From contig NZ_LMJA01000031.1 of NCBI RefSeq assembly GCF_001428895.1, positions 563,010-627,009 on the forward strand: DNA of 64,000 nucleotides, given 5' to 3'. The stretch is from Mycobacterium sp. Root265. GTDB taxonomy: Bacteria > Actinomycetota > Actinomycetes > Mycobacteriales > Mycobacteriaceae. How positions within the stretch are numbered: the first letter of the stretch is position 1; every line of letters starts with the position of its first letter. Shown here in pieces: positions 1 to 64,000 of this stretch. The translations under genes were made by a program, and so were the position numbers. The notes beneath the pieces were generated by a model. That model did no database searches. It was not told the DNA's origin and saw nothing but the letters and a program-made list of their open reading frames with translations.

Positions 1-733
1 ACTGGTCGAGTTGCGCTGCCGACGGGTCGTTGGTGAGTGCGACGACGGTGACCGGGGACCGACCGTTGTGGGCGGCAAGGTCCTGCAGTTCGCGGATGGC
101 TCCGGCGAGCCGGATGGCCGGCACGTCTGGTGGTGCCAGCCACCCATCGGCTTCTGCGACCACCCGGGTAAAGGTGCTCGGTCCCCAACCCCCGAGCAGC
201 AGCGGTGGCCGCGGGAGCTGAACCGGCTTCGGCCAGGACAGAATCCTGTCGAAATCGACGTGTTCGCCGTGAAACTCGGCTTCGTCGTTGTTCCAGATCT
301 GCTGTGCCGCCCGTAGCCGTTCGGAGACCAGCCGTACCCGAATTCGCGGGTCGGTGCCGTGGTTGCGCATCTCCTCCCGCAGCCACCCCGCTCCGACGCC
401 CAGTTCCACCCGGCCCGCGGACAGTACGTCCAGGCTGGCCACTTCCTTGGCGAACAGGATCGGATCACGTTGTGCCAGAAGGGTGACGGCCGTACCGAGT
501 CGCAGCGACGAAGTGACCGCCGCGGCGGCAGCCAGCAGCACGAACGGATCGAAGTTTCGTGCATACTCCGCAGGCAGCGGGTCACCCGTCGGCGTCGGCG
601 TCTCGAACTCGACCGGTATGTGCGTGTGTTCGGGCACGAACATCGACTCGAAACCGCGCTGTTCGATCTCGCGGGCCAGCGTCGTGGGAGCCAGACTGTC
701 AGCATTGGCCGCGGTGAAGATTCCGATATCCAT
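1..733 (-). CDS. LLM class F420-dependent oxidoreductase (partial, 3' end outside window)
   Basis: Reading the minus strand from the ATG at 733 gives an uninterrupted frame to the window edge (about 244 residues). It starts MDIGIFTAAN and contains the luciferase-like monooxygenase hallmarks: an FVPEHTHIP segment near residue 33, SLRLGTAVTLLAQRDP, then GRVELGVGAGWLREEM, and later PPLLLGGWG. This matches the F420-dependent LLM subfamily with a TIM-barrel fold that uses reduced F420 or FMN; the substrate cannot be told. The gene diverges from a MerR regulator 58 nt away, which may control it. The C-terminus is cut off by the window start. Confidence 0.85.
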   Translation of the reverse strand, partial: MDIGIFTAANADSLAPTTLAREIEQRGFESMFVPEHTHIPVEFETPTPTGDPLPAEYARNFDPFVLLAAAAAVTSSLRLGTAVTLLAQRDPILFAKEVASLDVLSAGRVELGVGAGWLREEMRNHGTDPRIRVRLVSERLRAAQQIWNNDEAEFHGEHVDFDRILSWPKPVQLPRPPLLLGGWGPSTFTRVVAEADGWLAPPDVPAIRLAGAIRELQDLAAHNGRSPVTVVALTNDPSAAQLDQ

Positions 734-791
734 GGCACTATGGTCAACGTTGCCATCAGTGTGAGGGTCAAGAGCCTGTGGAGGATTCGAC

Positions 792-1157
792 GTGCTGATC
801 GGGGGACTCGCCGCGCTCACCGGCGCCAGCCGGCGCTCGTTGCGTCACTACGAGGATGAAGGCCTTCTGATATCGGCGCGCGCCGCGAACGGCTACCGCA
901 CCTACGATGCTGCCGCCGTCGCGACCGTGCACAAGATCAAGGCACTGCTGGGCGCCGGAATGACGCTGGACCTCGTCCGGCAGGTGCTGCCCTGCACCGT
1001 GGACGCCACCCCCCGGGTGGAGCCATGTGCCCGGCTACTGACGGCGCTGCGCGGAGAAATGGCGCGCCTGGACGAGAGCGCCGCCGCTATTCAGTTGAGC
1101 CGCAACCAGATCGCCGCAATCGTGGAACGCAGCACCACCTCGGCTCCGAGCCGGTGA
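792..1157 (+). CDS. MerR family transcriptional regulator
   Basis: A 121-residue protein from a GTG start with GGAGG (778-782 region) just upstream. The N-terminal winged helix is typical MerR: IGGLAALTGASRRSLRHYEDEGLL followed within a few residues by NGYRTYD, then a dimerisation helix ending in QLSRNQIAAI. It is short and has no recognisable large effector domain; a single Cys sits in the VLPCTV segment and another in EPCARL, so a metal or redox signal is possible but not shown. It diverges from the LLM oxidoreductase at the window start, the usual arrangement for a MerR regulator and its target. Confidence 0.85.
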   Translation: MLIGGLAALTGASRRSLRHYEDEGLLISARAANGYRTYDAAAVATVHKIKALLGAGMTLDLVRQVLPCTVDATPRVEPCARLLTALRGEMARLDESAAAIQLSRNQIAAIVERSTTSAPSR

Positions 1158-1196
1158 GAAGCCGAGTGTCGGTGGCCGTGCGCGTCTGAGCCCAGG

Positions 1197-1568
1197 TCAC
1201 GCCGGTGCCGGGAACATCACCGTGATACAGAACGGGTGACCCGCCGGGTCGATCAGGACGCGCCAGTTGTCCCGATCGGGTTGGACGTCGGCCTTGGTGG
1301 CGCCCAACGCGATGATCCGGGCCTCCTCGGCGTCCAGGTCGTCGACCGCGAGATCGAGGTGCAGTTGCTTCGGCGTCCGCCCGCCCGGCCAGGTCGGGGG
1401 CAGGTGATTCTCGATCCGTTCGAAGGTCAACAGGATGCCCGGTGCGCGTAACACCGCCAGATCCGGTGTCGACCGCACCACCTCAGCTCCCAGGACATCG
1501 CGGTAGAAGTCACCAAGTGCCGCTGGGTCCGGGCAGTCCACCGCGATCGCACCCAACCGAATTCCCAT
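1197..1568 (-). CDS. VOC (glyoxalase/bleomycin-resistance fold) family protein
   Basis: A 123-residue protein starting MGIRLGAIAVDCPDP, with the paired beta-alpha-beta-beta-beta pattern of vicinal-oxygen-chelate proteins: ALGDFYRDVLGAE in the first half, LHLDLAVDDLDAEEARIIALGA and the closing VLIDPAGHPFCI in the second. The frame stays open further upstream, but the ATG at 1568 matches the family start and leaves a normal divergent gap to the IclR gene. Members of this size act as small dioxygenases, glyoxalases or binding proteins, so the substrate is not predictable. The opposed arrangement with the IclR gene (61 nt) suggests shared regulation. Confidence 0.8.
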   Translation of the reverse strand: MGIRLGAIAVDCPDPAALGDFYRDVLGAEVVRSTPDLAVLRAPGILLTFERIENHLPPTWPGGRTPKQLHLDLAVDDLDAEEARIIALGATKADVQPDRDNWRVLIDPAGHPFCITVMFPAPA

Positions 1569-1629
1569 ATCGCTTCCAACGGGGCTTTTCGCAGAGATGT
1601 TCCGGGGTTCGCGAATAGGATCGGGCCAA

Positions 1630-2514
1630 ATGGCCCGCAGATCACCGCAAACCGAGCGTCTCGTGGAAATGGTCGAGTACCTGGCGGCGGATCCACATCG
1701 CGAGTACCAGCTCACCGAGTTGGCGCGCCTGGTCAACCTGGACGCCGCCACCTGTCATCCGATGCTCACCGAGCTCACCCGGGTGGGCTGGCTGGTCAAG
1801 GACCGCGTACGCAAGACCTACCGGCTGGGGCCGCGCCTCATTGCCGTCGGCGCGGCGGCGCAGGCGTCCCTGCCGATCGCGACCTACGCCCGACCCGAGA
1901 TGCTCCGGTTGAGCGCGGACACCGGTGTGCCGGCCTGCCTGTTCATCCCGTCCTCGGACGACCTGGTGATTGCCGACCTGACGTACCCGGACGGCACCGA
2001 CACCGGGCATCTCCCGTTGCAGGCCGGCGATCACATCGAATTCGGCCCGCCCCTCGGGGCGGTCCTGGCGGCGTGGGCGAGCCAGTTCACCGTCGACACC
2101 TGGCTGCGCCGCGTCGCACCCGGCCCCGACGACCCCGTGCGCACGTGGCGGATCCTGCAGATGATCCGGGATCGCCGATTCTCGGTCGAACTGTCACCGG
2201 CACCGCAAGCCCAGATGCAGGAGATGACGGATTTCGCGATCGGAGAGGTGCACGGTTCCCGCCGGGCCGAACGCATGATCGGTGGGCAGCGACCGGTCAT
2301 GACACCGGACCTGATGCTCGGGGACATCGACGAGGCCGCGGTGTATGTGCCGCTGTCGGTCAGTGCGGCCTGCTTCGACCCCGGCGGCGCACCCGTGGCC
2401 GCCCTGTCGGTGCTGACGATGGCCGATCCCAAGACCGGCCGGGAGCTGCTGACCCTCGGGGAGAACGTCAGCGCCGCGGCGGACACCATCACCGCGCGCC
2501 TGCGCGACCACTGA
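1630..2514 (+). CDS. IclR family transcriptional regulator
   Basis: About 294 residues from ATG 1630 (MARRSPQTERLVEMVEYL); 11 further in-frame codons lie upstream but add nothing to the fold. The N-terminal winged helix (YQLTELARLVNLDAATCHPM, then LTRVGWLVKD and TYRLGPRL) is IclR-like and is followed by a GAF-like effector domain ending in AALSVLTM. IclR proteins often sense aromatic or short organic acids. It lies 90 nt upstream of a molybdopterin oxidoreductase in the same direction, with a perfect dyad at 2526-2540 in the gap, and diverges from the VOC gene. Control of the oxidoreductase is inferred. Confidence 0.85.
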   Translation: MARRSPQTERLVEMVEYLAADPHREYQLTELARLVNLDAATCHPMLTELTRVGWLVKDRVRKTYRLGPRLIAVGAAAQASLPIATYARPEMLRLSADTGVPACLFIPSSDDLVIADLTYPDGTDTGHLPLQAGDHIEFGPPLGAVLAAWASQFTVDTWLRRVAPGPDDPVRTWRILQMIRDRRFSVELSPAPQAQMQEMTDFAIGEVHGSRRAERMIGGQRPVMTPDLMLGDIDEAAVYVPLSVSAACFDPGGAPVAALSVLTMADPKTGRELLTLGENVSAAADTITARLRDH

Positions 2515-2525
2515 CACCTGCGCGT

Positions 2526-2540
2526 TTTGCACTATGCAAA
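2526..2540. promoter_or_regulatory. IclR-type operator candidate (TTTGCA-N3-TGCAAA)
   Basis: Perfect inverted repeat of two 6-base arms separated by CTA, 11 nt after the IclR stop codon and 64 nt before the oxidoreductase GTG start. The form (TTTGCA/TGCAAA, 15 bp) resembles operators of IclR-family regulators. No experimental evidence. Confidence 0.55.
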
Positions 2541-2604
2541 TGCTTGCCCGTGGCGTCTCGGCCGACTTACGGTGACCGGCACCACGGTGATCGAGGAGGC
2601 CTGC

Positions 2605-4824
2605 GTGAGCACCGAGCAGAAGGTGACCTACTGCCGCATCTGTGAGCCGCTGTGCGGGCTGATCGCCACCGTCGAGGACGGTCGCCTCCAGTCGCTGCGC
2701 CCCGATAAGGACCATCCGCTGTCCCAGGGCCGGGCGTGCCCCAAGGGCATCGCGTTCACCGATGTGCAGAACGACCCCGACCGGGTGCTCCACCCGTTGC
2801 GCCGCGAACCCGACGGCAGTTTCGCCGAGGTCAGCTGGGACACCGCGCTCAGCGATATCGCGCGCAGGCTGCAGGGGGTGCTCGACACCCACGGCGGTGA
2901 CTCGGTCGGTGAATACCTCGGAAACCCGTCGGCGTTCGGGTACGCCGCGAGTCTGTGGTCGGGCCTGTTCATGAAACGGATCGGGTCCGGGCACATGTAC
3001 TCGGCCGGGTCCCAGGACATCAACAGCCGCTACGTGGCCAGCAAGCTGCTGTACGGGGCGGCAACCCAGATACCGTTCCCCGACCTGCCGCGCACCGACT
3101 TCCTGTTCATGCTCGGCGCCAATCCCCTGGTGTCGCATGGCAGTGCGTTGCGGGCGCCCCGGGTCAAGGACGATCTGTCGGCGATCGTCAAACGCGGCGG
3201 CCGCATCATCGTGGTCGATCCGCGTCGCACCGAAACCGCGGCGGCCTACGAACATGTGGCGGTGCGCCCGGATTCCGACTCCTGGCTCATGCTCTCGCTG
3301 CTGCATGTCGTGTTCGCCGACGGCCTGGAGAACCGCCCAGCCATCGCGACGCAGTCGACCGGTGTCGAGACCCTGCGCGCGTTGTGCGCGGACTTCCCGC
3401 CGGAGGGCACCGCCATCCGCACCGGAGTGCCCGCCGAGACCGTGCGCGCGCTGGCGCACGACTTCACCACTGCCCGAACGGCTGTCGCCTACGGACGCAC
3501 CGGCGCCTGCCTCGGGCATCACGGCACCCTGGTCAGTTTCCTGATCGACGCGCTCAACCTGGTGACCGGTAATCTGGACCGGCCCGGCGGGGCGCTGATG
3601 TCGCATCAGGTGATCCCGGTCGAGGACATGGGCGAACGGTCGGGTGCCTTCGGATACAACAGCAAGCGTTCCCGGATCGGCGATTTCCCCGACGTATTCG
3701 GTTCCTTCCCTGCCGCCCTGATCGCCGATGAGATCACCACGCCAGGCGTGGGTCAGCTGCGCGCGCTGTTCGTGTTCGCCGGCAACCCGGTGCTGTCCGT
3801 ACCCAACAGCGCCGCCCTGGACGCCGCGCTGCCACAGCTGGACCTGATGGTGTCGCTCGACCTCTACGTCAACGAGACCAACCGGCACGCCGACTACATC
3901 CTGCCGGGCACCACGTTCCTGGAACGCGACGATATGCCGATGGCCTACGCCGCCTGTTGCCCGACGGTGTTCCTGCAGGCCGCCGAGCCGGTGCTGGAAC
4001 CGTACGGCCAGGCCCGGCCGGAGTGGGAAGTGTTCGAGGAGCTGGCCGCCCGGATGGACGTATCTCTGCTGGCCACCGGCCCGCTGGCCCCACTCAACCC
4101 GGTGCTGCGATGGCTGGAGCGCCGCGGCCTGCGACTCACCCCGCAGAAGATGATGAACGCGCTGCTGCGTATCGGTCCATACGGGGATCGGTTCGGGCTG
4201 CGCCGGGGTGGGCTGAATCCGCAGAAACTCAGGGACAATCCGCATGGCATCGTGCTGGCCGAACATGCGCCGCACGGCGTGCTCTCCGACGTGGTGGCTC
4301 ACAAGGGCGGCAAGGTGTGCCTGAACCCCGCCGAGATCATCAGCGAGATCGCGCGACTGGGTACCGCGCCCAGCACGAGTCCGCAATTTCCGTTGTCGGC
4401 CATCGGCATTCGCGAGCTCAGGTCGCAGAACAGCTGGATGCACAACAGCCCGACCCTGATGAAGGGCAAACGCCGGCAGCGGGCCCGCATCAACATCGAC
4501 GATGCCGAAGCCGCCGGCATCGCCGACGGTGACACCGCGCGGGTGGTCTCCGCGACCGGCGCGATCGAACTGGAAATGACGATCACCGACGAGGTCGGCC
4601 CCGGCACCATCGCGATCCCGCAGGGGTGGGGTCACCGCGGCGGAGGCTGGCGGCTGGCCAACTCCAATCCCGGCGTCAACGTGAACGAACTGACCTCGAG
4701 CCGGCCCGAGGATCTCGAGGCACTCGCCGGTATGTCCGTGCTCAACGGGGTGGCGGTACGACTGGAAGCGGTTGTCGCGCCGACCACGCGCGATGCAGCC
4801 TCTGTGCTCACCGAGTCGCGCTGA
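2605..4824 (+). CDS. Molybdopterin-dependent oxidoreductase (DMSO-reductase superfamily)
   Basis: 739 residues from the GTG at 2605, chosen because GAGGAG lies 7-12 nt upstream and the [4Fe-4S] segment then starts normally. Visible parts: C-x2-C-x3-C (CRICEPLCG) with the fourth Cys in GRACPKG; the long catalytic domain with NPLVSHGSA and VVDPRRTETA; and the C-terminal pterin-binding domain (SQNSWMHNSPTLMKGK, then IPQGWGH). The usual Cys or Sec molybdenum ligand motif is not obvious; YSAGSQD occupies that region. Probably a cytoplasmic bis-MGD enzyme, as no Tat signal is seen. Substrate unknown. A paralogue lies at 44804-47050. Confidence 0.85.
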   Translation: MSTEQKVTYCRICEPLCGLIATVEDGRLQSLRPDKDHPLSQGRACPKGIAFTDVQNDPDRVLHPLRREPDGSFAEVSWDTALSDIARRLQGVLDTHGGDSVGEYLGNPSAFGYAASLWSGLFMKRIGSGHMYSAGSQDINSRYVASKLLYGAATQIPFPDLPRTDFLFMLGANPLVSHGSALRAPRVKDDLSAIVKRGGRIIVVDPRRTETAAAYEHVAVRPDSDSWLMLSLLHVVFADGLENRPAIATQSTGVETLRALCADFPPEGTAIRTGVPAETVRALAHDFTTARTAVAYGRTGACLGHHGTLVSFLIDALNLVTGNLDRPGGALMSHQVIPVEDMGERSGAFGYNSKRSRIGDFPDVFGSFPAALIADEITTPGVGQLRALFVFAGNPVLSVPNSAALDAALPQLDLMVSLDLYVNETNRHADYILPGTTFLERDDMPMAYAACCPTVFLQAAEPVLEPYGQARPEWEVFEELAARMDVSLLATGPLAPLNPVLRWLERRGLRLTPQKMMNALLRIGPYGDRFGLRRGGLNPQKLRDNPHGIVLAEHAPHGVLSDVVAHKGGKVCLNPAEIISEIARLGTAPSTSPQFPLSAIGIRELRSQNSWMHNSPTLMKGKRRQRARINIDDAEAAGIADGDTARVVSATGAIELEMTITDEVGPGTIAIPQGWGHRGGGWRLANSNPGVNVNELTSSRPEDLEALAGMSVLNGVAVRLEAVVAPTTRDAASVLTESR

Positions 4825-5929
4825 CCTTCTCGAGCACGGCGACCGTCGCGATCTCGGCCGCAATCAATGTCAGCGCGCGGCGGGTCTCGTGCGGGTCGGT
4901 AGCGGTATCGCCTCGGGAGTACCGGGACACCGCGAACACATCGGCAAACGTGGACCCACCGCCGCCGTCGAGGTCGTCCTTTCCGACCACCGCGACAACG
5001 GGTTTCGGAGACGCGCGCCGCGCGACGACGGCGGGCAGCTTCCCCGACAGGGTCTGAGTGTCCAGCCGGCCTTCGCCGGTGATCACCAGATCCGCCTGTG
5101 CGCAGTGTCGGTCAAAGCCGAGCAGATCGAGGAAGAACCCCGCCCCGGAGACGATACGGGCACCCAGCAATGCCGCTGCGAAACCGCAGCCGCCGGCGGC
5201 ACCTGCCCCCGACAGTTCGGCGACCGAAGCAGCATCGACCCATCCTGAACGCGCCAGCGCGACGATGAAGTTGTCGTACCCGTTCTCCAGGGTCTCGATA
5301 TCGGCTGCGGTAGCGCCCTTCTGAGGTCCGTACACCGCTGCGGCTCCAGCAGGACCGCGCAGCGGATTGGTGACATCGCAGGCGATGATCAACTCCGCGC
5401 CCAGGCTGCCCGTGAATTCGATCCGGTGGATGACGCCGAGACTCCGAGCGATAGGTGGTAGTTCGGCACCCAGATGATCGAAGTATCGGAACCCCAGCGC
5501 CGCCAGCATCCCGATACCGGCGTCACTGCTCGCACTGCCACCGAGAGCCAGCACGATGCGCTGAGCGCCCGCGTCGGCAGCATGTCGAATTGCCTGTCCG
5601 AAACCGTAACTCGAGGCGTCCAGTGCAGCCGACGCCATTCCCGGCAAGGTTCCCAGCCCGCAGGTGTTGGCGATCTCGACCACCGCGGTGTCACCGCGGA
5701 TGGCGATGGCGGCGGTATGGTCCAGACCGGTCGCGCCCTGAACGCTGACCTGGTCCGCGGTGTAACCGGCGGCCAGGGCGGCGGCGACGCTACCGTCGCC
5801 GCCGTCCGCCAGGGGCAGGGTGCGTACGTCCAGGCCTGCTGCCGAGAGTTCCTGTGCGAGGGTGTCCGCCACCTCGGATGCGGACAGGCTGCCCTTGAAC
5901 TTGTCCGGCGCAATCAGAACGGTCACCAC
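4808..5929 (-). CDS. glxK: Glycerate kinase (GlxK/GarK family)
   Basis: 373 residues from a GTG with AAGGAG upstream. It starts VTVLIAPDKFKGSLSA, the signature of the type-1 glycerate kinases, followed by LADGGDGSV near residue 42 and GLGTLPG, GGSASSDAG(I)GML and VITGEGRLDTQTLSGK. These enzymes phosphorylate D-glycerate, usually to 2-phosphoglycerate. It is the last gene of a three-gene minus-strand operon with the DctA-type transporter (18 nt apart) and tartrate dehydrogenase, giving a route from tartrate via glycerate to glycolysis. Its 3' end overlaps the oxidoreductase 3' end by 17 nt. Confidence 0.9.
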   Translation of the reverse strand: MVTVLIAPDKFKGSLSASEVADTLAQELSAAGLDVRTLPLADGGDGSVAAALAAGYTADQVSVQGATGLDHTAAIAIRGDTAVVEIANTCGLGTLPGMASAALDASSYGFGQAIRHAADAGAQRIVLALGGSASSDAGIGMLAALGFRYFDHLGAELPPIARSLGVIHRIEFTGSLGAELIIACDVTNPLRGPAGAAAVYGPQKGATAADIETLENGYDNFIVALARSGWVDAASVAELSGAGAAGGCGFAAALLGARIVSGAGFFLDLLGFDRHCAQADLVITGEGRLDTQTLSGKLPAVVARRASPKPVVAVVGKDDLDGGGGSTFADVFAVSRYSRGDTATDPHETRRALTLIAAEIATVAVLEKVSATR

Positions 5930-5947
5930 TGCCCCACTCCTTTTTCT

Positions 5948-7342
5948 TCAGTGCCCGGCGACCGTGCCGGTGAGCACCGGCTGGCCATTGGCGGTGGGAG
6001 ACGCGGTCTCAACTGTCGGCTCACTAGCCCCGGCCTGCAACGACGGAACCTCTTTGCCCGCGAATACCTTTCGGACCCGGTCGATATCGACCTCGCCGTT
6101 CCATTTCGCCACGAACAGCGTGGCCACCGCGTTACCGATGAAGTTCACCAGTGCGCGGCACTCCGACATGAACTTGTCGATACCGAACACCAGCATGATG
6201 CCGATCGCCGGAATGGTGCCCAGGGTGCTGAGCGTGGCGGTCAGCGCGATGAAGCCACCGCCGGCCACCCCCGCGGCGCCCTTGGAGGTCAACAACATCA
6301 CCGCGAGCAGACCCACCTGCTGTCCGATCGACAGCTCGGTGTTGGTGGCCTGGGCGATGTACAGCGCCGCCAGCGAGAGGTAGATCGCTGCCCCGTCGAG
6401 GTTGAAGCTATACCCGGTAGGCACCACGAGCCCGACGGTGGGCTTGCTGACGCCTGCATGTTCGAGTTTGCGCATGAGCGCCGGCAGCGCCGGTTCGGCC
6501 GTCGACGTCCCAAGGATCAGCAACAGCTCTTCCTTGAGGTAGCGCAGCATGTGGAAGATGTTGAGCCGCAGGTAGGCCATGACCGAACCGAGCACGACGA
6601 ACACGAAGAGCGCCGAGGTCACGTAGAACAGTAGGATCAGGCTGCCGAGGCTGGTCAGGGTGGACACCCCGTACTTGCCGATCGCGTAGGCCATCGCCCC
6701 GAACGCACCGAGCGGCGCCAGCTTCATGACGTAGCCCAGAACCTTGAACACGATCGCGGTCAGCCGGTTGACCGCGTCGAGCACAGGCCCGCCGATCTGG
6801 CCGACCGCGTTGAGTGCGACGCCGAAGATCACCGCCAGGAAGATGACCTGCAGGATGTCACCTTCGACGAAGGGGCCGAAGACACTGTCGGGCACCAGGT
6901 GGGTGATGAACTCCCACCACTGTTTCTCTTCGCCCGCGGTGATCAGCTTCTGCGCCGAATCGCTGGCTTCGATGGAGTCGGGATTGGCGTTCACACCGTC
7001 GCCCAGGCGGAACAGGTTGATGGCGACCAGTCCGGTGATCATCGCCAGGATGGTGCCGATCTGAAAGTAGGTCAACGCCTTGATCCCAGTCATACCAACC
7101 TTTTTCAAGTCGGCGACGCTGGCGATGCCGCCGACGATCGTCAGGAAGACGATCGGGCAGATCAGCATCTTCATGGCGGTGATGAAGGTCGTACCGATCG
7201 GCTCCATGGCCTCACCGGTGGATGGCGACAGCCACCCCACAAGGACGCCGAGGACGATGGCGATCAGCACCCAGAAATACAACTGCTTGTACCACCGCTT
7301 CTTCTGCGGGGCCGGCGCATCCGCCGGGTCGATATCGATCAT
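5948..7342 (-). CDS. dctA: C4-dicarboxylate:cation symporter, DctA type (DAACS family)
   Basis: 464 residues, multi-spanning. Hallmarks of the dicarboxylate/amino acid:cation symporter family are intact: GTSTAEPALPALMRKLE, the substrate loop PTGYSFNLDGAAIYL, LLTSKGAAGVAGGGF, and NFIGNAVATLFVAKW in TM8. The cytosolic C-terminus is a low-complexity tail. DctA proteins take up succinate, malate, fumarate and sometimes tartrate with Na+ or H+. Placement between tartrate dehydrogenase (28 nt upstream) and glycerate kinase supports tartrate or malate uptake here. Confidence 0.9.
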   Translation of the reverse strand: MIDIDPADAPAPQKKRWYKQLYFWVLIAIVLGVLVGWLSPSTGEAMEPIGTTFITAMKMLICPIVFLTIVGGIASVADLKKVGMTGIKALTYFQIGTILAMITGLVAINLFRLGDGVNANPDSIEASDSAQKLITAGEEKQWWEFITHLVPDSVFGPFVEGDILQVIFLAVIFGVALNAVGQIGGPVLDAVNRLTAIVFKVLGYVMKLAPLGAFGAMAYAIGKYGVSTLTSLGSLILLFYVTSALFVFVVLGSVMAYLRLNIFHMLRYLKEELLLILGTSTAEPALPALMRKLEHAGVSKPTVGLVVPTGYSFNLDGAAIYLSLAALYIAQATNTELSIGQQVGLLAVMLLTSKGAAGVAGGGFIALTATLSTLGTIPAIGIMLVFGIDKFMSECRALVNFIGNAVATLFVAKWNGEVDIDRVRKVFAGKEVPSLQAGASEPTVETASPTANGQPVLTGTVAGH

Positions 7343-7370
7343 GTTGTCAGCCTTCGGATTCAGAGGAGTA

Positions 7371-8462
7371 TCAGGCCGGCGTGAGGGCCGGGGTCAGAGC
7401 GTCGACGATGGCGTCGGTCATGGCATCCGTGCCTGCGGATCCCCCGATGTCGCGGGTGCGGACGCCGCTGCCGGTGGCGGTTTCGATGGCGGCTTCGACG
7501 CGGCGGGCCTGCTCATGAAGGCCGAAGTGGTCGAGCATCAGCGCAGCGCTGGCGATCGCGCCGATCGGATTGCTGACACCTGCACCCGCGATATCGGGCG
7601 CGGAGCCGTGCACGGGTTCGAACATGCTGGGGAAGCGGCGTTCCGGGTTGAGGTTCGCACTCGCGGCGACGCCGAGGCTGCCGGCCAGCGCCGAACCCAG
7701 GTCGGACAGGATGTCGGCGTTGAGGTTGGAGGCCACGACGACCGACAGATCTTCCGGGTGCAGGATGAACTTGGCGCTCATCGCGTCCACCAATACGGAT
7801 TCGGTCGTCACGTCCGGGTAGTCGAGGGCGACGCGGTTGAAGACCTCGTCCCACAGCACCATGCCGTACTGCTGGGCGTTGGACTTGGTGACGCTGGAGA
7901 CCTTCTTGACCCGGCGAGTGCGGGCCAGGTCGAACGCGAACCGCATGATGCGTTCGCAGCCCTTCTCGGTGAACAGCGCGGTCTGCAGCGCCACCTCATT
8001 GCCCGGCCCACGGCCGCTGAGGTTGCGTCCGCCCAGACCCGCGTACTCGCCCTCGCTGTTCTCTCGGACGACGATCCAGTCGAGGTCGGTGTCGTCGGCC
8101 TTGCGCAGCGGAGAAACGACTCCGGGCAGGAACTTCACCGGGCGGATATTCGCCCACTGATCGAAGTTCTGGGTGATGTTCAGCCGCAGGCCCCACAGGC
8201 TGATGTGATCGGGAACGTTCTGCCAACCGACCGCGCCGAAGTAGATCGCGTCGAATGCCTGCAGGATGTCCAGTCCGTCGTCGGCCATCATCGTGCCGGT
8301 CTGCTCGTAGTATTCGCAGCCCCACGGAAACTCGGTCCAGTCGAAAGCGAACTCGCCGCCGGACTGGGCGGCCAGGGTGTCGAGCACCCGGCGCCCTGCG
8401 GCGACGACCTCTTTACCCACCCCGTCGGCGGGGATGGCGGCGATCTTGAATGTCTGTGTCAT
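7371..8462 (-). CDS. ttuC: Tartrate dehydrogenase / D-malate dehydrogenase family (TtuC/DmlA)
   Basis: 363 residues from ATG 8462 (MTQTFKIAAIPADGVGKEV), chosen because GAGGAG lies at normal spacing upstream. The isocitrate/isopropylmalate dehydrogenase fold is clear: LNITQNFDQWANIRPVKF, the catalytic VVRENSEGEYAG region, SVTKSNAQQYGMVLWDEVF, and EPVHGSAPDIAGAGVSNPIG near the NAD site. The sequence after 'VRENSEGEY' is the tartrate/D-malate form rather than LeuB. These Mn2+/NAD+ enzymes oxidise and decarboxylate tartrate to glycerate or D-malate to pyruvate. First gene of the dctA/glxK operon, divergent from a LysR gene. Confidence 0.88.
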   Translation of the reverse strand: MTQTFKIAAIPADGVGKEVVAAGRRVLDTLAAQSGGEFAFDWTEFPWGCEYYEQTGTMMADDGLDILQAFDAIYFGAVGWQNVPDHISLWGLRLNITQNFDQWANIRPVKFLPGVVSPLRKADDTDLDWIVVRENSEGEYAGLGGRNLSGRGPGNEVALQTALFTEKGCERIMRFAFDLARTRRVKKVSSVTKSNAQQYGMVLWDEVFNRVALDYPDVTTESVLVDAMSAKFILHPEDLSVVVASNLNADILSDLGSALAGSLGVAASANLNPERRFPSMFEPVHGSAPDIAGAGVSNPIGAIASAALMLDHFGLHEQARRVEAAIETATGSGVRTRDIGGSAGTDAMTDAIVDALTPALTPA

Positions 8463-8567
8463 CGATACTCCTCGGGCGTTCTTTGTTGTGTGGGTCACAA
8501 CGGCTTCTGGAGTCCATTAGGCGGGTCGCCGGCAATCGCGGTCCAAGACGAAGATGCGATTCGGCAT

Positions 8568-8582
8568 ATAGGATTTACCTAT
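8568..8582. promoter_or_regulatory. LysR binding site candidate (ATAGG-N5-CCTAT, T-N11-A)
   Basis: Perfect dyad ATAGG-ATTTA-CCTAT in the 143-nt gap between ttuC and the divergent LysR gene. T8569 and A8581 make a canonical T-N11-A LysR box. It lies 24 nt before the LysR start, which fits autorepression plus activation of ttuC. The same arms recur at 56376-56390. Confidence 0.65.
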
Positions 8583-8605
8583 CAATCGAGATCCCAGGGG
8601 TGGGC

Positions 8606-9514
8606 ATGGATGTCCGGCAGCTCAGGTTCTTCCTGGCGGTGGTCGACCACGGCGGTTTCAGCAAGGCCGCCGAGCAGCTGATGATCGCCCAGCCGTCCCT
8701 GTCCCAGGCCATCGCGGCATTCGAGAAGGAACTCGGCATCCCGCTGTTCCATCGCGTGGGGCGCGGCGTGGTCCTCAGCGAAGCAGGCCATGTGCTCGTC
8801 GGATCCGCCCGTACGGTGCTGCGCGACGTCGACGAGGCGACGGCGGCGGTGCGGGCGCTCAAGGGTTTGCGCGGTGGCCGGGTGGACCTCATCACCATGC
8901 CGTCGCCGGGCATGGAGCCGCTGACCACCATCCTGACGGCGTTCGCCTCGTCCTATCCCGAGGTGACGCTCAATGCCGAGGCGGGCTTCACCCCCGAGGA
9001 GATCCTCGACAGCGTCCGCAGCGGCGCGTGCGAGATCGGGATCCTGGGATCACCCGCACCCATCCGGGCCCCGGACCTCACCGTCGTGCCGCTGGAAGCC
9101 CAGGCGTTGGTGCTGATCTCCGGCCCCGACGACCATGTGACGGCGGAGCCCACCGTCCGTCGCGACGAACTCGACGGGTGCCGGCTCATCGTCTCTCAGC
9201 GCGGATCCCTGATGCGCGCGCTGGTCGACGAAGTCATCGCCGACGGCACGCAGATCATGATCGTCGCCGAGATCGCCCATCGGACCTCCATCCTGCCGAT
9301 GGTGCTCAACGGGCTCGGCCGCGCGGTGATGCCGTCGGCGTGGACCGAATCTGCCCGCCGCGCCGGTGCCCATGTGCAACGCATCGTGCCCGAGTCCTAT
9401 CTGCACGTCGCGGCGGTCAGCCGCACCCGGCATCTCACCGCGCCGGCCGCCGCGCTGATGGATGAGGCGCGCCGCTACGGCACCGGAGTGCGCCGGCGGC
9501 CCGGCAGGACGTGA
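8606..9514 (+). CDS. LysR family regulator of the tartrate-type operon
   Basis: 302 residues from ATG 8606 (MDVRQLRFFLAVVDHGGF), the normal LysR start; in-frame codons further upstream would run over the operator. The HTH reads KAAEQLMIAQPSLSQAI, followed by the linker helix and a periplasmic-binding-like effector domain (VDLITMPSPGMEPLT, then GACEIGILGSP). It diverges from ttuC-dctA-glxK, so it probably senses tartrate, malate or a related C4 acid and controls that operon. Effector identity is inferred from context only. Confidence 0.88.
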   Translation: MDVRQLRFFLAVVDHGGFSKAAEQLMIAQPSLSQAIAAFEKELGIPLFHRVGRGVVLSEAGHVLVGSARTVLRDVDEATAAVRALKGLRGGRVDLITMPSPGMEPLTTILTAFASSYPEVTLNAEAGFTPEEILDSVRSGACEIGILGSPAPIRAPDLTVVPLEAQALVLISGPDDHVTAEPTVRRDELDGCRLIVSQRGSLMRALVDEVIADGTQIMIVAEIAHRTSILPMVLNGLGRAVMPSAWTESARRAGAHVQRIVPESYLHVAAVSRTRHLTAPAAALMDEARRYGTGVRRRPGRT

Positions 9515-9563
9515 CCGACCTCGCAGCATACGATCGGCTCCGGCGGGGTACCCATACAACCCG

Positions 9564-9609
9564 CTGCTCAACGCCGAGCCGCGCTTTTCAGAAGTACGCC
9601 GTTGAGCAG
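9564..9609 (+). promoter_or_regulatory. Stem-loop in front of glgX
   Basis: A perfect 10-bp inverted repeat (CTGCTCAACG at 9564-9573; CGTTGAGCAG at 9600-9609) with a 26-nt loop, ending immediately before the GTGAGGA ribosome-binding stretch of glgX. It could be an operator or an RNA hairpin that affects translation start. No U-run follows, so an intrinsic terminator is unlikely. Confidence 0.45.
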
Positions 9610-9620
9610 TGAGGACGTCC

Positions 9621-11771
9621 ATGCCGGTATCCCCCACACCGTCGAACACCCAGGTAGTCGAGCAGGAGGTCTGGCCCGGCAAGGCCTACCCCCTCGGGGC
9701 GACCTACGACGGTTCCGGTACCAATTTCGCGCTCTTCAGTGAGGTCGCCGAACGGGTGGACCTGTGCCTCTTCGACGAGGACGGCACCGAGACCCGGTAC
9801 CGGTTGCCCGAGGTGGACGCATTCGTCTGGCACGGCTTCCTGCCGACCGTGGAGCCGGGTCAGCGGTACGGGTACCGGGTGCACGGACCTCATGACCCCG
9901 CCGCCGGTGATCGGTGCAATCCGAACAAGCTGCTGCTCGACCCGTACGCCAAGGCCATCGACGGGACCTTCCAATGGGACCAGTCGCTGTTCGGTTACGA
10001 CTTCGGGGAACCCGACAGCCGCAACGATGACGACTCCGCGGCCAGCATGCCGAAGTCGGTGGTGATCAACCCGTTCTTCGACTGGGGCATCGACCGCCCG
10101 CCGCAGCGTGAATACGCCGACAGCTTCATCTACGAGGCGCACGTCAAGGGGCTGACGGAGACCCACCCGGACATCCCCGACGCCATCCGCGGGACGTACG
10201 CCGCGATCGGTCACCCGGCGATCATCGATCACCTCAAGACGCTCGGGGTCACCGCCATCGAGCTGATGCCGGTGCACCATTTCGCCAACGACTCCACCCT
10301 GATCGACAAGGGCCTGTCCAACTACTGGGGTTACAACACCATCGGTTTCTTCGCCCCCGACTCCAAGTACTCCAGCAGCGGGACCCCCGGCGGTCAGGTG
10401 CAGGAGTTCAAGGCCATGGTGCGCACCCTGCACGAAGCCGGCATCGAGGTGATCCTGGATGTGGTCTACAACCACACCGCCGAGGGCAACCACCTCGGTC
10501 CCACGGTGTCGATGCGCGGAATCGACAATGCCGCGTATTACCGGCTCGTCGAGGACGACAAGCGTTACTACATGGATTACACGGGAACCGGCAACAGCCT
10601 CAACGTCGGGCACCCGCATTCGCTGCAGCTGATCATGGACTCGTTGCGGTACTGGGTCACCGAGATGCACGTCGACGGTTTCCGTTTCGACCTGGCGTCG
10701 ACGCTGGCCCGCGAGTTCTACGATGTCGACAAGTTGTCGACATTCTTCGAACTGGTGCAACAGGATCCGACGGTCAGCCAGGTGAAGCTCATCGCCGAGC
10801 CGTGGGATGTCGGGCCCGGCGGCTATCAGGTGGGTAACTTCCCGCCGCAGTGGACCGAATGGAACGGCAAGTACCGCGACACCGTGCGCGATTTCTGGCG
10901 CGGTGAGGCGGCAAGCCTCGGCGAGTTCGCGTCCCGGCTGACGGGTTCGGCGGATCTCTATGAGCAGAGCGCACGCCGCCCGGTCGCCTCGATCAACTTC
11001 GTCATCGCCCACGACGGTTTCACGTTGCGAGACCTGGTGTCTTACAACGAGAAACACAATGAGGCCAACGGTGAGGACAACAACGACGGCGAGAGCCACA
11101 ACAGGTCGTGGAACTGCGGGGTGGAGGGTCCGACCGATGATCCGGAGATCACCGCCCTGCGGGCTCAGCAGGAGCGCAACTTCCTGACCACACTGCTGCT
11201 GTCCCAGGGTGTGCCGATGATCTGCCACGGCGACGAGCTCGGGCGTACCCAGGGCGGCAACAACAATGGCTACTGCCAGGACAACGAGATCACCTGGGTG
11301 GATTGGGAGAACGCCGATCAGGAACTGGTGGACTTCGCCGCCCGGGTCTCGGCGTTGCGCGCCGAACATCCGGTGTTTCGCAGGCGCCGGTTCTTCAACG
11401 GCCGGCCGGTGCGACAGCGCGGCTCTGCCGGCGTACCCGACATCTCCTGGTTCCGGCCCGATGGGACGGAGATGAACGACGAGGACTGGGACACCGGATT
11501 CGGCAAATCGATCGCCGTCTACCTCAACGGCAACGGCATCCCCGACCTGGACGCGCGTGGCCAGCGGGTGACCGACGACTCGTTCGTGGTGTGCTTCAAC
11601 GGTCACCACGAGCCCCTCGAGTTCACCCTGCCCTCCAAGGAGTTCGGGCCGGCGTGGCACACGGTCATCGACACCGCGATTCCGGTCGGCACCAGCGATG
11701 AGGTCATCCCCGCGGGTGAATCACGCAAGGTCGCCGCGCGCTCGGTCACGGTGTTCCAACAGGCGGAGTGA
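9621..11771 (+). CDS. glgX: Glycogen debranching enzyme GlgX (isoamylase-type GH13)
   Basis: 716 residues from ATG 9621; a GTG 12 nt upstream is possible, but GAGGA at 9611-9615 suits the ATG. N-terminal CBM48-like module (YPLGATYDGSGTNFALFS), then a GH13 barrel: EVILDVVYNHTAEGN (region I), MHVDGFRFDLAST with the nucleophile Asp (II), KLIAEPWDVGPGGYQ with the acid/base Glu (III), and FVIAHDGFTL (IV). GlgX hydrolyses alpha-1,6 branches of phosphorylase-trimmed glycogen. It stands alone here, without treY/treZ, but the window also has a trehalose synthase at 17573-19840. Normal family length. Confidence 0.93.
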   Translation: MPVSPTPSNTQVVEQEVWPGKAYPLGATYDGSGTNFALFSEVAERVDLCLFDEDGTETRYRLPEVDAFVWHGFLPTVEPGQRYGYRVHGPHDPAAGDRCNPNKLLLDPYAKAIDGTFQWDQSLFGYDFGEPDSRNDDDSAASMPKSVVINPFFDWGIDRPPQREYADSFIYEAHVKGLTETHPDIPDAIRGTYAAIGHPAIIDHLKTLGVTAIELMPVHHFANDSTLIDKGLSNYWGYNTIGFFAPDSKYSSSGTPGGQVQEFKAMVRTLHEAGIEVILDVVYNHTAEGNHLGPTVSMRGIDNAAYYRLVEDDKRYYMDYTGTGNSLNVGHPHSLQLIMDSLRYWVTEMHVDGFRFDLASTLAREFYDVDKLSTFFELVQQDPTVSQVKLIAEPWDVGPGGYQVGNFPPQWTEWNGKYRDTVRDFWRGEAASLGEFASRLTGSADLYEQSARRPVASINFVIAHDGFTLRDLVSYNEKHNEANGEDNNDGESHNRSWNCGVEGPTDDPEITALRAQQERNFLTTLLLSQGVPMICHGDELGRTQGGNNNGYCQDNEITWVDWENADQELVDFAARVSALRAEHPVFRRRRFFNGRPVRQRGSAGVPDISWFRPDGTEMNDEDWDTGFGKSIAVYLNGNGIPDLDARGQRVTDDSFVVCFNGHHEPLEFTLPSKEFGPAWHTVIDTAIPVGTSDEVIPAGESRKVAARSVTVFQQAE

Positions 11772-11795
11772 CCGGCTGGTTCTATGCTGCTCCCC

Positions 11796-12593
11796 ATGGG
11801 CGCAGTGGCCAGGAACAACATCAAGACAGTGGGCGTCGAAGGCGCTCCCGTCCTGCTGCTGGCCCATGGGTTCGGCTGCGACCAGAACTTGTGGCGGCCC
11901 GTGGTCGAACGTCTCCAATCCGATTTCCGGATCGTGCTGATGGACCACGTGGGGGCGGGCGCCTCCGACCCGACGGCGTGGGACGCCGAGAAGTACTCCA
12001 CGCTGTCCGGGTACGCGGCCGATGTTCTGGAGATCCTGCGCGAGCTCGACCTGCACGACGTGGTGTTCGTCGGCCATTCGGTGGCGTCGATGATCGGCGC
12101 CTTGGCGGCCATCGCCGATCCGAGCCGATTCGCCAAACTCATCATGGTGACCCCGTCGCCGCGCTACATCGACGACGGCGAGTATCGCGGCGGGTTCTCC
12201 GAGGGCGATATCGAGGAACTCCTCGAGTCCATCGACGCGAACTACCTCGGGTGGTCGAAGACGATGGCGCCGGTCATCATGGGCAACCCCGACCGCCCCG
12301 ATCTGCATGCCGAGCTGGAAGAGACGTTCTGCCGGACCGACCCGGCCTGCGCCAGGGTGTTCGCCCGCGCCACCTTCCTGTCGGACAATCGTTCTGACCT
12401 ACCGCACGTCCCGGTGCCGACGCTGATCGTCGAGTGCACCCAGGACGCCATCGCCCCGCGCACCGTCGGCGCCTTCGTGCAGCAGCAGATCCCCGGCAGC
12501 CGGTTGGTCACCCTCGACGCGATGGGCCACTGCCCGCACGTGAGCGATCCGGACGCGACCGCGTCGGCCATCGCCGCGTTCGCCACACCATGA
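11796..12593 (+). CDS. rsbQ: RsbQ-like alpha/beta hydrolase
   Basis: 265 residues from ATG 11796 (an ATG 12 nt upstream is also in frame; this one matches the family N-terminus). Typical RsbQ/KAI2-like segments: LLAHGFGCDQNLW, the nucleophile in VGHSVASMIG, PSPRYIDDGEYRGGF, NYLGWSKTMAP, FCRTDPACARVFARA, a catalytic Asp region CTQDAIAP and GHCPHVSDPD with the His. In Bacillus subtilis RsbQ is needed by the phosphatase RsbP for energy-stress activation of SigB, probably through a small hydrophobic ligand. The stop overlaps the start of the RsbP-like gene (ATGA at 12590), so the two are translationally coupled. Confidence 0.88.
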   Translation: MGAVARNNIKTVGVEGAPVLLLAHGFGCDQNLWRPVVERLQSDFRIVLMDHVGAGASDPTAWDAEKYSTLSGYAADVLEILRELDLHDVVFVGHSVASMIGALAAIADPSRFAKLIMVTPSPRYIDDGEYRGGFSEGDIEELLESIDANYLGWSKTMAPVIMGNPDRPDLHAELEETFCRTDPACARVFARATFLSDNRSDLPHVPVPTLIVECTQDAIAPRTVGAFVQQQIPGSRLVTLDAMGHCPHVSDPDATASAIAAFATP

Positions 12594-13756
12594 CCAGCCT
12601 GGATTTCGAGGACTTCTGGGATAAGTCGCCCTCCGGGCATCTGATCCTCACAACGGACGGTCGCATCGTCAGCGCGAATGCCACCATCGTCGGCTGGTTG
12701 CGTTACCCCAAGGGCGCGCTGCACGAGAAGGCGTTCGCCGATCTCCTGACCACCGGCGGAAGAATCCACTACGAAACACATTTCGTTCCGATGCTGCGGA
12801 TGACCGGCACGCTCGAAGGTGTCACCGTCGACATGTTGGCCTCCGACGGGGAGCGGCTGCCGATGTTCCTGACCGCCAACGTCAAAACCGCGACCGCCGA
12901 TTCGCCCGAGCTGTGGCGCGTCACCGCGGTGGACGCCACCGACCGACGGGCCTACGAACGCGAACTCCTTGCCGAACGCCGCCGCGCCGAGACCGAGCAG
13001 GAGCGTGCACGCGCGTTCGCCGCCACCCTGCGCCGCTCGCTGCACCCGCCGTTGTTGTCGCCACCACCGGGTCTGGAGGCCGCCGATCACTACCACACTG
13101 CATCGGCCGACGACGTGGGCGGCGATTTCTACGATCTGTTCCCGTTGTCGTCGAACACGTGGGGTTTCTTCCTCGGCGATGTCGCGGGCAAGGGTGTCGA
13201 CGCCGCCGTGGTCACCACCCTTACCCGCTACGTCCTGCGTTCGGCCGCGGTCTTCGACGACGTCCCGGTGCAGGTGCTGCACAACCTCAATACGGTGCTG
13301 CATCAGCAGCTGGGCATCGAACGCCACCGGCTGTGCACCGTGGTCTACGGAAACCTGACACCGCGGGGCGACGGTTTCGACGTCGATCTGGCCAGCGCGG
13401 GTCACCTGCCCCCGTTGCTGCTCACCGGTGACGGGAACGCGTATTTCGCCGACACCATCGGCGGTCAGGCCGTCGGAATGATCCAAGACCCTCACTTCTT
13501 CAGCAGCCGAATGCATCTCGGATCCGGCGACACCCTGGTGCTCTATACCGATGGTGTGACCGAGGCGCGTGTCGGCCCCGGAGTCGAACGTTACGACGAC
13601 GATGGCGAGCTCCTGCGGTTCGCCCGCCGGCACGCGCCGGCCAGCGCTTCCGAGATCGTCGAGGCCGTGCGGGGTCTGCTCGGCGAGCTGGGCGCGGGAG
13701 TCGAGGACGATGCCGCGGTGCTCGCATTCGGGGTGCCGCGGGACGGCGACGCGTAG
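12590..13756 (+). CDS. rsbP: RsbP-like PAS-PP2C serine phosphatase
   Basis: 388 residues starting at the ATGA overlap with rsbQ. An N-terminal PAS domain (about 5-120, SGHLILTTDGRIVSAN) leads into a charged coiled coil (RELLAERRRAETEQERARAF) and a SpoIIE/PP2C domain (about 150-385). The metal-binding Asp residues are present in DDVGGDFYDLF, LGDVAGKGVDAA, LYTDGVTEA and VEDDAAVLAF. By analogy it dephosphorylates an anti-anti-sigma factor when its PAS domain and RsbQ signal energy stress. No sigma or anti-anti-sigma gene is adjacent; an RsbW-like kinase lies 6.7 kb downstream at 20480. Confidence 0.87.
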   Translation: MTSLDFEDFWDKSPSGHLILTTDGRIVSANATIVGWLRYPKGALHEKAFADLLTTGGRIHYETHFVPMLRMTGTLEGVTVDMLASDGERLPMFLTANVKTATADSPELWRVTAVDATDRRAYERELLAERRRAETEQERARAFAATLRRSLHPPLLSPPPGLEAADHYHTASADDVGGDFYDLFPLSSNTWGFFLGDVAGKGVDAAVVTTLTRYVLRSAAVFDDVPVQVLHNLNTVLHQQLGIERHRLCTVVYGNLTPRGDGFDVDLASAGHLPPLLLTGDGNAYFADTIGGQAVGMIQDPHFFSSRMHLGSGDTLVLYTDGVTEARVGPGVERYDDDGELLRFARRHAPASASEIVEAVRGLLGELGAGVEDDAAVLAFGVPRDGDA

Positions 13757-13931
13757 GCCGAGGCTGGTTTTTGAACCTCACGGTTGCATCCGACGCGCCA
13801 CCTCAACTCCGGGTACAGAAGCAACCATTCACCCTCGGCACTTACGACGGTACGCCTCATCTATCAAGATTGGGACCCATCCTCGACCAGTAATGTGTTT
13901 GCAGCAGCGCCGATATGGCTACCGACCAGTC

Positions 13932-14183
13932 ATGGCTGAATCTTCTGTTGACGGTCGCATCGATGCGGTGGCCCCCGGCGACATCGTCGCTCTCGATCGT
14001 GGCGCCGGCGAGCACGCGTACAAAGTGGTCCACAAGGAGGAGTCCGAATCGGGTTACCTGGTCACCTTTGAGGGCGATGACGGCGAGACGTTCCAGCTTC
14101 AGATAGCGGCCGGTGAGCCGGTGAAGCGGTCACTCGAAGCGAAGTGGGAGTCGACGCAGAGCCCGACCCCGCATTCGCCGTGA
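13932..14183 (+). CDS. Small conserved-looking acidic protein, function unknown
   Basis: 83 residues from ATG 13932 (MAESSVDGRIDAVAPGDIV). Not recognised. It looks like a small all-beta domain (DIVALDRGAGEHAYKVV, SGYLVTFEGDDGETF) with a short disordered C-terminal tail (ESTQSPTPHSP), the sort of size and pattern seen in SH3/Tudor-like barrels. No signal peptide or membrane segment. Its stop codon overlaps a GTG start of the next gene (GTGA at 14180), which supports a real gene in a two-gene unit. Upstream, 13757-13931 holds no other gene. Confidence 0.55.
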   Translation: MAESSVDGRIDAVAPGDIVALDRGAGEHAYKVVHKEESESGYLVTFEGDDGETFQLQIAAGEPVKRSLEAKWESTQSPTPHSP

Positions 14184-14863
14184 CCATGGTGGACACCGTC
14201 GAGTACGCCCCCGGGCGCTGGGCCGATCTGTTCGGGGAGCCATCACGGCCGTGCGTGCTGTTGTGGCACGGCACGCAGACCGACTCCCGCGCCGCGGTCC
14301 GGGTACTGGCCGAGGCCATCGCCGAGCACGGGGTAGGGGTGATCGCCCCGGATTGGGATTCCCACGCCGCCGACGGCGGGCGTGCGGACCTACTGAATTC
14401 GGTGCGGTTCGCGCGCACCCGGTCCGCGGGCGCCGATCTCGTCCTCGTGGGCTGGTCGCTGGGCGGAGTCGCCGCGGCCGGGCTGACGTTACGCGCGCGG
14501 GAGTTCAATGTTCCTGTCGCGCATACCGTCTGCCTTGGTGGCGCGTTCATGGTGAATGATCCGATCTCCGGTGGCCCGGCCCTGCGCGAGGTCCCCGATA
14601 GGGCGGTGCGCACGCCATTCAGCTTGCTCATCGGCGATGGTGACGAGGTGGTGCCCGCCTCGGCTGCCACCGAGTTCGCCACCGGTCTACGGGCCTTGGA
14701 CTGGCCCGTCGAGATCGTCGAGGTGGCCGCCGACCACGGCTCGATAGCCGGGGCGCGCTACGACGCTGCCGCCGACCGCTACGAGCCCGACAGTGACCCC
14801 GCCACCGCGGTCGTCGCCCGTGCGGTCGCCACCCATATCGCCGCAGTGGCGCAGGCCGCGTAG
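14180..14863 (+). CDS. Alpha/beta hydrolase (dienelactone-hydrolase/esterase-like)
   Basis: About 227 residues. GTG 14180 overlaps the preceding stop; ATG 14186 two codons on is the alternative. Starts TMVDTVEYAPGRWADLFG, has an oxyanion-type LLWHGTQTDSR, the nucleophile elbow LVGWSLGGVAAAG, a catalytic Asp in IGDGDEVVPA and the His in VAADHGSIAGARYD. All three catalytic residues can be placed, so it should be an active cytoplasmic esterase or lipase-like enzyme, substrate unknown. No signal peptide. Confidence 0.75.
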   Translation: MTMVDTVEYAPGRWADLFGEPSRPCVLLWHGTQTDSRAAVRVLAEAIAEHGVGVIAPDWDSHAADGGRADLLNSVRFARTRSAGADLVLVGWSLGGVAAAGLTLRAREFNVPVAHTVCLGGAFMVNDPISGGPALREVPDRAVRTPFSLLIGDGDEVVPASAATEFATGLRALDWPVEIVEVAADHGSIAGARYDAAADRYEPDSDPATAVVARAVATHIAAVAQAA

Positions 14864-15043
14864 CGCCGTCCGCGAGGCGATGGCGCCCCGGAAATACAGA
14901 TTCGCGCTATCCCGGCGCACAATACACTTGTAATGTAAGTGCCACTAGATTGCTGCGATTCGCATGAAACTTGCCGGGGGGCTCCGATTCGAACGCCGTG
15001 CAGGGCTCTTAACTGGCTGAATACACCCGACCAGTTCGAGTCC

Positions 15044-16054
15044 ATGACCACATTCCTGAAGCAGCGACGGTTGCTGCGGCCGGCGCAGCTGATCATGGCG
15101 CTGGTCGCCTCGTCGTCGTCGCTGGTTCCGATCTCCTATCTGGCCACCCGGGACGATCTGTCCATCCCCGCCATCGCCGTGAGCGCCGCCTCGGCGGTGT
15201 TCACCCTCGCGATGACGGCATCCTGGCTCTACCGGTGGCCGACCCGGTGGCAGTCGGAGGCCACCGGCCTGGTCGGAGCCGTGTTCATCGTCGTGTGGAG
15301 CGCCATCCAACCCTCGGCGGGGGTCGCCGCACTGGCCGTTGCCACACTGGCCGTCACCGGCGGCTACTTCGCCTTCTTCCACAATCCGCGCAGCCTGCTG
15401 TTCAACGTGGTTCTTGCGGTGACCGGCGCGGCATTCGCTGCGTCGCGACTGGCCGACGAGACCGATCTGGCGACCGCCTTCGCCGCGTTCTGGATCGTCT
15501 GGTTCCTCAACCTCTGCGTGCCTGTCGCGATCCGCGGAATGTCGCTGGCCATGGGGACGTACGCGACCCGGGCGGAGACCGACGGCTTGACCGGACTGCT
15601 CAACCGCCGCAGCTTCTCGCACGCGCTGCAGCGCATGCTCAGCGAACCCGGCAGGGGCGCAACACAACTGGCGGTCATCCTGGCCGATATCGACGACTTC
15701 AAACGCATCAACGACACTTTCGGACATGCCGAAGGCGATCGCGTCATCCGGGCGGTCGCCGATCTGCTGCGGGAACGTTGCCCGGCCCCGGCCGCGCTGT
15801 GCCGCGCCGGCGGTGAGGAATTCCTGATCGCGCTCACCACGCCGGCCTCGGCCCTGCCGTTGGCGCAGGGATTGTGCGGCGCGATCGCCGATATGCCCGA
15901 TGGCGTGACCGCCAGCATCGGCGTGGCGAGTGTCGACCTGGGATCCCAGCACAATCCCGACGGTGACGCACTGGTGGGACAACTTTTCGCGGACGCCGAC
16001 ACCGCCATGTACGCGGCCAAGAGGAGTGGCGGGAACACGGTGAGGCACGCGTAG
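15044..16054 (+). CDS. Membrane-bound diguanylate cyclase (GGDEF domain)
   Basis: 336 residues from ATG 15044 (MTTFLKQRRLLRPAQL). About six hydrophobic segments occupy residues 15-170, followed by a C-terminal GGDEF domain: DGLTGLLNRRSF, ILADIDDFKRINDTFGH with the metal-binding Asp, and AGGEEFLIA as the active-site loop (GGEEF is a functional variant). The RxxD product-inhibition site normally five residues before this loop is absent (PAPAALCRA). It should make c-di-GMP without feedback inhibition. It has no soluble sensor domain; the membrane region may sense. Possible co-regulation with the RsbQ/RsbP neighbours is speculation. Confidence 0.87.
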   Translation: MTTFLKQRRLLRPAQLIMALVASSSSLVPISYLATRDDLSIPAIAVSAASAVFTLAMTASWLYRWPTRWQSEATGLVGAVFIVVWSAIQPSAGVAALAVATLAVTGGYFAFFHNPRSLLFNVVLAVTGAAFAASRLADETDLATAFAAFWIVWFLNLCVPVAIRGMSLAMGTYATRAETDGLTGLLNRRSFSHALQRMLSEPGRGATQLAVILADIDDFKRINDTFGHAEGDRVIRAVADLLRERCPAPAALCRAGGEEFLIALTTPASALPLAQGLCGAIADMPDGVTASIGVASVDLGSQHNPDGDALVGQLFADADTAMYAAKRSGGNTVRHA

Positions 16055-16070
16055 TGGGTGCGGTTCGTGC

Positions 16071-17027
16071 CTACTGACGCAACTGCGGCAGCACATCACG
16101 CTGCCACGCGGCGAAGAACCCCGCCATATCCGGGCCGATCTGCGACACGTACACCTCGTCGACGTCGGCATCGAGATACTGGCGGACCTGGGCCGCGTGC
16201 TTGTCGGCGTCCGGACCGCATGCCACCGAATCCGCGATGTCCTGCTTGGGGACGAGTTGTTGTAGAGCGGCGAAATCCTTTGGCCGCGGCAATATCTGAG
16301 CGGACTGGCCGGGAAGCGCTTGGTTACCCCAGATCCGGTGCGCGGTGTCGACCGCGGTGTCGGCATCGGTGTCCCAGCAGACCTTGGTGCCTGCCTGCAC
16401 CGGCTTGTCGCCGCCACCGGATGACCGGAACGTCTTCACCAGGTCGGCTTCCGGGGTGACCAGTACATACCCGTCCCCGATCCGGCCGGCGAGCTCGGCG
16501 GCCTGCGGCCCGAATCCCGAGACATAGATCGGGACCGGCTTCTCGGGCCGGGTGTAGATGCGGGCCTCCTGCACGTCGTAGTGCACGCCGTGGTGGCTCA
16601 CCTCGTCGCCGCCCAGCAGCAGCCTGATCACCTCGACGGATTCCTCCAGCATTTCCTGGCGGACACCCACCGACGGCCAGGGGTCACCGAGGATGTGTTC
16701 GTTGAGGGCCTCGCCGCTGCCCACTCCCAGCACGAACTTGCCATCCAGCTGCACCGCGGCCGTCGCAGCGGCCTGGGCAATGATCGCCGGATGGATGCGC
16801 ACCGTCGGACAGGTCACGGCCGTCGACACCGTCAACGACGTGGCCTCCGAGAGCGCGCCGATCACGCCCCAAACGAATGGACTCTGGCCTTGTTCGTCGT
16901 TCCATGGATGGAAGTGATCCGAGATCCACAGCGCATCGAATCCCGCGTCCTCGGCGCGTTTGGCCTGGTCAACAAGTTCCTTGGGGGTGAACTGCTCACA
17001 AGAAAGGAAGTATCCGATTTTTGCCAT
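16071..17027 (-). CDS. F420-dependent oxidoreductase, glucose-6-phosphate dehydrogenase-like LLM subfamily
   Basis: 318 residues starting MAKIGYFLSCEQFTPKELV. Motifs of the F420-G6PDH-like branch: ALWISDHFHPWNDEQGQSPFVW (given here in part as SDHFHPW), VTCPTVRIHPAIIAQAAAT, GKFVLGVGSGEALNEHI and PIYVSGFGPQAAELAG. The His in DHFHPW and the GSGEALNEH loop correspond to catalytic and F420-contact regions in Fgd. Close to Fgd but shorter in the sugar-phosphate region, so the substrate may differ. It points towards a possible stress-related gene in the opposite direction at 17114. Confidence 0.85.
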   Translation of the reverse strand: MAKIGYFLSCEQFTPKELVDQAKRAEDAGFDALWISDHFHPWNDEQGQSPFVWGVIGALSEATSLTVSTAVTCPTVRIHPAIIAQAAATAAVQLDGKFVLGVGSGEALNEHILGDPWPSVGVRQEMLEESVEVIRLLLGGDEVSHHGVHYDVQEARIYTRPEKPVPIYVSGFGPQAAELAGRIGDGYVLVTPEADLVKTFRSSGGGDKPVQAGTKVCWDTDADTAVDTAHRIWGNQALPGQSAQILPRPKDFAALQQLVPKQDIADSVACGPDADKHAAQVRQYLDADVDEVYVSQIGPDMAGFFAAWQRDVLPQLRQ

Positions 17028-17053
17028 GGCCTCGGACTACCCGGTACCTGCGC

Positions 17054-17080
17054 GTTTATTCGGAGCGAGTCGCCGGGTAA
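17054..17080 (+). promoter_or_regulatory. SigF-like promoter candidate (GTTT-N17-GGGTAA)
   Basis: GTTT at 17054-17057 and GGGTAA at 17075-17080, separated by 17 nt and 34 nt before the start of the gene at 17114. This resembles the mycobacterial SigF consensus (GTTT about 15-17 nt from GGGTAT). It is one short match in a high-GC sequence, so chance is possible. Confidence 0.35.
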
Positions 17081-17113
17081 TCGTGCCTCAACCAAGACGA
17101 GAGGTCATCGGAC

Positions 17114-17563
17114 ATGGGTACAGGACCCGGCAAGCACGCACGCAGGACTCCGCACACCACTGCGATCAGCCTGTCGATCTCATTCACGGTCGCATTCGCC
17201 GCCCTCGTGACGGCACTGATCATGCATGTGGCGGACTCCGCTGTCGCGGCACCGAGTCCCGAACCCGCACCGGTGGCCGTCACTCAGCCCGTCACCCAGG
17301 AGGGGCGGCTGATCGCGATCTCACCGGATTCACTCACCGCGCAGGGCCCCGACGGTGTCGCGCGCACCTACCGCGTGGATGATCAGACGCACGGGATCAC
17401 CGCCGCCGGGAGCCAAATGGGTGGCACCACAGAGAACTTCACCGTCAATGACGAAGTGTCCATCATCGGTGTGACGCGCGGCGGGGACAACGTCGCCACC
17501 ACCGTGGTGCACCGCGATGTCGCCAATCTCAACGGCCCGCCGATGGACGACGCACTGCCCTGA
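17114..17563 (+). CDS. Exported or membrane-anchored small protein, function unknown
   Basis: 149 residues. Basic N-terminus (MGTGPGKHARRTPH) followed by one hydrophobic stretch (about 18-46) with an Ala-rich end (DSAVAAPSPEP) that could be a signal peptidase site or an anchor. The rest is a small beta-rich domain (RLIAISPDSLTAQGPDG ... YRVDD ... FTVNDEVSIIG) similar in pattern to DUF5666/OB-like modules. A SigF-like promoter lies upstream. Product not recognised further. Confidence 0.65.
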   Translation: MGTGPGKHARRTPHTTAISLSISFTVAFAALVTALIMHVADSAVAAPSPEPAPVAVTQPVTQEGRLIAISPDSLTAQGPDGVARTYRVDDQTHGITAAGSQMGGTTENFTVNDEVSIIGVTRGGDNVATTVVHRDVANLNGPPMDDALP

Positions 17564-17572
17564 TCGGTCCGT

Positions 17573-19840
17573 TCAGTCGGCAGGATCTTCGACGGCTAGG
17601 CGCTCGACCAGCAGCGACATCCCGTGGTGCGCCGGCATCTCCACCGCGAAGCTGTGCAGATCGTCGACGTGCGCGATCTCTTTGCCGCTGAACATGTCCG
17701 AGACGACCGCGTCGGGCGGCAGGAATTCGGAACGCACCGTGCCGGCAATGTCGGCGTTGGCAAAGTTGAGCACCGTCAGTTGCAGCTGGTGCGGGTCGGC
17801 CAGTTGGTGAACCATGACCAGCATGCCGCGGTGCGACACCTCCGGAATGTCCACCTGGGTACTGGTCGCGATGCCGTAATGCGTTCGCACGGCGAGAATC
17901 GCCTGAAGCTGACGCAGGAAGCTGGCCTCGTTGGCCAGCTGATCCGGGATGGACCCGTACAGACTCTTACCGCGCGGCATCCCGGCGCTGGAGTGGGAGG
18001 CCTCGGGGTTCACACCCATGAGGTCGTGCGCGGCGCGGTGGATCCAGCGGGTGTCGCCGCCACGGAGCAGTTCACTGACGTCATCGGGCGGGAGTGTGAG
18101 CATGCCGCACAGGTCCCAACCGGACAGTGCGAACACGCCTGGCTGCAGCGCGTTGAACATCGCGAGCAGCAAATGTGCCCGCCGGATCGGGTCGATATCG
18201 GTGATCTGGTCGAGGTCGGAGATACCCAGCGTCGCGGCGATGACGGTCGCCGTGGTGCAGGCGATGCCGTTGGTGGTGAACACCAGGTTGTACGGGGCGC
18301 TGGGGCCGGTGAGCGCTTCGATCAGATCGGTGCGCACGCTGTGCCCGAGTTCCTCGCCGGTGACCTCGTGACCCTTGTACAGGTAGATGTCGTCGCGGTG
18401 ACCGGCTGACCAGTGCACGAGCTCGTAGGTCAGCTCGTCGTGGTTCTGCATGGCGTGCACCAGCGAGGCCGGATCGATCTCCGTTTCCAGCGTGGTGCGC
18501 AGCGTCAGCCGGAGGAACTCGGTGTCGGCGGTGGCCAGCGCGTGCTGATAGGCGGGCCTGTTGATGAAGTCATAGGACAGGTCGGGGCCGGCGATGCTGT
18601 TCTCGCGGATGTCGTCGATGGTGAGGTTCAGTTCCTGGAAGGTGAACCCGCCCAACTTGCGCACCATGCTGCCGATGAATTGGTTGGCCGCTTGGGACAG
18701 CGGGTGGCCCTCCGACCAGCCGACGTCGTCCTCGGAGGACTTCTCGGCGCCCAGGAATCCGTTGGCGTCCAGGCGCAGCCCGCCCGTACCGAGATCCGAC
18801 AGCGAATGCAGGGCATCGCCGATCACCAGTCGCATGCCGGCGAAGCTGGGATCGAGCCAGTTGATCGACGGCTGGCCATCCTTGAAGTAGTGCAGATAGA
18901 CCCAGCGCCGTTCGACACCGTCGACACCGACGATCGGGCGGGTCACGCTCCAGTTCGTTTCCTTGATGCCCTCGGCATAGAAGATGACGCGCTGCAGGCG
19001 GCCGATGATGTAGCCGGCCTTGTCGAGCCAATCCTCTGTCGCGGCATCGCAATTCACCGAGTCCGCGCCGTCGGGGACGTCGGGCAGATGCTCCCAGTCC
19101 CGGGGATCGATATCGACCATGTGGTAGATGCCCGGGTAGTCCGCGTACTTCATCTCGGCCAGCCGGAAGTCCGCGCCCTTGCCGGTGTGGCCGGGCACGA
19201 TGTCATCGATGATCGTGCCGCCGTACCAGTTGGCGGTACCGCACATCTGGCGGAACTCTTCCTCGGATCCGAAGGCGGGGTCGATCTGAGTGCTGATCCG
19301 GTCGAAGTGACCGTCGACGCTGGGGGTCAGTTGCCAGCCCGAGATGCCGCCGGCCCGTTTCACCGGGCCGGTGTGCACGGCTTGGATGCCGATCTCCGCA
19401 AAGGCCTTCCACAGTGTTTCATCGGCCATTGCCTTGAGGAACGACTCGTCGGACCGGGTGATCAGCGACAGCGGGTAGGCGGTGAACCACACCGACGCGG
19501 TCTCCACCGCGGTTCGGGGGTTGGGCCGGGCGAACGGGTTCTGCCACATCGAGCCCTGCCCGGAGAACTGCTGGCTGATCTCGTTGGCGTCGGCGAGCAT
19601 CGACTGCGACAGCAGCCACGACACGTAGGCCTCGTTCTCGCCGGTCGGCGGACCGTCCTGGGCGAGCGAGCGCCGCACGAACGGGGTGCGCACTCGGGGA
19701 CGGAAACGCAGGACCTTCGGGCGCGCCGGATGCAGGTGCTCGTCGAAGGTGATCTCCGCAGGCTCGTTGGCCTGGTCTTCGGAGCCGGACTCCGACGACT
19801 TGGCGGCAGATTGCGACGGCTCAGCCGCGTGTGACGACAT
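17573..19840 (-). CDS. treS: Trehalose synthase (maltose alpha-D-glucosyltransferase), Pseudomonas type
   Basis: 755 residues with GGGAGGAG before the ATG. After a disordered acidic leader (1-60) the sequence follows the Pseudomonas-type Tre[115 protein letters not shown] and [10 protein letters not shown]. The enzyme interconverts maltose and trehalose. This form differs from the usual mycobacterial TreS of about 600 residues that works with maltokinase; no maltokinase is adjacent. With glgX 8 kb away it suggests a link between glycogen breakdown and trehalose. Confidence 0.88.
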
Positions 19841-19953
19841 CTGACTCCTCCCAGGTCTCGCGCAGCCGCTGCCCCGCCGCCGTTGGTATTGCCGTTATGT
19901 CCTTCACGGAAACGTCCGCCCGACCAACGCTACAGAGAGTTACCGATCCTCGG

Positions 19954-20382
19954 TCAGTCGGCGACGTCGAATGCAGCGATGACCTTGCGTGGCGTGATGC
20001 GCACGACCAGCTCGCCGGGGACGCCGTTGCGCGCACCGTACTCGTCGGCACGCTGCTCCCCCATGTAGCGCGCCGCGATCCGGGTGGCGGTGCCACGCAG
20101 ATCCGGGTCGTCCTCGCTGAGCTCGGCGACGCCCTGCACCTGCACGAAGGAAAACGGCGGGTGCTCATCGTCGACGAGCAGCACCACGCGGGGATCACGT
20201 TGCAGAGCAAGACCTTTGGCGGTGTCTGCTCCGGTGTTGAACACCAGACGGCCGTCCTCCACCAGGAACCAGACCGGGGCGATCAAGGGGCGGCCGTCGG
20301 CGGCGACGTAGCCGAGCTTCCCGGTCCGGGTGCCCGCCGACAGAAATTCGATGACGTCCTCGCTCAGAGAATCAGTTGCCAT
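19954..20382 (-). CDS. PPOX-class F420-dependent oxidoreductase
   Basis: 142 residues from ATG 20382 (MATDSLSEDVIEFLSAGTRTGKLGYV). Split-barrel flavoprotein pattern: GRPLIAPVWFLVEDGRLVFNT, AKGLALQRDPRVVLLVDDE and PFSFVQVQGVAELSEDD. Matches the mycobacterial FDOR-B/PPOX group that binds F420 (some members bind FMN or heme). Substrate unknown; related enzymes reduce biliverdin, quinones or drugs. It diverges from the RsbW-like gene with a 97-nt gap. Confidence 0.82.
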   Translation of the reverse strand: MATDSLSEDVIEFLSAGTRTGKLGYVAADGRPLIAPVWFLVEDGRLVFNTGADTAKGLALQRDPRVVLLVDDEHPPFSFVQVQGVAELSEDDPDLRGTATRIAARYMGEQRADEYGARNGVPGELVVRITPRKVIAAFDVAD

Positions 20383-20479
20383 CGATCCATCATGCGCCCC
20401 GTCACGGTGAGCACGCCTTACGACGTTGTTAGCTGCATCACGAATGAACGTCGCGCAAACTGGGTAATGTGCTCGTGTC

Positions 20480-20962
20480 ATGGAAGATCGAGCAAAGCAG
20501 CGCGCGGCCTTCTCCCGAACCGGAGTCGGGGCCACGATGACGCATGCCGTGCAGATCCGCGATGACATCGCCGCCTGGCTCGCGCAGAGTCTGACGTTGG
20601 ACGCGGAGAAGACCAGCGACATCGTGCTCGCCGTCAACGAAGCACTGGCCAACGCCGCCGAACACGCCTATCTGAACTCGCCGAAGCCCGGGCCGATGCA
20701 TGTCCGCGCCGAGCACGATCCGGAGCTGGCCACGTTGACCGTGTGGGTCACCGACGAGGGTCGCTGGCACGTGAAGGATCCCTCGATGGCGCCGAATCCC
20801 GGTCGGGGCCGCGGCACGATGTTGATGCGTGCCCTCGCGGACCGCACCGCGGTCGACTCGACGACCACCGGCACCGAGGTGCGACTGCAGTGGGATCACA
20901 TCCGGGCCCGTCTGGATGCCGCCGCCCAGAAGGCGCAGGACGACGACCGACTTTTGGCCTGA
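20480..20962 (+). CDS. RsbW-like anti-sigma factor / serine kinase (HATPase)
   Basis: 160 residues. A single GHKL ATPase domain: N-box NEALANAAEHAY near residue 53, G1-like VWVTDEGRW, and G2-like GRGRGTMLMRALADR. Such stand-alone domains bind a sigma factor and phosphorylate an anti-anti-sigma factor. The ATP-binding residues (E, N, D, glycines) are present. Neither a sigma factor nor an antagonist is adjacent. Partnership with the RsbP-like phosphatase at 12590 is possible because that phosphatase would need a kinase of this type, but many paralogues usually exist in such genomes. Confidence 0.82.
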   Translation: MEDRAKQRAAFSRTGVGATMTHAVQIRDDIAAWLAQSLTLDAEKTSDIVLAVNEALANAAEHAYLNSPKPGPMHVRAEHDPELATLTVWVTDEGRWHVKDPSMAPNPGRGRGTMLMRALADRTAVDSTTTGTEVRLQWDHIRARLDAAAQKAQDDDRLLA

Positions 20963-20970
20963 ATGCAGCG

Positions 20971-22401
20971 TTAGTGCGTCGGCGTCCCACCGGCCGGCAG
21001 CGGCCTCGATGCGGTGAAGAACGCCAGCACAACCGCGACTGCGCCGATCAGGGCCGCGGTAACGAAGGCGGCATGCACGCCGGGCATGTCCGGTGCGCCC
21101 CCCGAGACGGACGCCTTGGCCATCACCGTGACGAACAACGCGGTACCCGCCGCGCCGGCGACCTGTTGCAGCGTCGTCATGATGGCGCTGCCGTGGGAGT
21201 ACAGCCGATCGGGCAGTGCGCTGAGCGCGTCGGTCATCAGCGGGGTGAACATCATCGACAGGCCCACCATCATGATCGTCTGCAGCACAACGAGTTCCCA
21301 GATCGGGGTGGCGGCCGACAGCATCGCGAACCCGCACAGCGACAGGAACAGCATGACCGAACCGGGCACGACAAGCCGTCGGGCACCGTGCCGGTCGTAC
21401 ACCCGCCCGACCAACGGCCCCGCCAGTCCCATCAGCAGACCTCCCGGCAGGCTGGTGAGGCCGGCCACCAGTGCGCTCTCGCCCAGCACGTCCTGCACGT
21501 AGAGCGGCACCATGATGATCGCGCCGAACAGCCCGGTGAACCCGATGACCACCAAACCCACCGACACCGAGAACCGCCGGTACGTGAACGGTCGCAGATC
21601 GAGGAACGCGCGGTCGTCGCGTTGCAACTGCAGTTGTCGCGCGCCGAACAGCACCATCGCGACCGCGCTGGCAGACAGCGGGACCCACGCCGGTACGGCC
21701 TGACCGCCCTGGCCGGACGCACCCAGTTCCGAGAGCCCGAACACCAAGCCCGCGAACGCGAACGCCGACAGGGGCACCGAGACGGGGTCGATCCGGGTGG
21801 GCTGTTCCCGCTCGTCGGGGACACGGAGCCACACCCATCCGGCGAGCAGCCCGAGCAAGGCGATGGGCAGCACGATCCAGAACATCCAGCGCCAGTTCAA
21901 CGAACCCAGAATGAATCCGGACAGGGTGGGCCCCACCGCCGGCGCGACAGCGATGACGATCGAGATCGTGCCCATGGTCTGACCCCGGCGTTCGGCGGGG
22001 ATCAGCTTCATCACCGTCGTCATCAGCAGCGGCACCATGACTGCGGTGCCGCAGGCCTGCACGATGCGGCCGCCCAGCAGCACGGCAAAACCCGGGGCCA
22101 GGGCGGAGACCAGGGTGCCCGCACAGAACAGTGACATCGAGGCCACGAAGATTGCCCGCACCGGGAAGCGCTGCAACAGCGAACCCGACATCGGGATCAC
22201 CACGGCCATGGTCAGCAGGAAGCCACTGGTCAGCCATTGCGCGGTGCGGGCGGCGATCTCCAGATCGACGATCAGCACCGGCAGCGCGACGCTCATGATC
22301 GTCTCGTTGAGGATCATCACGAATGCGGAGAACACCAGCAGAGCGATGATGACGCCTGCGCTCGGCGGTGCCTTCGGCTGGGCGGATGTTCGGATACTCA
22401 C
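20971..22401 (-). CDS. MFS drug:H+ antiporter, DHA2 family (14-TM EmrB/QacA type)
   Basis: 476 residues from GTG 22401 with GGGAGAG upstream. Many hydrophobic segments; motif C-like region GTISIVIAVAPAVGPTLSGFI, and motif A-like GPLVGRVYDRHGARRL between the two halves. N-terminal segment LNETIMSVALPVLIVDL is typical for DHA2 multidrug exporters. Convergent with the RsbW-like gene (8 nt gap) and divergent from the amino acid permease, with two short palindromes in the gap. Substrate unknown. Confidence 0.85.
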   Translation of the reverse strand: MSIRTSAQPKAPPSAGVIIALLVFSAFVMILNETIMSVALPVLIVDLEIAARTAQWLTSGFLLTMAVVIPMSGSLLQRFPVRAIFVASMSLFCAGTLVSALAPGFAVLLGGRIVQACGTAVMVPLLMTTVMKLIPAERRGQTMGTISIVIAVAPAVGPTLSGFILGSLNWRWMFWIVLPIALLGLLAGWVWLRVPDEREQPTRIDPVSVPLSAFAFAGLVFGLSELGASGQGGQAVPAWVPLSASAVAMVLFGARQLQLQRDDRAFLDLRPFTYRRFSVSVGLVVIGFTGLFGAIIMVPLYVQDVLGESALVAGLTSLPGGLLMGLAGPLVGRVYDRHGARRLVVPGSVMLFLSLCGFAMLSAATPIWELVVLQTIMMVGLSMMFTPLMTDALSALPDRLYSHGSAIMTTLQQVAGAAGTALFVTVMAKASVSGGAPDMPGVHAAFVTAALIGAVAVVLAFFTASRPLPAGGTPTH

Positions 22402-22420
22402 GCACTCTCCCTGGGTGTCT

Positions 22421-22451
22421 GCACTTTGGTTAGTGCGGCTACCCAGGGTAG
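22421..22451. promoter_or_regulatory. Two palindromes in the MFS/permease divergent gap
   Basis: GCACT-N6-AGTGC at 22421-22436 and CTACCC-A-GGGTAG at 22439-22451, both perfect, 20 nt upstream of the MFS start. Their position suits operator sites for a repressor of the exporter; no regulator gene is adjacent. Confidence 0.4.
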
Positions 22452-22560
22452 GCGCGACACGGTGGTCGGGAAAATCGAATATTCGGCTCGCGGTCGGCGT
22501 GCAATCGGTCGTCGCGGGGTACACCGCCTCATCACCGCATCGGTCGGCACGGAGGCAGGT

Positions 22561-23913
22561 ATGACGTCGGAGGCAGTAGCGCAGGCACCGGAGGGCGCGC
22601 CGCCCGAGGGCAAGCTCGCACGCAAGATCACCGGTCCGCTGCTCTTTCTTTTCATCCTCGGCGATGTGCTGGGCGCGGGGATCTACGCGTTGATGGGTGT
22701 ATTGGCCGGTGAGGTCGGCGGCGCGTTGTGGGCGCCGCTGCTGGCGGCGCTACTGCTGGCACTGCTGACGGCGGGGTCGTACGCCGAACTGGTGACCAAG
22801 TACCCGAAGGCCGGTGGCGCGGCGGTCTTCGCGGAGCGTGCTTTTCGGCGTCCGCTGGTGTCGTTCCTGGTGGGGTTCTGCATGCTGGCTGCCGGTGTGA
22901 CCAGCGCGGCGGGACTGGCCCTGGCCTTCGCCGGCGACTACCTCGCCACATTCATCGATGTACCGGCGGTGCCGGCCGCCATCGTGTTTCTCGGGCTCGT
23001 GGCTGCGCTCAACGCCCGCGGGATCAGCGAATCGATGAAAAGCAATGTGGTGCTGACCGTCATCGAGTTGACCGGCCTGCTTATCGTGATCGTCGCGGGT
23101 GCGGTGATGGTCGGCCGGGGCGGCGGCGACATCGGACGGGTGGTCGAGTTCCCCGCGGACTCGACCCCGGCGCTGGCCATCCTGGGCGGTGCGATCATCG
23201 CCTACTACTCGTTCGTGGGTTTCGAGACCTCGGCCAATGTCGTTGAGGAGATCCGCAATCCGAGCAAGATCTACCCCAGGGCACTGTTCGCGTCGCTGAT
23301 CACCGCAGGCGTCATCTACGTTCTTGTCGGCCTCGCGAGTGCCGCGGTGCTGTCCCCCGATGAATTGTCCCAGTCCAGCGGTCCACTGCTCGACGTCGTC
23401 TCGGCGTCCGGTCTTGGTGTGCCCGCGTGGGCGTTCAGCGCCATCGCCCTGGTGGCGGTGGCCAACGGCGCGCTGCTCACCATGATCATGTCCAGCCGGC
23501 TGGCCTTCGGCATGGCAGAGCACGGCCTCCTGCCACGGCAGTTGAGTTATGTTCTGCCGCAACGCCGCACACCGTGGGTCGCGATCGTGAGTACGACCGT
23601 GGTGGCGATGCTGCTCACCCTCGTCGGTGACCTGTCGACGCTGGCCGAGACGGTGGTCTTGCTGCTGTTGTTCGTGTTCATCTCGACCAACGTCGCGGTC
23701 CTGGTGTTGCGGCGTGACACCGTCGACCATCCGCACTTTCGGGTGTGGACCGCCGTGCCGGTACTGGGCGTGGCGTCATGCCTGCTGCTGTTGACCCAGC
23801 AGTCCGCGAAGGTCTGGCTGTTCGCGGCCATCCTGCTCGTGGTCGGTGCGGTGCTCTTCCTGGTGACCCGCCGCCTCCGCGCCTCTCAGGTGTTCAGCGA
23901 CCACACCGCGTAG
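22561..23913 (+). CDS. APC superfamily amino acid permease
   Basis: 450 residues from ATG 22561 (MTSEAVAQAPEGAPPEGKLA). About 12 hydrophobic segments. Family features: FLFILGDVLGAGIYALMG (TM1 unwound GxG region), AELVTKYPKAGGAAVF, YYSFVGFETSANVVEEIRNP (TM6 region), and PRALFASLIT. This pattern is common in APC transporters for neutral or cationic amino acids and amines. No regulator or catabolic gene adjoins it; its 3' end overlaps that of the TspO gene by 28 nt. Confidence 0.85.
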   Translation: MTSEAVAQAPEGAPPEGKLARKITGPLLFLFILGDVLGAGIYALMGVLAGEVGGALWAPLLAALLLALLTAGSYAELVTKYPKAGGAAVFAERAFRRPLVSFLVGFCMLAAGVTSAAGLALAFAGDYLATFIDVPAVPAAIVFLGLVAALNARGISESMKSNVVLTVIELTGLLIVIVAGAVMVGRGGGDIGRVVEFPADSTPALAILGGAIIAYYSFVGFETSANVVEEIRNPSKIYPRALFASLITAGVIYVLVGLASAAVLSPDELSQSSGPLLDVVSASGLGVPAWAFSAIALVAVANGALLTMIMSSRLAFGMAEHGLLPRQLSYVLPQRRTPWVAIVSTTVVAMLLTLVGDLSTLAETVVLLLLFVFISTNVAVLVLRRDTVDHPHFRVWTAVPVLGVASCLLLLTQQSAKVWLFAAILLVVGAVLFLVTRRLRASQVFSDHTA

Positions 23914-24386
23914 TTCAGTGCCGTCGCAAAAAGCACCCACCCGAGGTAGGGAATCAGCATCGCTGCGGCCACCCGGTTGACCTTCCAGAACAGCGCGATC
24001 GCGACGACGACGGCGATATCGAGAAGGACGATGTCGACCAGTGCCAGGCCGCGCCAACCGAGTCCGAAGAACAACGGTGACCAGACCAGGTTCAGCACGA
24101 GTTGCACGCCGTAGGCGATGATCGCCGGGTTGCTCCACTGCGGGCCCGCCCGCCAGACCAGCCAGGCCGCTACCGCCATCAGCACGTACAGGGCGGTCCA
24201 CACCGGGCCGAACAGGAACGACGTTGGGGCCCAATCGGGTTGGGTCAGCTTTCCGTAATCGGACGCGGCGTCGGCAGATGCGAGTCCGCCCAGAGTGGCG
24301 ACCAGGGCGACGGCGAGCAGCGAGACGACAAGTGCGGGAAAGTGTTGGGGTCGGCCTGTGGTCGTGGTCTCGGAGGTCATCGGCAT
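23886..24386 (-). CDS. tspO: TspO/MBR family membrane protein
   Basis: 166 residues from ATG 24386 (a second ATG two codons in is possible). Five hydrophobic segments and the TspO signatures: YGKLTQPDWAPTSFLFGPVW (between TM1 and TM2), TALYVLMAVAAWLVW, YGVQLVLNLVWSPLFFGL, and the Trp/Asn-containing last helix WVLFATALNYAVWSLN. TspO binds porphyrins and is linked to oxidative stress. Divergent from a MarR regulator 87 nt away, with a dyad between them, so MarR control is likely. Confidence 0.87.
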   Translation of the reverse strand: MPMTSETTTTGRPQHFPALVVSLLAVALVATLGGLASADAASDYGKLTQPDWAPTSFLFGPVWTALYVLMAVAAWLVWRAGPQWSNPAIIAYGVQLVLNLVWSPLFFGLGWRGLALVDIVLLDIAVVVAIALFWKVNRVAAAMLIPYLGWVLFATALNYAVWSLNT

Positions 24387-24417
24387 CCATTCTGCGGTCG
24401 GTGCTCTCCTATATTGT

Positions 24418-24429
24418 TCAGCCTGCTGA
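24418..24429. promoter_or_regulatory. MarR operator candidate (TCAGC-N2-GCTGA)
   Basis: Short perfect inverted repeat in an AT-richer patch between tspO and marR, 31 nt upstream of tspO and 44 nt before the MarR start. The flanks (ATTGT... and ...GTAAAT) are partly symmetric. Fits a MarR site controlling both genes. Confidence 0.45.
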
Positions 24430-24473
24430 GTAAATTGCAAATGGCGTACCTGCCGAACGAAGGAGCATCGCCG

Positions 24474-24911
24474 ATGGATGGCGTGGACCGATGGCCCACG
24501 GGCCGGCTGCTCTCGATGGCGGCCCGGCTCGTTGAGCAGTCCTGGGAGCACGTCCTGCGCGAGTACGACCTGTCCAGTGCGGGGTTGGTCGTCCTGCATG
24601 TGGTGGCGTCCGGTCCGGCCACCCAGCGCGAGATCGCCCAGGCCTGCCGGGTGACCGATCAGACCGCCAGTCGCACCATCGAACGGCTCGAACGCCTGGG
24701 GTACGTCAGCCGCCAGACCGATCCGCGCGATGAACGACGCAAATCGGTCACGGGCACATCAGCCGGTGTCCGGGTGTATGAGGCGTTGCTCGACCGCGAG
24801 CAGAACGACCCCGCCCTGATCGCTGCGATCGGGGACGACGAACCGGCGCTCCGCCGGCTGCTTCTCACCGTGATCCGAACGCAGCAGAGTCCGGGGCGTT
24901 CGATCACCTGA
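24474..24911 (+). CDS. MarR family transcriptional regulator
   Basis: 145 residues from ATG 24474, chosen because AAGGAG lies 8 nt upstream. Winged-helix elements: SSAGLVVLHVVASGPATQ, REIAQACRVTDQTASRTIERL (recognition helix) and the wing LGYVSRQTDPRDERRKSV. N- and C-terminal helices would form the dimer interface. MarR regulators commonly answer phenolic compounds or oxidants. Diverges from tspO; its stop overlaps the next minus-strand gene by 8 nt. Confidence 0.87.
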   Translation: MDGVDRWPTGRLLSMAARLVEQSWEHVLREYDLSSAGLVVLHVVASGPATQREIAQACRVTDQTASRTIERLERLGYVSRQTDPRDERRKSVTGTSAGVRVYEALLDREQNDPALIAAIGDDEPALRRLLLTVIRTQQSPGRSIT

Positions 24912-26037
24912 CGGCTGCGTGATACCGGTGGCGGGCAGCCAGCGCGAGTTCCATCTCGGCCAGCAGCGGGTCGAGGAACTCCTTACGGTACTCACCATCG
25001 CCGACGGCGCGCACGCTGACATACATGAAGGTCAATGCGCTCAGCAGTGCCGTGACGTGTAGGTGCGCGACGGATACGGGCAGGGTGAAGTCGAACCAGA
25101 CACTCTGGGCCGGAGCACCATTGGTGAGCTTGTCCGACACCGCGGGGTTCAGCACGATCAGGCCCATCGTGAAGAACACCGCCCCGGTGACGGCAGCGAG
25201 CAGCAGCATCTGTGTGATCTGCGAAATAATCACCACGAGAGCCAGATTCAGTCGCTCACTGAACCTCAGCGGCGGCGGCTCGGCGCGCTCTGCCAGGTCG
25301 GCGAACGGTGTTGCTGCAAGACCGGCCATCGTGCGCTCCGTCGTCGGCGCGGCCGTTACGGCGTCCAGCGCGTCGAGGATTCCCGAGACCAGGAAGGCCG
25401 CCGCGATCAGCGCCAAGAATCCTACGAGCAGGCTCATTCGAAGCGCGTCCAAGTCAGTGGCGATAGTCCAGACGAGGGTGTTGAAGAACACCAGGACCGT
25501 CAACAACACCACCGGAAGGGCGCGAACCATGAGGCGCCCTGCCGACCGCAGCTGAGTCAGCGTCACGCGTGCGGACCATCCGAGGATCGAGCCCACGCCG
25601 GTCCCGGTCGCGACCAGGATGAGCGCCACGATCACCAGGTTGGTGAAGGTGTCGGAGCCGGCGTCCAACCCGTCGTCTCCGTACCAGTCCGACGCCACCC
25701 CGACCGCGATGGCGACCACCGAAATGCACCACCGGCCCCGCCCGGCGGGCAGCCGCGAGGCGCTATAGCCCGCCAGCGCCGTTGCTACCGGAAGGCTCGC
25801 AAGTACAGCCAAGGCCAGCCATTGCGACGGTGACGGATCGGCGTCGATATCGATGTCTTCATCGCCCGACGCCACCGTCGCCACGAGGCTCAACACCATG
25901 AGTGCCGCCCACCCGACAAGAGCGGGTGCCGACCGGGGCACAATCTCCCGCCACCGGGCGCGCCTCGGCACGGCCGACGGGAGTCCGCGCCGCAGAAACC
26001 AGCGATCAGCTTCGTGCACCGCACGTGAATCCGGCAT
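24904..26037 (-). CDS. Multi-spanning membrane protein, function unknown
   Basis: 377 residues from ATG 26037 (MPDSRAVHEADRWFLRRGLP); 16 more codons are open upstream. About eight hydrophobic segments (for example VGWAALMVLSLVATV, VVLLTVLVFFNTLVWTI, LLVGFLALIAAAFLVSG, LLLAAVTGAVFFTMGLIVL). An extended loop is rich in Asp and Glu (DEDIDIDADPSPSQ). No enzymatic motif seen and no family recognised. The C-terminus is a soluble helix (FLDPLLAEMELALAARHRYH). Confidence 0.7.
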   Translation of the reverse strand: MPDSRAVHEADRWFLRRGLPSAVPRRARWREIVPRSAPALVGWAALMVLSLVATVASGDEDIDIDADPSPSQWLALAVLASLPVATALAGYSASRLPAGRGRWCISVVAIAVGVASDWYGDDGLDAGSDTFTNLVIVALILVATGTGVGSILGWSARVTLTQLRSAGRLMVRALPVVLLTVLVFFNTLVWTIATDLDALRMSLLVGFLALIAAAFLVSGILDALDAVTAAPTTERTMAGLAATPFADLAERAEPPPLRFSERLNLALVVIISQITQMLLLAAVTGAVFFTMGLIVLNPAVSDKLTNGAPAQSVWFDFTLPVSVAHLHVTALLSALTFMYVSVRAVGDGEYRKEFLDPLLAEMELALAARHRYHAAVR

Positions 26038-26102
26038 GGGTTCAAAACTAACCGGCCGGATCCCCATTACTGTTGAGGCGCCCACCGGAAGGACCTACGC
26101 GG

Positions 26103-26759
26103 ATGTCCATCACGCTCATGCGTGTCCTCGCGGGATCGGCCGCCGTCCTTCTCGGCGCCCTCACCCCGACTGCGGCAGGAGCCGAGCCACTGCGCGAACA
26201 GCTCATCATCGTGGAGGCACCGCAGGCCGATTCGGCCATCGGCACCCTCACCGCCTACGAACGGACCGGAACCGAATGGCGCACCGTCCTCGGACCCACC
26301 CACGCCGATCTCGGTGAACTCGGCGTGGGCGAGGCCCAGGACGATGTCTTCCGCACTCCGGTCGGCACTTTCCCGCTCGGCATGTCCTTCGGGCGCGAGC
26401 CCGATCCCGGGACCGCCATGCCCTATACGCAGGTGAACGGCTGGGATTGGTGGGACGAGGACGTGGACTCCCCCACCTACAACACCCTCGTGCGGTCGCA
26501 GGCCAAGCCTTCCGAGGACGCCGAGAACCTCGGCCACTCCGGCGAGATCTACGACTACGCCGTTCTCGTCGACCACAATCCGCAGCGGATCCCCGGCCGT
26601 TCGGCGGGCATCTTCGTGCACGTCACCGATGGCGAACCGACCTGGGGTTGTGTCGCCATCGAACGCGAGCAGATGCGCACGTTGCTCCGATGGCTCGATC
26701 CGGCCGCCGCGCCGCGCATCACCGTCGGTATCGGACGTCAGGTGCCGCCGGCTGGTTGA
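26103..26759 (+). CDS. Secreted L,D-transpeptidase (YkuD-fold) family protein
   Basis: 218 residues from ATG 26103 with GGAAGGA upstream. Signal peptide 1-27 (MSITLMRVLAGSAAVLL, ending TAAGAEPL). The catalytic part of the YkuD fold is visible: DDVFRTPVGTFPLGMSFG and HVTDGEPTWGCVAI, with the nucleophile Cys in the SxGC-like WGC and the upstream His in IFVHV. It resembles the short exported YkuD-like proteins of actinobacteria rather than the larger Ldt enzymes with Ig-like domains. It may crosslink peptidoglycan or only bind it. Confidence 0.75.
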   Translation: MSITLMRVLAGSAAVLLGALTPTAAGAEPLREQLIIVEAPQADSAIGTLTAYERTGTEWRTVLGPTHADLGELGVGEAQDDVFRTPVGTFPLGMSFGREPDPGTAMPYTQVNGWDWWDEDVDSPTYNTLVRSQAKPSEDAENLGHSGEIYDYAVLVDHNPQRIPGRSAGIFVHVTDGEPTWGCVAIEREQMRTLLRWLDPAAAPRITVGIGRQVPPAG

Positions 26760-26775
26760 GTGCCAACGCTGCGGA

Positions 26776-27444
26776 TCACTCGGGAGGCTGCGGTACCTCG
26801 AACACCGATGTCGGATCCGGCGGGTCGCGCAAGATGGCGGGTAAGAAGAACGTCCGGAGGTAACGGCGGGCCGTGTCCGGGTCGTCGGTGCCGGGGGTGG
26901 CGCCGAGCAACATCGCCAGCGCCGTCGCGATGATGAACTTGCCGATATCGGCCGGTTCGAGTCCGGGACGAAAGACCGGGCCCGCGCTGTCGCCCGCCAT
27001 CAGGCTGACCAGTTCGTCGACGAGTTGCGGCAGGCTGACGTCGTTGGCGATCAGGTGCGCAACCGACCCTTCATCGGTTTGTTCCGAGATGGTCCGTAAC
27101 AGTGGATCGTTGATCAGCTCGGAGGCGACGATCACCAAACTCTCCACGAGAACAGTTGCCAAATCCGCATTTTCGGGTAGCCGCTGCACGATCTTGGCCT
27201 GATGACGCTGCGTCGCCCGCTGCACCAACGCTTCCAGGAGCACGCGGCGATTCGGGAACTGTTGGTACATGGCCGCCCGCGAATATCCCGCCTCGCGCGC
27301 GATGATCTCCATGGTCGACGCCTGAAATCCGCGAGAGAGTATCGACCGCTCGGCGGCGTCCATGAGGACGGTCTTTGCCTGCTCTGCGGTATTGCCGCCC
27401 CCAACGGGTCTGCCGCGGGGGCGCCGGGGAGGGTTGGTTGCCAC
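26776..27444 (-). CDS. TetR family transcriptional regulator
   Basis: About 222 residues from GTG 27444, preferred because AGGA lies 7 nt upstream; another GTG 24 nt further up is in frame. HTH: ASTMEIIAREAGYSRAAMYQQFPNRR (given in part as AREAGYSRAAMYQQF). The rest is a helical ligand-binding domain with a C-terminal tail PDPTSVFEVPQPPE. Diverges from the secreted hydrolase at 27635 across a 190-nt gap that contains a dyad at 27583-27608, so it probably represses that gene and itself. Confidence 0.85.
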   Translation of the reverse strand: MATNPPRRPRGRPVGGGNTAEQAKTVLMDAAERSILSRGFQASTMEIIAREAGYSRAAMYQQFPNRRVLLEALVQRATQRHQAKIVQRLPENADLATVLVESLVIVASELINDPLLRTISEQTDEGSVAHLIANDVSLPQLVDELVSLMAGDSAGPVFRPGLEPADIGKFIIATALAMLLGATPGTDDPDTARRYLRTFFLPAILRDPPDPTSVFEVPQPPE

Positions 27445-27582
27445 AGGTCCGTCCTGGCGTCGCTGCACTCGGCCACCGTCGGTGACTCATCGGGAAGACG
27501 TCATTATGCCGCAGACGGCCTCCCAGCGGTCGGCACGCCAGTCGAGACCGGGGCTTGTCCGAAACATCGCCACCGCGTATAT

Positions 27583-27608
27583 ATAGACTTTAGCCCGCAT
27601 ATGTCTAT
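27583..27608. promoter_or_regulatory. TetR operator candidate (ATAGAC-N14-GTCTAT)
   Basis: Perfect 6-base arms, total span 26 bp, within an AT-rich patch (TATATATAGAC...) that also looks like a -10 region, 27 nt before the secreted hydrolase start. Location suits repression by the divergent TetR. Confidence 0.5.
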
Positions 27609-27634
27609 TTACTGCGGAGGCGACGGGGGATGCC

Positions 27635-29290
27635 ATGACCTATCGGACGACGGCGATCGTGGGCGCTGGATGGATCTCGGCGGCGGTGATCTCCGCCCTG
27701 CTGCTGGCTCCGCCCGAAGCCGGGGCTGCACCGGACGCCGGACAGACCGCGTCGGCCGGCGGAGAACCCGGCGACCGTGGCAGTACCGAGGCATCCGAAA
27801 CCGCCGATGAGCCCTCGGAGGATCCCATCGCCGCCAAAGAACCCGACACCACGGACGAACCGTCCGTCGTGACACCGCCGCGCACCGCGCCCAAGGCGCC
27901 GTCGGACCGTGTGCGCGCGCGGGAATCGCTGCGTTCCCAGGGGGTCCTTCGGCGCACGGGTGGTCATCTCGCATCGGTCACCGCGCCGGGCCACGCGCGC
28001 ATCGCGCAGCCAGGCAATGTCATTGCCATTCAGACAGATTCATCCAACAGCCCGGAGGTCCCGCCGGCCATCGGAGCCGACGAGGACTCCCCTGCCGTGC
28101 CGGCCGAGGCCCACCCGTCCCGGCCCTCGCCGCACACCACCACCGCGGTGGCCCCGTTGCCGGCGGCCACGACCACCGACCGGCCGCACCTGCGCAGGCC
28201 GCCCTCGCTGATCAACGCCGTCGGGACCGTGGTGCTCAAGATGTTGTCGGCCCTCGTGCATCTGCTCGACGGCCCACCCATGTTGCCTGCGGGCAGCACC
28301 GTGACCGTACGGACCTCGACACTGACGCTGCCGCTCGGTGGCGGGAAGGCCGTCGAAGCCAACTGGTACTTCCCTGAGGACGCCGATACCGCCACCCGGC
28401 TGATCTATCTGCAACACGGATTCCTGGCCAGCGGATCGATGTACAGCTACACCGCAGCGAATCTCGCCGAGCGCACCAACAGCGTCGTCGTGGTGCCCTC
28501 GCTGTCATCGAACTTCCTTGATCCCGCCGCCGAGTGGGTGGGTGGCGGGCCCATGCATCGCGCCGTGGCCGATCTGTTCGCCGGTGACCGAACTGCCCTG
28601 AACCAGAGCGCCTCTGCCGCGTTCGGCGCAACGGTGACGTTGCCGCAGAAATTCGCCTTGGTGGGGCACTCGGCGGGCGGAACGCTGGTGACCGCCGTCG
28701 CCGGCCACCTCGCCGACAACGGCGCGGTCGACGACCTGGTCGGCGTGGTGATGCTTGACGGTGTAGAGCCGGCCGGTTCGCACGCGGTCAGCGACGCGCT
28801 GTCCAAGCTGACCGGCCTCCACGATGTGCCGATCTATCTGATGTCCTCGGACCGCTACTTCTGGAGCCGAAACGGCGACATGGCGGACAAGTTGACGGCC
28901 GCGCGCCCGGACCGCTTCACCGGTGTCGGCCTGACGGGCGGTCTGCACATCGATCACCTGCAGGGCGGAAACCCGTTCATCCAGAACGCCCAGTACCTGA
29001 TCGCCGGCTATTCCGCCCCGGAGAATGTCGCTGCCGCCACCGAGATCTCGGTGGGCTGGGTCAACGACCTGTTCGCCGGTACGACGAGCGGTGTCTACGG
29101 CTCGCCCCATCAGAGCATCCCGATCGTGACCGGCGCCGGCACCGCAACGGCAATCGTGTTGCCGCTGAGGCATGTGCAGCGCTCACCGTGGCGGGAACTG
29201 GTAGACGGGTTCTTCACCGTGATCTTCGACCAGGCCGGGCGCAATGCGTTCGTGTACGAACCACTCGAGGGGCACGCGGTAACAGTCTGA
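27635..29290 (+). CDS. Secreted alpha/beta hydrolase with long disordered N-terminus
   Basis: 551 residues. Signal peptide 1-31 (MTYRTTAIVGAGWISAAV, then LLAPPEAGA), followed by about 150 residues rich in Pro, Glu, Ser and Thr that look disordered. The hydrolase domain starts near 215: TLTLPLGGGKAVEANWYFPE, LIYLQHGFLASGSMY, the nucleophile in LVGHSAGGTLVT, MLDGVEPAG and the late GGLHIDHLQGG. A secreted lipase/esterase-like protein of the type common in mycobacteria. Divergent from TetR at 26776, followed 27 nt later by another TetR at 29318. Confidence 0.78.
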   Translation: MTYRTTAIVGAGWISAAVISALLLAPPEAGAAPDAGQTASAGGEPGDRGSTEASETADEPSEDPIAAKEPDTTDEPSVVTPPRTAPKAPSDRVRARESLRSQGVLRRTGGHLASVTAPGHARIAQPGNVIAIQTDSSNSPEVPPAIGADEDSPAVPAEAHPSRPSPHTTTAVAPLPAATTTDRPHLRRPPSLINAVGTVVLKMLSALVHLLDGPPMLPAGSTVTVRTSTLTLPLGGGKAVEANWYFPEDADTATRLIYLQHGFLASGSMYSYTAANLAERTNSVVVVPSLSSNFLDPAAEWVGGGPMHRAVADLFAGDRTALNQSASAAFGATVTLPQKFALVGHSAGGTLVTAVAGHLADNGAVDDLVGVVMLDGVEPAGSHAVSDALSKLTGLHDVPIYLMSSDRYFWSRNGDMADKLTAARPDRFTGVGLTGGLHIDHLQGGNPFIQNAQYLIAGYSAPENVAAATEISVGWVNDLFAGTTSGVYGSPHQSIPIVTGAGTATAIVLPLRHVQRSPWRELVDGFFTVIFDQAGRNAFVYEPLEGHAVTV

Positions 29291-29317
29291 ACCCTGTCGC
29301 GCCTGACGCCGACTATC

Positions 29318-30025
29318 TTGAGCACGGTGACACGGCACGAACGCGAGGGTGAACCGGCCGACGACGCGGACCGCGGTCGTCGGCCGGGCCGTCCCGCGCG
29401 GATCAACCGGGAACTGATCCTGGCCGCCGCGCGTCGTCTACCGCCACGCGCGCTGACCATGCAGGCGGTGGCCGACGCGTTGGGTGTGGACCGCAAGGCC
29501 CTGCACCGGTATGTCGGCGACAAGGACGGGTTGCTGGAGTTGGTGGTGGCAGACCTGTTCGACGCAGAGCTCAATCGTGTCGAGGTCCCCGAAGGGATCC
29601 GTTGGCAGGATCTACTCGCCATCTACGCGACCGCAATCCGCGATGGCATTGTCCGCAGCGGGTCGGTACAAACCCACTATCGGCTCAGCGGACCAGGAGG
29701 ACCGGCAAGTTTGGCGCTGGCAGAGCGCGTGCTCCACGCCTTGGTGCAAGCGGGGTTCGACCTGGACACTGCCGGCGGAATCCTCACCTTCGTCGGTGAC
29801 ATCGCCTTCTCGGCGGCACGCAACGCCATCATCTCCGCCGACGTCCGCGAGCATCCGCAGGTGCCCGAGGTGGCTGATGCGTTGAGCAATCTGCCGGTGA
29901 CAGAGTTTCCCCTGCTGCGCGAGGTGACCGGAACTCAGCGAAACCGTTTGCCGGATCGTGACTTTGACCTTGCCCTGCGCATCCTGGTCGGTGGCCTCGA
30001 AGCGCTACTTGTCGCCGCGGACTAG
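29318..30025 (+). CDS. TetR family transcriptional regulator
   Basis: 235 residues from a TTG at 29318; a GTG three codons later is an alternative. A charged leader (ADDADRGRRPGRPARINREL) leads into the HTH LTMQAVADALGVDRKALHRYVGDK, with the C-terminal domain of the TetR_C type. Lies 27 nt after the secreted hydrolase in the same direction, so it could be co-transcribed with it. Its 3' end overlaps the DapB-like gene by 21 nt. Confidence 0.83.
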   Translation: MSTVTRHEREGEPADDADRGRRPGRPARINRELILAAARRLPPRALTMQAVADALGVDRKALHRYVGDKDGLLELVVADLFDAELNRVEVPEGIRWQDLLAIYATAIRDGIVRSGSVQTHYRLSGPGGPASLALAERVLHALVQAGFDLDTAGGILTFVGDIAFSAARNAIISADVREHPQVPEVADALSNLPVTEFPLLREVTGTQRNRLPDRDFDLALRILVGGLEALLVAAD

Positions 30026-31102
30026 CCCCTTGGGCTGCACCACGCCCAGATCGAAGTCCGTGAGCACTCCGGCTTTGGCCTGCACCACAGCCGGAATGGT
30101 GTTCGCGGCGTCCATCGCCGTCCATACATAGCCCGGGTGGGTGCGGCTGCCATCGGCCGCGACACCGCCCTCAAGCGTCAGTTCCGTGGGCGGTTCGCCC
30201 TCGATCACCAACCGGTAGCGGGTCGCGCCGAACTGGAAGTCCGGCCCCACGACACGGTCACCCATCGTGTACATAGCGTGGAAGACGACCAGTGGTTCGC
30301 CGTCCACGAACGCGGTCCACTGGTGGTGCTGCGCGGCGACGGTGCCCTTTCGGATGGTGCCCGACATCTCCGGCATGTCGGTGCCCTGGTCGCCGGAGTA
30401 GGCGACGTCCTCGGTCGCTTCTGAAACTGCCACCTCGTGCGTGATCTGATCGATCTGCTTGCCGAGACCCTCCACGATCTCCGCCATGCTCTGCGCGAAG
30501 TACGGGGTCGATGCGGCCAGCAGCGAAGTCGCCGAGGCGAACTCGGCCGGCTTCTGTCCCATACCCATCAGTAGGAGGTACTTGGAGGGGTCGGTACCGA
30601 AGTCGACGACCTCGTACACGTGGATCGTGCTGATACTGCTCGACAGCCGCGCAAGCGTCAGCGCGAGGAGATCGCCCGCGAACCCCGGATGGACGCCGCC
30701 ACCGTGAAAGGATGCGTTGCCTTCCGAGCAGGCCGCCTCGATGCGGTCGAAATCGTCACCGGTGAACTCGGTTCGATAGAACGGCCCGCTGGTCGACACG
30801 ACATTCTTGCCCGATCGCAACAGCCGGCACACAGCCTCGACGTCCAGCCAGATCGGGGCGTAGAGCACACAATCAGCATCGAGTCCCATGATTGCGTCGA
30901 TGTCATCGGTGGTCGGCACACCGATGGGGCCGATGCCGGCGATCTCGCCGGCATCCATGCCAACTTTGCCGGCGTCGAAGACAAGGACACCGGCGAGGTC
31001 GAAAAACGGGTTTCCGGCGAAGTGCCGGATCGCCGCCTTGCCGACATTGCCTGTCGCCCATTGGATCACGCGATAGGAGTCTCGTGCTTCAAGCGTGCCC
31101 AC
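30005..31102 (-). CDS. Dihydrodipicolinate-reductase-like NAD(P)-binding protein (paralogue 1)
   Basis: 365 residues from GTG 31102 (a TTG 12 codons upstream is also open). Starts with a Rossmann segment RVIQWATGNVGKAAIRHF, then LDADCVLYAPIW, SGKNVVSTSGPFY and GGGVHPGFAGDLLALTL; the C-terminal half resembles the 2,4-diaminopentanoate dehydrogenase-type domain. This family is abundant in mycobacteria beside catabolic genes, with no settled reaction. Two paralogues lie at 40784 and 43006. Adjacent on the minus strand to the HxlR-SCP2 gene. Confidence 0.75.
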   Translation of the reverse strand: MGTLEARDSYRVIQWATGNVGKAAIRHFAGNPFFDLAGVLVFDAGKVGMDAGEIAGIGPIGVPTTDDIDAIMGLDADCVLYAPIWLDVEAVCRLLRSGKNVVSTSGPFYRTEFTGDDFDRIEAACSEGNASFHGGGVHPGFAGDLLALTLARLSSSISTIHVYEVVDFGTDPSKYLLLMGMGQKPAEFASATSLLAASTPYFAQSMAEIVEGLGKQIDQITHEVAVSEATEDVAYSGDQGTDMPEMSGTIRKGTVAAQHHQWTAFVDGEPLVVFHAMYTMGDRVVGPDFQFGATRYRLVIEGEPPTELTLEGGVAADGSRTHPGYVWTAMDAANTIPAVVQAKAGVLTDFDLGVVQPKGLVRGDK

Positions 31103-31197
31103 AGTGTGTAACCCCGATCTGCCGCATCCGTGGACCAATTAGTCCCGTGCGGGACAATCTAGCACGGGGGCGTCGGGATGGGCAGGGGTTTGCGCTC

Positions 31198-31845
31198 TCA
31201 CACCGACAGCTGGGGGAAGGCCTCGCGTAGTGCCGCCACGGCCTCCTCGCCTCCCTCACATCGCACGCGCCTGACTGCCGCCCTGCGTCGCGGGGCGGTC
31301 GACGCAAGCCGGGCCATCACCAGGTCGTCGGCACTCGCCGTCACCACGACGTCGGGAGCACCGTCCGCGGCCGCCAGACGTCTATGGTCCACCGAGAACT
31401 CGAAGACGCGGTCGTCGATGTCGATGCGGTAGGACGCGCGCAGGTCGCCGGCGCCATCCGGGTCGAAGCCCAGGAGCAGGCCGGTGAGGAATCCGCTCAG
31501 CGGTGTCCGCTGCGGGTGATCGAGGTCGACCTGATCCATCCCGAACTCGGCGATGGCCTTCACCACGGGGACGGTCTTTTGCCAGCCGAGGTCACTGAGC
31601 GCGTACACCGTCCGCGCGATCGGTGCAGGCAGGTCGATACGCGAGACCAGGCCCGCTTCCTCCAGCGCGCGCAGCCTGTCCGCCAGCAGATTGGTGGCGA
31701 TGCCCGCAAGCTCGGCGCGCAGATCACTGTAACGCCGCGGCCCACCCATCAACTCGCGCAAGATGAGTAGCGTCCATCGTTCGCCGAGGACATCCAAACC
31801 CAGTGCTACAGGACAATTCTGGCGGTAGGTCTTCGGCGCGGACAC
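31198..31845 (-). CDS. HxlR-type regulator with C-terminal SCP2-like domain
   Basis: 215 residues. N-terminal HxlR winged helix (about 10-100): NCPVALGLDVLGERWTLLIL, RRYSDLRAEL, NLLADRLRALEEAGLV, with the conserved Cys at residue 11. Residues about 130-215 have the pattern of an SCP2 lipid-carrier domain (YRIDIDDRVFEFSVDH, then GAPDVVVTASADDL). A C-terminal ligand-binding SCP2 domain would let it sense a hydrophobic compound. It diverges from the Fe-S/SCP2 protein at 31992, whose C-terminal domain has the same G-A-P-D-x2-V-T-A-x2-D signature, suggesting a common ligand. Confidence 0.83.
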   Translation of the reverse strand: MSAPKTYRQNCPVALGLDVLGERWTLLILRELMGGPRRYSDLRAELAGIATNLLADRLRALEEAGLVSRIDLPAPIARTVYALSDLGWQKTVPVVKAIAEFGMDQVDLDHPQRTPLSGFLTGLLLGFDPDGAGDLRASYRIDIDDRVFEFSVDHRRLAAADGAPDVVVTASADDLVMARLASTAPRRRAAVRRVRCEGGEEAVAALREAFPQLSV

Positions 31846-31991
31846 GGGCCGATCATACGCTCGTCAGCCTATGTGGGTAAGTCGCATCTATCCGGTTGCC
31901 GACATCATCCATTTGGACATGTTTTTAGTCATGTTACTTGATTTTCTTGTCTCTACTGTGGATCATCACTGTTGACGACGAAGGAGGCCTT

Positions 31992-33335
31992 ATGGCCAAA
32001 CCCAACAAGCTCGAAGACCATCCGAATGTGATCGCGGTGCGGCAGCGCGATCAGGCCAGAATCCCCGCCCAACCGCTCGACGAGTCCTGGCTGCGTCAAC
32101 TGTGTCTGGACGCAGGCGCCGACGACGTGGGTTTCGTACACATCGATCGCCCAGAAATCGCGGATCAACGACCGGATCTCAACGCGGCACTCCCGGGTGT
32201 CAAAGTGCTGATCAGCTATGTCTGTCGCATGAACCGGGAGAGCATTCGCACCCCGGCGCGCTCGGTGGCCAACCTCGAGTTCCACCACACCGGCGACCAC
32301 TGCGACGATGTCGGCCGCACCGTGGCGAGCAAGCTGGAAGCGATGGGTGTCCGCGCGATCAACCCCTCCATGGGATTCCCCATGGAAATGAACAACTTTC
32401 CCCGCAAAACATGGGTCGTCAGCCACAAGCCGGTGGCGGTGGCGGCGGGCCTGGGAAAGATGGGGATTCACCGCAACGTCATTCACCCCACCTTCGGGAA
32501 CTTCATCCTGCTCGGCACCGTGCTCATCGACGCGGAGGTCAGCGACTATTCCGCACCGATCACCTACAACCCGTGCCTGGAATGCAAACTCTGCGTCACC
32601 GCCTGCCCCACCGGAGCGATCGCCGCCGACGGACACTTCGACTTCTCGGCCTGCTACAGCCACAACTACCGCGAGTTCATGGGCGGCTTCACCGACTTCA
32701 TCGAGGACGTCGCCGACAGCAAGGATTCCACCGACTTCCGTTCGAAGGTCACCGCCAACGAGTCGGCGTCCATGTGGCAGAGCTTGTCCTTCGGCGCCAA
32801 CTACAAGGCCGCCTACTGCATGTCGGTGTGCCCCGCCGGCGAGGACGTCCTGGGGCCCTGGCTCGATGACCGCAAGAAGCACCTCACCGACGTGGTACGC
32901 CCCTTACAAGCCAAAGAAGAACCCGTGTACGTCATCGAAGGATCCGACGCCGAAGAGTTCGTGACGAAACGCTATCCACACAAGACGGTGCGTCATGTCG
33001 GTCAGACGTTGCGGGCCACGAGCATCGACGGTCTGGTCGAAGGCCTGCCGATCATCTTTCAGCGCGAGCAGGCGAAAGGCGTATCGGCGCGCTACCACTT
33101 CACCTTCACCGGGTCCGAGCCGCGCAAGATCACGGTGACGATCGGGGACCGAGAACTCGATGTCGCCGAGGGGCACCACGGTGCGCCCGACATCCACGTC
33201 ACCGCCGACTCGGACACCTGGATCCGTTTCCTGAACAAACAAGCGTCCCTGCCCTGGGCGCTGGTGCGCCGCCGCATCACGATCAAGGGTTCACCCCTGC
33301 TCCTGCGCACTTTCGCGCGCTGCTTCCCCACCTGA
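31992..33335 (+). CDS. QueG/reductive-dehalogenase-like double [4Fe-4S] protein with SCP2-like C-terminus
   Basis: 447 residues from ATG 31992 with AAGGAGG. N-terminal half (25-190) has the QueG/RdhA look: DESWLRQLCLDAGADDVGF, then VAVAAGLGKMGIHRNVI and TFGNFILLGTVLIDAE. A first cluster C-x2-C-x2-C-x3-CP (CLECKLCVTACP) at about 195-206 is followed by FSACYSH (about 221) and CMSVCPAGED (about 276-280) that complete the second cluster. Residues about 325-447 are an SCP2-like domain (PRKITVTIGDRELDV, GAPDIHVTADSDTW). No Tat signal, so cytoplasmic. QueG-type proteins bind cobalamin, but no cofactor can be read here. A PDR-type reductase follows directly. Confidence 0.8.
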   Translation: MAKPNKLEDHPNVIAVRQRDQARIPAQPLDESWLRQLCLDAGADDVGFVHIDRPEIADQRPDLNAALPGVKVLISYVCRMNRESIRTPARSVANLEFHHTGDHCDDVGRTVASKLEAMGVRAINPSMGFPMEMNNFPRKTWVVSHKPVAVAAGLGKMGIHRNVIHPTFGNFILLGTVLIDAEVSDYSAPITYNPCLECKLCVTACPTGAIAADGHFDFSACYSHNYREFMGGFTDFIEDVADSKDSTDFRSKVTANESASMWQSLSFGANYKAAYCMSVCPAGEDVLGPWLDDRKKHLTDVVRPLQAKEEPVYVIEGSDAEEFVTKRYPHKTVRHVGQTLRATSIDGLVEGLPIIFQREQAKGVSARYHFTFTGSEPRKITVTIGDRELDVAEGHHGAPDIHVTADSDTWIRFLNKQASLPWALVRRRITIKGSPLLLRTFARCFPT

Positions 33336-33387
33336 GTGCGCGCGCAGCCGTTCCCACATCGACCACCGCGGACAAGGAGAGCCGGAC

Positions 33388-34350
33388 ATGAACATGTTCT
33401 TCGTCGACACCGAGCACGACCTCGTGGTGCAGAGCAAGTCAGTGGTCGCAGACGATGTCGTCATGCTGACCTTGCGCGATCCGCACGGTCGACCGGCACC
33501 CACGTGGCAGCCGGGCGCCCACATCGACCTCGTGCTGGACGAGGGGCTGGTCAGGCAGTACTCGCTGTGCGGGGACCCCGCAGATCGATCCAGCCTGCAG
33601 GTCTCGGTGCTGCGGTCGCCCGACAGCCGTGGCGGATCGCGCCATGTGCACGACGAACTGGTCGAAGGCCAGCAGATCCATATTCGCGGGCCACGCAACA
33701 ACTTCGAGTTCGTCAGAGCGAGGCGCTACCTGTTCATCGCCGGTGGGATCGGGATCACCCCGATACTCCCGATGATCGCTGCCGCCCACGCACAGCGCGC
33801 CGACTGGCGCCTGGTCTACGCGGGTCGCACCCGAGCGTCGATGGCGTTCCGCGAGGGACTGCAGCGCACCTACGGCAAGCGGGTCCAGATACGTCCGGCC
33901 GATGAGTACGGACGCCTGGATCTCACGTCGCTGCTCGGGCGCCCGAAGAAGCGGACTGCGGTGTACTGCTGCGGTCCGGAACCCCTGCTCGACGCCGTCG
34001 AATCCGCCAGCGCGAACTGGCCGGAAGGGGCACTACACCTGGAGCGCTTCGCGCCGAAGACAAGCCAGGGCACCGATACCGACCGCACATTCGAAGTCGA
34101 ACTCTCCCTATCCGGCGAGACGGTGACGGTGCACGCGGACATATCCATCCTCGATGCCGTCGAAGACGCGGGAGTGCCGATGATGTCCTCATGCGAAGAG
34201 GGCGTCTGCGGCACCTGCGAGACAACAGTGTTGTCCGGCTCGGTCGATCACCGCGACTCGATTCTCAACGCCACCGAACGCGAGGCCGGTGACACGATGA
34301 TGATCTGCGTCTCCCGCGCACGTGGTGACCGGCTGGTCCTCGAACTCTAG
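33388..34350 (+). CDS. Phthalate-dioxygenase-reductase-type (VanB-like) flavoprotein with 2Fe-2S domain
   Basis: 320 residues. Order: flavin domain with VRQYSLCGDPA; NAD(P) domain with YLFIAGGIGITPILPMI and AVYCCGPEPLLDAV; and a C-terminal plant-type ferredoxin C-x4-C-x2-C (CEEGVCGTC at about 269-277) with a fourth Cys in MMICVSRA. Class IA oxygenase reductases of this kind pass electrons from NAD(P)H through flavin and 2Fe-2S. No Rieske oxygenase is nearby; the likely acceptor is the Fe-S/SCP2 protein 52 nt upstream. In known aerobic reductive dehalogenases such a reductase module is fused to the dehalogenase. Confidence 0.88.
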   Translation: MNMFFVDTEHDLVVQSKSVVADDVVMLTLRDPHGRPAPTWQPGAHIDLVLDEGLVRQYSLCGDPADRSSLQVSVLRSPDSRGGSRHVHDELVEGQQIHIRGPRNNFEFVRARRYLFIAGGIGITPILPMIAAAHAQRADWRLVYAGRTRASMAFREGLQRTYGKRVQIRPADEYGRLDLTSLLGRPKKRTAVYCCGPEPLLDAVESASANWPEGALHLERFAPKTSQGTDTDRTFEVELSLSGETVTVHADISILDAVEDAGVPMMSSCEEGVCGTCETTVLSGSVDHRDSILNATEREAGDTMMICVSRARGDRLVLEL

Positions 34351-34826
34351 GCCGGACCGGCCTCGATGTCCGACGCCGATACCGAATGACCTGCGCCACA
34401 GCGAATTTCGACATCGATCGGCGCGCCGCACTCCGCGTGTGTCAGCTTGACTCGTCCTCCATCGGCGCGGACCCAGCGGTCACCCCAGCGCATCAAGGCC
34501 AGCAGCGCAGGCCCGAAGTCCTCGCCCTTCTCGGTGAGGTAATACTCCTCGCGGCCGCGCTGGCCGGGTTCGTGGTACGGCCGCTTCTCCAGCAGCCCCT
34601 CCTCCACGAGCTCCCTCAGCCGGGTGGCGGTGATCTTCTCGCTGAGCTTGGCCCGCCGGGAGAACTCCTCGAACCGGTGCGCGCCGTAAAACGCCTCCCG
34701 CAACAGCAACAGGCTGGCGCGTCGCCCGACGACGTCCAGCGCCGCCGCAACGGAGCAACCGTCCGCCGACCAGGCATCACGGTCGGTGAGCCGGCCGGTG
34801 AGTGTCATGGAGGTCATAACGGCCAT
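34347..34826 (-). CDS. HxlR family transcriptional regulator (CAR operon)
   Basis: 159 residues from ATG 34826; ATGs at codons 5 and 7 are alternatives. HxlR winged helix: GCSVAAALDVVGRRASLLLL with the conserved N-terminal Cys, RFEEFSRRAKLSEKI, TRLRELVEEGLLEKR. The C-terminus has a small Cys/His group (ECGAPIDVEIRCGAGH), perhaps a metal or redox knuckle. HxlR members such as HypR and YodB sense electrophiles or aldehydes through Cys. It diverges from the CAR gene, and the gap holds three copies of an AGTCAG/CTGACT motif. Confidence 0.87.
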   Translation of the reverse strand: MAVMTSMTLTGRLTDRDAWSADGCSVAAALDVVGRRASLLLLREAFYGAHRFEEFSRRAKLSEKITATRLRELVEEGLLEKRPYHEPGQRGREEYYLTEKGEDFGPALLALMRWGDRWVRADGGRVKLTHAECGAPIDVEIRCGAGHSVSASDIEAGPA

Positions 34827-34834
34827 GGTGCCAG

Positions 34835-34875
34835 CTGACTTGCCTTCAGTAAAGTCAGACGCCTAGGGTCTGACT
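34835..34875. promoter_or_regulatory. HxlR operator cluster upstream of CAR
   Basis: Three alternating copies of AGTCAG/CTGACT: CTGACTT at 34835-34841 pairs with AAGTCAG at 34852-34858 (10-nt spacer), and AGTCAGAC at 34853-34860 pairs with GTCTGACT at 34868-34875 (7-nt spacer). All pairings are perfect. They fill the divergent gap between HxlR and CAR and overlap the likely promoters. Confidence 0.65.
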
Positions 34876-34921
34876 AGACAAAGGCACAGCCAGAGGGTGT
34901 GGCTCGAGCACAGGAGATCGC

Positions 34922-37900
34922 GTGACCGCTGGAACACCGACCGCAACCGCGGTCGACGCCGACCCACAACTGCAGGCGGCCGTTCCGCGTCCCGATGTGC
35001 TCGGCGCAGCGCGTCGCCCCGGGTTGCGGTTGTCGCAGGTACTTCAGACCCTGGCCCAGGGATACTCCGATCGTCCGGCATTGGGCACCAGGGACCGCGA
35101 GACGGTCCGCAACGAAGCCGCCGGTAGCAGCGCCACCCGATTACTCCCCGCGTTCACCACCGTGTCCTACGGCGAGCTCTGGTCCGATGTCCGCGCCGTC
35201 GCCGGCGCGTGGCACCACGACCACCGTGATCCCATCCGGCCGGGTGATTTCGTGGCGGCCATCGGTTTCTCCAGTGCCGACTACCTCACGATCGACTTGG
35301 TGTGCGGCTACCTGGGGCTGGTGTCGATACCGCTGCAGCACAACGCCACGGCATCTCGGCTGACGCCCATCCTCGACGAGACCAGGCCGCGGGTACTCGC
35401 GGCCGGTGCGGCCTATCTCGACCTGGCCGTGGAGTCGGCGCTCGGAGTGCGCGAGTTGTCACGGATGGTCGTCATGGATTACCGCGCCGATGATGTGCAG
35501 CACGCCGAAAGCCTGCAGCACGCCCGGGACACATTCTCGGCCGCGGGGATGGACGTCATCATCGAAACCCTGCCTGAGCTCATCGCGCGGGGCAAGAATG
35601 CCCCCGAGGCCCCGATCTACACCGATGGATCCGACGACCGGCTGGCGATGATCCTCTACACCTCCGGCAGCACCGGCACCCCTAAAGGTGCCATGTGGAC
35701 CGAGCGGATGGTCGCCACGCTGTGGACGATTCCCACGAAATCGACCGAGTCGGCGGTGATCAACGTCAACTTCATGCCGCTCAACCACCTCGGAGGACGG
35801 CTGCCGCTGTCGGCGTCGTTCCAGACCGGCGGCACCAGCTACTTCGTCGCCGAGAGCGACCTGACGACACTGTTCGAGGATTGGGCGCTGGCGCGACCCA
35901 CCGACCTGGGCCTTGTTCCCCGTGTCGTGGACATGCTCTACCAGCGCTACCAACAGATCAGGGATCGACTGCTGGCGGGCGGCGCCGACCCTGACGTCGC
36001 CGAACAGCACGCCAAGACCGAGATCCGCGAAAAGCTGCTCGGCGGACGGGTTCTCGGTGGGTTCGTCAGTACTGCCCCGCTGGCCGCGGACATGCGATCG
36101 TTCCTGGAATCGACTCTGCAGGCCGACCTGGTGGACACCTACGGGTTGACCGAGATCGGCGCGGTCACCACCGACGGTTACGTGGTGCGGCCGCTGGTCA
36201 TCGACTACAAGCTGATCGACGTCCCGGAGCTGGGCTATTTCAGCACCGACAAACCCCACCCTCGGGGCGAGCTGCTGGTCAAGAGCGCCGCCGCCATGTC
36301 CGGTTACTACAAGCGTCCCGAGCTCACCGCCGAGGTCTTCGACGCCGACGGCTATTACCGCACCGGCGATGTCGTGGCCGAGATCGCACCGGATCGGCTG
36401 GCCTATGTCGACCGCCGCAACAATGTCATCAAACTGTCCCAGGGTGAGTTCGTCGCAGTGGCCAATCTGGAAGCCATTTACGCCGGCGCCCCACTGATCC
36501 GGCAGATCTTCATCTACGGCAACAGCGAGCGCCCCGGCCTGCTTGCCGTCGTCGTCCCCACCGACGATGCGTTGGCCACCTACGGCGGGGCCAACGCCGA
36601 ACTGAAGGCGGCCGTGCGGGCCGGACTCTCCAAGACGGCCCGCGAGGCCGATCTACAATCCTACGAGCTGCCGGTCGACTTCCTGCTCGACGCCGAGCCG
36701 TTCACCTCCGACAACGGGCTGCTCTCCGGAGTGGGAAAGCTGCTGCGCCCGAAGCTCAAGGAGCGGTACGCAGCCGAGCTCGAGCAGATGTACGAGCAGC
36801 TGGATGCCTCCCGGGCAGACGAGGTGCGGGCGCTGCGGGACGCGGCGCGCCACCAACCGACCGTCGACGTCGTCGTGCAGGCGGCCGCCGCACTGCTCGG
36901 CACACCCGTCGCAGAAGTCACCCCCGGTGATCGCTTCCTGGACCTGGGCGGCGACTCGCTGTCGGCGCTGACCTTCTCGAACCTGCTGTACGAACTGTTC
37001 GCCGTGGAGACTCCCGTGGGAGTACTGACCGGGCCGACAACGACTCTGGGCGACATTGCGGACTACCTCACGAGGGAGGCCGGGGACGGGCCGTCCGCCC
37101 CAACGGCGGCCAGTGTGCACGGATCGAGCACCGGCTCGATACACGCCACCGATCTCACTCTCGACAAGTTCCTGCCGAAACCCCTTCTGGCGGAGGCCGG
37201 TACGATGCCGCCACCCGAGGACTGCGCACCCGGCGTCGTTCTTTTGACCGGCGCCAACGGTTATCTGGGTAGATTCCTGGCGCTGGAGTGGCTGCAGCGG
37301 CTCTCAGAGACCGGTGGAACACTGATCTGCCTGCTGCGCGGCGCCGACGACGACTCCGCCCGGGCACGTCTGGAGGACGTCTTCGACAGCGGCGACGCCG
37401 GACTGCTCGAGCATTTCCGGACGCTGGCCGCCGCTCATCTTGAGGTCATCGCCGGCGACATCAGCGAGCCACTGTTCGGCCTCGACCCACACGTCTGGGA
37501 CGGCCTTGCTCAGCGGGTCGACCTCATCGTCCATCCGGCCGCCCTGGTCAACCACATGCTGCCGTACCGACAACTGTTCGGCCCCAACGTCAATGGAACG
37601 GCCGAGGTGATCCGGCTGGCACTCAGCACGCGGCTCAAACCCGTCAGCTACCTGTCCACGGTGTCGGTCGCGATGACCGTCGAGCCCGGACGCTTCGAGG
37701 AGGACGGTGACATCCGCGAGATCAGCCCGGTGCGACCGATCGACGACTCCTACGCCAACGGATACGGCAACAGCAAGTGGGCCGGCGAGGTATTGCTGCG
37801 CGAGGCCCACGACCTGTGCGGTCTGCCGGTGTCGGTGTTCCGTTCGGGAATGATCCTGGCCCACCGCCGCTACGCCGGTCAGCTCAACGTCCCCGACATG

Positions 37901-38434
37901 TTCACCCGCCTGGTCTACAGCCTGCTGGTCACCGGTCTGGCACCCCGATCCTTCTACGAGACGGGCCCTTCGGGGCAGCGTGCCCGTTCGCACTACGACG
38001 GTCTGCCCGTGGACTTCGTTGCCGAAGCGATCACCGCGCTCGCCACCGCGGCCGGTCCCGGTTTCCGGTCCTACGACGTGATGAACCCGCACGACGACGG
38101 TGTGTCCCTGGACGTGTTCGTGGACTGGATGATCGACGCCGGACACGCCATCAACCGGGTAGACGATTACGGTGACTGGCTCAACCGATTCGACACCGCG
38201 CTGCGTGCCCTCCCAGACGCACAACGACAGCATTCGGTGCTTCCGTTGCTGACGGCCTACAGCCGACCGGAGCGGCCGGTGCTGGGTGCGCTCGCGCCCG
38301 CGGAGGTGTTCCGGCACGCCGTGCAGCAGCAGAACATCGAAGGCGCCGACGACATTCCACACCTGTCGCGACAACTGATCGAGAAGTACGTGTCGGATCT
38401 GTTCGCAACCGGCCTTCTCCCGCAACGCGGTTGA
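34922..38434 (+). CDS. car: Carboxylic acid reductase (CAR)
   Basis: 1170 residues, normal CAR length, GTG start with AGGAG 5 nt upstream. Domains: adenylation (about 1-640; ILYTSGSTGTPKGAM near 240, DTYGLTEIG, TGDVVAEI); carrier domain (about 650-740) with DLGGDSLSAL carrying the phosphopantetheine Ser; and an NADPH reductase domain from about 770 (LTGANGYLGRFLALEW; catalytic Tyr/Lys in YGNSK). It reduces carboxylic acids to aldehydes using ATP and NADPH, and needs a PPTase, none here. It heads an operon with an MFS exporter and an SDR that could reduce the aldehyde. Natural substrate unknown. Confidence 0.95.
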   Translation: MTAGTPTATAVDADPQLQAAVPRPDVLGAARRPGLRLSQVLQTLAQGYSDRPALGTRDRETVRNEAAGSSATRLLPAFTTVSYGELWSDVRAVAGAWHHDHRDPIRPGDFVAAIGFSSADYLTIDLVCGYLGLVSIPLQHNATASRLTPILDETRPRVLAAGAAYLDLAVESALGVRELSRMVVMDYRADDVQHAESLQHARDTFSAAGMDVIIETLPELIARGKNAPEAPIYTDGSDDRLAMILYTSGSTGTPKGAMWTERMVATLWTIPTKSTESAVINVNFMPLNHLGGRLPLSASFQTGGTSYFVAESDLTTLFEDWALARPTDLGLVPRVVDMLYQRYQQIRDRLLAGGADPDVAEQHAKTEIREKLLGGRVLGGFVSTAPLAADMRSFLESTLQADLVDTYGLTEIGAVTTDGYVVRPLVIDYKLIDVPELGYFSTDKPHPRGELLVKSAAAMSGYYKRPELTAEVFDADGYYRTGDVVAEIAPDRLAYVDRRNNVIKLSQGEFVAVANLEAIYAGAPLIRQIFIYGNSERPGLLAVVVPTDDALATYGGANAELKAAVRAGLSKTAREADLQSYELPVDFLLDAEPFTSDNGLLSGVGKLLRPKLKERYAAELEQMYEQLDASRADEVRALRDAARHQPTVDVVVQAAAALLGTPVAEVTPGDRFLDLGGDSLSALTFSNLLYELFAVETPVGVLTGPTTTLGDIADYLTREAGDGPSAPTAASVHGSSTGSIHATDLTLDKFLPKPLLAEAGTMPPPEDCAPGVVLLTGANGYLGRFLALEWLQRLSETGGTLICLLRGADDDSARARLEDVFDSGDAGLLEHFRTLAAAHLEVIAGDISEPLFGLDPHVWDGLAQRVDLIVHPAALVNHMLPYRQLFGPNVNGTAEVIRLALSTRLKPVSYLSTVSVAMTVEPGRFEEDGDIREISPVRPIDDSYANGYGNSKWAGEVLLREAHDLCGLPVSVFRSGMILAHRRYAGQLNVPDMFTRLVYSLLVTGLAPRSFYETGPSGQRARSHYDGLPVDFVAEAITALATAAGPGFRSYDVMNPHDDGVSLDVFVDWMIDAGHAINRVDDYGDWLNRFDTALRALPDAQRQHSVLPLLTAYSRPERPVLGALAPAEVFRHAVQQQNIEGADDIPHLSRQLIEKYVSDLFATGLLPQRG

Positions 38435-38449
38435 CGTCGAGGCCACGAC

Positions 38450-39877
38450 ATGACCACCTCCGCCAACACCCGGCCGGGCGCCGTCCTGGTGATCACCTCA
38501 TCGGCGGCCTTCCTGGCGACGCTCGATCTGTTCATCGTCAACATCGCCTTCCCCGCCATCAGCGCTGACTTCCCGGACGCCGACTTCGGCCAGATGTCCT
38601 GGGTGCTGAACAGCTATACCGTCGTCTTCGCCGCGGTACTGGCGCTGGCCGGCCGCCTCGCCGACCGCTACGGCCACCGACGGATCTTCCTGATCGGACT
38701 GGCGATCTTCACCGTCGCGTCCGCGGCCTGCGCGCTCGCGCCCCACCTGTGGGCGCTGGTGGCCGCCAGGACCGTCCAAGGTGTCGGGGCGGCCCTGATC
38801 ACACCGACCTCATTGTCGTTGCTGCTCAACGCCTGGCCCGCCGAACGGCGCGCCAAAGCGGTCGGCACCTGGGCGTCGGTGGGAGCGGTCGCTGCCGCTC
38901 TCGGTCCGCCGCTGGGCGGACTGCTCGTCGCCGCGGGCTGGCAATGGGTGTTCCTGGTCAACGTTCCCATCGGCATCCTCACCATGGTGGCCGCGGCTCG
39001 TGTCCTCCGCGAATCCGACATCACGGCGATCGGACGACCCGATCTGCTCGGCGCTGCTTTCCTGGTGCTCGGAGTCGGTGCGCTGGCCTTCGCGTTGGTC
39101 GAAGTGCCCGAGCGGGGCTGGGGCGCAACGCTGGTCGTCACTTCACTCGCCGTTTCGCTGGTGGGCATGACCGCGGTGGTGATCCGCTCGCGCCGCCATC
39201 CGGTGCCCGCGCTGGATCTCGCAGTGCTGCGTGTCCCCGAGTTCGCGCTGGCCACCGTCATGATGCTGGCCTTCTCGTGCGGATTCGCCGGGATGCTCCT
39301 GGTCAACGTGCTGTATCTCACCTCCACCTGGGGCTGGTCGGCTCAGGCCGCCGGTCTCGGCCTTGCGGCAGGCCCGGCCGTCGTTGTCGTCGTCGCCCGA
39401 CAGGCGAATCGCCTGACGGCACGGCTGGGAATCGGAGCCGCCGCCACGCTGGGCGCCCTGAGCTTCACGGCCGGTGCGCTGTGGTGGCTGTGGCGGCTCG
39501 GGCCATCGGAGAACTATCTAGGCGGCCTGTTGCCCGGCCAGCTGCTGACCGGCCTGGGAGTCGGGCTGATCCTGCCGACCCTGTCTTCGGTCGTGGGGTC
39601 CGCGCTGCCGGCACCACGCTGGGGTTCGGGTTCGTCGCTGATCAACACCGCCCGGCAGGTCGGCTCGGTACTGGGCATCGCGCTGATCGTCACCGTGGTC
39701 GGGACGCACATCGCGAGCGCCCCCACGGAGTTCGCGTCCATCCGCTCCGGCTGGGTGCTGCTGGCCACGGCCGGAGCCACCACTGCCCTCGTCGGCCTCG
39801 CCTTGGGCGCCGTGGAGTCTCTGGCCCATCGGCGGTCACGCGCAGCGCCACACGACAGTCCACTGAGAACACCATGA
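38450..39877 (+). CDS. MFS transporter, DHA2 family
   Basis: 475 residues, about 14 hydrophobic segments. Motif A ALAGRLADRYGHRRIFLIG, motif C GAVAAALGPPLGGLLV and LDLFIVNIAFPAISADF in TM1 place it with 14-TM drug exporters. 15 nt after CAR; its last codons overlap an in-frame ATG (ATGA at 39874) of the SDR frame. Co-transcription with CAR suggests export of the acid, aldehyde or alcohol handled by this operon. Confidence 0.87.
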   Translation: MTTSANTRPGAVLVITSSAAFLATLDLFIVNIAFPAISADFPDADFGQMSWVLNSYTVVFAAVLALAGRLADRYGHRRIFLIGLAIFTVASAACALAPHLWALVAARTVQGVGAALITPTSLSLLLNAWPAERRAKAVGTWASVGAVAAALGPPLGGLLVAAGWQWVFLVNVPIGILTMVAAARVLRESDITAIGRPDLLGAAFLVLGVGALAFALVEVPERGWGATLVVTSLAVSLVGMTAVVIRSRRHPVPALDLAVLRVPEFALATVMMLAFSCGFAGMLLVNVLYLTSTWGWSAQAAGLGLAAGPAVVVVVARQANRLTARLGIGAAATLGALSFTAGALWWLWRLGPSENYLGGLLPGQLLTGLGVGLILPTLSSVVGSALPAPRWGSGSSLINTARQVGSVLGIALIVTVVGTHIASAPTEFASIRSGWVLLATAGATTALVGLALGAVESLAHRRSRAAPHDSPLRTP

Positions 39878-39912
39878 CCCACCCACCGCACACCACGTCA
39901 GGAAAGAACCAC

Positions 39913-40728
39913 ATGCCATCATCGCGACCCGTCGCACTCATCACCGGCGCCAACTCCGGTCTGGGTAAGTTCGCCGCCCTCGGTCTCGTGGAGGCCGGTT
40001 TCGACGTCGTCGGCACCAGCCGCAACACCACGGGACTGGATTCCCGCCCGGGCGTGACACTTCGCGACCTCGATGTCACCAGCGACGAGTCGGTCGCCAC
40101 GCTCGTCGAGGGCGTGATCGCCGACTTCGGGCGCATCGATGTCCTGGTCAACAATGCCGGCATGGGACTCGCCGGCGCCATCGAGGAGAATTCGATCGCG
40201 CAGCAGCAGAAGCTGTTCGACATCAACGTCTTCGGCGTCGTCAGGATGACGAACGCCGTGCTGCCGCACATGCGGGCTCGTGGAAGCGGACGGATCATCA
40301 ATATCTCCTCCATCTTCGGATTCATGCCCGCCCCGTACATGGCCGCCTACAGCGCCACGAAATATGCCGTCGAAGGCTATTCGGAGTCCGTCGACCACGA
40401 GGTCCGCGGCCACGGCATCAGGGTGTTGCTCGTCGAACCGGGCGGCACCAGAACCGGTTTCGACGACAACACCACGGCACCGGACAATCCGCTGGACGTC
40501 TACGCCCGGCAGCGCAGCCGCGCCAACGGTGTGGTGGCAGAGCAGGTCAACGGCGGCGAGGACCCCGTGACTGTCGCCAAGGCCATCGTGGCTGCCGCCA
40601 CCGATCAGAAACCCAAGCTGCGCTACCCGGCCGGCGTGAAGGCGCGCCAGCTCAGTGCCATGCGCCGGGCCGTTCCCAGCCGCATCTTCGACAAGCAGTT
40701 ACGTAAGACCTTCGAACTCACTGATTGA
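39913..40728 (+). CDS. Short-chain dehydrogenase/reductase (classical SDR)
   Basis: 271 residues from ATG 39913, which has AGGAAAG upstream; an ATG at 39874 overlapping the MFS stop is in frame and would add 13 residues. Motifs: TGANSGLG (coenzyme glycines), NNAG, and YSATKYA with Tyr/Lys; Ser in INISSIFG. Third gene of the CAR operon. As an oxidoreductase it may convert the CAR aldehyde to an alcohol or act on the parent alcohol. C-terminal extension KLRYPAGVKARQLSAM resembles members acting on longer substrates. Confidence 0.87.
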   Translation: MPSSRPVALITGANSGLGKFAALGLVEAGFDVVGTSRNTTGLDSRPGVTLRDLDVTSDESVATLVEGVIADFGRIDVLVNNAGMGLAGAIEENSIAQQQKLFDINVFGVVRMTNAVLPHMRARGSGRIINISSIFGFMPAPYMAAYSATKYAVEGYSESVDHEVRGHGIRVLLVEPGGTRTGFDDNTTAPDNPLDVYARQRSRANGVVAEQVNGGEDPVTVAKAIVAAATDQKPKLRYPAGVKARQLSAMRRAVPSRIFDKQLRKTFELTD

Positions 40729-40783
40729 CTCGTCGCGGGCTGCCGGCCCCTCGGACTACGGCGCCGAGGTCGGCATGGTGCGG

Positions 40784-41863
40784 CTATTCGTTTGTCGCGC
40801 TCAGCAAGCGGGCCGCTACCACCGGAATGTCGGCGTAGGTGGCGATACCGGGTGCCGCTGCACAGACCGCCGGAATCGCATTGATCAGCGGGGCAGCGGT
40901 GATGCGCAGGCCGATACCTCGCATCCGGGAGGGCGTCAGCTCAGCGAGATCTTCAGCCGTCGGCATCAGGTCGACCTTGACATGCACATTGGGGTCACCG
41001 GCGATGTCGATTCGGTATCCGTGCTCAACGGTCCACGCCGGTTCCAGCAGCGGGGTGGCTATCCAGCGCTGGTTGACCGCCAACACCTCACGCCCGTCGC
41101 GTGTTCCGTACCACTTGACGTCCATTCCACCCACGTGACCGGCCGGCAGGGACACCCCGTCCGCGACAACGTCTTCGGTGGTGTGGGCGAAGGCGACATC
41201 GCAGCGGATCTCGTCGACAACGATGCCCATCAGCCTCGCGAACACGTCAACTGCTTCAGCGAAAACGACGGTCCCTCGGCGCACATCATCCGCATGGGAG
41301 GGATCGTCTTTGGGCCGCCCCCAGCCGACAGACTGAAAGTTCGCATCTCCGATGAATTGCGAGACATCGACGGACTCGGTCATCGAGGCGTGCCGCACAT
41401 TGCTGGAAAGGCCGCTCGATACCGCGGCGATCATCTGGGCATATCCAGGGTTCATCCCGCTGCCGAAGATGGTGGCCCCACCTTCGCGGGCAGCAGCCTC
41501 GATCAGCGTTCGATCGTCGGGGGCGAGATTCAAACCCGTCAGGAACTCGGCACTGGTGACGATGTTGACTCCAGCACGCAGGATCTGCTGCACCTCTGCG
41601 ACCTCGAAATGCAGGGGTGTGTAGACGATGCAATCCGGCGCCAAGGCAAGGAGTGCGCTCACGTCGTTGGTTGCGTACACACCGAGTTCACGGTCGATCC
41701 CGCACAACGTGCCCACGTCGACACCGACCTTCTCCGGTGAGTGCGCGTAGGCGCCGACCACACTCAGATCCGGCCGCGCGAGCGTCGCCTTCACCGCCTC
41801 TCTGGCGACGTTGCCGGTGGTCCACTGGGCCACCCGAAGCGTAGGGCTCGTTGGATCAGCCAT
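40784..41863 (-). CDS. Dihydrodipicolinate-reductase-like NAD(P)-binding protein (paralogue 2)
   Basis: 359 residues from ATG 41863 (MADPTSPTLRVAQWTTGNVA); 31 codons further upstream are open but do not fit the family. Rossmann glycine motif RVAQWTTGNVAREAVKA, then LAPDCIVYTPLH, AGVNIVTSAEFL and FGSGMNPGYAQMIAA. Same family as the proteins at 30005 and 43006. Convergent with the CAR-operon SDR and divergent from the SDR at 42120, with a 256-nt AT-richer gap between. Confidence 0.75.
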   Translation of the reverse strand: MADPTSPTLRVAQWTTGNVAREAVKATLARPDLSVVGAYAHSPEKVGVDVGTLCGIDRELGVYATNDVSALLALAPDCIVYTPLHFEVAEVQQILRAGVNIVTSAEFLTGLNLAPDDRTLIEAAAREGGATIFGSGMNPGYAQMIAAVSSGLSSNVRHASMTESVDVSQFIGDANFQSVGWGRPKDDPSHADDVRRGTVVFAEAVDVFARLMGIVVDEIRCDVAFAHTTEDVVADGVSLPAGHVGGMDVKWYGTRDGREVLAVNQRWIATPLLEPAWTVEHGYRIDIAGDPNVHVKVDLMPTAEDLAELTPSRMRGIGLRITAAPLINAIPAVCAAAPGIATYADIPVVAARLLSATNE

Positions 41864-42034
41864 CGGCTCGGCGGGATTCTGGGGCGGGGGCCCGGAAAAG
41901 GTGCGCACCGGCATTCGCCAGTTCAGCGTGCTGTGCCGCGTGCGCCAAGCGCGCACGTCGACTCGGAACTTTGCTCATCGTTGCCCTTTCGACGTACGCC
42001 TCGATTACCGATTCCGCACGCAGATAAAAATAAC

Positions 42035-42045
42035 AGATGTAATCT
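42035..42045. promoter_or_regulatory. Short dyad AGAT-N3-ATCT in AT-rich promoter region
   Basis: Located in the gap between divergent paralogue 2 and the SDR, within an AT-rich stretch (AGATAAAAATAACAG...). A -10 region for the SDR could overlap it. The neighbouring TetR at 44089 is the obvious candidate regulator. Weak, because the arms are only 4 nt. Confidence 0.3.
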
Positions 42046-42119
42046 TTTGGGATGTCGGATCCGGCCGCTTCGGTGTCGATGCATCACGCGCTGCCGCCCG
42101 ATCTTCCGTACGCACAGAG

Positions 42120-42995
42120 ATGAGTGCCCACATGGCCGAACTGGACGGCAAAGTCGCGATAGTCACCGGGACGAGCCGCGGCGTCGGGGTGGGCATCGCG
42201 CACGAACTCTTGCGGGCCGGGGCGACGGTGATCGGCTGCTCACGGGCACCGATGGACGCATTACCCGGTACCGAAGACGATTCGGCCTGGACCGAGCGAT
42301 CCGCGCAGATGGTCTGCGACCAAGCCGATTACCGGGCCATCGACGCCTTCGTCACCCGGGTGGTCGACACCTACGGACGCATCGACATCCTCGTCAACAA
42401 CGCCGGAGGCACGGTTCCTTCTCCGTCGGTGGACGCCGTTCCCAGCCTGGTCGCCCGCATTCAAGGGGCTCCCGCCAGCGACGATGACTATGAGCGCAGC
42501 GTGCTGTTTCACGCCTTCGCCGTGCAGATGAACCTGATCAGTCCGCTGTGGTTCGCCATCCGCGCCTACCGGCAGATGAAGACCCAGGACGGCACCGGTT
42601 GCATCATCAACATCTCCAGCGGAGCCAGCCACTCCGCCGGTTCGCCCACCCTGGTGTCCTACGGCGCAGCCAAGGCAGGCCTGAACCAGATGACACGGTC
42701 ACTCGCCCAAGAATGGGGCCCCGCTGTGCGGGTGAACTGTGTGGCGCTCGGACCCACTGTCACCGACAATTTCCGGTCCTTCGTGCTGCCCACCGATGAC
42801 CCGCACGGCGAGAAGTACTTCGACCCCATTCCGCTCAAGCGCGGCGGTGAACCCGCCGAAGTGGGCCGTACCTGTGTGTTCCTCGCCGCCGGCGCAGCCG
42901 ATTACATCAACGGCACCACCATCGAGATCGACGGCGGCATGCTCCCCGGTGTTCTCTATGACGCCGGCCTCAAGACCATCACCGATCTCCTCTGA
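42120..42995 (+). CDS. Short-chain dehydrogenase/reductase
   Basis: 291 residues from ATG 42120; ATG 42132 (MAELDGKVAIVTG) is an alternative. Motifs: VTGTSRGVGVGIA, NNAGGTVP, INISSGASHS and YGAAKAGLNQM; the C-terminus ends with the FabG-like GTTIEIDGGMLPGV. It has a longer loop than usual between NNAG and the active site (ARIQGAPASDDDYER). First gene of a run SDR - DapB-like - TetR with gaps of 10 and 9 nt, clearly one operon. Confidence 0.85.
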   Translation: MSAHMAELDGKVAIVTGTSRGVGVGIAHELLRAGATVIGCSRAPMDALPGTEDDSAWTERSAQMVCDQADYRAIDAFVTRVVDTYGRIDILVNNAGGTVPSPSVDAVPSLVARIQGAPASDDDYERSVLFHAFAVQMNLISPLWFAIRAYRQMKTQDGTGCIINISSGASHSAGSPTLVSYGAAKAGLNQMTRSLAQEWGPAVRVNCVALGPTVTDNFRSFVLPTDDPHGEKYFDPIPLKRGGEPAEVGRTCVFLAAGAADYINGTTIEIDGGMLPGVLYDAGLKTITDLL

Positions 42996-43005
42996 AGGAA
43001 ACACA

Positions 43006-44079
43006 TTGACCCGCCGCGTCATTCAATTCTCCACCGGCAATGTCGGAATCCACGCGCTCCGGACGATCATCGGGCGCCCGGACCTCGAACTCGTCGGGCT
43101 CCATGCCGCATCGCCGGACAAAGTCGGGCGCGACGCCGCAGACCTCTGCGGTGTGGCCACGCCCACCGGAGTGACCGCGACGTCAGACATCGACGAACTC
43201 GTTGCGCTACAAGCCGACTGCGTCGTCTACACCTCCCAAGCGGAGACACGGCCACACGAGGCGATGGCTGACCTGATCCGCTTCCTGAGCGCCGGGACGA
43301 ACGTCGTAGGCACATCCTTCGTATGGTTGGTCGCACCCGAGTTCACCGACACGTGGTTGCGTGAACCACTGCAGCAGGCGTGCCGGGCCGGCAACTCGAC
43401 GCTGTACGTCAACGGGATCGATCCGGGCTTCTCCGGTGACACCCTGGTGTACTCGGCATTGAGCCTCGCCGGACGCGCGACCGCGATCACCGTCCAAGAG
43501 ATCTGCGAGTACGGCAGCTATGACGACGCCGAATTCACGGGCGTCAGCTTCGGTTTCGGCACAGAGCCCGACCATGAACCGATCCTTTTCGCGCCCGGCG
43601 TCCTGGCGTCGATGTGGGGAACCCAGGTACGCAGCCTGGCCCGCGACCTCGGCGTGCGCCTCGACGCGGTACGCGAGCGCCACGAGAAATGGGTCACTCC
43701 CGAACCGGTCTCCACCACGATGATGGACGTCGCGGCCGGCCGGGTGGCCGCGGTCCGGTTCGGTGTGGAAGGCGTGCGCGACGACGAGGTCATCATCACC
43801 ATGGAGCACATCAACCGACTCACCGCGGCCGACGCTCCCGAGTGGACCTATCCCCCCGACGGCAGGCCGGGCGTGCACCGCGTCACCGTCGAGGGCGATC
43901 CCGGCATCAGGATCGACACCCATGTCGGAGGAATGGGCGTCGATCACAACATCGGCGGTGTCGTCGCCACCGCCGCCCGCGCGGTCAACGCCATCGACGC
44001 GGTGTGCCGGGCACCCACCGGCATCCTCGCCGCCCACGAGCTGCGACCGCTCGACCATCTACCGGGCACGATGTGGTGA
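43006..44079 (+). CDS. Dihydrodipicolinate-reductase-like NAD(P)-binding protein (paralogue 3)
   Basis: 357 residues from a TTG at 43006, chosen because GAAGGAA lies 5 nt upstream and RVIQFSTGNVGIHALRT follows at once. LQADCVVYTSQAE, AGTNVVGTSFVWL and VNGIDPGFSGDTLVYS match the family. It sits between the SDR and the TetR in one operon, so it probably acts in the same pathway as the SDR. Reaction unknown. Confidence 0.77.
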   Translation: MTRRVIQFSTGNVGIHALRTIIGRPDLELVGLHAASPDKVGRDAADLCGVATPTGVTATSDIDELVALQADCVVYTSQAETRPHEAMADLIRFLSAGTNVVGTSFVWLVAPEFTDTWLREPLQQACRAGNSTLYVNGIDPGFSGDTLVYSALSLAGRATAITVQEICEYGSYDDAEFTGVSFGFGTEPDHEPILFAPGVLASMWGTQVRSLARDLGVRLDAVRERHEKWVTPEPVSTTMMDVAAGRVAAVRFGVEGVRDDEVIITMEHINRLTAADAPEWTYPPDGRPGVHRVTVEGDPGIRIDTHVGGMGVDHNIGGVVATAARAVNAIDAVCRAPTGILAAHELRPLDHLPGTMW

Positions 44080-44088
44080 CATAGGCGC

Positions 44089-44712
44089 ATGGCACGATCC
44101 CCTGCACCCCGACGGCCGCCCGGCGGCAACCAGGAACGCGCCGAACGCACACGCCGAGCCGTCATCGACGAAACGGTGCGCTACATCCTGGACGAAGGCT
44201 TCGCCGCACCCAGCGTGCGGCGCATCACCGAACGCGCCGGCCTCACCTGGGGAGTGGTGCAGTACCACTTCGGCGATCTCGGCGGACTGCTCATGGCAGT
44301 GGTCAACCAAGGCATCACCGAACTCACCGAGGCCCTCGAAAGACTGCGCCACGAGACCGCGCACCTGCCCGCCGAGCGCCGCACCGAGGTCGTCGTCGAC
44401 ACGCTGTGGCAGGCGTTCTCCAGCCCCACCTCCATGGCCGCGCTGGAAATCCTCATCTCCACCCGCGCGGCGCGCGACAGTGAGGTCAACGCCCAACTGT
44501 CCGACACCATGGGGCAATTCACCGAGCTCGGCCGGCATCTCGGAGAGGATCTCGACGCACCGCAGACCACCGAGATCGGAAACCTCATCTGGGCAACGCT
44601 ACGGGGAATCGTGCTCGCCCAGATGGTTTCCCCACAACCACTCGACACCAGCAGGGACCGCAGAACATTGGTCGAGGTGCTCAACACCTATATACGCGCC
44701 CAGGGCCGCTGA
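44089..44712 (+). CDS. TetR family transcriptional regulator
   Basis: 207 residues. Basic leader (MARSPAPRRPPGGNQERAERTRR), HTH APSVRRITERAGLTWGVVQYHFG, then helices. Third gene of the SDR - DapB-like operon (9-nt gap), so an autoregulator of this unit is likely; the dyad at 42035-42045 or the AT-rich 42001-42050 may be its site. Length and fold normal. Confidence 0.87.
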   Translation: MARSPAPRRPPGGNQERAERTRRAVIDETVRYILDEGFAAPSVRRITERAGLTWGVVQYHFGDLGGLLMAVVNQGITELTEALERLRHETAHLPAERRTEVVVDTLWQAFSSPTSMAALEILISTRAARDSEVNAQLSDTMGQFTELGRHLGEDLDAPQTTEIGNLIWATLRGIVLAQMVSPQPLDTSRDRRTLVEVLNTYIRAQGR

Positions 44713-44803
44713 CCCGGCGCGACGCATTCGCAGATATTCCGCCAACATCGATAGTCATCGTGAGATCTCAAGGGGTTTCGCGTGCTGATGGTCAGGAGAC
44801 GAC

Positions 44804-47050
44804 ATGGCTTCCCACAACGTGACATGCCCGCTGTGCGAAGCGATGTGCGGACTTCACGTCACGGTGAGCGACGGCCACGTCCAAGGCATCCGCGCCAACC
44901 ACGACGATGTGTGGTCCCGCGGGCACATCTGCCCGAAAGGGGTGTCGCTCGGACACCTGCACACCGATCCCGACCGGCTGCGGCAGCCGATGGTCCGTCG
45001 CCCGGACGGCAGTCACGTGGCGGTGTCCTGGGATGACGCACTCGCCGAGACCGAACGGGTGCTGCGGCCCGCCCTCGACGCCGACGGTGCCGGCGCACTG
45101 AGTGTGTACGTCGGGAACCCCGTTGCGCACAACAGCCACCTGGCCACCTATATCGGGGCGCTGATCGGCTTCGCCGAGGCAGCAGGCGTGAAGGGGTACT
45201 ACTCGCCGGGCACCATGGACCAATGGCCCCTGAACGTGGTGAGCAGCCTGCTGTTCGGCGGCATGTGGAACGGCCCCATCCCCGACCTCTATCGCACTGA
45301 CCACCTGGTGATCCTCGGCGCCAATCCGGCTGCCTCACAGGGATCGATGCTGTCAGCGCCCGACATCACCGGACTGCTGGCCGATGTCGCCCGGCGCGGC
45401 CGCGTGGTGGTCATCGACCCGCGACGCACCACGACCGCGCAACGCGCGAGTGAGTGGGTCCCGATCCAACCCGGCACCGACGCACTTCTGCTGTTTGCCA
45501 TCCTGCGCACCCTGTCCGAGAACGGTGGGGTGCGGCATCCCGAACATCTGCGCGGGAAAGTCTCCGGGCTGGACGAGATCATCGCGATGGCAGAGCCCTT
45601 CCCGCCCGAGCGGGTCGCCGCCGCCACCGGCATCGACGCCGGCACGATCCGCCGGCTGGCCGATGACCTCGCGCGTGCCGAGCACCCGGTGCTGTACAGC
45701 AGAATTGGGGCCTGTACACAGGAATTCGGCACGCTGACCACGTGGCTGGTGTTCGTGATCAACACCGCGCTCGGTGTGCTGGACCGTCCCGGCGGTGCGG
45801 TGTTCGCGAAACCGGCGGTGTGGTCGCCGATGTTCGCCAAGCCGCCCGACCAGGACGGGCCGGGTTGGCGGTTCGGGCGCTACCGCAGCCGCGTCCGGGG
45901 AGCGCCCGAGGTGCTCAACAGCTTCCCGGTCGGCTGCCTCGCAGAAGAGATCGACACCCCCGGCGAAGGCCGGTTGCGCGCGCTGATCACGGTGGCTGGC
46001 AATCCCGCTGTGTCAGCGCCGGGTGCCGGCCGTCTGTCCGCCGCGTTGGGCCGACTCGACGCGTTGATTGCGGTGGACAACTGGCTCAACGAGACCACCC
46101 GTCATGCCCATGTGATTCTGCCGGGCTGCTCGCCCCTGGAACTTCCCCATCTGGACGACCTGTACTGGATGTATGCGGTCGCCTCCTGCGTCAAGTACTC
46201 GGAGCCGGTCTTCGAACCCGCGCCGGACCGTCCCCGTGAATGGGAGTTACTGCTGCGACTCGGTGGCGCGATGTTCGGCACGCCGGTGCCGGAGGTCGAC
46301 ATCGCCGCGCTCGACGACCTCTACGTGGGCGGAATGGTGGCCACCATGTCCGCGACTCCGAACAACCCGCTGACGGGACGCGACGCCGAACAGGTGATGA
46401 CCGCGCTGATCGGAAAGGGACCAGAACGGTTGATGGATTTGGGAATTCGGGTGGGACCGTGGGGTGACCAGCTGGGCGAGCGGCCCGGTGGCCTCACCCT
46501 GACAGAGGTCCGCCGCCATCCCGATGGGCTGCGCCTGGCCGAACTCGAAGGGGGACGGCTCGATACCAGCGTGACCACGCCCTCGGGGAAGGTCGAACTG
46601 CTGCACGAGCACCTGGTCAGCGACATCCCCCGGCTGCTGTCGCGGATGGAGCGCGAAACCCCCGAACTGGTGTTGATCAGCCGACGGCATCTGCGGTCCA
46701 ACAACTCCTGGCTGCACAACGTCCCTGCGCTCATGAAGGGACGTGATCGTTGCACCTTGCTCATCAACCCCGCCGACGCGGCGCGCGTCGGTGTCGAGAA
46801 CGGTGCCATGGCGCAGGTGACCACCTCCGAAGGCACCGTCACGGTGACTGCCGACGTCACCGACGAGGTCAGACCCGGGGTGGTGTCGCTCCCCCACGGT
46901 TGGGGTCACGGGCTGGACGGCACGACGTTGACCGTTGCGTACCGCCATCCCGGAGTCAACAGCAACCTGCTCAATCCCACCGACGTCATCGACGTGCCGA
47001 GCAACACACACGCCATCAACGGCGTTCCCTGCCAGGTCAGCCCGGCCTGA
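44804..47050 (+). CDS. Molybdopterin-dependent oxidoreductase (paralogue of 2605-4824)
   Basis: 748 residues. [4Fe-4S] ligands C-x2-C-x3-C (CPLCEAMCG) and GHICPKG; VVIDPRRTTTA; WLNETTRHAHVILPG; SNNSWLHNVPALMKGR and LPHGWGHG, all paired with equal segments in the enzyme at 2605. As there, no Cys/Sec ligand motif is seen and YSPGTMDQWP occupies that region, so an Asp ligand is possible. Bis-MGD enzyme without a Tat signal. It follows the SDR/DapB-like/TetR unit by 91 nt; substrate unknown. Confidence 0.85.
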   Translation: MASHNVTCPLCEAMCGLHVTVSDGHVQGIRANHDDVWSRGHICPKGVSLGHLHTDPDRLRQPMVRRPDGSHVAVSWDDALAETERVLRPALDADGAGALSVYVGNPVAHNSHLATYIGALIGFAEAAGVKGYYSPGTMDQWPLNVVSSLLFGGMWNGPIPDLYRTDHLVILGANPAASQGSMLSAPDITGLLADVARRGRVVVIDPRRTTTAQRASEWVPIQPGTDALLLFAILRTLSENGGVRHPEHLRGKVSGLDEIIAMAEPFPPERVAAATGIDAGTIRRLADDLARAEHPVLYSRIGACTQEFGTLTTWLVFVINTALGVLDRPGGAVFAKPAVWSPMFAKPPDQDGPGWRFGRYRSRVRGAPEVLNSFPVGCLAEEIDTPGEGRLRALITVAGNPAVSAPGAGRLSAALGRLDALIAVDNWLNETTRHAHVILPGCSPLELPHLDDLYWMYAVASCVKYSEPVFEPAPDRPREWELLLRLGGAMFGTPVPEVDIAALDDLYVGGMVATMSATPNNPLTGRDAEQVMTALIGKGPERLMDLGIRVGPWGDQLGERPGGLTLTEVRRHPDGLRLAELEGGRLDTSVTTPSGKVELLHEHLVSDIPRLLSRMERETPELVLISRRHLRSNNSWLHNVPALMKGRDRCTLLINPADAARVGVENGAMAQVTTSEGTVTVTADVTDEVRPGVVSLPHGWGHGLDGTTLTVAYRHPGVNSNLLNPTDVIDVPSNTHAINGVPCQVSPA

Positions 47051-47175
47051 GGGCGCGGTGCATCAGGGCTGATACGCCGGTGCGGTGGCGACTCGATCCA
47101 GCGACAAGCGCGGCGGCCGGACCACATGAAGCGGCCTGCCTGCCCGCAGAACACCACCAGGGTGGACACTAGGCC

Positions 47176-47727
47176 GTGGCCCTTTCTGCAACAGTGTTCA
47201 AAGTCGAGCTTGGCGTCTCCGATGTCGATCACGGTTACTACGCCGATCACACGCTGACCGTGGCCCGTCATCCCAGTGAGACCGATGAGCGGATGGTGGT
47301 GCGCTTGTTGGCGTTTGGGCTGCGCGCACACCGACTCAGCGACGTCGACGGTGAGCTGACGTTCGGGGCCGGCCTGTCCACCCCGGGGGTCCCGGACCTG
47401 CGGCTCGCGGACTACACGGGCCGGATCCTGGAGTGGATCAACGTCGGCCAGCCCGATGAACGCGCCTTGGGCAAGGCGGCCGGCCAAGCCGACCAGGTGC
47501 TGCTGTTCCCGTTCGCCGCTGGCGTGGCAACCTGGTGGCGCACCGTCGGCCCCAAAGTGGCCGGGCTGCCGAACCTGTCGGTGGTGCAGATCCCGCACGC
47601 ACCGGTGCAGCAGCTGGCCCAGACTGTCGATCGACGGGTCTCGGCGCAGGTGATGGTGATGGAAGGTCAGGTGACGATGACCGTGGGCGATGTCGACGTC
47701 ACCTTCACACCCGAGCCATTGCAGTGA
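47176..47727 (+). CDS. yaeQ: YaeQ family protein
   Basis: 183 residues from a GTG. N-terminal ALSATVFKVELGVSDVDHGYY and HPSETDERMVVRLLAFGLRA are the YaeQ signature, followed by VPDLRLADYTGRILEWINVGQPDE. The fold is a PD-(D/E)XK nuclease-like one; YaeQ compensates for RfaH loss in E. coli, but its activity is not settled. No obvious partner here. Confidence 0.85.
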   Translation: MALSATVFKVELGVSDVDHGYYADHTLTVARHPSETDERMVVRLLAFGLRAHRLSDVDGELTFGAGLSTPGVPDLRLADYTGRILEWINVGQPDERALGKAAGQADQVLLFPFAAGVATWWRTVGPKVAGLPNLSVVQIPHAPVQQLAQTVDRRVSAQVMVMEGQVTMTVGDVDVTFTPEPLQ

Positions 47728-47788
47728 ACGCCTGGCCGGGGTGGGTGACGTGATCGATGGCGTTGAACCCCCGCGGCACCGACGGTGG

Positions 47789-49099
47789 TCAGCGACTACC
47801 GGACTCGTCGGTGCGCTCGGGCTCGCTTCGGCGATGTACGACGGTCCCGAGAATCACCGCCAGTGCACATCCGATCACTCCCGCGGCCAGGCCGGCGTGT
47901 CCGCCGAAACGATGTGCCACCACACCGATGATCACGGCGCCCAACGGAGTGGACCCGATGAACGCCGTCGTCCACAACCCGGTGACGCGGCCGCGCATCT
48001 GCGGTGGCGCCGCAAGCTGGATGGTGCTGTTGCCCGTCGTGAGGAAGGCGATGCTCGCACCGCCGACGAGCCCTGCGGACACCAGCGCTACCGGCAGCTC
48101 GAAACTGACGGTCAACAGGAGCATCGCTGCGCCGTAGAGGACGGTCACACGAATCATCGGTTCCAGCCCCGTGATGGGCCATCGTGCGATCAGCAGACCC
48201 GTCAACACGGAGCCCACCCCGAATGCCGTCGTCAGCCAGGCATATCCGTCGACGCCCGCGCTGAGTGTCTGCTCCGCGAACACCGGCAGGCTGGTCTCGA
48301 ACTCATAGGCCAGCGTGCCGACGAAGGCCATCATGACCAGGGGTCCTGCGATGTCACGGTTCGACCGGGCCACGGCCAGTCCCTCGCGCAGCTGGCGCTT
48401 GCCGCGGCCGGTGGGTGCCGTCCTGTGCAACTGACGACCGTCGAGGGCAGCGAGTGCGGCCACCACCAGGGCGAAGGTCAGCGCGTTGAACAGGTAACAC
48501 CACCCGAGGCCGTGCCAGCGGATCAGCCCAGCCGCGACGGCGGGACCCAGGGCCCGTCCCACGTTGGCCATCATGCTGTTGATGGTGATGGCCGACCGAA
48601 GAAGCTGCGTGTCAACGAGTTCCGGAATCAACGCCATTCGCGCGGGGTTGTCCAGCGCGGTCATGACGCCGAAGACCGCCGCCGCCAGGAAGATCTGCCA
48701 CAGCGCGATCGTGCCCATCAGGACCGACAACCCCAACCCGAGTGACGTCAGACCGAGTACCGCATTGGTCAACGTCAGAACACGCCGCTTGTCGCTGCGG
48801 TCGACGATCAATCCCGCGTAGGGCGTCGCCAACAACACGGGGAGGTATCGCGTGCTCATGACGAGCCCGAGGACCAGGGGCGAGCGCGTCAACTGCAGGA
48901 CCAACAGTGCGAGTGCAATGGTCTCGGCCCAGGATCCGATCAGGCTCAGCGACTGTCCCGATACGAACCGCCGGTAGTTAGGTACACCGAAGACGTCCCG
49001 CACCCCGCCGCGGCGCACGGCCGCGACCGGCGTCGCCGACCCGGTGTCGGTCGGGTGCTGCCCCACGGTGCTATCCGGCTTGTCCGACGCCGTGGGCAT
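47789..49099 (-). CDS. MFS transporter (12-TM, EntS/DHA3-like)
   Basis: 436 residues, about 12 hydrophobic segments. Family features: NYRRFVSGQSLSLIGSWAE, PYAGLIVDRSDKRRVL (motif A) and ALDNPARMALIPELV, typical for DHA3-type exporters. Its start lies 29 nt inside the end of the bicupin gene, so it is translated with it as the last gene of the ThDP decarboxylase - UbiX - UbiD - bicupin series. Probably exports a product of that pathway. Confidence 0.85.
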   Translation of the reverse strand: MPTASDKPDSTVGQHPTDTGSATPVAAVRRGGVRDVFGVPNYRRFVSGQSLSLIGSWAETIALALLVLQLTRSPLVLGLVMSTRYLPVLLATPYAGLIVDRSDKRRVLTLTNAVLGLTSLGLGLSVLMGTIALWQIFLAAAVFGVMTALDNPARMALIPELVDTQLLRSAITINSMMANVGRALGPAVAAGLIRWHGLGWCYLFNALTFALVVAALAALDGRQLHRTAPTGRGKRQLREGLAVARSNRDIAGPLVMMAFVGTLAYEFETSLPVFAEQTLSAGVDGYAWLTTAFGVGSVLTGLLIARWPITGLEPMIRVTVLYGAAMLLLTVSFELPVALVSAGLVGGASIAFLTTGNSTIQLAAPPQMRGRVTGLWTTAFIGSTPLGAVIIGVVAHRFGGHAGLAAGVIGCALAVILGTVVHRRSEPERTDESGSR

Positions 49100-50138
49100 C
49101 GACCGGATTGGTGCGGCTGACGATCAGCGGATCGGCGGGCGTGAACGGGAACTGCGGCAGGTCCTGGATGTGGGTGCCGAAGGTGGCGGCGAGGACCTCG
49201 CGGGAGTAGGCACTCGCGGATGCGCGGTAGCCGATGTCGGCGGGGAACGGCTGGTCGAAGAAGATGAGGAAGTGCCAGGGGTCGGTGCCGGTGTTCTCGA
49301 TGTGGTGCGGGTAGGCGCGGGGGATGAAGTACATGTCGCCGGTGGTGAGGTTCCAGGTATCCAGCGTCCCATCGGGATTCATGATGGTCATCCGTGCGTC
49401 GCCGTGGTTGACGTAGCCCATCTCGGCGGTCACGGGGTGCCAATGCGGTTCGCGCATGCCGTCCTCGGTGACCCGCAGCGAGTACATGGAGATGTCCTTG
49501 AGGGCGGGCCAGAACTGGTCGCGGGCGAAGCGGGCGTTGCCCGAGACGTAGTTCAGTCCGGGTGTTTGGGCTTCGACGTCGAACTTGTGGGGGTCGTTGA
49601 AGTGCGCGGCGGCGGGGATGGCGGGGTCGCCGATGCGGGCGGCGAGTTTGTGGTCGCGGGTGGTGCGACGAATCTTGGCGAAATCGGCCGAGGGGAGGTC
49701 GTAGGTGTTGCCGAGGACGGCGTCGGAGAAGGCCCCGAGGGTGGCGCCGAAGCCGAAGTCCTCGGGGCGTTCGTTGCGGAAGGCGATGATGAATTCGGCG
49801 ACGTCGTCGCCGATGTTCTCGATGTGGTGCAGGGAGCCGGATTCGGCGTGGAACATCTGGCCGGCGGTGACGATGAAGGTGGAGAATTTGCTGCCGCTGT
49901 CGAGGATGGAGACCAGTGCGGTGCCCGAGACGCAGTAGGTGAGTTCGTTGGCGTTGGCGTGCCAGTGCGGTGTGCGCATGGCGCCGGGGTTGAGCAGAAC
50001 CCGCTTGATGGACAGGCGGTTGAGGATCGGCAGGTTGTCGGCGGTGACGCGGCGCATCGAGCCCAGGTCGGACTCCTCGACGATCTCGCCGTCGAGCAGG
50101 GAGGCGGAGTGCAGGCTGCGTGCCGGGGACGTTGTCAT
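49071..50138 (-). CDS. Bicupin (oxalate-decarboxylase-like)
   Basis: 355 residues with GAGGAG upstream. Two cupin domains with complete metal ligands: first HWHANANELTY with a later His in SLHHIEN; second HWHPVTAEMGYV with YPHHIEN. The arrangement is that of bicupin oxalate decarboxylases, though Mn2+/substrate specificity cannot be read and the N-terminal E-containing lid is unclear. It follows UbiD by 160 nt on the same strand, suggesting a role in the same aromatic-acid or oxalate-related pathway. Confidence 0.8.
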   Translation of the reverse strand: MTTSPARSLHSASLLDGEIVEESDLGSMRRVTADNLPILNRLSIKRVLLNPGAMRTPHWHANANELTYCVSGTALVSILDSGSKFSTFIVTAGQMFHAESGSLHHIENIGDDVAEFIIAFRNERPEDFGFGATLGAFSDAVLGNTYDLPSADFAKIRRTTRDHKLAARIGDPAIPAAAHFNDPHKFDVEAQTPGLNYVSGNARFARDQFWPALKDISMYSLRVTEDGMREPHWHPVTAEMGYVNHGDARMTIMNPDGTLDTWNLTTGDMYFIPRAYPHHIENTGTDPWHFLIFFDQPFPADIGYRASASAYSREVLAATFGTHIQDLPQFPFTPADPLIVSRTNPVDAHGVGQAG

Positions 50139-50298
50139 GAGCGATTCTCCTCGTCGATTGATGCGTTCTGCGGGTGAGTCCTACTCTTGCCGAGCACGCG
50201 ACGTCTGTCGGCAGTGCCGTCCGCCATCTCCGATGGTTGGTGGCCTGACATGTGCTCTACCGGCTAGCTGCAGCGCCGTTCGTGGTGTGGCCCGCACG

Positions 50299-51825
50299 TC
50301 ACGGTGTGGTGAAGCCCCAGCGCTCCCAGTTGTCGAGGACCTTCTGCTTGACGGGTTCGGGGTAGTTCTCGGTGAAGGACATCACCCGCTTCTCGGGTCG
50401 TCCGACCCGGTCGGCGTTCTCCAGGCAGGCGTAGATGACCAGGGAGGTTCCCTTGTCCTCGGACAGCTCGCGGGTGGTGTGGTAGGACTCGATGCCGTCA
50501 CCGAAGGCCCGCAACTCGGGAAACAGGTAGGTGGTGAACGTGGGATGGTTGCGCGACGCGAATGCCCACACCACCTGTTTCACGTCGGAGGGGTCGATGT
50601 CTTCGTCGACGACGAGGATCTTGGTGACGGTGTCGCCCACGTGGTCCGTCCAGAAGGTGTTGCCCAGACGGTTCATGAACTCGTCGAGCGTCCAGCCGGT
50701 CCGGTTGTGCCAATCCTTGGGGACGCGGATGACAAACCACAGGATGGCCGCCTCGAACAGGTACATGCCGTCGATGACGGGCAGGCCGGCCTTCTGCAGG
50801 GTGACCACCGAGTCCGAGGAGATGAAGAATCCCATGGTGACGTGGCAGTTGTCGATCGGCACCCCGGGTATCGACATCGGAAGTATCGGCTGGTCGCGGA
50901 ACGTCACGCAGGTGACCTTCTGGCGGGGGAAGATCGTGGTCTCGTCGGGTAGGTAGCCGGGGTATTCGCCGAAAGGTCCCTCGGGTTCCTGGGTGCCGTA
51001 TTCGATCACGCCCTCGATGATGATCTCGGCATCGGCGGGGACGAGGATGTCGTTGGTTTCGCACTTCACCATGTCCAGCGGTGCGCCCAGAAGTGCGCTG
51101 GCCATGTCGTATTCGTCGACCCAGGCCGGTATGCGAGAGGCAGCCTGGGTCGAGGCGACCGGGCTCACGCCGAGTGCGCACGCCCAGGGCATGTCCTTGC
51201 CCGCGTCGCGCCACATCTTCCAGATCATCCCGTTGTGCTGCTTGGGCCACCATTGGCCCGTCATGGTCTGGGCGTCGAGGATCATCGCGCGATTGGTGGA
51301 CCAGTTGGTCCATTTCCCGTCGGGGGTCTTGGCGATGTTGAGGCCCGCGGTCTGCAGGTATCGGCCACCGTCGCCGTCATGGGCCAGCGGCGCAGGGATC
51401 TTGTTGAGGTCGATCTGGTCGCCGGTCCACTTGTTCTGCTTGCACGGTGCCTGGGAGGCGTCGACCACGTTGGGCGGGTAGGAGCGACCGTTCTCCTTGG
51501 CCTCGATGTAGGCGGCTTGGATCTCCATCAGGGGTGTCTCGGGGGGCAATCCGAGCATGGCGGAGAGTCGGCGCCAGGGTTGGGTGGGGTGACCACTCTT
51601 GCCCATGCCCCAGTCGGCGGCACGGAATCCGGGCGCGGTGTCCTTGACGCGGTTGAACACGGGCATGGGAGCGCACGTTTCGGCGGAGTGGCGGAAGATC
51701 GCCCCCATCTCCAGGTTCCAGTCGACTTCGTCATCGATCTCGACGAGTTCGCCCATGTCCTTCATGAGGGCGAGGTACTCGCGGTAGCTGCGGGGGATCT
51801 TGTTGCGGTCGACGTGTGCAGACAT
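50299..51825 (-). CDS. UbiD family decarboxylase (prenylated-FMN-dependent)
   Basis: 508 residues with AGGAG. UbiD features: LNIAKTPDGKWTNWSTNRAM, CETNDILVPADAEIIIEG and the Glu-bearing EPEGPFGEYPGYLPDET, as in Fdc1/VdcC-type enzymes. The cofactor prFMN is made by UbiX, which is 33 nt upstream in the same operon. These enzymes reversibly decarboxylate aromatic or alpha,beta-unsaturated acids such as hydroxybenzoates or cinnamates. The substrate is not predictable from sequence. Confidence 0.92.
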   Translation of the reverse strand: MSAHVDRNKIPRSYREYLALMKDMGELVEIDDEVDWNLEMGAIFRHSAETCAPMPVFNRVKDTAPGFRAADWGMGKSGHPTQPWRRLSAMLGLPPETPLMEIQAAYIEAKENGRSYPPNVVDASQAPCKQNKWTGDQIDLNKIPAPLAHDGDGGRYLQTAGLNIAKTPDGKWTNWSTNRAMILDAQTMTGQWWPKQHNGMIWKMWRDAGKDMPWACALGVSPVASTQAASRIPAWVDEYDMASALLGAPLDMVKCETNDILVPADAEIIIEGVIEYGTQEPEGPFGEYPGYLPDETTIFPRQKVTCVTFRDQPILPMSIPGVPIDNCHVTMGFFISSDSVVTLQKAGLPVIDGMYLFEAAILWFVIRVPKDWHNRTGWTLDEFMNRLGNTFWTDHVGDTVTKILVVDEDIDPSDVKQVVWAFASRNHPTFTTYLFPELRAFGDGIESYHTTRELSEDKGTSLVIYACLENADRVGRPEKRVMSFTENYPEPVKQKVLDNWERWGFTTP

Positions 51826-51858
51826 GTGGGTGTGCTCCTGGTGAGTCGGGATCGGCGG

Positions 51859-52482
51859 TCAGTGGACGGGGCGGACGAGTTCGGGTTCGTGGTGCGCATC
51901 GGGTGCCGGCTGTCCGCCGGTCCAGCGGGGGAAGAGGTCCCGGCGCAGTTCGACGTCGGCCAAGTCCAGGACACGGTTCACGGTCTGGTCGATCAGGTCG
52001 TCGATCGTCTCGGGCCGCTGGTAGAAGGCCGGTGCCGCGGGCATGATGATCGCGCCGATCTCGGCGAGCTGGGTGAGGATGCGCAGGTGTCCGAGGTGCA
52101 GCGGCGTTTCGCGAACCAACAGAACCAGTCGGCGTCGTTCCTTGAGCATGACGTCGGCGGCGCGCAGCAGCAGATTGTCGGAGTAGGAGGTCGCAATGCC
52201 TGCTGCGGTCTTCATCGAACAGGGGGCGACGACCATGGCGTGGGCACGAAAAGATCCCGATGCGATCGAGGCGCCGATGTCGTTGGGCTTGTGCACGACG
52301 TCGGCGAGTTCCTCGATCTCGCCGACAGTCATGTCGAGTTCGTAATGCAAAGTCCTACGCGCAGATTGGGACATCACCAGATGCGTCTCGACGTCCGGCT
52401 CTTCGCGTAACACGTCCAGGAGGCGCACGCCGTACGCCGTGCCGCTGGCCCCTGTTATTCCTACGATCACGCGGGTGGTCAT
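51859..52482 (-). CDS. ubiX: UbiX flavin prenyltransferase
   Basis: 207 residues from ATG 52482 with AAGGGG upstream. Flavin-binding VGITGASGTAYGVRLL, APCSMKTAAGIATSYSDNLL, LVRETPLHLGHLRILTQLAE and MPAAPAFYQRPETIDDLI match UbiX. It links dimethylallyl phosphate to FMN to make prenylated FMN for the UbiD enzyme encoded 33 nt downstream. Normal length. Confidence 0.93.
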   Translation of the reverse strand: MTTRVIVGITGASGTAYGVRLLDVLREEPDVETHLVMSQSARRTLHYELDMTVGEIEELADVVHKPNDIGASIASGSFRAHAMVVAPCSMKTAAGIATSYSDNLLLRAADVMLKERRRLVLLVRETPLHLGHLRILTQLAEIGAIIMPAAPAFYQRPETIDDLIDQTVNRVLDLADVELRRDLFPRWTGGQPAPDAHHEPELVRPVH

Positions 52483-52652
52483 GTCGATCCCCTTCTGTTG
52501 TGCCGGCCGAATGTCGTGACTCGAGCCAACTCCGATCGCGTACTGGTCGACAGCCCGGTGGCGGCAGTTGCCACTTCCGGCTAGCGGTAATGACGGCAAC
52601 GTCGGAGATCACGGAGCAGCTGTCCCGCGGCTTCCCATCGACACGCCTCTCG

Positions 52653-54302
52653 CTAGCCCGTGTTGTAGAGGGTCTTGACGTTCTCGTGCAGCTTCTGGAC
52701 GAGCGGGGGCACCTCGTAGGTCCCCGTCATCACCTCGATGTAGGCGGCGCGGGTGCCCTCGGCGGCGGTCGTGAGCGCGGCGTCGAGTTCGGCGCACGTA
52801 CTCACCCGCGGGGTGAACCAGTCGTCGCATCCCAGTGCGTGCGGGAGTTCGGTGTAGTTCCACGGCGCGACGTCGTTGTAGGCGATGCCGGGGTCGGTAC
52901 ACAGCATCCGCTCGATGAGGTAACCGGAGTTGTTGAGCACGAATATGATCGGCTTCAAGCCAAGACGGTGGAACTGGCCGATTTCTTGTGCCGTCAGCTG
53001 GTGGGAGCCTTCCCCGGTGAACAAGACGAGCCGGCGGTTCGGTGCGGCGACGGCCGCCCCCAGTGCTGCCGGAGTGGCCCACCCGATGGCGCCCCACAGG
53101 GTCTGGTTGTGGAACCGTGCGCCTCGTGGGAGCTGCGCGAACGCCAAACCCATGGATACGGTGCCGGTTTCGGCGATGACGATGTCGTCGGGCCGCACGA
53201 AGTCTGCCCATCGCGGGTATAACGCTGCCGCGGTGATCGGATCGGCACCGGACCCGCACACGGGACCCAGTTGCTCTGGCCGGGGACCGCCTCGCTGCCG
53301 GGTACTCCACGACCGCCCGGCCAGTGCGCGGAGGAGGTCGGCCATCTCGACGCCCTGGTAGACGGTGAACCCCACACGCGTGCTGTGCAGGTCGATCTTG
53401 ACGATCTTGTGAAGGTCGAGGTTGGAGGTGAAGGCGCCGGTGTTGAAGTCCGTCGCCATCGTGCCGAACGCCACGACGACGTCGCAGGTTTCGACGAACT
53501 CGCGGACCGCCGGGTCCATCAGTTGGCCGTCGTAGATGCCGATGTAGTTGGGGTGTTCTTCTTCGAGGACGGACTTGTCGGCGAACATGGTCGCGAACGG
53601 AAGGTCCGCCGCCTCGACGAACTGCCGAGCGGTGTCGCGCAGACCCAACCTGTCCAGAAGGATGCCGGGCAGGACGCACGCCGTCGACGCCGCCTCCAAC
53701 GCACCGACCACGGCGTCGGTCGCGGCCCCCAGTGCCGTCGAATCGCTGACGGGCACGGGCAAGGGGTCCGATTGTGCGACGATCGGTTTGTCGACGACGT
53801 CGGAGGGCAGGGCCATGTACACGGGGCGCCGGTTGTAGAGGGCTTCAGCGATGAGACGTTCGGTCTCGGCGACGGCGTTGGCGGGGGTGATGATCGCGCT
53901 GGCGCCGGTGACGGTGTCGGCCATCGACCGGAACAGGTCGAATTCTCCGTTGCCCAGGGTGTGATGCACCATCGACCGATTGGCTTGGGTGGCCAGGGTG
54001 GGCATGCCGACGAGATGGAAGACCGGCAGGTTCTCGGCGTAGGAACCGGCGACCGCACCGATCGCGCTGAGTTCCCCTACTCCGTAGGTGGTGGTGACTG
54101 CACCCACGCCTTGAATGCGCGCGTACCCGTCTGCGGCATAGCCGGCGTTCAGTTCGTTGCAGCAGCCGATCCAGTTGATGTCGGAATGCGCGACGATGGC
54201 GTCGTGCAGAGGGAAGGCGTAGTCCCCTGGTACGCCGAAGATGTCGTTGACACCGATGTCGTGCAGTCTGCCGAGAACGTACTCGATCACGGTGACGCTC
54301 AT
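52653..54302 (-). CDS. ThDP-dependent 2-keto acid decarboxylase (IpdC/PDC family)
   Basis: 549 residues from ATG 54302 with GAAGGAAGAG. PDC-family catalytic set: FGVPGDYAFPLHDA, NELNAGYAADGYAR with the ThDP Glu, MVHHTLGNGEF with the two His, and the pyrophosphate motif GEGSHQLTAQEI...LNNSGYLIE. The GDG of the ThDP motif is GEG here, still acidic. Related enzymes decarboxylate indolepyruvate or phenylpyruvate to aldehydes. It is the first gene of the minus-strand series before ubiX (170-nt gap), next to a divergent hydrolase. Confidence 0.87.
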   Translation of the reverse strand: MSVTVIEYVLGRLHDIGVNDIFGVPGDYAFPLHDAIVAHSDINWIGCCNELNAGYAADGYARIQGVGAVTTTYGVGELSAIGAVAGSYAENLPVFHLVGMPTLATQANRSMVHHTLGNGEFDLFRSMADTVTGASAIITPANAVAETERLIAEALYNRRPVYMALPSDVVDKPIVAQSDPLPVPVSDSTALGAATDAVVGALEAASTACVLPGILLDRLGLRDTARQFVEAADLPFATMFADKSVLEEEHPNYIGIYDGQLMDPAVREFVETCDVVVAFGTMATDFNTGAFTSNLDLHKIVKIDLHSTRVGFTVYQGVEMADLLRALAGRSWSTRQRGGPRPEQLGPVCGSGADPITAAALYPRWADFVRPDDIVIAETGTVSMGLAFAQLPRGARFHNQTLWGAIGWATPAALGAAVAAPNRRLVLFTGEGSHQLTAQEIGQFHRLGLKPIIFVLNNSGYLIERMLCTDPGIAYNDVAPWNYTELPHALGCDDWFTPRVSTCAELDAALTTAAEGTRAAYIEVMTGTYEVPPLVQKLHENVKTLYNTG

Positions 54303-54454
54303 CTGACTCTTCCTTCTCTCGTCGATTGACGAGTCATCTCGAACGCGGCGTGCGCTTGGCTGCCTGCGGACCACCGAGCGTCGGCAGCTTCATGGGTTCT
54401 TCGAAGTTTCACGTCTCACCCAGTTCGACGTCCAATAGGAATCGTCACGGGCTT

Positions 54455-54473
54455 CCATCGGCTCCGCCGATGG
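54455..54473. promoter_or_regulatory. Perfect 8-bp hairpin in divergent gap
   Basis: CCATCGGC-TCC-GCCGATGG between the ThDP decarboxylase and the alpha/beta hydrolase genes. It may be an operator; no U-run follows on either strand, so a terminator is unlikely. The gap 54303-54584 holds no gene. Confidence 0.35.
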
Positions 54474-54584
54474 GGATCTGGATTGGCTGTACCTATGGCC
54501 GCATCGCCAAACACGATTGGACGCCGCCGAATTGGCCCATCACGATGTGATCGTTCCCTCGTCGTTCATCGGAGCGTGTCCGTG

Positions 54585-55298
54585 ATGCCCACCCCGACCG
54601 TGGTTCTCGTGCACGGAGCCTTCACCGATGCCTCGTCCTACCAGCCGGTCACGAAGGGACTTCTGGACTCCGGCATCCCGGTGGTCGCCGTAGCCGTACC
54701 GAACCGCAGCCTGATCGGAGACGCTGCATTGGTTCGCGCCTTCGTGGAGACGATCGCGGGGTCGGTGCTGTTGGTCGGCCATTCCTATGGTGGAGCGGTC
54801 ATCACTGAGGCCGGCACCGCGTCCAACGTCGCGGCGCTGCTCTACCTCGCCGGATACGCGTTGACCGAGGGTGAAAGCGTTGCGCAGCTTCAAGGCCGGT
54901 TCCCTGACTCCGACCTTCCCGATGCACTGATTCAGACGCCGTTTCCGGCCACCGAGCACTCCACCGCCGGGATGGACGTGTCGGTGGACTCCTCGAAGTT
55001 CGCCTCGGTGCTGGCCGCGGACGTCGATCCCGGGGTCGCGTCGGTGCTCGCCGTGTCGCAGCGGCCCGTGACCGCCGCTGCGTTTGCCCAGCCCGCCACG
55101 ACGGCGGCCTGGCGGGCTCGCCCGACCTGGGCGGTCCTGTGCACGGCCGATCGCAGCATCCTGCCGCAGGTGCAGCACTTCGGCTACGAGCGTGCCGGTG
55201 CCACTATCCGCGAGGTCAACTCCTCGAATCTGGTGATGCTGTCTCAGCCCGCCGTGGTCGTCGACACGATCCGCGACATCGTGAGAGCCCTCGGCTGA
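54585..55298 (+). CDS. Alpha/beta hydrolase (salicylate-esterase/MES-like)
   Basis: 237 residues from ATG 54585 (MPTPTVVLVHGAFTDAS). Oxyanion HG (LVHGAF), nucleophile elbow LVGHSYGGAVIT, late Asp in LCTADRSILP; the usual C-terminal His is less clear (SNLVMLSQPAVVV), so its activity is not certain. Similar to small cytosolic esterases of the hydroxynitrile-lyase/MES type. Divergent from the ThDP decarboxylase, upstream of LysR-alsS-alsD. Confidence 0.75.
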   Translation: MPTPTVVLVHGAFTDASSYQPVTKGLLDSGIPVVAVAVPNRSLIGDAALVRAFVETIAGSVLLVGHSYGGAVITEAGTASNVAALLYLAGYALTEGESVAQLQGRFPDSDLPDALIQTPFPATEHSTAGMDVSVDSSKFASVLAADVDPGVASVLAVSQRPVTAAAFAQPATTAAWRARPTWAVLCTADRSILPQVQHFGYERAGATIREVNSSNLVMLSQPAVVVDTIRDIVRALG

Positions 55299-55398
55299 CG
55301 CGTCGGCAAACCTGCAGAAGCATCGTGACCCCCCGCTACCAGGAAACTTTGCCGTATGAGTAGCCACCAGTCATGATCATCGGGCATCGTGTCGGTTC

Positions 55399-56313
55399 AT
55401 GGAGTTGAGGACCCTGGAGTACTTCGTCGCCGTGGCCGACGAGGGCTCGTTCACCCGGGCCGCCCAGAAGTGCTTCATCACCCAACCCTCGATCAGCGCG
55501 CAGATACAGGGGCTGGAGCGCGAGCTCGGCGAGGCGCTGTTCGACCGGACCCAGCGCACCACGGCCCTCACCGACGCCGGTCAGGTGCTGTTGCCCTATG
55601 CACGGATGTGCATTCAGGCCGCCAACGACGCCAAGGCAGAGTTCTCCGCACGCGCCGGTTTGCTACGCGGCGAGTTTCGGATCGGGACGGGAGGGGGTGT
55701 GGAACACACCACGACCCCGATGTTGCTCGGCGCGCTTCGGAACGAGTATCCCGGCATCGATATCGTCGTCTCCGAGGCCACCAGCAAGCCACTGCTCGAC
55801 ATGGTGCTGCAGAACCAGCTGCACGCAGCCGTGATCGCCCGGCCCGCCGATGCGTTACCGGCCTCGATCAGCACCTCGCCGCTGTTCGTGGACGAGATCG
55901 TCGCGGTGTTCGACCCCTGTGCGTTCCCGCTCGGCGACAGTGACCCACTCGAACTCAGTGAGCTGGCCTGCCACCCGATCATCACCTACCCGCGCACCAG
56001 CGCGTTGCGGGCCAATATCGACCGGGTCGCGGCAGCGTCCGGCACCGAGGTCCTGGTCAACTGTGCGGCCAACGACGTGCGCCTGCAGGTCTCCTTCGCC
56101 CAGCAAGGGCTCGGAGTGGCGCTCAGCTCCCGCTGCGATCCCGCCCTCATTGGTTGCGGCCTCACCATCCGGCAGATCACCCCGCAGATCGAATTCGAGA
56201 AGATGCTCATCTGGCGCAACGACATTCCCGCGTCAGCGCCGTTGCGTGCGTTCCTTGCGCTTTGGAACACCACGGTGAACGTGGAGGAGACTTCGGGCCA
56301 CGTGTGTACGTGA
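55399..56313 (+). CDS. LysR family regulator (upstream of alsS-alsD)
   Basis: 304 residues starting MELRTLEYFVAVADEGSF. HTH AAQKCFITQPSISAQIQGLE, then a type-2 periplasmic-binding effector domain (FRIGTGGGVEHTTTPML, FAQQGLGVALSS). It precedes alsS in the same direction (232-nt gap) with a T-N11-A box ATAGG-N5-CCTAT in the gap, the position expected for an AlsR-like activator of acetoin genes. The effector is unknown; in Bacillus AlsR responds to acetate. Confidence 0.87.
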   Translation: MELRTLEYFVAVADEGSFTRAAQKCFITQPSISAQIQGLERELGEALFDRTQRTTALTDAGQVLLPYARMCIQAANDAKAEFSARAGLLRGEFRIGTGGGVEHTTTPMLLGALRNEYPGIDIVVSEATSKPLLDMVLQNQLHAAVIARPADALPASISTSPLFVDEIVAVFDPCAFPLGDSDPLELSELACHPIITYPRTSALRANIDRVAAASGTEVLVNCAANDVRLQVSFAQQGLGVALSSRCDPALIGCGLTIRQITPQIEFEKMLIWRNDIPASAPLRAFLALWNTTVNVEETSGHVCT

Positions 56314-56375
56314 TTCCAGCTGGCCGCCGAGGATCGGCGACCCCGGTCACGCAGCATCGCAACGGATTCGGACGC

Positions 56376-56390
56376 ATAGGTCTCGCCTAT
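56376..56390. promoter_or_regulatory. LysR binding site candidate upstream of alsS (ATAGG-N5-CCTAT)
   Basis: ATAGG-TCTCG-CCTAT, perfect arms, with T56377 and A56389 in T-N11-A spacing; 156 nt before the alsS start. Arms are identical to the site at 8568-8582 next to the other LysR gene. Confidence 0.65.
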
Positions 56391-56545
56391 GGAGTCGCGT
56401 CGAAGAACCAATTGGACGCATCGGCACCGTCCACGCGAGGCTGCAGTCGACTCCTAGAAACATGTCTCGGCGAGCAGCGCGTGCCGACACGCCGAGTAGT
56501 CACGGACGCCCCCGCACCTCGACTTCACACGACGAAGGACGACAC

Positions 56546-58219
56546 ATGACCAGCGACCGCTCCACCCGCAGCGCCCAGCGCATCGTCGACGTGCTCACCG
56601 CCTACGAGGTGCCCTACGTGTTCGGCGTGCCGGGGGCAAAGATCGACGCCGTCTACGACGCCCTGGTCGACGGGGGGCCTGAACTGGTCGTGTGTCGCCA
56701 CGAACAGAACGCGGCCTTCATGGCCGGTGCCATCGGCAGACTCACCGGCACACCAGGTGTCGTGCTGGTCACCTCCGGTCCTGGCACCACCAACCTGGCC
56801 ACCGGACTGCTCACCGCCAACACCGAGCAAGACCCCGTCGTGGCCCTGTGCGGCGCCGTGGGCCGGGCAGATCGACTCAAGCGGACCCACCAGTCGATGG
56901 ATGCCGCCGCGTTCCTCACGACGGTGACCAAACACACCGGCGAGGTCAACGACGCCGACAACGCCGCCGAAGCCACTGTCGGCGCCTTTCGCGCCGCGCT
57001 CACCGAGCCTCAGGGCGCCGCCGCGCTGGTGCTTCCCGCCGATGTGCTCAGTGCCCCCACTGCAGCAGCCATCACCACGCGACACCCGGTACCGGCATTG
57101 GCCGGCGCCCCCATCACCGGGATCCGCGCGGCCGCCGACCTCATCACGGCCGCCAAACGACCGGTCCTCCTGGTGGGCGTTCGAGGTGCGGCACCCGAGG
57201 CTTGCGAAGCGGTGCGCGCTCTCGTGTCCGCCACCGAGCTACCCGTCGTCGAGACGTTCCAGGGCGCCGGCGTCATCTCCCGAGACCTCGAATCGCACTA
57301 CCTGGGACGCGTCGGATTGTTCCGCAATCAACCCGGCGACATCCTCGTCTCCCAAGCCGATGTCCTGATCACCATCGGCTACGACGCCGTCGAATACGAC
57401 CCGGGCCTGTGGAACGACGACCCGGCCCGCACCGTCATCCACATCGACTCCCTGCCCGCCGGCATCGACATCCACTATCAGCCCGTCAGCGAGCTACGCG
57501 GCAACATCGCCGACACACTGGTCGAACTCACCCGGCTGCTGTCCGGAATGACACTCGCCGACACCTATGTCGACGACATCGCTCGTCAGCGTCAGTCGCT
57601 GACCGACATCGACACCACCGAACGCGCGATACCCGCCACGACAGCGGGACTCAACCCCACCGCCGTCGTGCTGGCGCTGCGGGAACACCTCGACGACGAG
57701 GCCACCATTGCCTGTGACGTCGGCTCGGTATACATCTACATGGCGCGACACTTTCGGGTCTACGAACCCCGGCGTCTGCTGTTCTCCAACGGCCAGCAGA
57801 CCCTCGGCGTAGCGCTGCCGTGGGCGATGGCAGCTGCGCTGGTGCGTCCCGGCACACCCGTCGTGTCCATCTCCGGGGACGGCGGGTTCCTGTTCTCCGC
57901 GCAAGAACTCGAAACCGCGGCGCGACTGGGCCTCAACCTCACTCACATCATCCTGCGCGACAACACCTACGACATGGTCGGCTTCCAAGAAGTCCTCAAG
58001 TACGGCCGCAAGTCGGGCGTACAACTGGGTGACTACGACATCACCAATTACGCAGCAGCTTTCGGCGCCCGCGGCTACCGGGTCGGCTCACTCGACGAGT
58101 TCGCCTCCACGCTGGCGCAGGCCCTCGGCGAGGACGGGCCGTCGGTGATCGACGTCCCCGTCGACTACAGCAGGAACACACATCTGGCCGCGCACCTGCA
58201 CGACGACAGCTTCGAGTGA
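56546..58219 (+). CDS. alsS: Catabolic acetolactate synthase AlsS
   Basis: 557 residues from ATG 56546 (RBS GAAGGAC). AlsS-type segments: VFGVPGAKIDAVYDALV, VCRHEQNAAFMAGAIGR with the ThDP Glu, RTHQSMDAAAFL, LGRVGLFRNQPGD, LTIGYDAVEYDPGLW, SNGQQTLGVALPWAM, and GDGGFLFSAQELETA...NTYDMVGF. The RVGLFRNQPGD block marks the FAD-independent catabolic form, not the biosynthetic IlvB. It condenses two pyruvates to acetolactate. Followed at 11 nt by the decarboxylase AlsD. Confidence 0.92.
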   Translation: MTSDRSTRSAQRIVDVLTAYEVPYVFGVPGAKIDAVYDALVDGGPELVVCRHEQNAAFMAGAIGRLTGTPGVVLVTSGPGTTNLATGLLTANTEQDPVVALCGAVGRADRLKRTHQSMDAAAFLTTVTKHTGEVNDADNAAEATVGAFRAALTEPQGAAALVLPADVLSAPTAAAITTRHPVPALAGAPITGIRAAADLITAAKRPVLLVGVRGAAPEACEAVRALVSATELPVVETFQGAGVISRDLESHYLGRVGLFRNQPGDILVSQADVLITIGYDAVEYDPGLWNDDPARTVIHIDSLPAGIDIHYQPVSELRGNIADTLVELTRLLSGMTLADTYVDDIARQRQSLTDIDTTERAIPATTAGLNPTAVVLALREHLDDEATIACDVGSVYIYMARHFRVYEPRRLLFSNGQQTLGVALPWAMAAALVRPGTPVVSISGDGGFLFSAQELETAARLGLNLTHIILRDNTYDMVGFQEVLKYGRKSGVQLGDYDITNYAAAFGARGYRVGSLDEFASTLAQALGEDGPSVIDVPVDYSRNTHLAAHLHDDSFE

Positions 58220-58229
58220 CGGCAACCCC

Positions 58230-59033
58230 ATGACGTCACGACACGGCCCCCTCGACCAGTTCGCCACATGGGCGCGCAAGGTCATCGCCCACCACAGTGC
58301 GACAGTTACCGGCGATCCGCGAAGTGCTGAGGTGTTCCAGTCCTCGACCATGAGCGCGCTGCTGGACGGCGTCTACGACGGCGACATCACCATCGAGGAA
58401 CTGTTGCGCCACGGCGACTTCGGCCTTGGCACCTTCAACCGTCTCGATGGCGAAATGATCATCCTCGACGGCGTGTGCTACCACCTGCGGGCCGACGGCA
58501 GCGCGACCGTGGCGAACCGTACCGACCGCTCGCCGTTCGCGGCGGTCACCCATTTCACGCACAGCACCACCCGCACCGTCGACGTCCCCACCAGCCGGCC
58601 GGATGTTCTTGCGCTGATCGATCGGACGGTGGAGAGCCCCAACCTGATCTACGCGGTCCGGGTCACCGGTGCGCTCTCGAATGTGCGCACCCGCACCGTC
58701 AGGGCCCAGACACCGCCCTATCCCCCGCTGACCGAGGCCAGCGACGGTCAGGCCGAAAAGACATTCGACCACGTGAATGGTGTTCTCGTCGGTTTCCGCA
58801 CACCGGATTTCGAGCAGGGCATCTCGGTGGCCGGCTATCACCTGCACTTCCTCGACGACGAACGCACCAGCGGAGGTCACGTCCTCGACTTCACCCTGGA
58901 CGCCGGGCACATCGCCATCAGCACCGCCTCGGAACTACACCTGCGCCTGCCGACATCCGGAGCATTCCTGCACGCCGATCTCGTCGGCGAGGATGTCTCG
59001 GCGCAGATCCACCACGCAGAGGGAGGTGACTGA
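58230..59033 (+). CDS. alsD: Alpha-acetolactate decarboxylase AlsD/BudA
   Basis: 267 residues. Acetolactate decarboxylase features: VFQSSTMSALLDGVYDG, LRHGDFGLGTFNRLDGEMI, LDGVCYHLRADG and the zinc ligands in GYHLHFLDDERTSGGHVLD (two His in HxH and a later His). Converts acetolactate to acetoin. With alsS it completes pyruvate-to-acetoin synthesis, a route not expected in mycobacteria. Confidence 0.92.
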   Translation: MTSRHGPLDQFATWARKVIAHHSATVTGDPRSAEVFQSSTMSALLDGVYDGDITIEELLRHGDFGLGTFNRLDGEMIILDGVCYHLRADGSATVANRTDRSPFAAVTHFTHSTTRTVDVPTSRPDVLALIDRTVESPNLIYAVRVTGALSNVRTRTVRAQTPPYPPLTEASDGQAEKTFDHVNGVLVGFRTPDFEQGISVAGYHLHFLDDERTSGGHVLDFTLDAGHIAISTASELHLRLPTSGAFLHADLVGEDVSAQIHHAEGGD

Positions 59034-59223
59034 TCCACGGGCAGCGTTGCACCCGTCGTCTTCCGCGCGAAGCGCACCAGCGGCGCGCGGTGATCTGGTT
59101 GTTGACCGTCGTCGCCCGAGATGCAGACGGCACTGCTCCGCGTGGGCCTCGGTACAGCGGTGACGCGGTGAGCCCGCCAATCTCGTTGGCAACGGCCAAC
59201 ACCAACATGAACGGAGCCTTCTC

Positions 59224-59538
59224 GTGCCTGACATCAACGAATCCCCGCGCGGCGCCGCTCGGCAATTCACTCCAGAGCTGGCCGATCTCGTCGATTCGCC
59301 TCTCTACAACAAAGTCTGGAACGACGATCGGCTGAGCCCTCGCGACCGCAGCATCGCCACCCTGAGTGCGCTCATCGCGCTCTACCGACCCGACGAACTG
59401 CGGGCACACCTGCGGCGCGGTGTCGACAACGGACTGACCACGGACGAGATATCAGCGTTGATCACACACCTGGCCTTCTACGCGGGGTTCCCCGCGGCGA
59501 TCTCCGCTTCGGTGGTCGCCGCGGACACGTTGCTCTGA
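59224..59538 (+). CDS. Carboxymuconolactone-decarboxylase/AhpD-like protein
   Basis: 104 residues from a GTG with GGAG upstream. Helical segments ARQFTPELADLVDSPLYNKVW, LSPRDRSIATLSALIAL and HLRRGVDNGLTTDEISALITHLAFYAGFPAA match the CMD/AhpD fold. The CxxC of active AhpD peroxidase is absent, so a decarboxylase/isomerase-like or unknown role is more likely. It follows alsD by 190 nt and may share its transcription. Confidence 0.8.
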   Translation: MPDINESPRGAARQFTPELADLVDSPLYNKVWNDDRLSPRDRSIATLSALIALYRPDELRAHLRRGVDNGLTTDEISALITHLAFYAGFPAAISASVVAADTLL

Positions 59539-59652
59539 GCCGGCTTGCTGTGGGTCATGGCGCAGTCACCTCGGAATGGTTGGCGGCAGGGGCACCGGCC
59601 GCGGCAGTGACGGAGACGACCAGCGGGACAGACCGATTACCCGCAGCTAAAA

Positions 59653-59668
59653 GTTAACAGTTATTAAC
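59653..59668. promoter_or_regulatory. Inverted repeat GTTAA-N6-TTAAC
   Basis: Perfect 5-base arms in an AT-rich patch 137 nt before the promoter at 59805. Possible second operator for the region; its owner is unknown. Confidence 0.3.
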
Positions 59669-59804
59669 GCATAAGGAATGGGGCCGACCCGGAATCAAGG
59701 TCAAATGGTCGGCATGCATCAGTGGAGCAGGGAACGAAATGACTGCTATATCGCCCATGTACGTGAAGACTCAGCACAGATCCGGGAATCCCGGCAACAC
59801 AGTG

Positions 59805-59849
59805 TTGACAACGTCACACAACGTGCCTAGGTTAATGTTGAGTCACATT
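59805..59849 (+). promoter_or_regulatory. SigA-type promoter TTGACA-N17-TAGGTT with AATGT-N6-ACATT operator
   Basis: -35 TTGACA at 59805-59810, -10 TAGGTT at 59828-59833 (17-nt spacer), then AATGT-TGAGTC-ACATT at 59834-59849 placed across the start site. The architecture matches 63521-63565 base for base in layout. The downstream gene is the MFS at 60281, giving a leader of about 430 nt. Confidence 0.7.
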
Positions 59850-60280
59850 CGCAGAGCAACCGGCCGCGGCAGGTCGACGTTCGACGGCGAGCCGGCGTTC
59901 GTGCTACCTCGCCGAGGGTTCGCTGCGGACAGCGCCTCGTAGGCCGCGGCCAGGTGCACGCGACAGCAGGCGGCGGAAGAACCTACAGAAATATCCCCGA
60001 ATCGCAGGAGGCTACGGCAAGTAGAGACTCGGTCTCCGACGACTTCTCAACGCGCACAGACGAATCCCACACATTCGCCGTGTCACTGATCCGACGCGCC
60101 ATACCTGGAGCAGCCGGGCCGCGTCGTCGTGGCAGATCCCGTTAGTGGTACCGCGCCGCAAGCTTTACCGCACAACCGGACACCGCCTACTCCTCAGCGT
60201 CAGAACAACCGACCGTACCCGGGTCAACTCAGCAGCCACGACCTCGCAGATCTGCATACCATTGGAAAAGGAGCAGCTTT

Positions 60281-61720
60281 ATGTCTCTACGCGATTCCCA
60301 TGCCCCCTCGCGTGTTGCATCCGCTGACCAGCGCGCACGCGCAGGCGCGATTCTTGCTGCAGTGATCGCATGCGTAGCCGCATTCAAGGGTTTGAACGAG
60401 TCTGTTACTCCACCGGCGCTTCCGATCCTGCAGGAACAATTCCAAGTTCCCGGATCGACAATCTCTTGGGTAATCACAGGCGTACTTCTCACCGGGACCA
60501 TCGCGACGCCCATCGTCAGCCGACTGGGCGAGGTCTGGGACAAACGCCGAGCCCTTCTCGGCGTGCTCACGATCGTCTCGATAGGGACACTGATGTCGGC
60601 CCTATCGGTGTCAATAGAGATGCTCATCATCGGTCAGTTACTTCAGGGCGTTGGCTTGAGCTCCGTTCCGCTGGCTCTTGGCATCATTCGTGACACCCAG
60701 ACCGAAGCTCGAACCAAGTCGGCGAACGGCATTCTGGTCGGAGCGATCTTCGGCAGTACGGCCGTCGGAACGATGGTTGCCGGGCCAATCGCTGACCACC
60801 TGTCCTACCGATGGTTGTTCTGGGTTCCGTTCATTGCATTGATTGCGTGCATGGCGGCAGTCTGGGCGTTCGTTCCTCGCTCAGTGAAGGCCGGCAGGGA
60901 GCGGCCGGGTATCGATGTCGCCGGTGGTGTCCTGTTGGCGTTCGGCCTCGCGTGCATCCTGCTCGCACTGACCTTCGCGCCGAGCTGGGGATGGCTGTCA
61001 CCCAAGCTTCTCCTGCTCTTCGCGACTGGGCTCGTGGGGCTTGCGTTCTTCATTCGCCTCGAACTCACAGTTGACGACCCTCTCATCGACCTCCGGCTGA
61101 TGCGCAGTTTCACCGTCGTAGCGGCTTCGGGACTGATGTTCCTCGCCGGCTACTGCATCAACGCGACTCTCATCAGTGTTCCTATTCAGACCCAGCTGCC
61201 CGAGTCAACCGGCTACGGTCTGGGCCAGTCGGCGACTGTCACTTCCGTCATCCTGGTATTCACCATGATGATCGGGCTGATGGCACCGCTGATTTCCGTG
61301 CTGGACCGAGTCATCGGCTCCAGGTTCGCTTCGTCGATCGGCCCGATCGGGATCCTGAGTGGCGCTGTTCTGATGCTTGTAGTCGGACAGCGAGGGAGCA
61401 TCGTGATCATTCTGGTCTCCACATTGCTGGTCAACTTCGGTATAGCGGTATCGATGACTCAATCACTGAATCTTGTCGTGACCGGTGTGCCGGCGGACAA
61501 AGTGACTGAGTTCAATGGCCTCAACTTCGCGATCCAGGCAGTCGCAGGAACTATCGGCGCTCAGGTATCCGGCGCTGTCCTCACCGTCGACGGAGTTGAT
61601 GCAGGGGCGCCACCGCCATGGAGCGGGTTCGCCATTTCGTGGGGCCTCTCCGGTGCCATCGCGGTTGTCGCCCTCATGCTTGTGCTGGCGGTACGAGCTC
61701 CGAAGGTCTCACCGCTGTAG
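60281..61720 (+). CDS. MFS transporter (drug-exporter type)
   Basis: 479 residues with AAGGAG upstream. 12-14 hydrophobic segments; ALPILQEQFQVPGSTISWVI, motif A-like RLGEVWDKRRALLG, SVPLALGIIRDTQTEAR and GAIFGSTAVGTMVAGPIAD (motif C region). It begins a segment of lower-GC looking sequence. The promoter at 59805 carries the same operator as the LLM gene at 63583, suggesting export or uptake of the compound that LLM enzyme handles. Confidence 0.85.
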   Translation: MSLRDSHAPSRVASADQRARAGAILAAVIACVAAFKGLNESVTPPALPILQEQFQVPGSTISWVITGVLLTGTIATPIVSRLGEVWDKRRALLGVLTIVSIGTLMSALSVSIEMLIIGQLLQGVGLSSVPLALGIIRDTQTEARTKSANGILVGAIFGSTAVGTMVAGPIADHLSYRWLFWVPFIALIACMAAVWAFVPRSVKAGRERPGIDVAGGVLLAFGLACILLALTFAPSWGWLSPKLLLLFATGLVGLAFFIRLELTVDDPLIDLRLMRSFTVVAASGLMFLAGYCINATLISVPIQTQLPESTGYGLGQSATVTSVILVFTMMIGLMAPLISVLDRVIGSRFASSIGPIGILSGAVLMLVVGQRGSIVIILVSTLLVNFGIAVSMTQSLNLVVTGVPADKVTEFNGLNFAIQAVAGTIGAQVSGAVLTVDGVDAGAPPPWSGFAISWGLSGAIAVVALMLVLAVRAPKVSPL

Positions 61721-61794
61721 CCGCTGTCGAAACCACGAAACTCTGCGGCGCATTCGGCGTTTGAGCGGACCCGCCCCCAGGTCACTTAACACCA

Positions 61795-62556
61795 TCAGGT
61801 GATGGTCAGACCACCGTCGACTGCGAGTGTCTGCCCCGTGACGAAAGCGCCGGCGGCCGAGGCCATCCATACGGCCGTCGCGGCCAGCTCGACCGGTTCA
61901 CCGGTGCGGCCGAGGATCACCCGTGGCATCTGAGCGTCTAGGTAACCGGGCTTGTAGGAGTCGGTCATTTCTGATCGGAAGAATCCCGGAGCGAGTGCGT
62001 TGACGCGGATTCCCTTGCGAGACCCCCACTGCTGTGCGAGGTCACGGGTCAATCCGATTACAGCAGCCTTCGACGCGGCATAGGCAGCCTGGGGCAGACC
62101 GGCGGTGGTGATGCCGAGGACACTGGCGATGTTGATGACCGATGAACCAGGCTGCATGACCCGACCGCAGGCCTGCGCCATCCAGTAGGACCCGTGCAGG
62201 TTGACATCGACTACCCGGCGGAACTCGTCCGGGGTCTCGCGGGTAGCCGGCACCGCGGTGCCGACACCAGCATTGTTGATCAACACATCGACCTTGCCGA
62301 ACTCGGCCACGGTTGCGTCCACCAAAGCCTGGCAGGAAGCCGGATCGGCGACATCCGTGCGCACAGGCAACGCTTTACGGCCAGCCGCAGAAACCAGCTC
62401 CGAGGTGCGGGCGAGCCCATCGATGCGGCGTGCGCCGAGTGCGACATCAGCTCCGGCTTCGGCCATCGCCTGCGCGAATGCCACCCCAAGGCCCGAGGAT
62501 GCACCGGTGACAATGACAACCTTGCCGTCGAGTCGAAACAGATCGAGAACACTCAC
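61795..62556 (-). CDS. Short-chain dehydrogenase/reductase (FabG-like)
   Basis: 253 residues from GTG 62556 with AAAGGAG upstream. Motifs: VTGASSGLGVA, NNAGVGTA, INIASVLG with Ser, YAASKAAVIGL, and TLAVDGGLTIT at the C-terminus. Typical classical SDR oxidoreductase. It lies between the MFS gene (convergent) and the TetR gene, on the same strand as TetR (197-nt gap), and may belong to the same regulon. Confidence 0.88.
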   Translation of the reverse strand: MSVLDLFRLDGKVVIVTGASSGLGVAFAQAMAEAGADVALGARRIDGLARTSELVSAAGRKALPVRTDVADPASCQALVDATVAEFGKVDVLINNAGVGTAVPATRETPDEFRRVVDVNLHGSYWMAQACGRVMQPGSSVINIASVLGITTAGLPQAAYAASKAAVIGLTRDLAQQWGSRKGIRVNALAPGFFRSEMTDSYKPGYLDAQMPRVILGRTGEPVELAATAVWMASAAGAFVTGQTLAVDGGLTIT

Positions 62557-62752
62557 GATGGCTCCTTTGTTTGCCCGCGGCCGGCCATACAGGCACACCG
62601 CGTGGGTTCATTGCGCTCCAGAGGACACGGGCGTCAGCAACCAGCATAACCGCCTTTCCTCCTGGAAATTTGGAGTGCCAGAGGGTGATTGGGATATTGG
62701 AAGAGCCGACCGGACAGCGACGAGTGCATTTCCGACCAGCACCTGTCCAGTT

Positions 62753-63376
62753 CTATCCGAGGCCGGTCAGCGCTCGAATCGACGCGGTCGACATCATCAC
62801 GACGATCTCTTCTTGGTCCAGTCCCTTGTTCAAAGTCGCCACCGAGTTGAGCATCGAGAACACCGCCTGCGTCAACAGGCGGACCTGTGGTTCGGACAGG
62901 TCTGGGCGTAGCCGGAGGACAACCAGAATCCATTCGTGCGCATATAGGTTCATCTCACGTCGAATCCGTCGCTGATCCGATACGGGAACGGCGTGCTCGT
63001 TCTTCAGGAAGATCAGCGTTCTCGGCGGGCCGGTTATCACCGATCTGACATGAAGGTCGACCATTGCCGCCAGCGCGGCGCCAGGATCCGATTCCGCGGC
63101 AGCGGTCGCCCGAGCGAACCGATGAAGCTCCTGTAGCCCCTCTTCGACCACCGCGATGAGCAACGCCTGCTTGTTCTGGAAGTGTCTATACAGACCTGGG
63201 CCGGAAATACCCGCCTCCGTCGCCACCATGCCGACCGTAACCGAGTCGTACGGGTGGCGCAGGAACAGCTCGGCGGCAGCATCGAGAAGCAGCTTCCGGC
63301 GCGAGCCACGGGGATGCGGATCACTCGTCCGCATGAGCGGGGCATCAGTCCCGATGGATGCTGCCGACGTTGCCAT
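62753..63376 (-). CDS. TetR family transcriptional regulator
   Basis: 207 residues from ATG 63376, preferred for GGAAGGG upstream; another ATG at 63400 lies inside the palindrome CTGCAT-N4-ATGCAG and has no ribosome-binding site. HTH DSVTVGMVATEAGISGPGLYRHFQN and helical C-terminal domain (VDLHVRSVITGPPRTLIFLKNEH). Divergent from the LLM gene at 63583 and close to the MFS/SDR genes; most likely the repressor that reads AATGT-N6-ACATT. Confidence 0.86.
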   Translation of the reverse strand: MATSAASIGTDAPLMRTSDPHPRGSRRKLLLDAAAELFLRHPYDSVTVGMVATEAGISGPGLYRHFQNKQALLIAVVEEGLQELHRFARATAAAESDPGAALAAMVDLHVRSVITGPPRTLIFLKNEHAVPVSDQRRIRREMNLYAHEWILVVLRLRPDLSEPQVRLLTQAVFSMLNSVATLNKGLDQEEIVVMMSTASIRALTGLG

Positions 63377-63394
63377 AAGCGCCTGCCCTTCCGT

Positions 63395-63410
63395 CTGCAT
63401 GTTTATGCAG
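63395..63410. promoter_or_regulatory. Palindrome CTGCAT-N4-ATGCAG before TetR
   Basis: Perfect 6-base arms with GTTT centre, 19 nt upstream of the preferred TetR start, near TACGTTAACAT at 63418-63428 which resembles the -10/operator junction of the LLM promoter. Could serve autoregulation. Confidence 0.35.
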
Positions 63411-63520
63411 AGGCGACTACGTTAACATCAGGAAGCGCGGCCGTGGACTGCAACCGGGCGCCTGCGCCTCACCAATATTGCTGTACAACAAGGCTACAGG
63501 GCGCATAAATCGTCCGAGGG

Positions 63521-63565
63521 TTGACAGTGAAGCGACCGAGCCTTACGTTAATGTCGATTCACATT
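63521..63565 (+). promoter_or_regulatory. SigA-type promoter TTGACA-N17-TACGTT with AATGT-N6-ACATT operator
   Basis: -35 TTGACA at 63521-63526, -10 TACGTT at 63544-63549 (17-nt spacer), operator AATGT-CGATTC-ACATT at 63550-63565, directly before GGAAGGAGA and the LLM ATG at 63583. Same layout as 59805-59849. Confidence 0.75.
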
Positions 63566-63582
63566 GGAAGGAGATAAAAAGC

Positions 63583-64000
63583 ATGAGGTTCATATTCATG
63601 AGCGAGGGTGAGACAGCCCCTGGCGCCTCGTACGAGCACCGCTATCGTGAACTCATCGACGAAGTGCTCCTCGCCGAGGAGGTGGGCTTCGATGCGTTCG
63701 GCACTTCAGAACAGCATCTGGCCATCGGCACCGCCAGCACGTCCGCACCTGAGGTGTTGTATCCATACCTGATGGCCCTGACCAGCAGGATTCGGTTTGT
63801 TCACCTGGTCACCCTGCTTCCGACACGCATCAACCACGCGATCCGCGTCGCCGAGCGGTTGGCCACCGAAGACGTCCTGTCCAACGGTCGGGTCGAACTC
63901 GGTGTCGGGCGGGGAAATACCACGCTCGCGTTGCGCGCCTTCGAGGTGTCGCCTTCCGAGAACAAATCGCAGCAGCTCGAGGGGATCGAAGTGATCCGCC
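63583..64000 (+). CDS. LLM class flavin-dependent oxidoreductase (partial, runs off window)
   Basis: First 139 residues only, from ATG 63583 with GGAAGGAG upstream. Starts MRFIFMSEGETAPGASYE; luciferase-like segments: DAFGTSEQHLAIG, IRFVHLVTLLPTRINHAIR and GRVELGVGRGNTTLAL. This branch resembles bacterial-luciferase/alkane-type flavin monooxygenases rather than the F420 G6PDH-like group. Its promoter carries the AATGT-N6-ACATT operator, and the TetR at 62753 diverges from it. Confidence 0.85.
   Translation, partial: MRFIFMSEGETAPGASYEHRYRELIDEVLLAEEVGFDAFGTSEQHLAIGTASTSAPEVLYPYLMALTSRIRFVHLVTLLPTRINHAIRVAERLATEDVLSNGRVELGVGRGNTTLALRAFEVSPSENKSQQLEGIEVIR

Follow-up and report, generated by a model that had tools for sequence, protein, structure and literature searches.

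What does an iron–sulfur protein related to the epoxyqueuosine reductase QueG do when it ends in an SCP2 domain, and do the regulator divergent from it and the reductase directly downstream belong to the same system? The question is raised by a locus within 64,000 nucleotides of Mycobacterium sp. Root265 (contig NZ_LMJA01000031.1, positions 563,010 to 627,009; the window), for which a first-pass annotation had proposed a reductive system acting on a hydrophobic substrate. Our literature searches found no paper joining these families.

Organization of the locus

The features discussed below are, in window coordinates:

31198..31845, minus strand: HxlR regulator P0001 with a probable C-terminal SCP2-type domain (PF01638, E 1.1e-18)
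31207..31503, minus strand: SCP2-type domain of the regulator, approximately residues 115–213 (hhalign, member scan of alignment A2, pairwise alignment)
31937..31953, plus strand: CTTGATTTTCTTGTCTC, a conserved motif separating P0001 from P0002 that may serve as an HxlR operator or as a promoter element
31992..33335, plus strand: P0002, 447 aa, QueG-like Fe-S protein with a fused SCP2 domain (profile matches, hhalign)
32574..32831, plus strand: cysteine region C195, C198, C201, C205 / C221, C276, C280 with invariant H224 (alignment of 108 relatives)
32808..32810, plus strand: Ala273 codon, site of the missing fourth cysteine ligand of the cofactor-proximal cluster (A or S in relatives)
33000..33332, plus strand: SCP2 domain of the enzyme, residues 337–447 (PF02036 above cut-off)
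33388..34350, plus strand: PDR/VanB-type flavin-NAD-[2Fe-2S] reductase P0003 (Fer2, NAD_binding_1 and FAD_binding_6 above cut-offs)
34347..34826, minus strand: second HxlR regulator P0004 (PF01638, E 6.3e-18), SCP2 match absent
34922..38434, plus strand: carboxylic acid reductase-like neighbour (AMP-binding, PP-binding and NAD_binding_4 domains)
38450..39877, plus strand: MFS transporter (PF07690, E 6.3e-44)
39913..40728, plus strand: short-chain dehydrogenase neighbour (PF00106, E 4.1e-50)

The reading frames of P0001, P0002 and P0003 lie where the first-pass annotation had placed them, with the gap of 52 nt between the latter two, and its remark that a Rieske oxygenase is lacking nearby holds, none of the 25 Rieske matches of the genome falling inside the window. 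P0004 is convergent with P0003 and divergent from the gene at 34922..38434, whose product we take, from its domain order, to be carboxylic acid reductase-like. This neighbour was dismissed as a constant partner of the enzyme, since it recurred in 1 of 80 fetched loci at E <= 1e-8 (a 71-residue match, L030). The MFS transporter is of the kind that faces HxlR-SCP2 genes in other mycobacteria, and is 73% identical to the member of the transporter cluster from locus L032.

A QueG homologue with a lipid-type C-terminus

Among the NCBIfam models, QueG (TIGR00276) matches P0002 best, with E 4.7e-16 and 58.7 bits against a curated cut-off of 200, and the reductive dehalogenase model TIGR02486 gives E 2e-7 and 31.2 bits against 160.35. 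The QueG/RdhA-type segments noticed at first reading are recognized by both models, but by the model cut-offs P0002 is neither QueG nor RdhA. Fer4_16 is barely above its cut-off (30.1 bits; cut-off 30). DUF1730 (PF08331), suggested earlier as a check, gave no match in a search whose control was positive in 7 of 14 genomes, and was absent at E <= 1 from the domain matches of the enzyme in a separate scan. Profile–profile comparison of the P0002 family with true QueG (hhalign) gave a probability of 98.6 and E 9.4e-16 over 265 columns, and in the sequence profile the homology spans residues 28–339, covering both the N-terminal module and the ferredoxin core that define the class III cobalamin (QueG/RdhA) proteins. 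The SCP2-like C-terminus proposed earlier was borne out: PF02036 matches with 30.9 bits (cut-off 21.3), and SCP2 was matched in all 50 long family members scanned (E <= 0.01), while a PDB sequence search with the enzyme C-terminus returned zero SCP2 structures at E <= 10. Judged by these profiles, P0002 is a full-domain QueG homologue with a genuine SCP2 C-terminus. No twin-arginine signal is visible by eye, hence the enzyme is read as cytosolic.

That P0002 is a QueG paralogue acting on tRNA, as its best NCBIfam match might suggest, is very improbable. True QueG above cut-off is also present in 17 of the 24 carrier genomes or records tested, the active-site residues are changed, and SCP2 replaces the HEAT repeats described for QueG (PMC4646009). 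A QueG function was rejected on the cut-off, the active-site residues, the cysteines and this co-occurrence.

A cofactor-side cluster one cysteine short

Where QueG is expected to have eight cysteines in two 4Fe-4S motifs, the P0002 family conserves seven. H224 and six of the seven cysteines are found in all 108 relatives, the seventh, C201, in 107 of them, and the set of invariant Cys, His and Trp residues is shared by long and short enzyme forms. The absent ligand is the fourth Cys of the cluster that adjoins cobalamin in QueG: position 273 is Ala in 105 and Ser in 3 of the 108 relatives, and none of them has a Cys between W262 and C276, whereas Cys occupies the equivalent position in the 4 QueG sequences and three distant relatives aligned, and in 16 QueG loci read. 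The two Fe-S clusters of the first-pass annotation are not both fully cysteine-ligated [4Fe-4S] clusters, the proximal set being one Cys short in every relative.

The QueG active site comprises D100-Y101-H102 and D130 (S. thermophilus numbering, PMC4646009). D130 is not retained in the enzyme; MAFFT pairs it with K139 (K in 77, R in 31 of 108), and hhalign leaves it in a gap. D-Y-H is aligned with D102-H103-C104, of which H103 and C104 vary; an alternative register would match it with the invariant E96-F97-H98.

It can be asked whether such an enzyme still uses cobalamin at all. The QueG fold may have been reused for a three-cysteine proximal [4Fe-4S] cluster that binds substrate directly, its iron open or ligated by His224, as the Ala/Ser at position 273, the loss of Asp130 and the invariant C221-x2-H224 would suggest. 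The N-terminal module is kept, however, and H224 is already found in two of the three distant relatives with eight cysteines and so need not be a replacement ligand, which weakens it as a substitute for the lost Cys. We consider this cobalamin-free reading unlikely. A variant, in which the family is a further lipid-directed QueG/RdhA branch, with the Cys-depleted cluster catalytic through its open or His-held iron, the fused SCP2 domain holding the substrate and the regulator SCP2 reading the same class of lipophile, is offered tentatively, as a minority view.

Electron supply

P0003 comprises FAD_binding_6 (residues 12–108), NAD_binding_1 (116–205) and Fer2 (242–311), all above cut-off, and so has the flavin, NAD and C-terminal 2Fe-2S order of a PDR/VanB-type reductase; every NCBIfam match shown for it is below cut-off. 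An orthologue lies downstream of the enzyme in 15 of the 80 fetched loci (at <=82 nt in 14, at 1480 nt in one), a Fer4/Pyr_redox_2 reductase, presumably FprB-type, accompanies it in 6, and a FAD_binding_6/NAD_binding_1/Fer2 module is fused to it in 4. Taken together, 25 of the 80 loci have a reductase beside the enzyme or as part of it, among them all 21 that come from mycobacteria, Streptomyces and Lentzea. The downstream P0003-type and the fused modules are distant kin (28–32% identical), such that NAD(P)H reductases of two unrelated kinds occur beside the enzyme in three arrangements. The named reductases were not recognized next to the enzyme in the remaining 55 of 80 loci, including all 4 from Nocardia. 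Electron supply by a neighbouring or fused NAD(P)H reductase is well supported by these gene arrangements. The earlier assignment of the stand-alone VanB-type reductase to a reductive system is in line with them, and the reductase partners together with the SCP2 domain likewise favour the proposed combination of reduction with a lipid-type domain.

Distribution of the enzyme

Across the 80 fetched loci the enzyme is approximately 60–90% identical. The loci belong to seven labelled phyla (some from metagenome bins only), cyanobacteria included, and the enzyme also occurs on plasmids of an eighth, Bacillota; three plasmid records holding the full enzyme annotate it just as 'SCP2 sterol-binding domain-containing protein'. 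The regulator beside it varies: outside the actinobacteria a MarR gene lies upstream in 44 of 55 loci, while HxlR is the type in many actinobacterial loci and TetR on two Priestia plasmids.

These data bear on the possibility that the enzyme is a strict catabolic reductive dehalogenase, which would remove halogen from a hydrophobic organohalide in a cobalamin-dependent manner with its reductase split off, comparable to NADPH-fed RdhA. The RDH model does match, reductase fusions are found in 4 of 80 enzyme loci, and a natural fusion of an RdhA with a phthalate-dioxygenase-like reductase has been described (PMC10463259). Given an RDH score of 31.2 bits against 160.35, the lost proximal-cluster Cys, and an identity across phyla, cyanobacteria too, that one would hardly expect of an enzyme for pollutants, we regard this as distinctly improbable.

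Within the genus, the match extends no further than residue 350 and lacks SCP2 in 83 of 86 matching genomes. In the neighbourhoods (within approximately 7 kb) of the 15 such SCP2-less loci inspected, reductases of either kind, HxlR-SCP2 and MarR were all absent at E <= 1e-6, from which it follows that the core does not strictly need either partner. In a tree of 59 rows (45 long forms, 8 of 27 short forms, 6 of 16 QueG) the short forms are nested inside the long ones, so that loss of SCP2 is likelier than gain and the short form as ancestor was discarded, with the root unsure (QueG outgroup, branch length 5).

The HxlR-SCP2 regulator and its promoter motif

P0001 is a clear HxlR protein (67.3 bits, cut-off 20.8). 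Searched as a single sequence, it matches SCP2 at E 0.045 and 14.5 bits, below the cut-off of 21.3; 23 of the 29 regulator members of alignment A2 match at E <= 0.1 (best 1.5e-6), the orthologue at locus L013 having no match at that threshold. In profile–profile comparison the region aligns with the enzyme SCP2 domain over 94 columns (hhalign probability 93.0, E 3.3e-7). On this profile evidence the divergent HxlR probably ends in an SCP2-type domain, as first observed. The own-genome HxlR paralogue L003 has a like architecture with SCP2 near the cut-off (22.4 bits, above, and 20.8, below, in two scans); against SCP2 in hhalign it was weak (probabilities 17.5 and 24.3), and the paralogue L004 gave nothing.

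A different picture emerges for the origin of this domain, first thought to be copied from the enzyme. The two SCP2 domains of the window share 24% identity over 104 residues in a one-sequence comparison, and of 198 same-genus genomes, own included, 46 carry an HxlR-SCP2 orthologue of nearly full length (a 47th matches over residues 5–129 only); 2 of the 46 have the SCP2-fused enzyme and 44 lack a match to it. With this identity and the separate distribution, a recent copy is unsupported. The trio of HxlR-SCP2, FeS-SCP2 and PDR reductase, expected to recur in a neighbourhood survey, proved rare: apart from the window, just 2 of the 80 loci have all three, and 6 have HxlR-SCP2 together with the enzyme. 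The link between enzyme and reductase is wider.

The conserved promoter element is a 17-nt motif. When CTTGATTTTCTTGTCTA is searched for in the genome with <=2 mismatches, the window copy, 38 nt ahead of the enzyme gene, is the sole match, and the expectation in the window at <=3 mismatches is a mean of 0.00. At <=4 mismatches the motif is present in the HxlR-SCP2 promoters of all 7 enzyme-bearing loci and in 18 of the 20 others, compared with 17 of 1946 background stretches. A perfect dyad operator was also sought in the intergenic region, where just 6-nt palindromes were found. The common motif ties the enzyme-bearing and MFS-facing arrangements to HxlR-SCP2, and makes joint regulation likely. 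It could, instead of an operator, be a core promoter.

Alternatively, HxlR-SCP2 might control the transporter only, the enzyme module having landed between the two by chance. In 17 of 20 inspected loci HxlR-SCP2 is divergent from an MFS pump, and the 44 genus genomes without a fused-enzyme match point the same way. Against this stand the sole good genomic motif site, 38 nt before the enzyme gene, and the retention of the motif in all 7 enzyme-bearing loci despite differing gene orders, and a chance neighbourhood seems doubtful to us.

A proposed function

The best explanation, to which we give roughly even credence, is that the genes specify an enzyme system that reduces a lipophilic compound at the expense of NAD(P)H, under the control of a lipophile-sensing HxlR protein. 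Electrons would pass from NAD(P)H via the flavin and [2Fe-2S] center of P0003 to the distal cluster, which has its full set of ligands (C195, C198, C201, C280), onward to the three-cysteine proximal cluster (C205, C221, C276), and finally to an active site that lies in the N-terminal module shared with QueG and probably holds a cobamide, with the SCP2 domain of the enzyme holding or delivering the hydrophobic substrate. HxlR-SCP2 would sit on the CTTGATTTTCTTGTCT motif, and a ligand in its SCP2 domain would alter its grip. The more widespread regulator/MFS pair is the probable source from which the regulator was recruited, and this recruitment suggests that the system detoxifies or catabolizes a lipophile, either foreign or self-made.

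We counted in favour the full-domain QueG homology, the reductase partners, SCP2 in 50 of 50 long members, the invariant Cys, His and Trp residues, ligand-type regulators beside the enzyme, the promoter motif and the transporter homologue in the window. On the other side we counted the proximal cluster one ligand short, the lost QueG active-site residues, the SCP2-less genus loci without partners, the 55 of 80 loci without an adjoining named reductase, and the conserved motif as a possible core promoter.

According to the QueG structure paper (PMC4646009), further uncharacterized B12 and [4Fe-4S] families may exist, bound base-off cobalamin having no distinct sequence motif. The enzyme family is a candidate for such a family, in which a ligand of the cofactor-side cluster has changed naturally and probable electron donors adjoin the enzyme. 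It allows one to test directly whether three cysteines at a cluster suffice for a member of the superfamily to function, and which lipophile is reduced. The HxlR-SCP2 architecture and its motif represent a candidate lipophile biosensor.

Comparison with known systems

With QueG (TIGR00276; PDB 5d6s, 5d08) the enzyme shares homology over residues 28–339, complete distal cluster ligands and a ferredoxin-type second half; it differs in the missing fourth proximal ligand, the loss of Asp130 and a score below cut-off, and in carrying SCP2 where the S. thermophilus protein has C-terminal HEAT repeats. The catabolic, NADPH-fed reductive dehalogenases, NpRdhA and BhbA among them, resemble it in that an Fe-S core is served by a flavin/[2Fe-2S] reductase, fused or nearby, as does JtRdhA (PMC10463259). 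The enzyme is set apart from these dehalogenases by the added SCP2 domain, its seven cysteines and an RDH score far below cut-off. P0001 has the N-terminal winged helix common to HxlR regulators (PF01638) and adds the probable SCP2-type domain. In E. coli, UbiT/UbiU/UbiV provide an SCP2 protein serving [4Fe-4S] enzymes that act on a hydrophobic substrate. The likeness is one of roles: SCP2, [4Fe-4S] enzymes and a hydrophobic substrate are common to both, but the Ubi system employs different enzymes on separate polypeptides, in contrast to the fused enzyme described here.

Gene set and enzyme family

The trio set out in the first-pass annotation, an HxlR regulator with an SCP2-type domain, a QueG/RdhA-like Fe-S enzyme fused to SCP2 and a PDR-type reductase, is a real and uncommon assembly, and the enzyme family is of greater interest than the trio. 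The three genes lie exactly where they had been placed, and the Rieske proteins said to be missing nearby are indeed elsewhere, with 25 matches in the genome and none inside the window.

Genes in the window (first three from domain search)
31198-31845, minus strand: P0001, HxlR regulator
31992-33335: P0002, Fe-S protein, 447 residues
33388-34350, 52 nt 3' of P0002: P0003, flavin/NAD/[2Fe-2S] reductase
Surrounding genes: P0004 (second HxlR), carboxylic-acid-reductase-like gene, MFS transporter (38450-39877), short-chain dehydrogenase

P0004 overlaps the last 4 nt of P0003 and is divergent from the carboxylic-acid-reductase-like gene, the pair spanning 34347-38434; together with the transporter and the dehydrogenase, these two look like a second regulatory unit.

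The P0002-type protein is present as a single copy in the 6.67 Mb genome. The suspected QueG/RdhA kinship is seen in NCBIfam, with QueG as first match and the reductive dehalogenase model as second, but both scores stay well under cut-off. P0002 together with 80 relatives (81 sequences) was aligned, profile against profile, with 16 true QueG proteins of the carrier genomes, the further over-cut-off QueG locus L158 being excluded; the match covers residues 28-339 (prob 98.6, E 9.4e-16). The C-terminus, annotated early on as SCP2-like, scores over cut-off as SCP2, a model also matched by 50 of 50 long members (Fe-S core plus SCP2) scanned. The literature searched yielded no description of a P0002-type enzyme or of the HxlR-SCP2 architecture.

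Cluster cysteines and active site

According to the published account (PMC4646009), S. thermophilus QueG binds its cobalamin-distal cluster by C184, C187, C190 and C243, and the proximal cluster by C194, C210, C236 and C239. Two Fe-S clusters had been annotated for P0002; the distal set is complete in the family (C195, C198, C201, C280, apart from one sequence with Gly in place of C201). The proximal set, by contrast, consists of C205, C221 and C276 only and is one cysteine short in 108/108 sequences. Position 273 is Ala or Ser in all 108 (81 long, 27 short forms, the latter devoid of SCP2), none of which has a Cys between W262 and C276. The exchange is fixed across the sampled sequences; the fourth Cys at position 273 is present in QueG proteins and in three distant relatives (L231-L233), and its loss is probably the derived state. 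The invariant H224 (C221-x2-H224) could act as a cluster ligand, although it is also present in two of the three 8-Cys relatives.

QueG Asp130 is placed opposite K139 by MAFFT (Lys in 77 and Arg in 4 long forms, Arg in 27/27 short forms) and falls in a gap by hhalign. QueG D100-Y101-H102 lies opposite D102-H103-C104, of which H103 and C104 are variable, or, in an alternative register, opposite the invariant E96-F97-H98. Under either register, Tyr101 and Asp130 are not retained in the P0002 family.

Electron supply

The best evidence that the enzyme is a reductase comes from the meeting of two unrelated kinds of donor with one enzyme. A P0003 orthologue (65-82% identical) is found 3' of the enzyme in 15 of the 80 loci of relatives, 14 times within 82 nt and once, in L028, at 1480 nt. 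Six mycobacterial loci carry instead, at most 41 nt from the enzyme, a Fer4/Pyr_redox_2 protein (domains scanned in one), which we take to be an FprB-type ferredoxin/NADPH reductase. One or the other occurs in 21/21 loci of mycobacteria, Streptomyces and Lentzea. In a further 4/80 loci, titled Planctomycetes or Acidobacteria, a FAD/NAD/2Fe-2S module is fused C-terminally, distant kin of P0003 at 28-32% identity. These proteins (L040, L056, L057, L083) combine Fe-S core, SCP2 and reductase in about 820-860 residues (domains scanned in L040). None of the three arrangements was recognised in the other 55 loci, 4 from Nocardia included.

The distant 8-Cys relatives stem from three genomes of one family in the window's own phylum. 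An HdrA-like protein adjoins the relative in L233, where the neighbour was scanned, and is possibly another electron donor.

Distribution and the short form

One scan of representative genomes gave 348 candidate relatives. Among the named ones, those nearest to P0002 come from Mycobacterium and Mycolicibacterium, on which the description of the window as mycobacterial rests. The best 80 (about 60-90% identity), many of them from metagenome bins, fall to Actinomycetota (25), Planctomycetota (22), Cyanobacteriota (15), Acidobacteriota (9), Nitrospirota (6), Methylomirabilota (1) and Hydrogenedentota (1), with one unlabelled (titled KSB1). Copies also occur on two Priestia plasmids and one Nostoc plasmid. 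On the Priestia megaterium plasmids (L137, L138), genes annotated TetR, ABC permease, SDR, FabF and MaoC lie near the enzyme, a hint of chemistry akin to that of fatty acids or polyketides; ester cyclase annotations are found nearby on the Nostoc plasmid (L139) and on L137. The enzyme is patchy in Actinomycetota, since only 12 of 396 evenly drawn genomes show a match, three of these being the distant relatives L231-L233.

Within the window's own genus, 86 of 198 genomes match, but only three, the window's included, extend into SCP2; the other 83 stop at or before residue 350 (G089 being a short fragment). Neither reductase lies near the short form in the 15 mycobacterial loci inspected (L122-L136), where genes close by resemble pth, rplY and prs when their translations are judged by eye; this is apparently an inherited chromosomal place. 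In a tree of 59 rows with a weak root, short forms are nested among long ones.

Regulators and promoter motif

The trio was expected to co-occur; it does so in the window and 2/80 loci. HxlR-SCP2 adjoins the enzyme in the window and 6/80 loci. A P0004-like HxlR stands 5' of it in 8 of 13 Streptomyces and Lentzea loci, TetR beside it on the Priestia plasmids, and a MarR-type gene 5' on the same strand (at most 700 nt) in 44/55 non-Actinomycetota and 0/25 actinobacterial loci, the one member scanned scoring over cut-off for MarR.

In 46/198 genus genomes, the window's own included, HxlR-SCP2 has a near-full orthologue (E <= 1e-50; 56-66% identity), a 47th match to residues 5-129 alone not being counted; the fused enzyme is present in two of the 46. 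An MFS transporter is divergent beside HxlR-SCP2 in 17 of 20 fetched loci (automatic gene picking), and a homologue of it is encoded in the window at 38450-39877. Identity between the SCP2 domain of P0001 and that of P0002 is 24% over 104 residues. Elsewhere, the same genome encodes another HxlR that carries a domain of SCP2 type, its hhalign match to either SCP2 group being weak.

Alignment of the regulator-enzyme gaps of the window, L013 and L014 made a conserved block visible. The consensus CTTGATTTATTTGTCTA, begun by reading sequences and refined on 20 enzyme-less HxlR-SCP2 loci alone, occurs at up to 4 mismatches in 18 of these 20, in 7/7 enzyme-bearing loci and in 17/1946 random stretches of the same loci, some of which may be true copies of the motif, given the loose masking. 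The form CTTGATTTTCTTGTCTA has one genome site with at most 2 mismatches, 31937-31953, 38 nt 5' of the enzyme start; the five others each carry 3 mismatches, and 3 sites are found with the reversed control. The motif may serve as an operator or belong to the core promoter.

Proposed mechanism and comparison with known systems

Electrons most likely pass from NAD(P)H via P0003 to the distal cluster and on to the three-cysteine proximal cluster, which would deliver them to the catalytic site, probably a cobamide. The SCP2 domain of the enzyme would hold the substrate, presumably its ligand, and HxlR-SCP2 would act as a sensor of a lipophile bound by its own SCP2 domain.

The P0002 family shares the full distal cysteine set with S. 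thermophilus QueG and differs from it by the proximal cysteine, Tyr101 and Asp130. A published parallel to its donor arrangements is the NADPH-dependent RdhA, described in PMC10463259 as fused to a phthalate-dioxygenase-like reductase.
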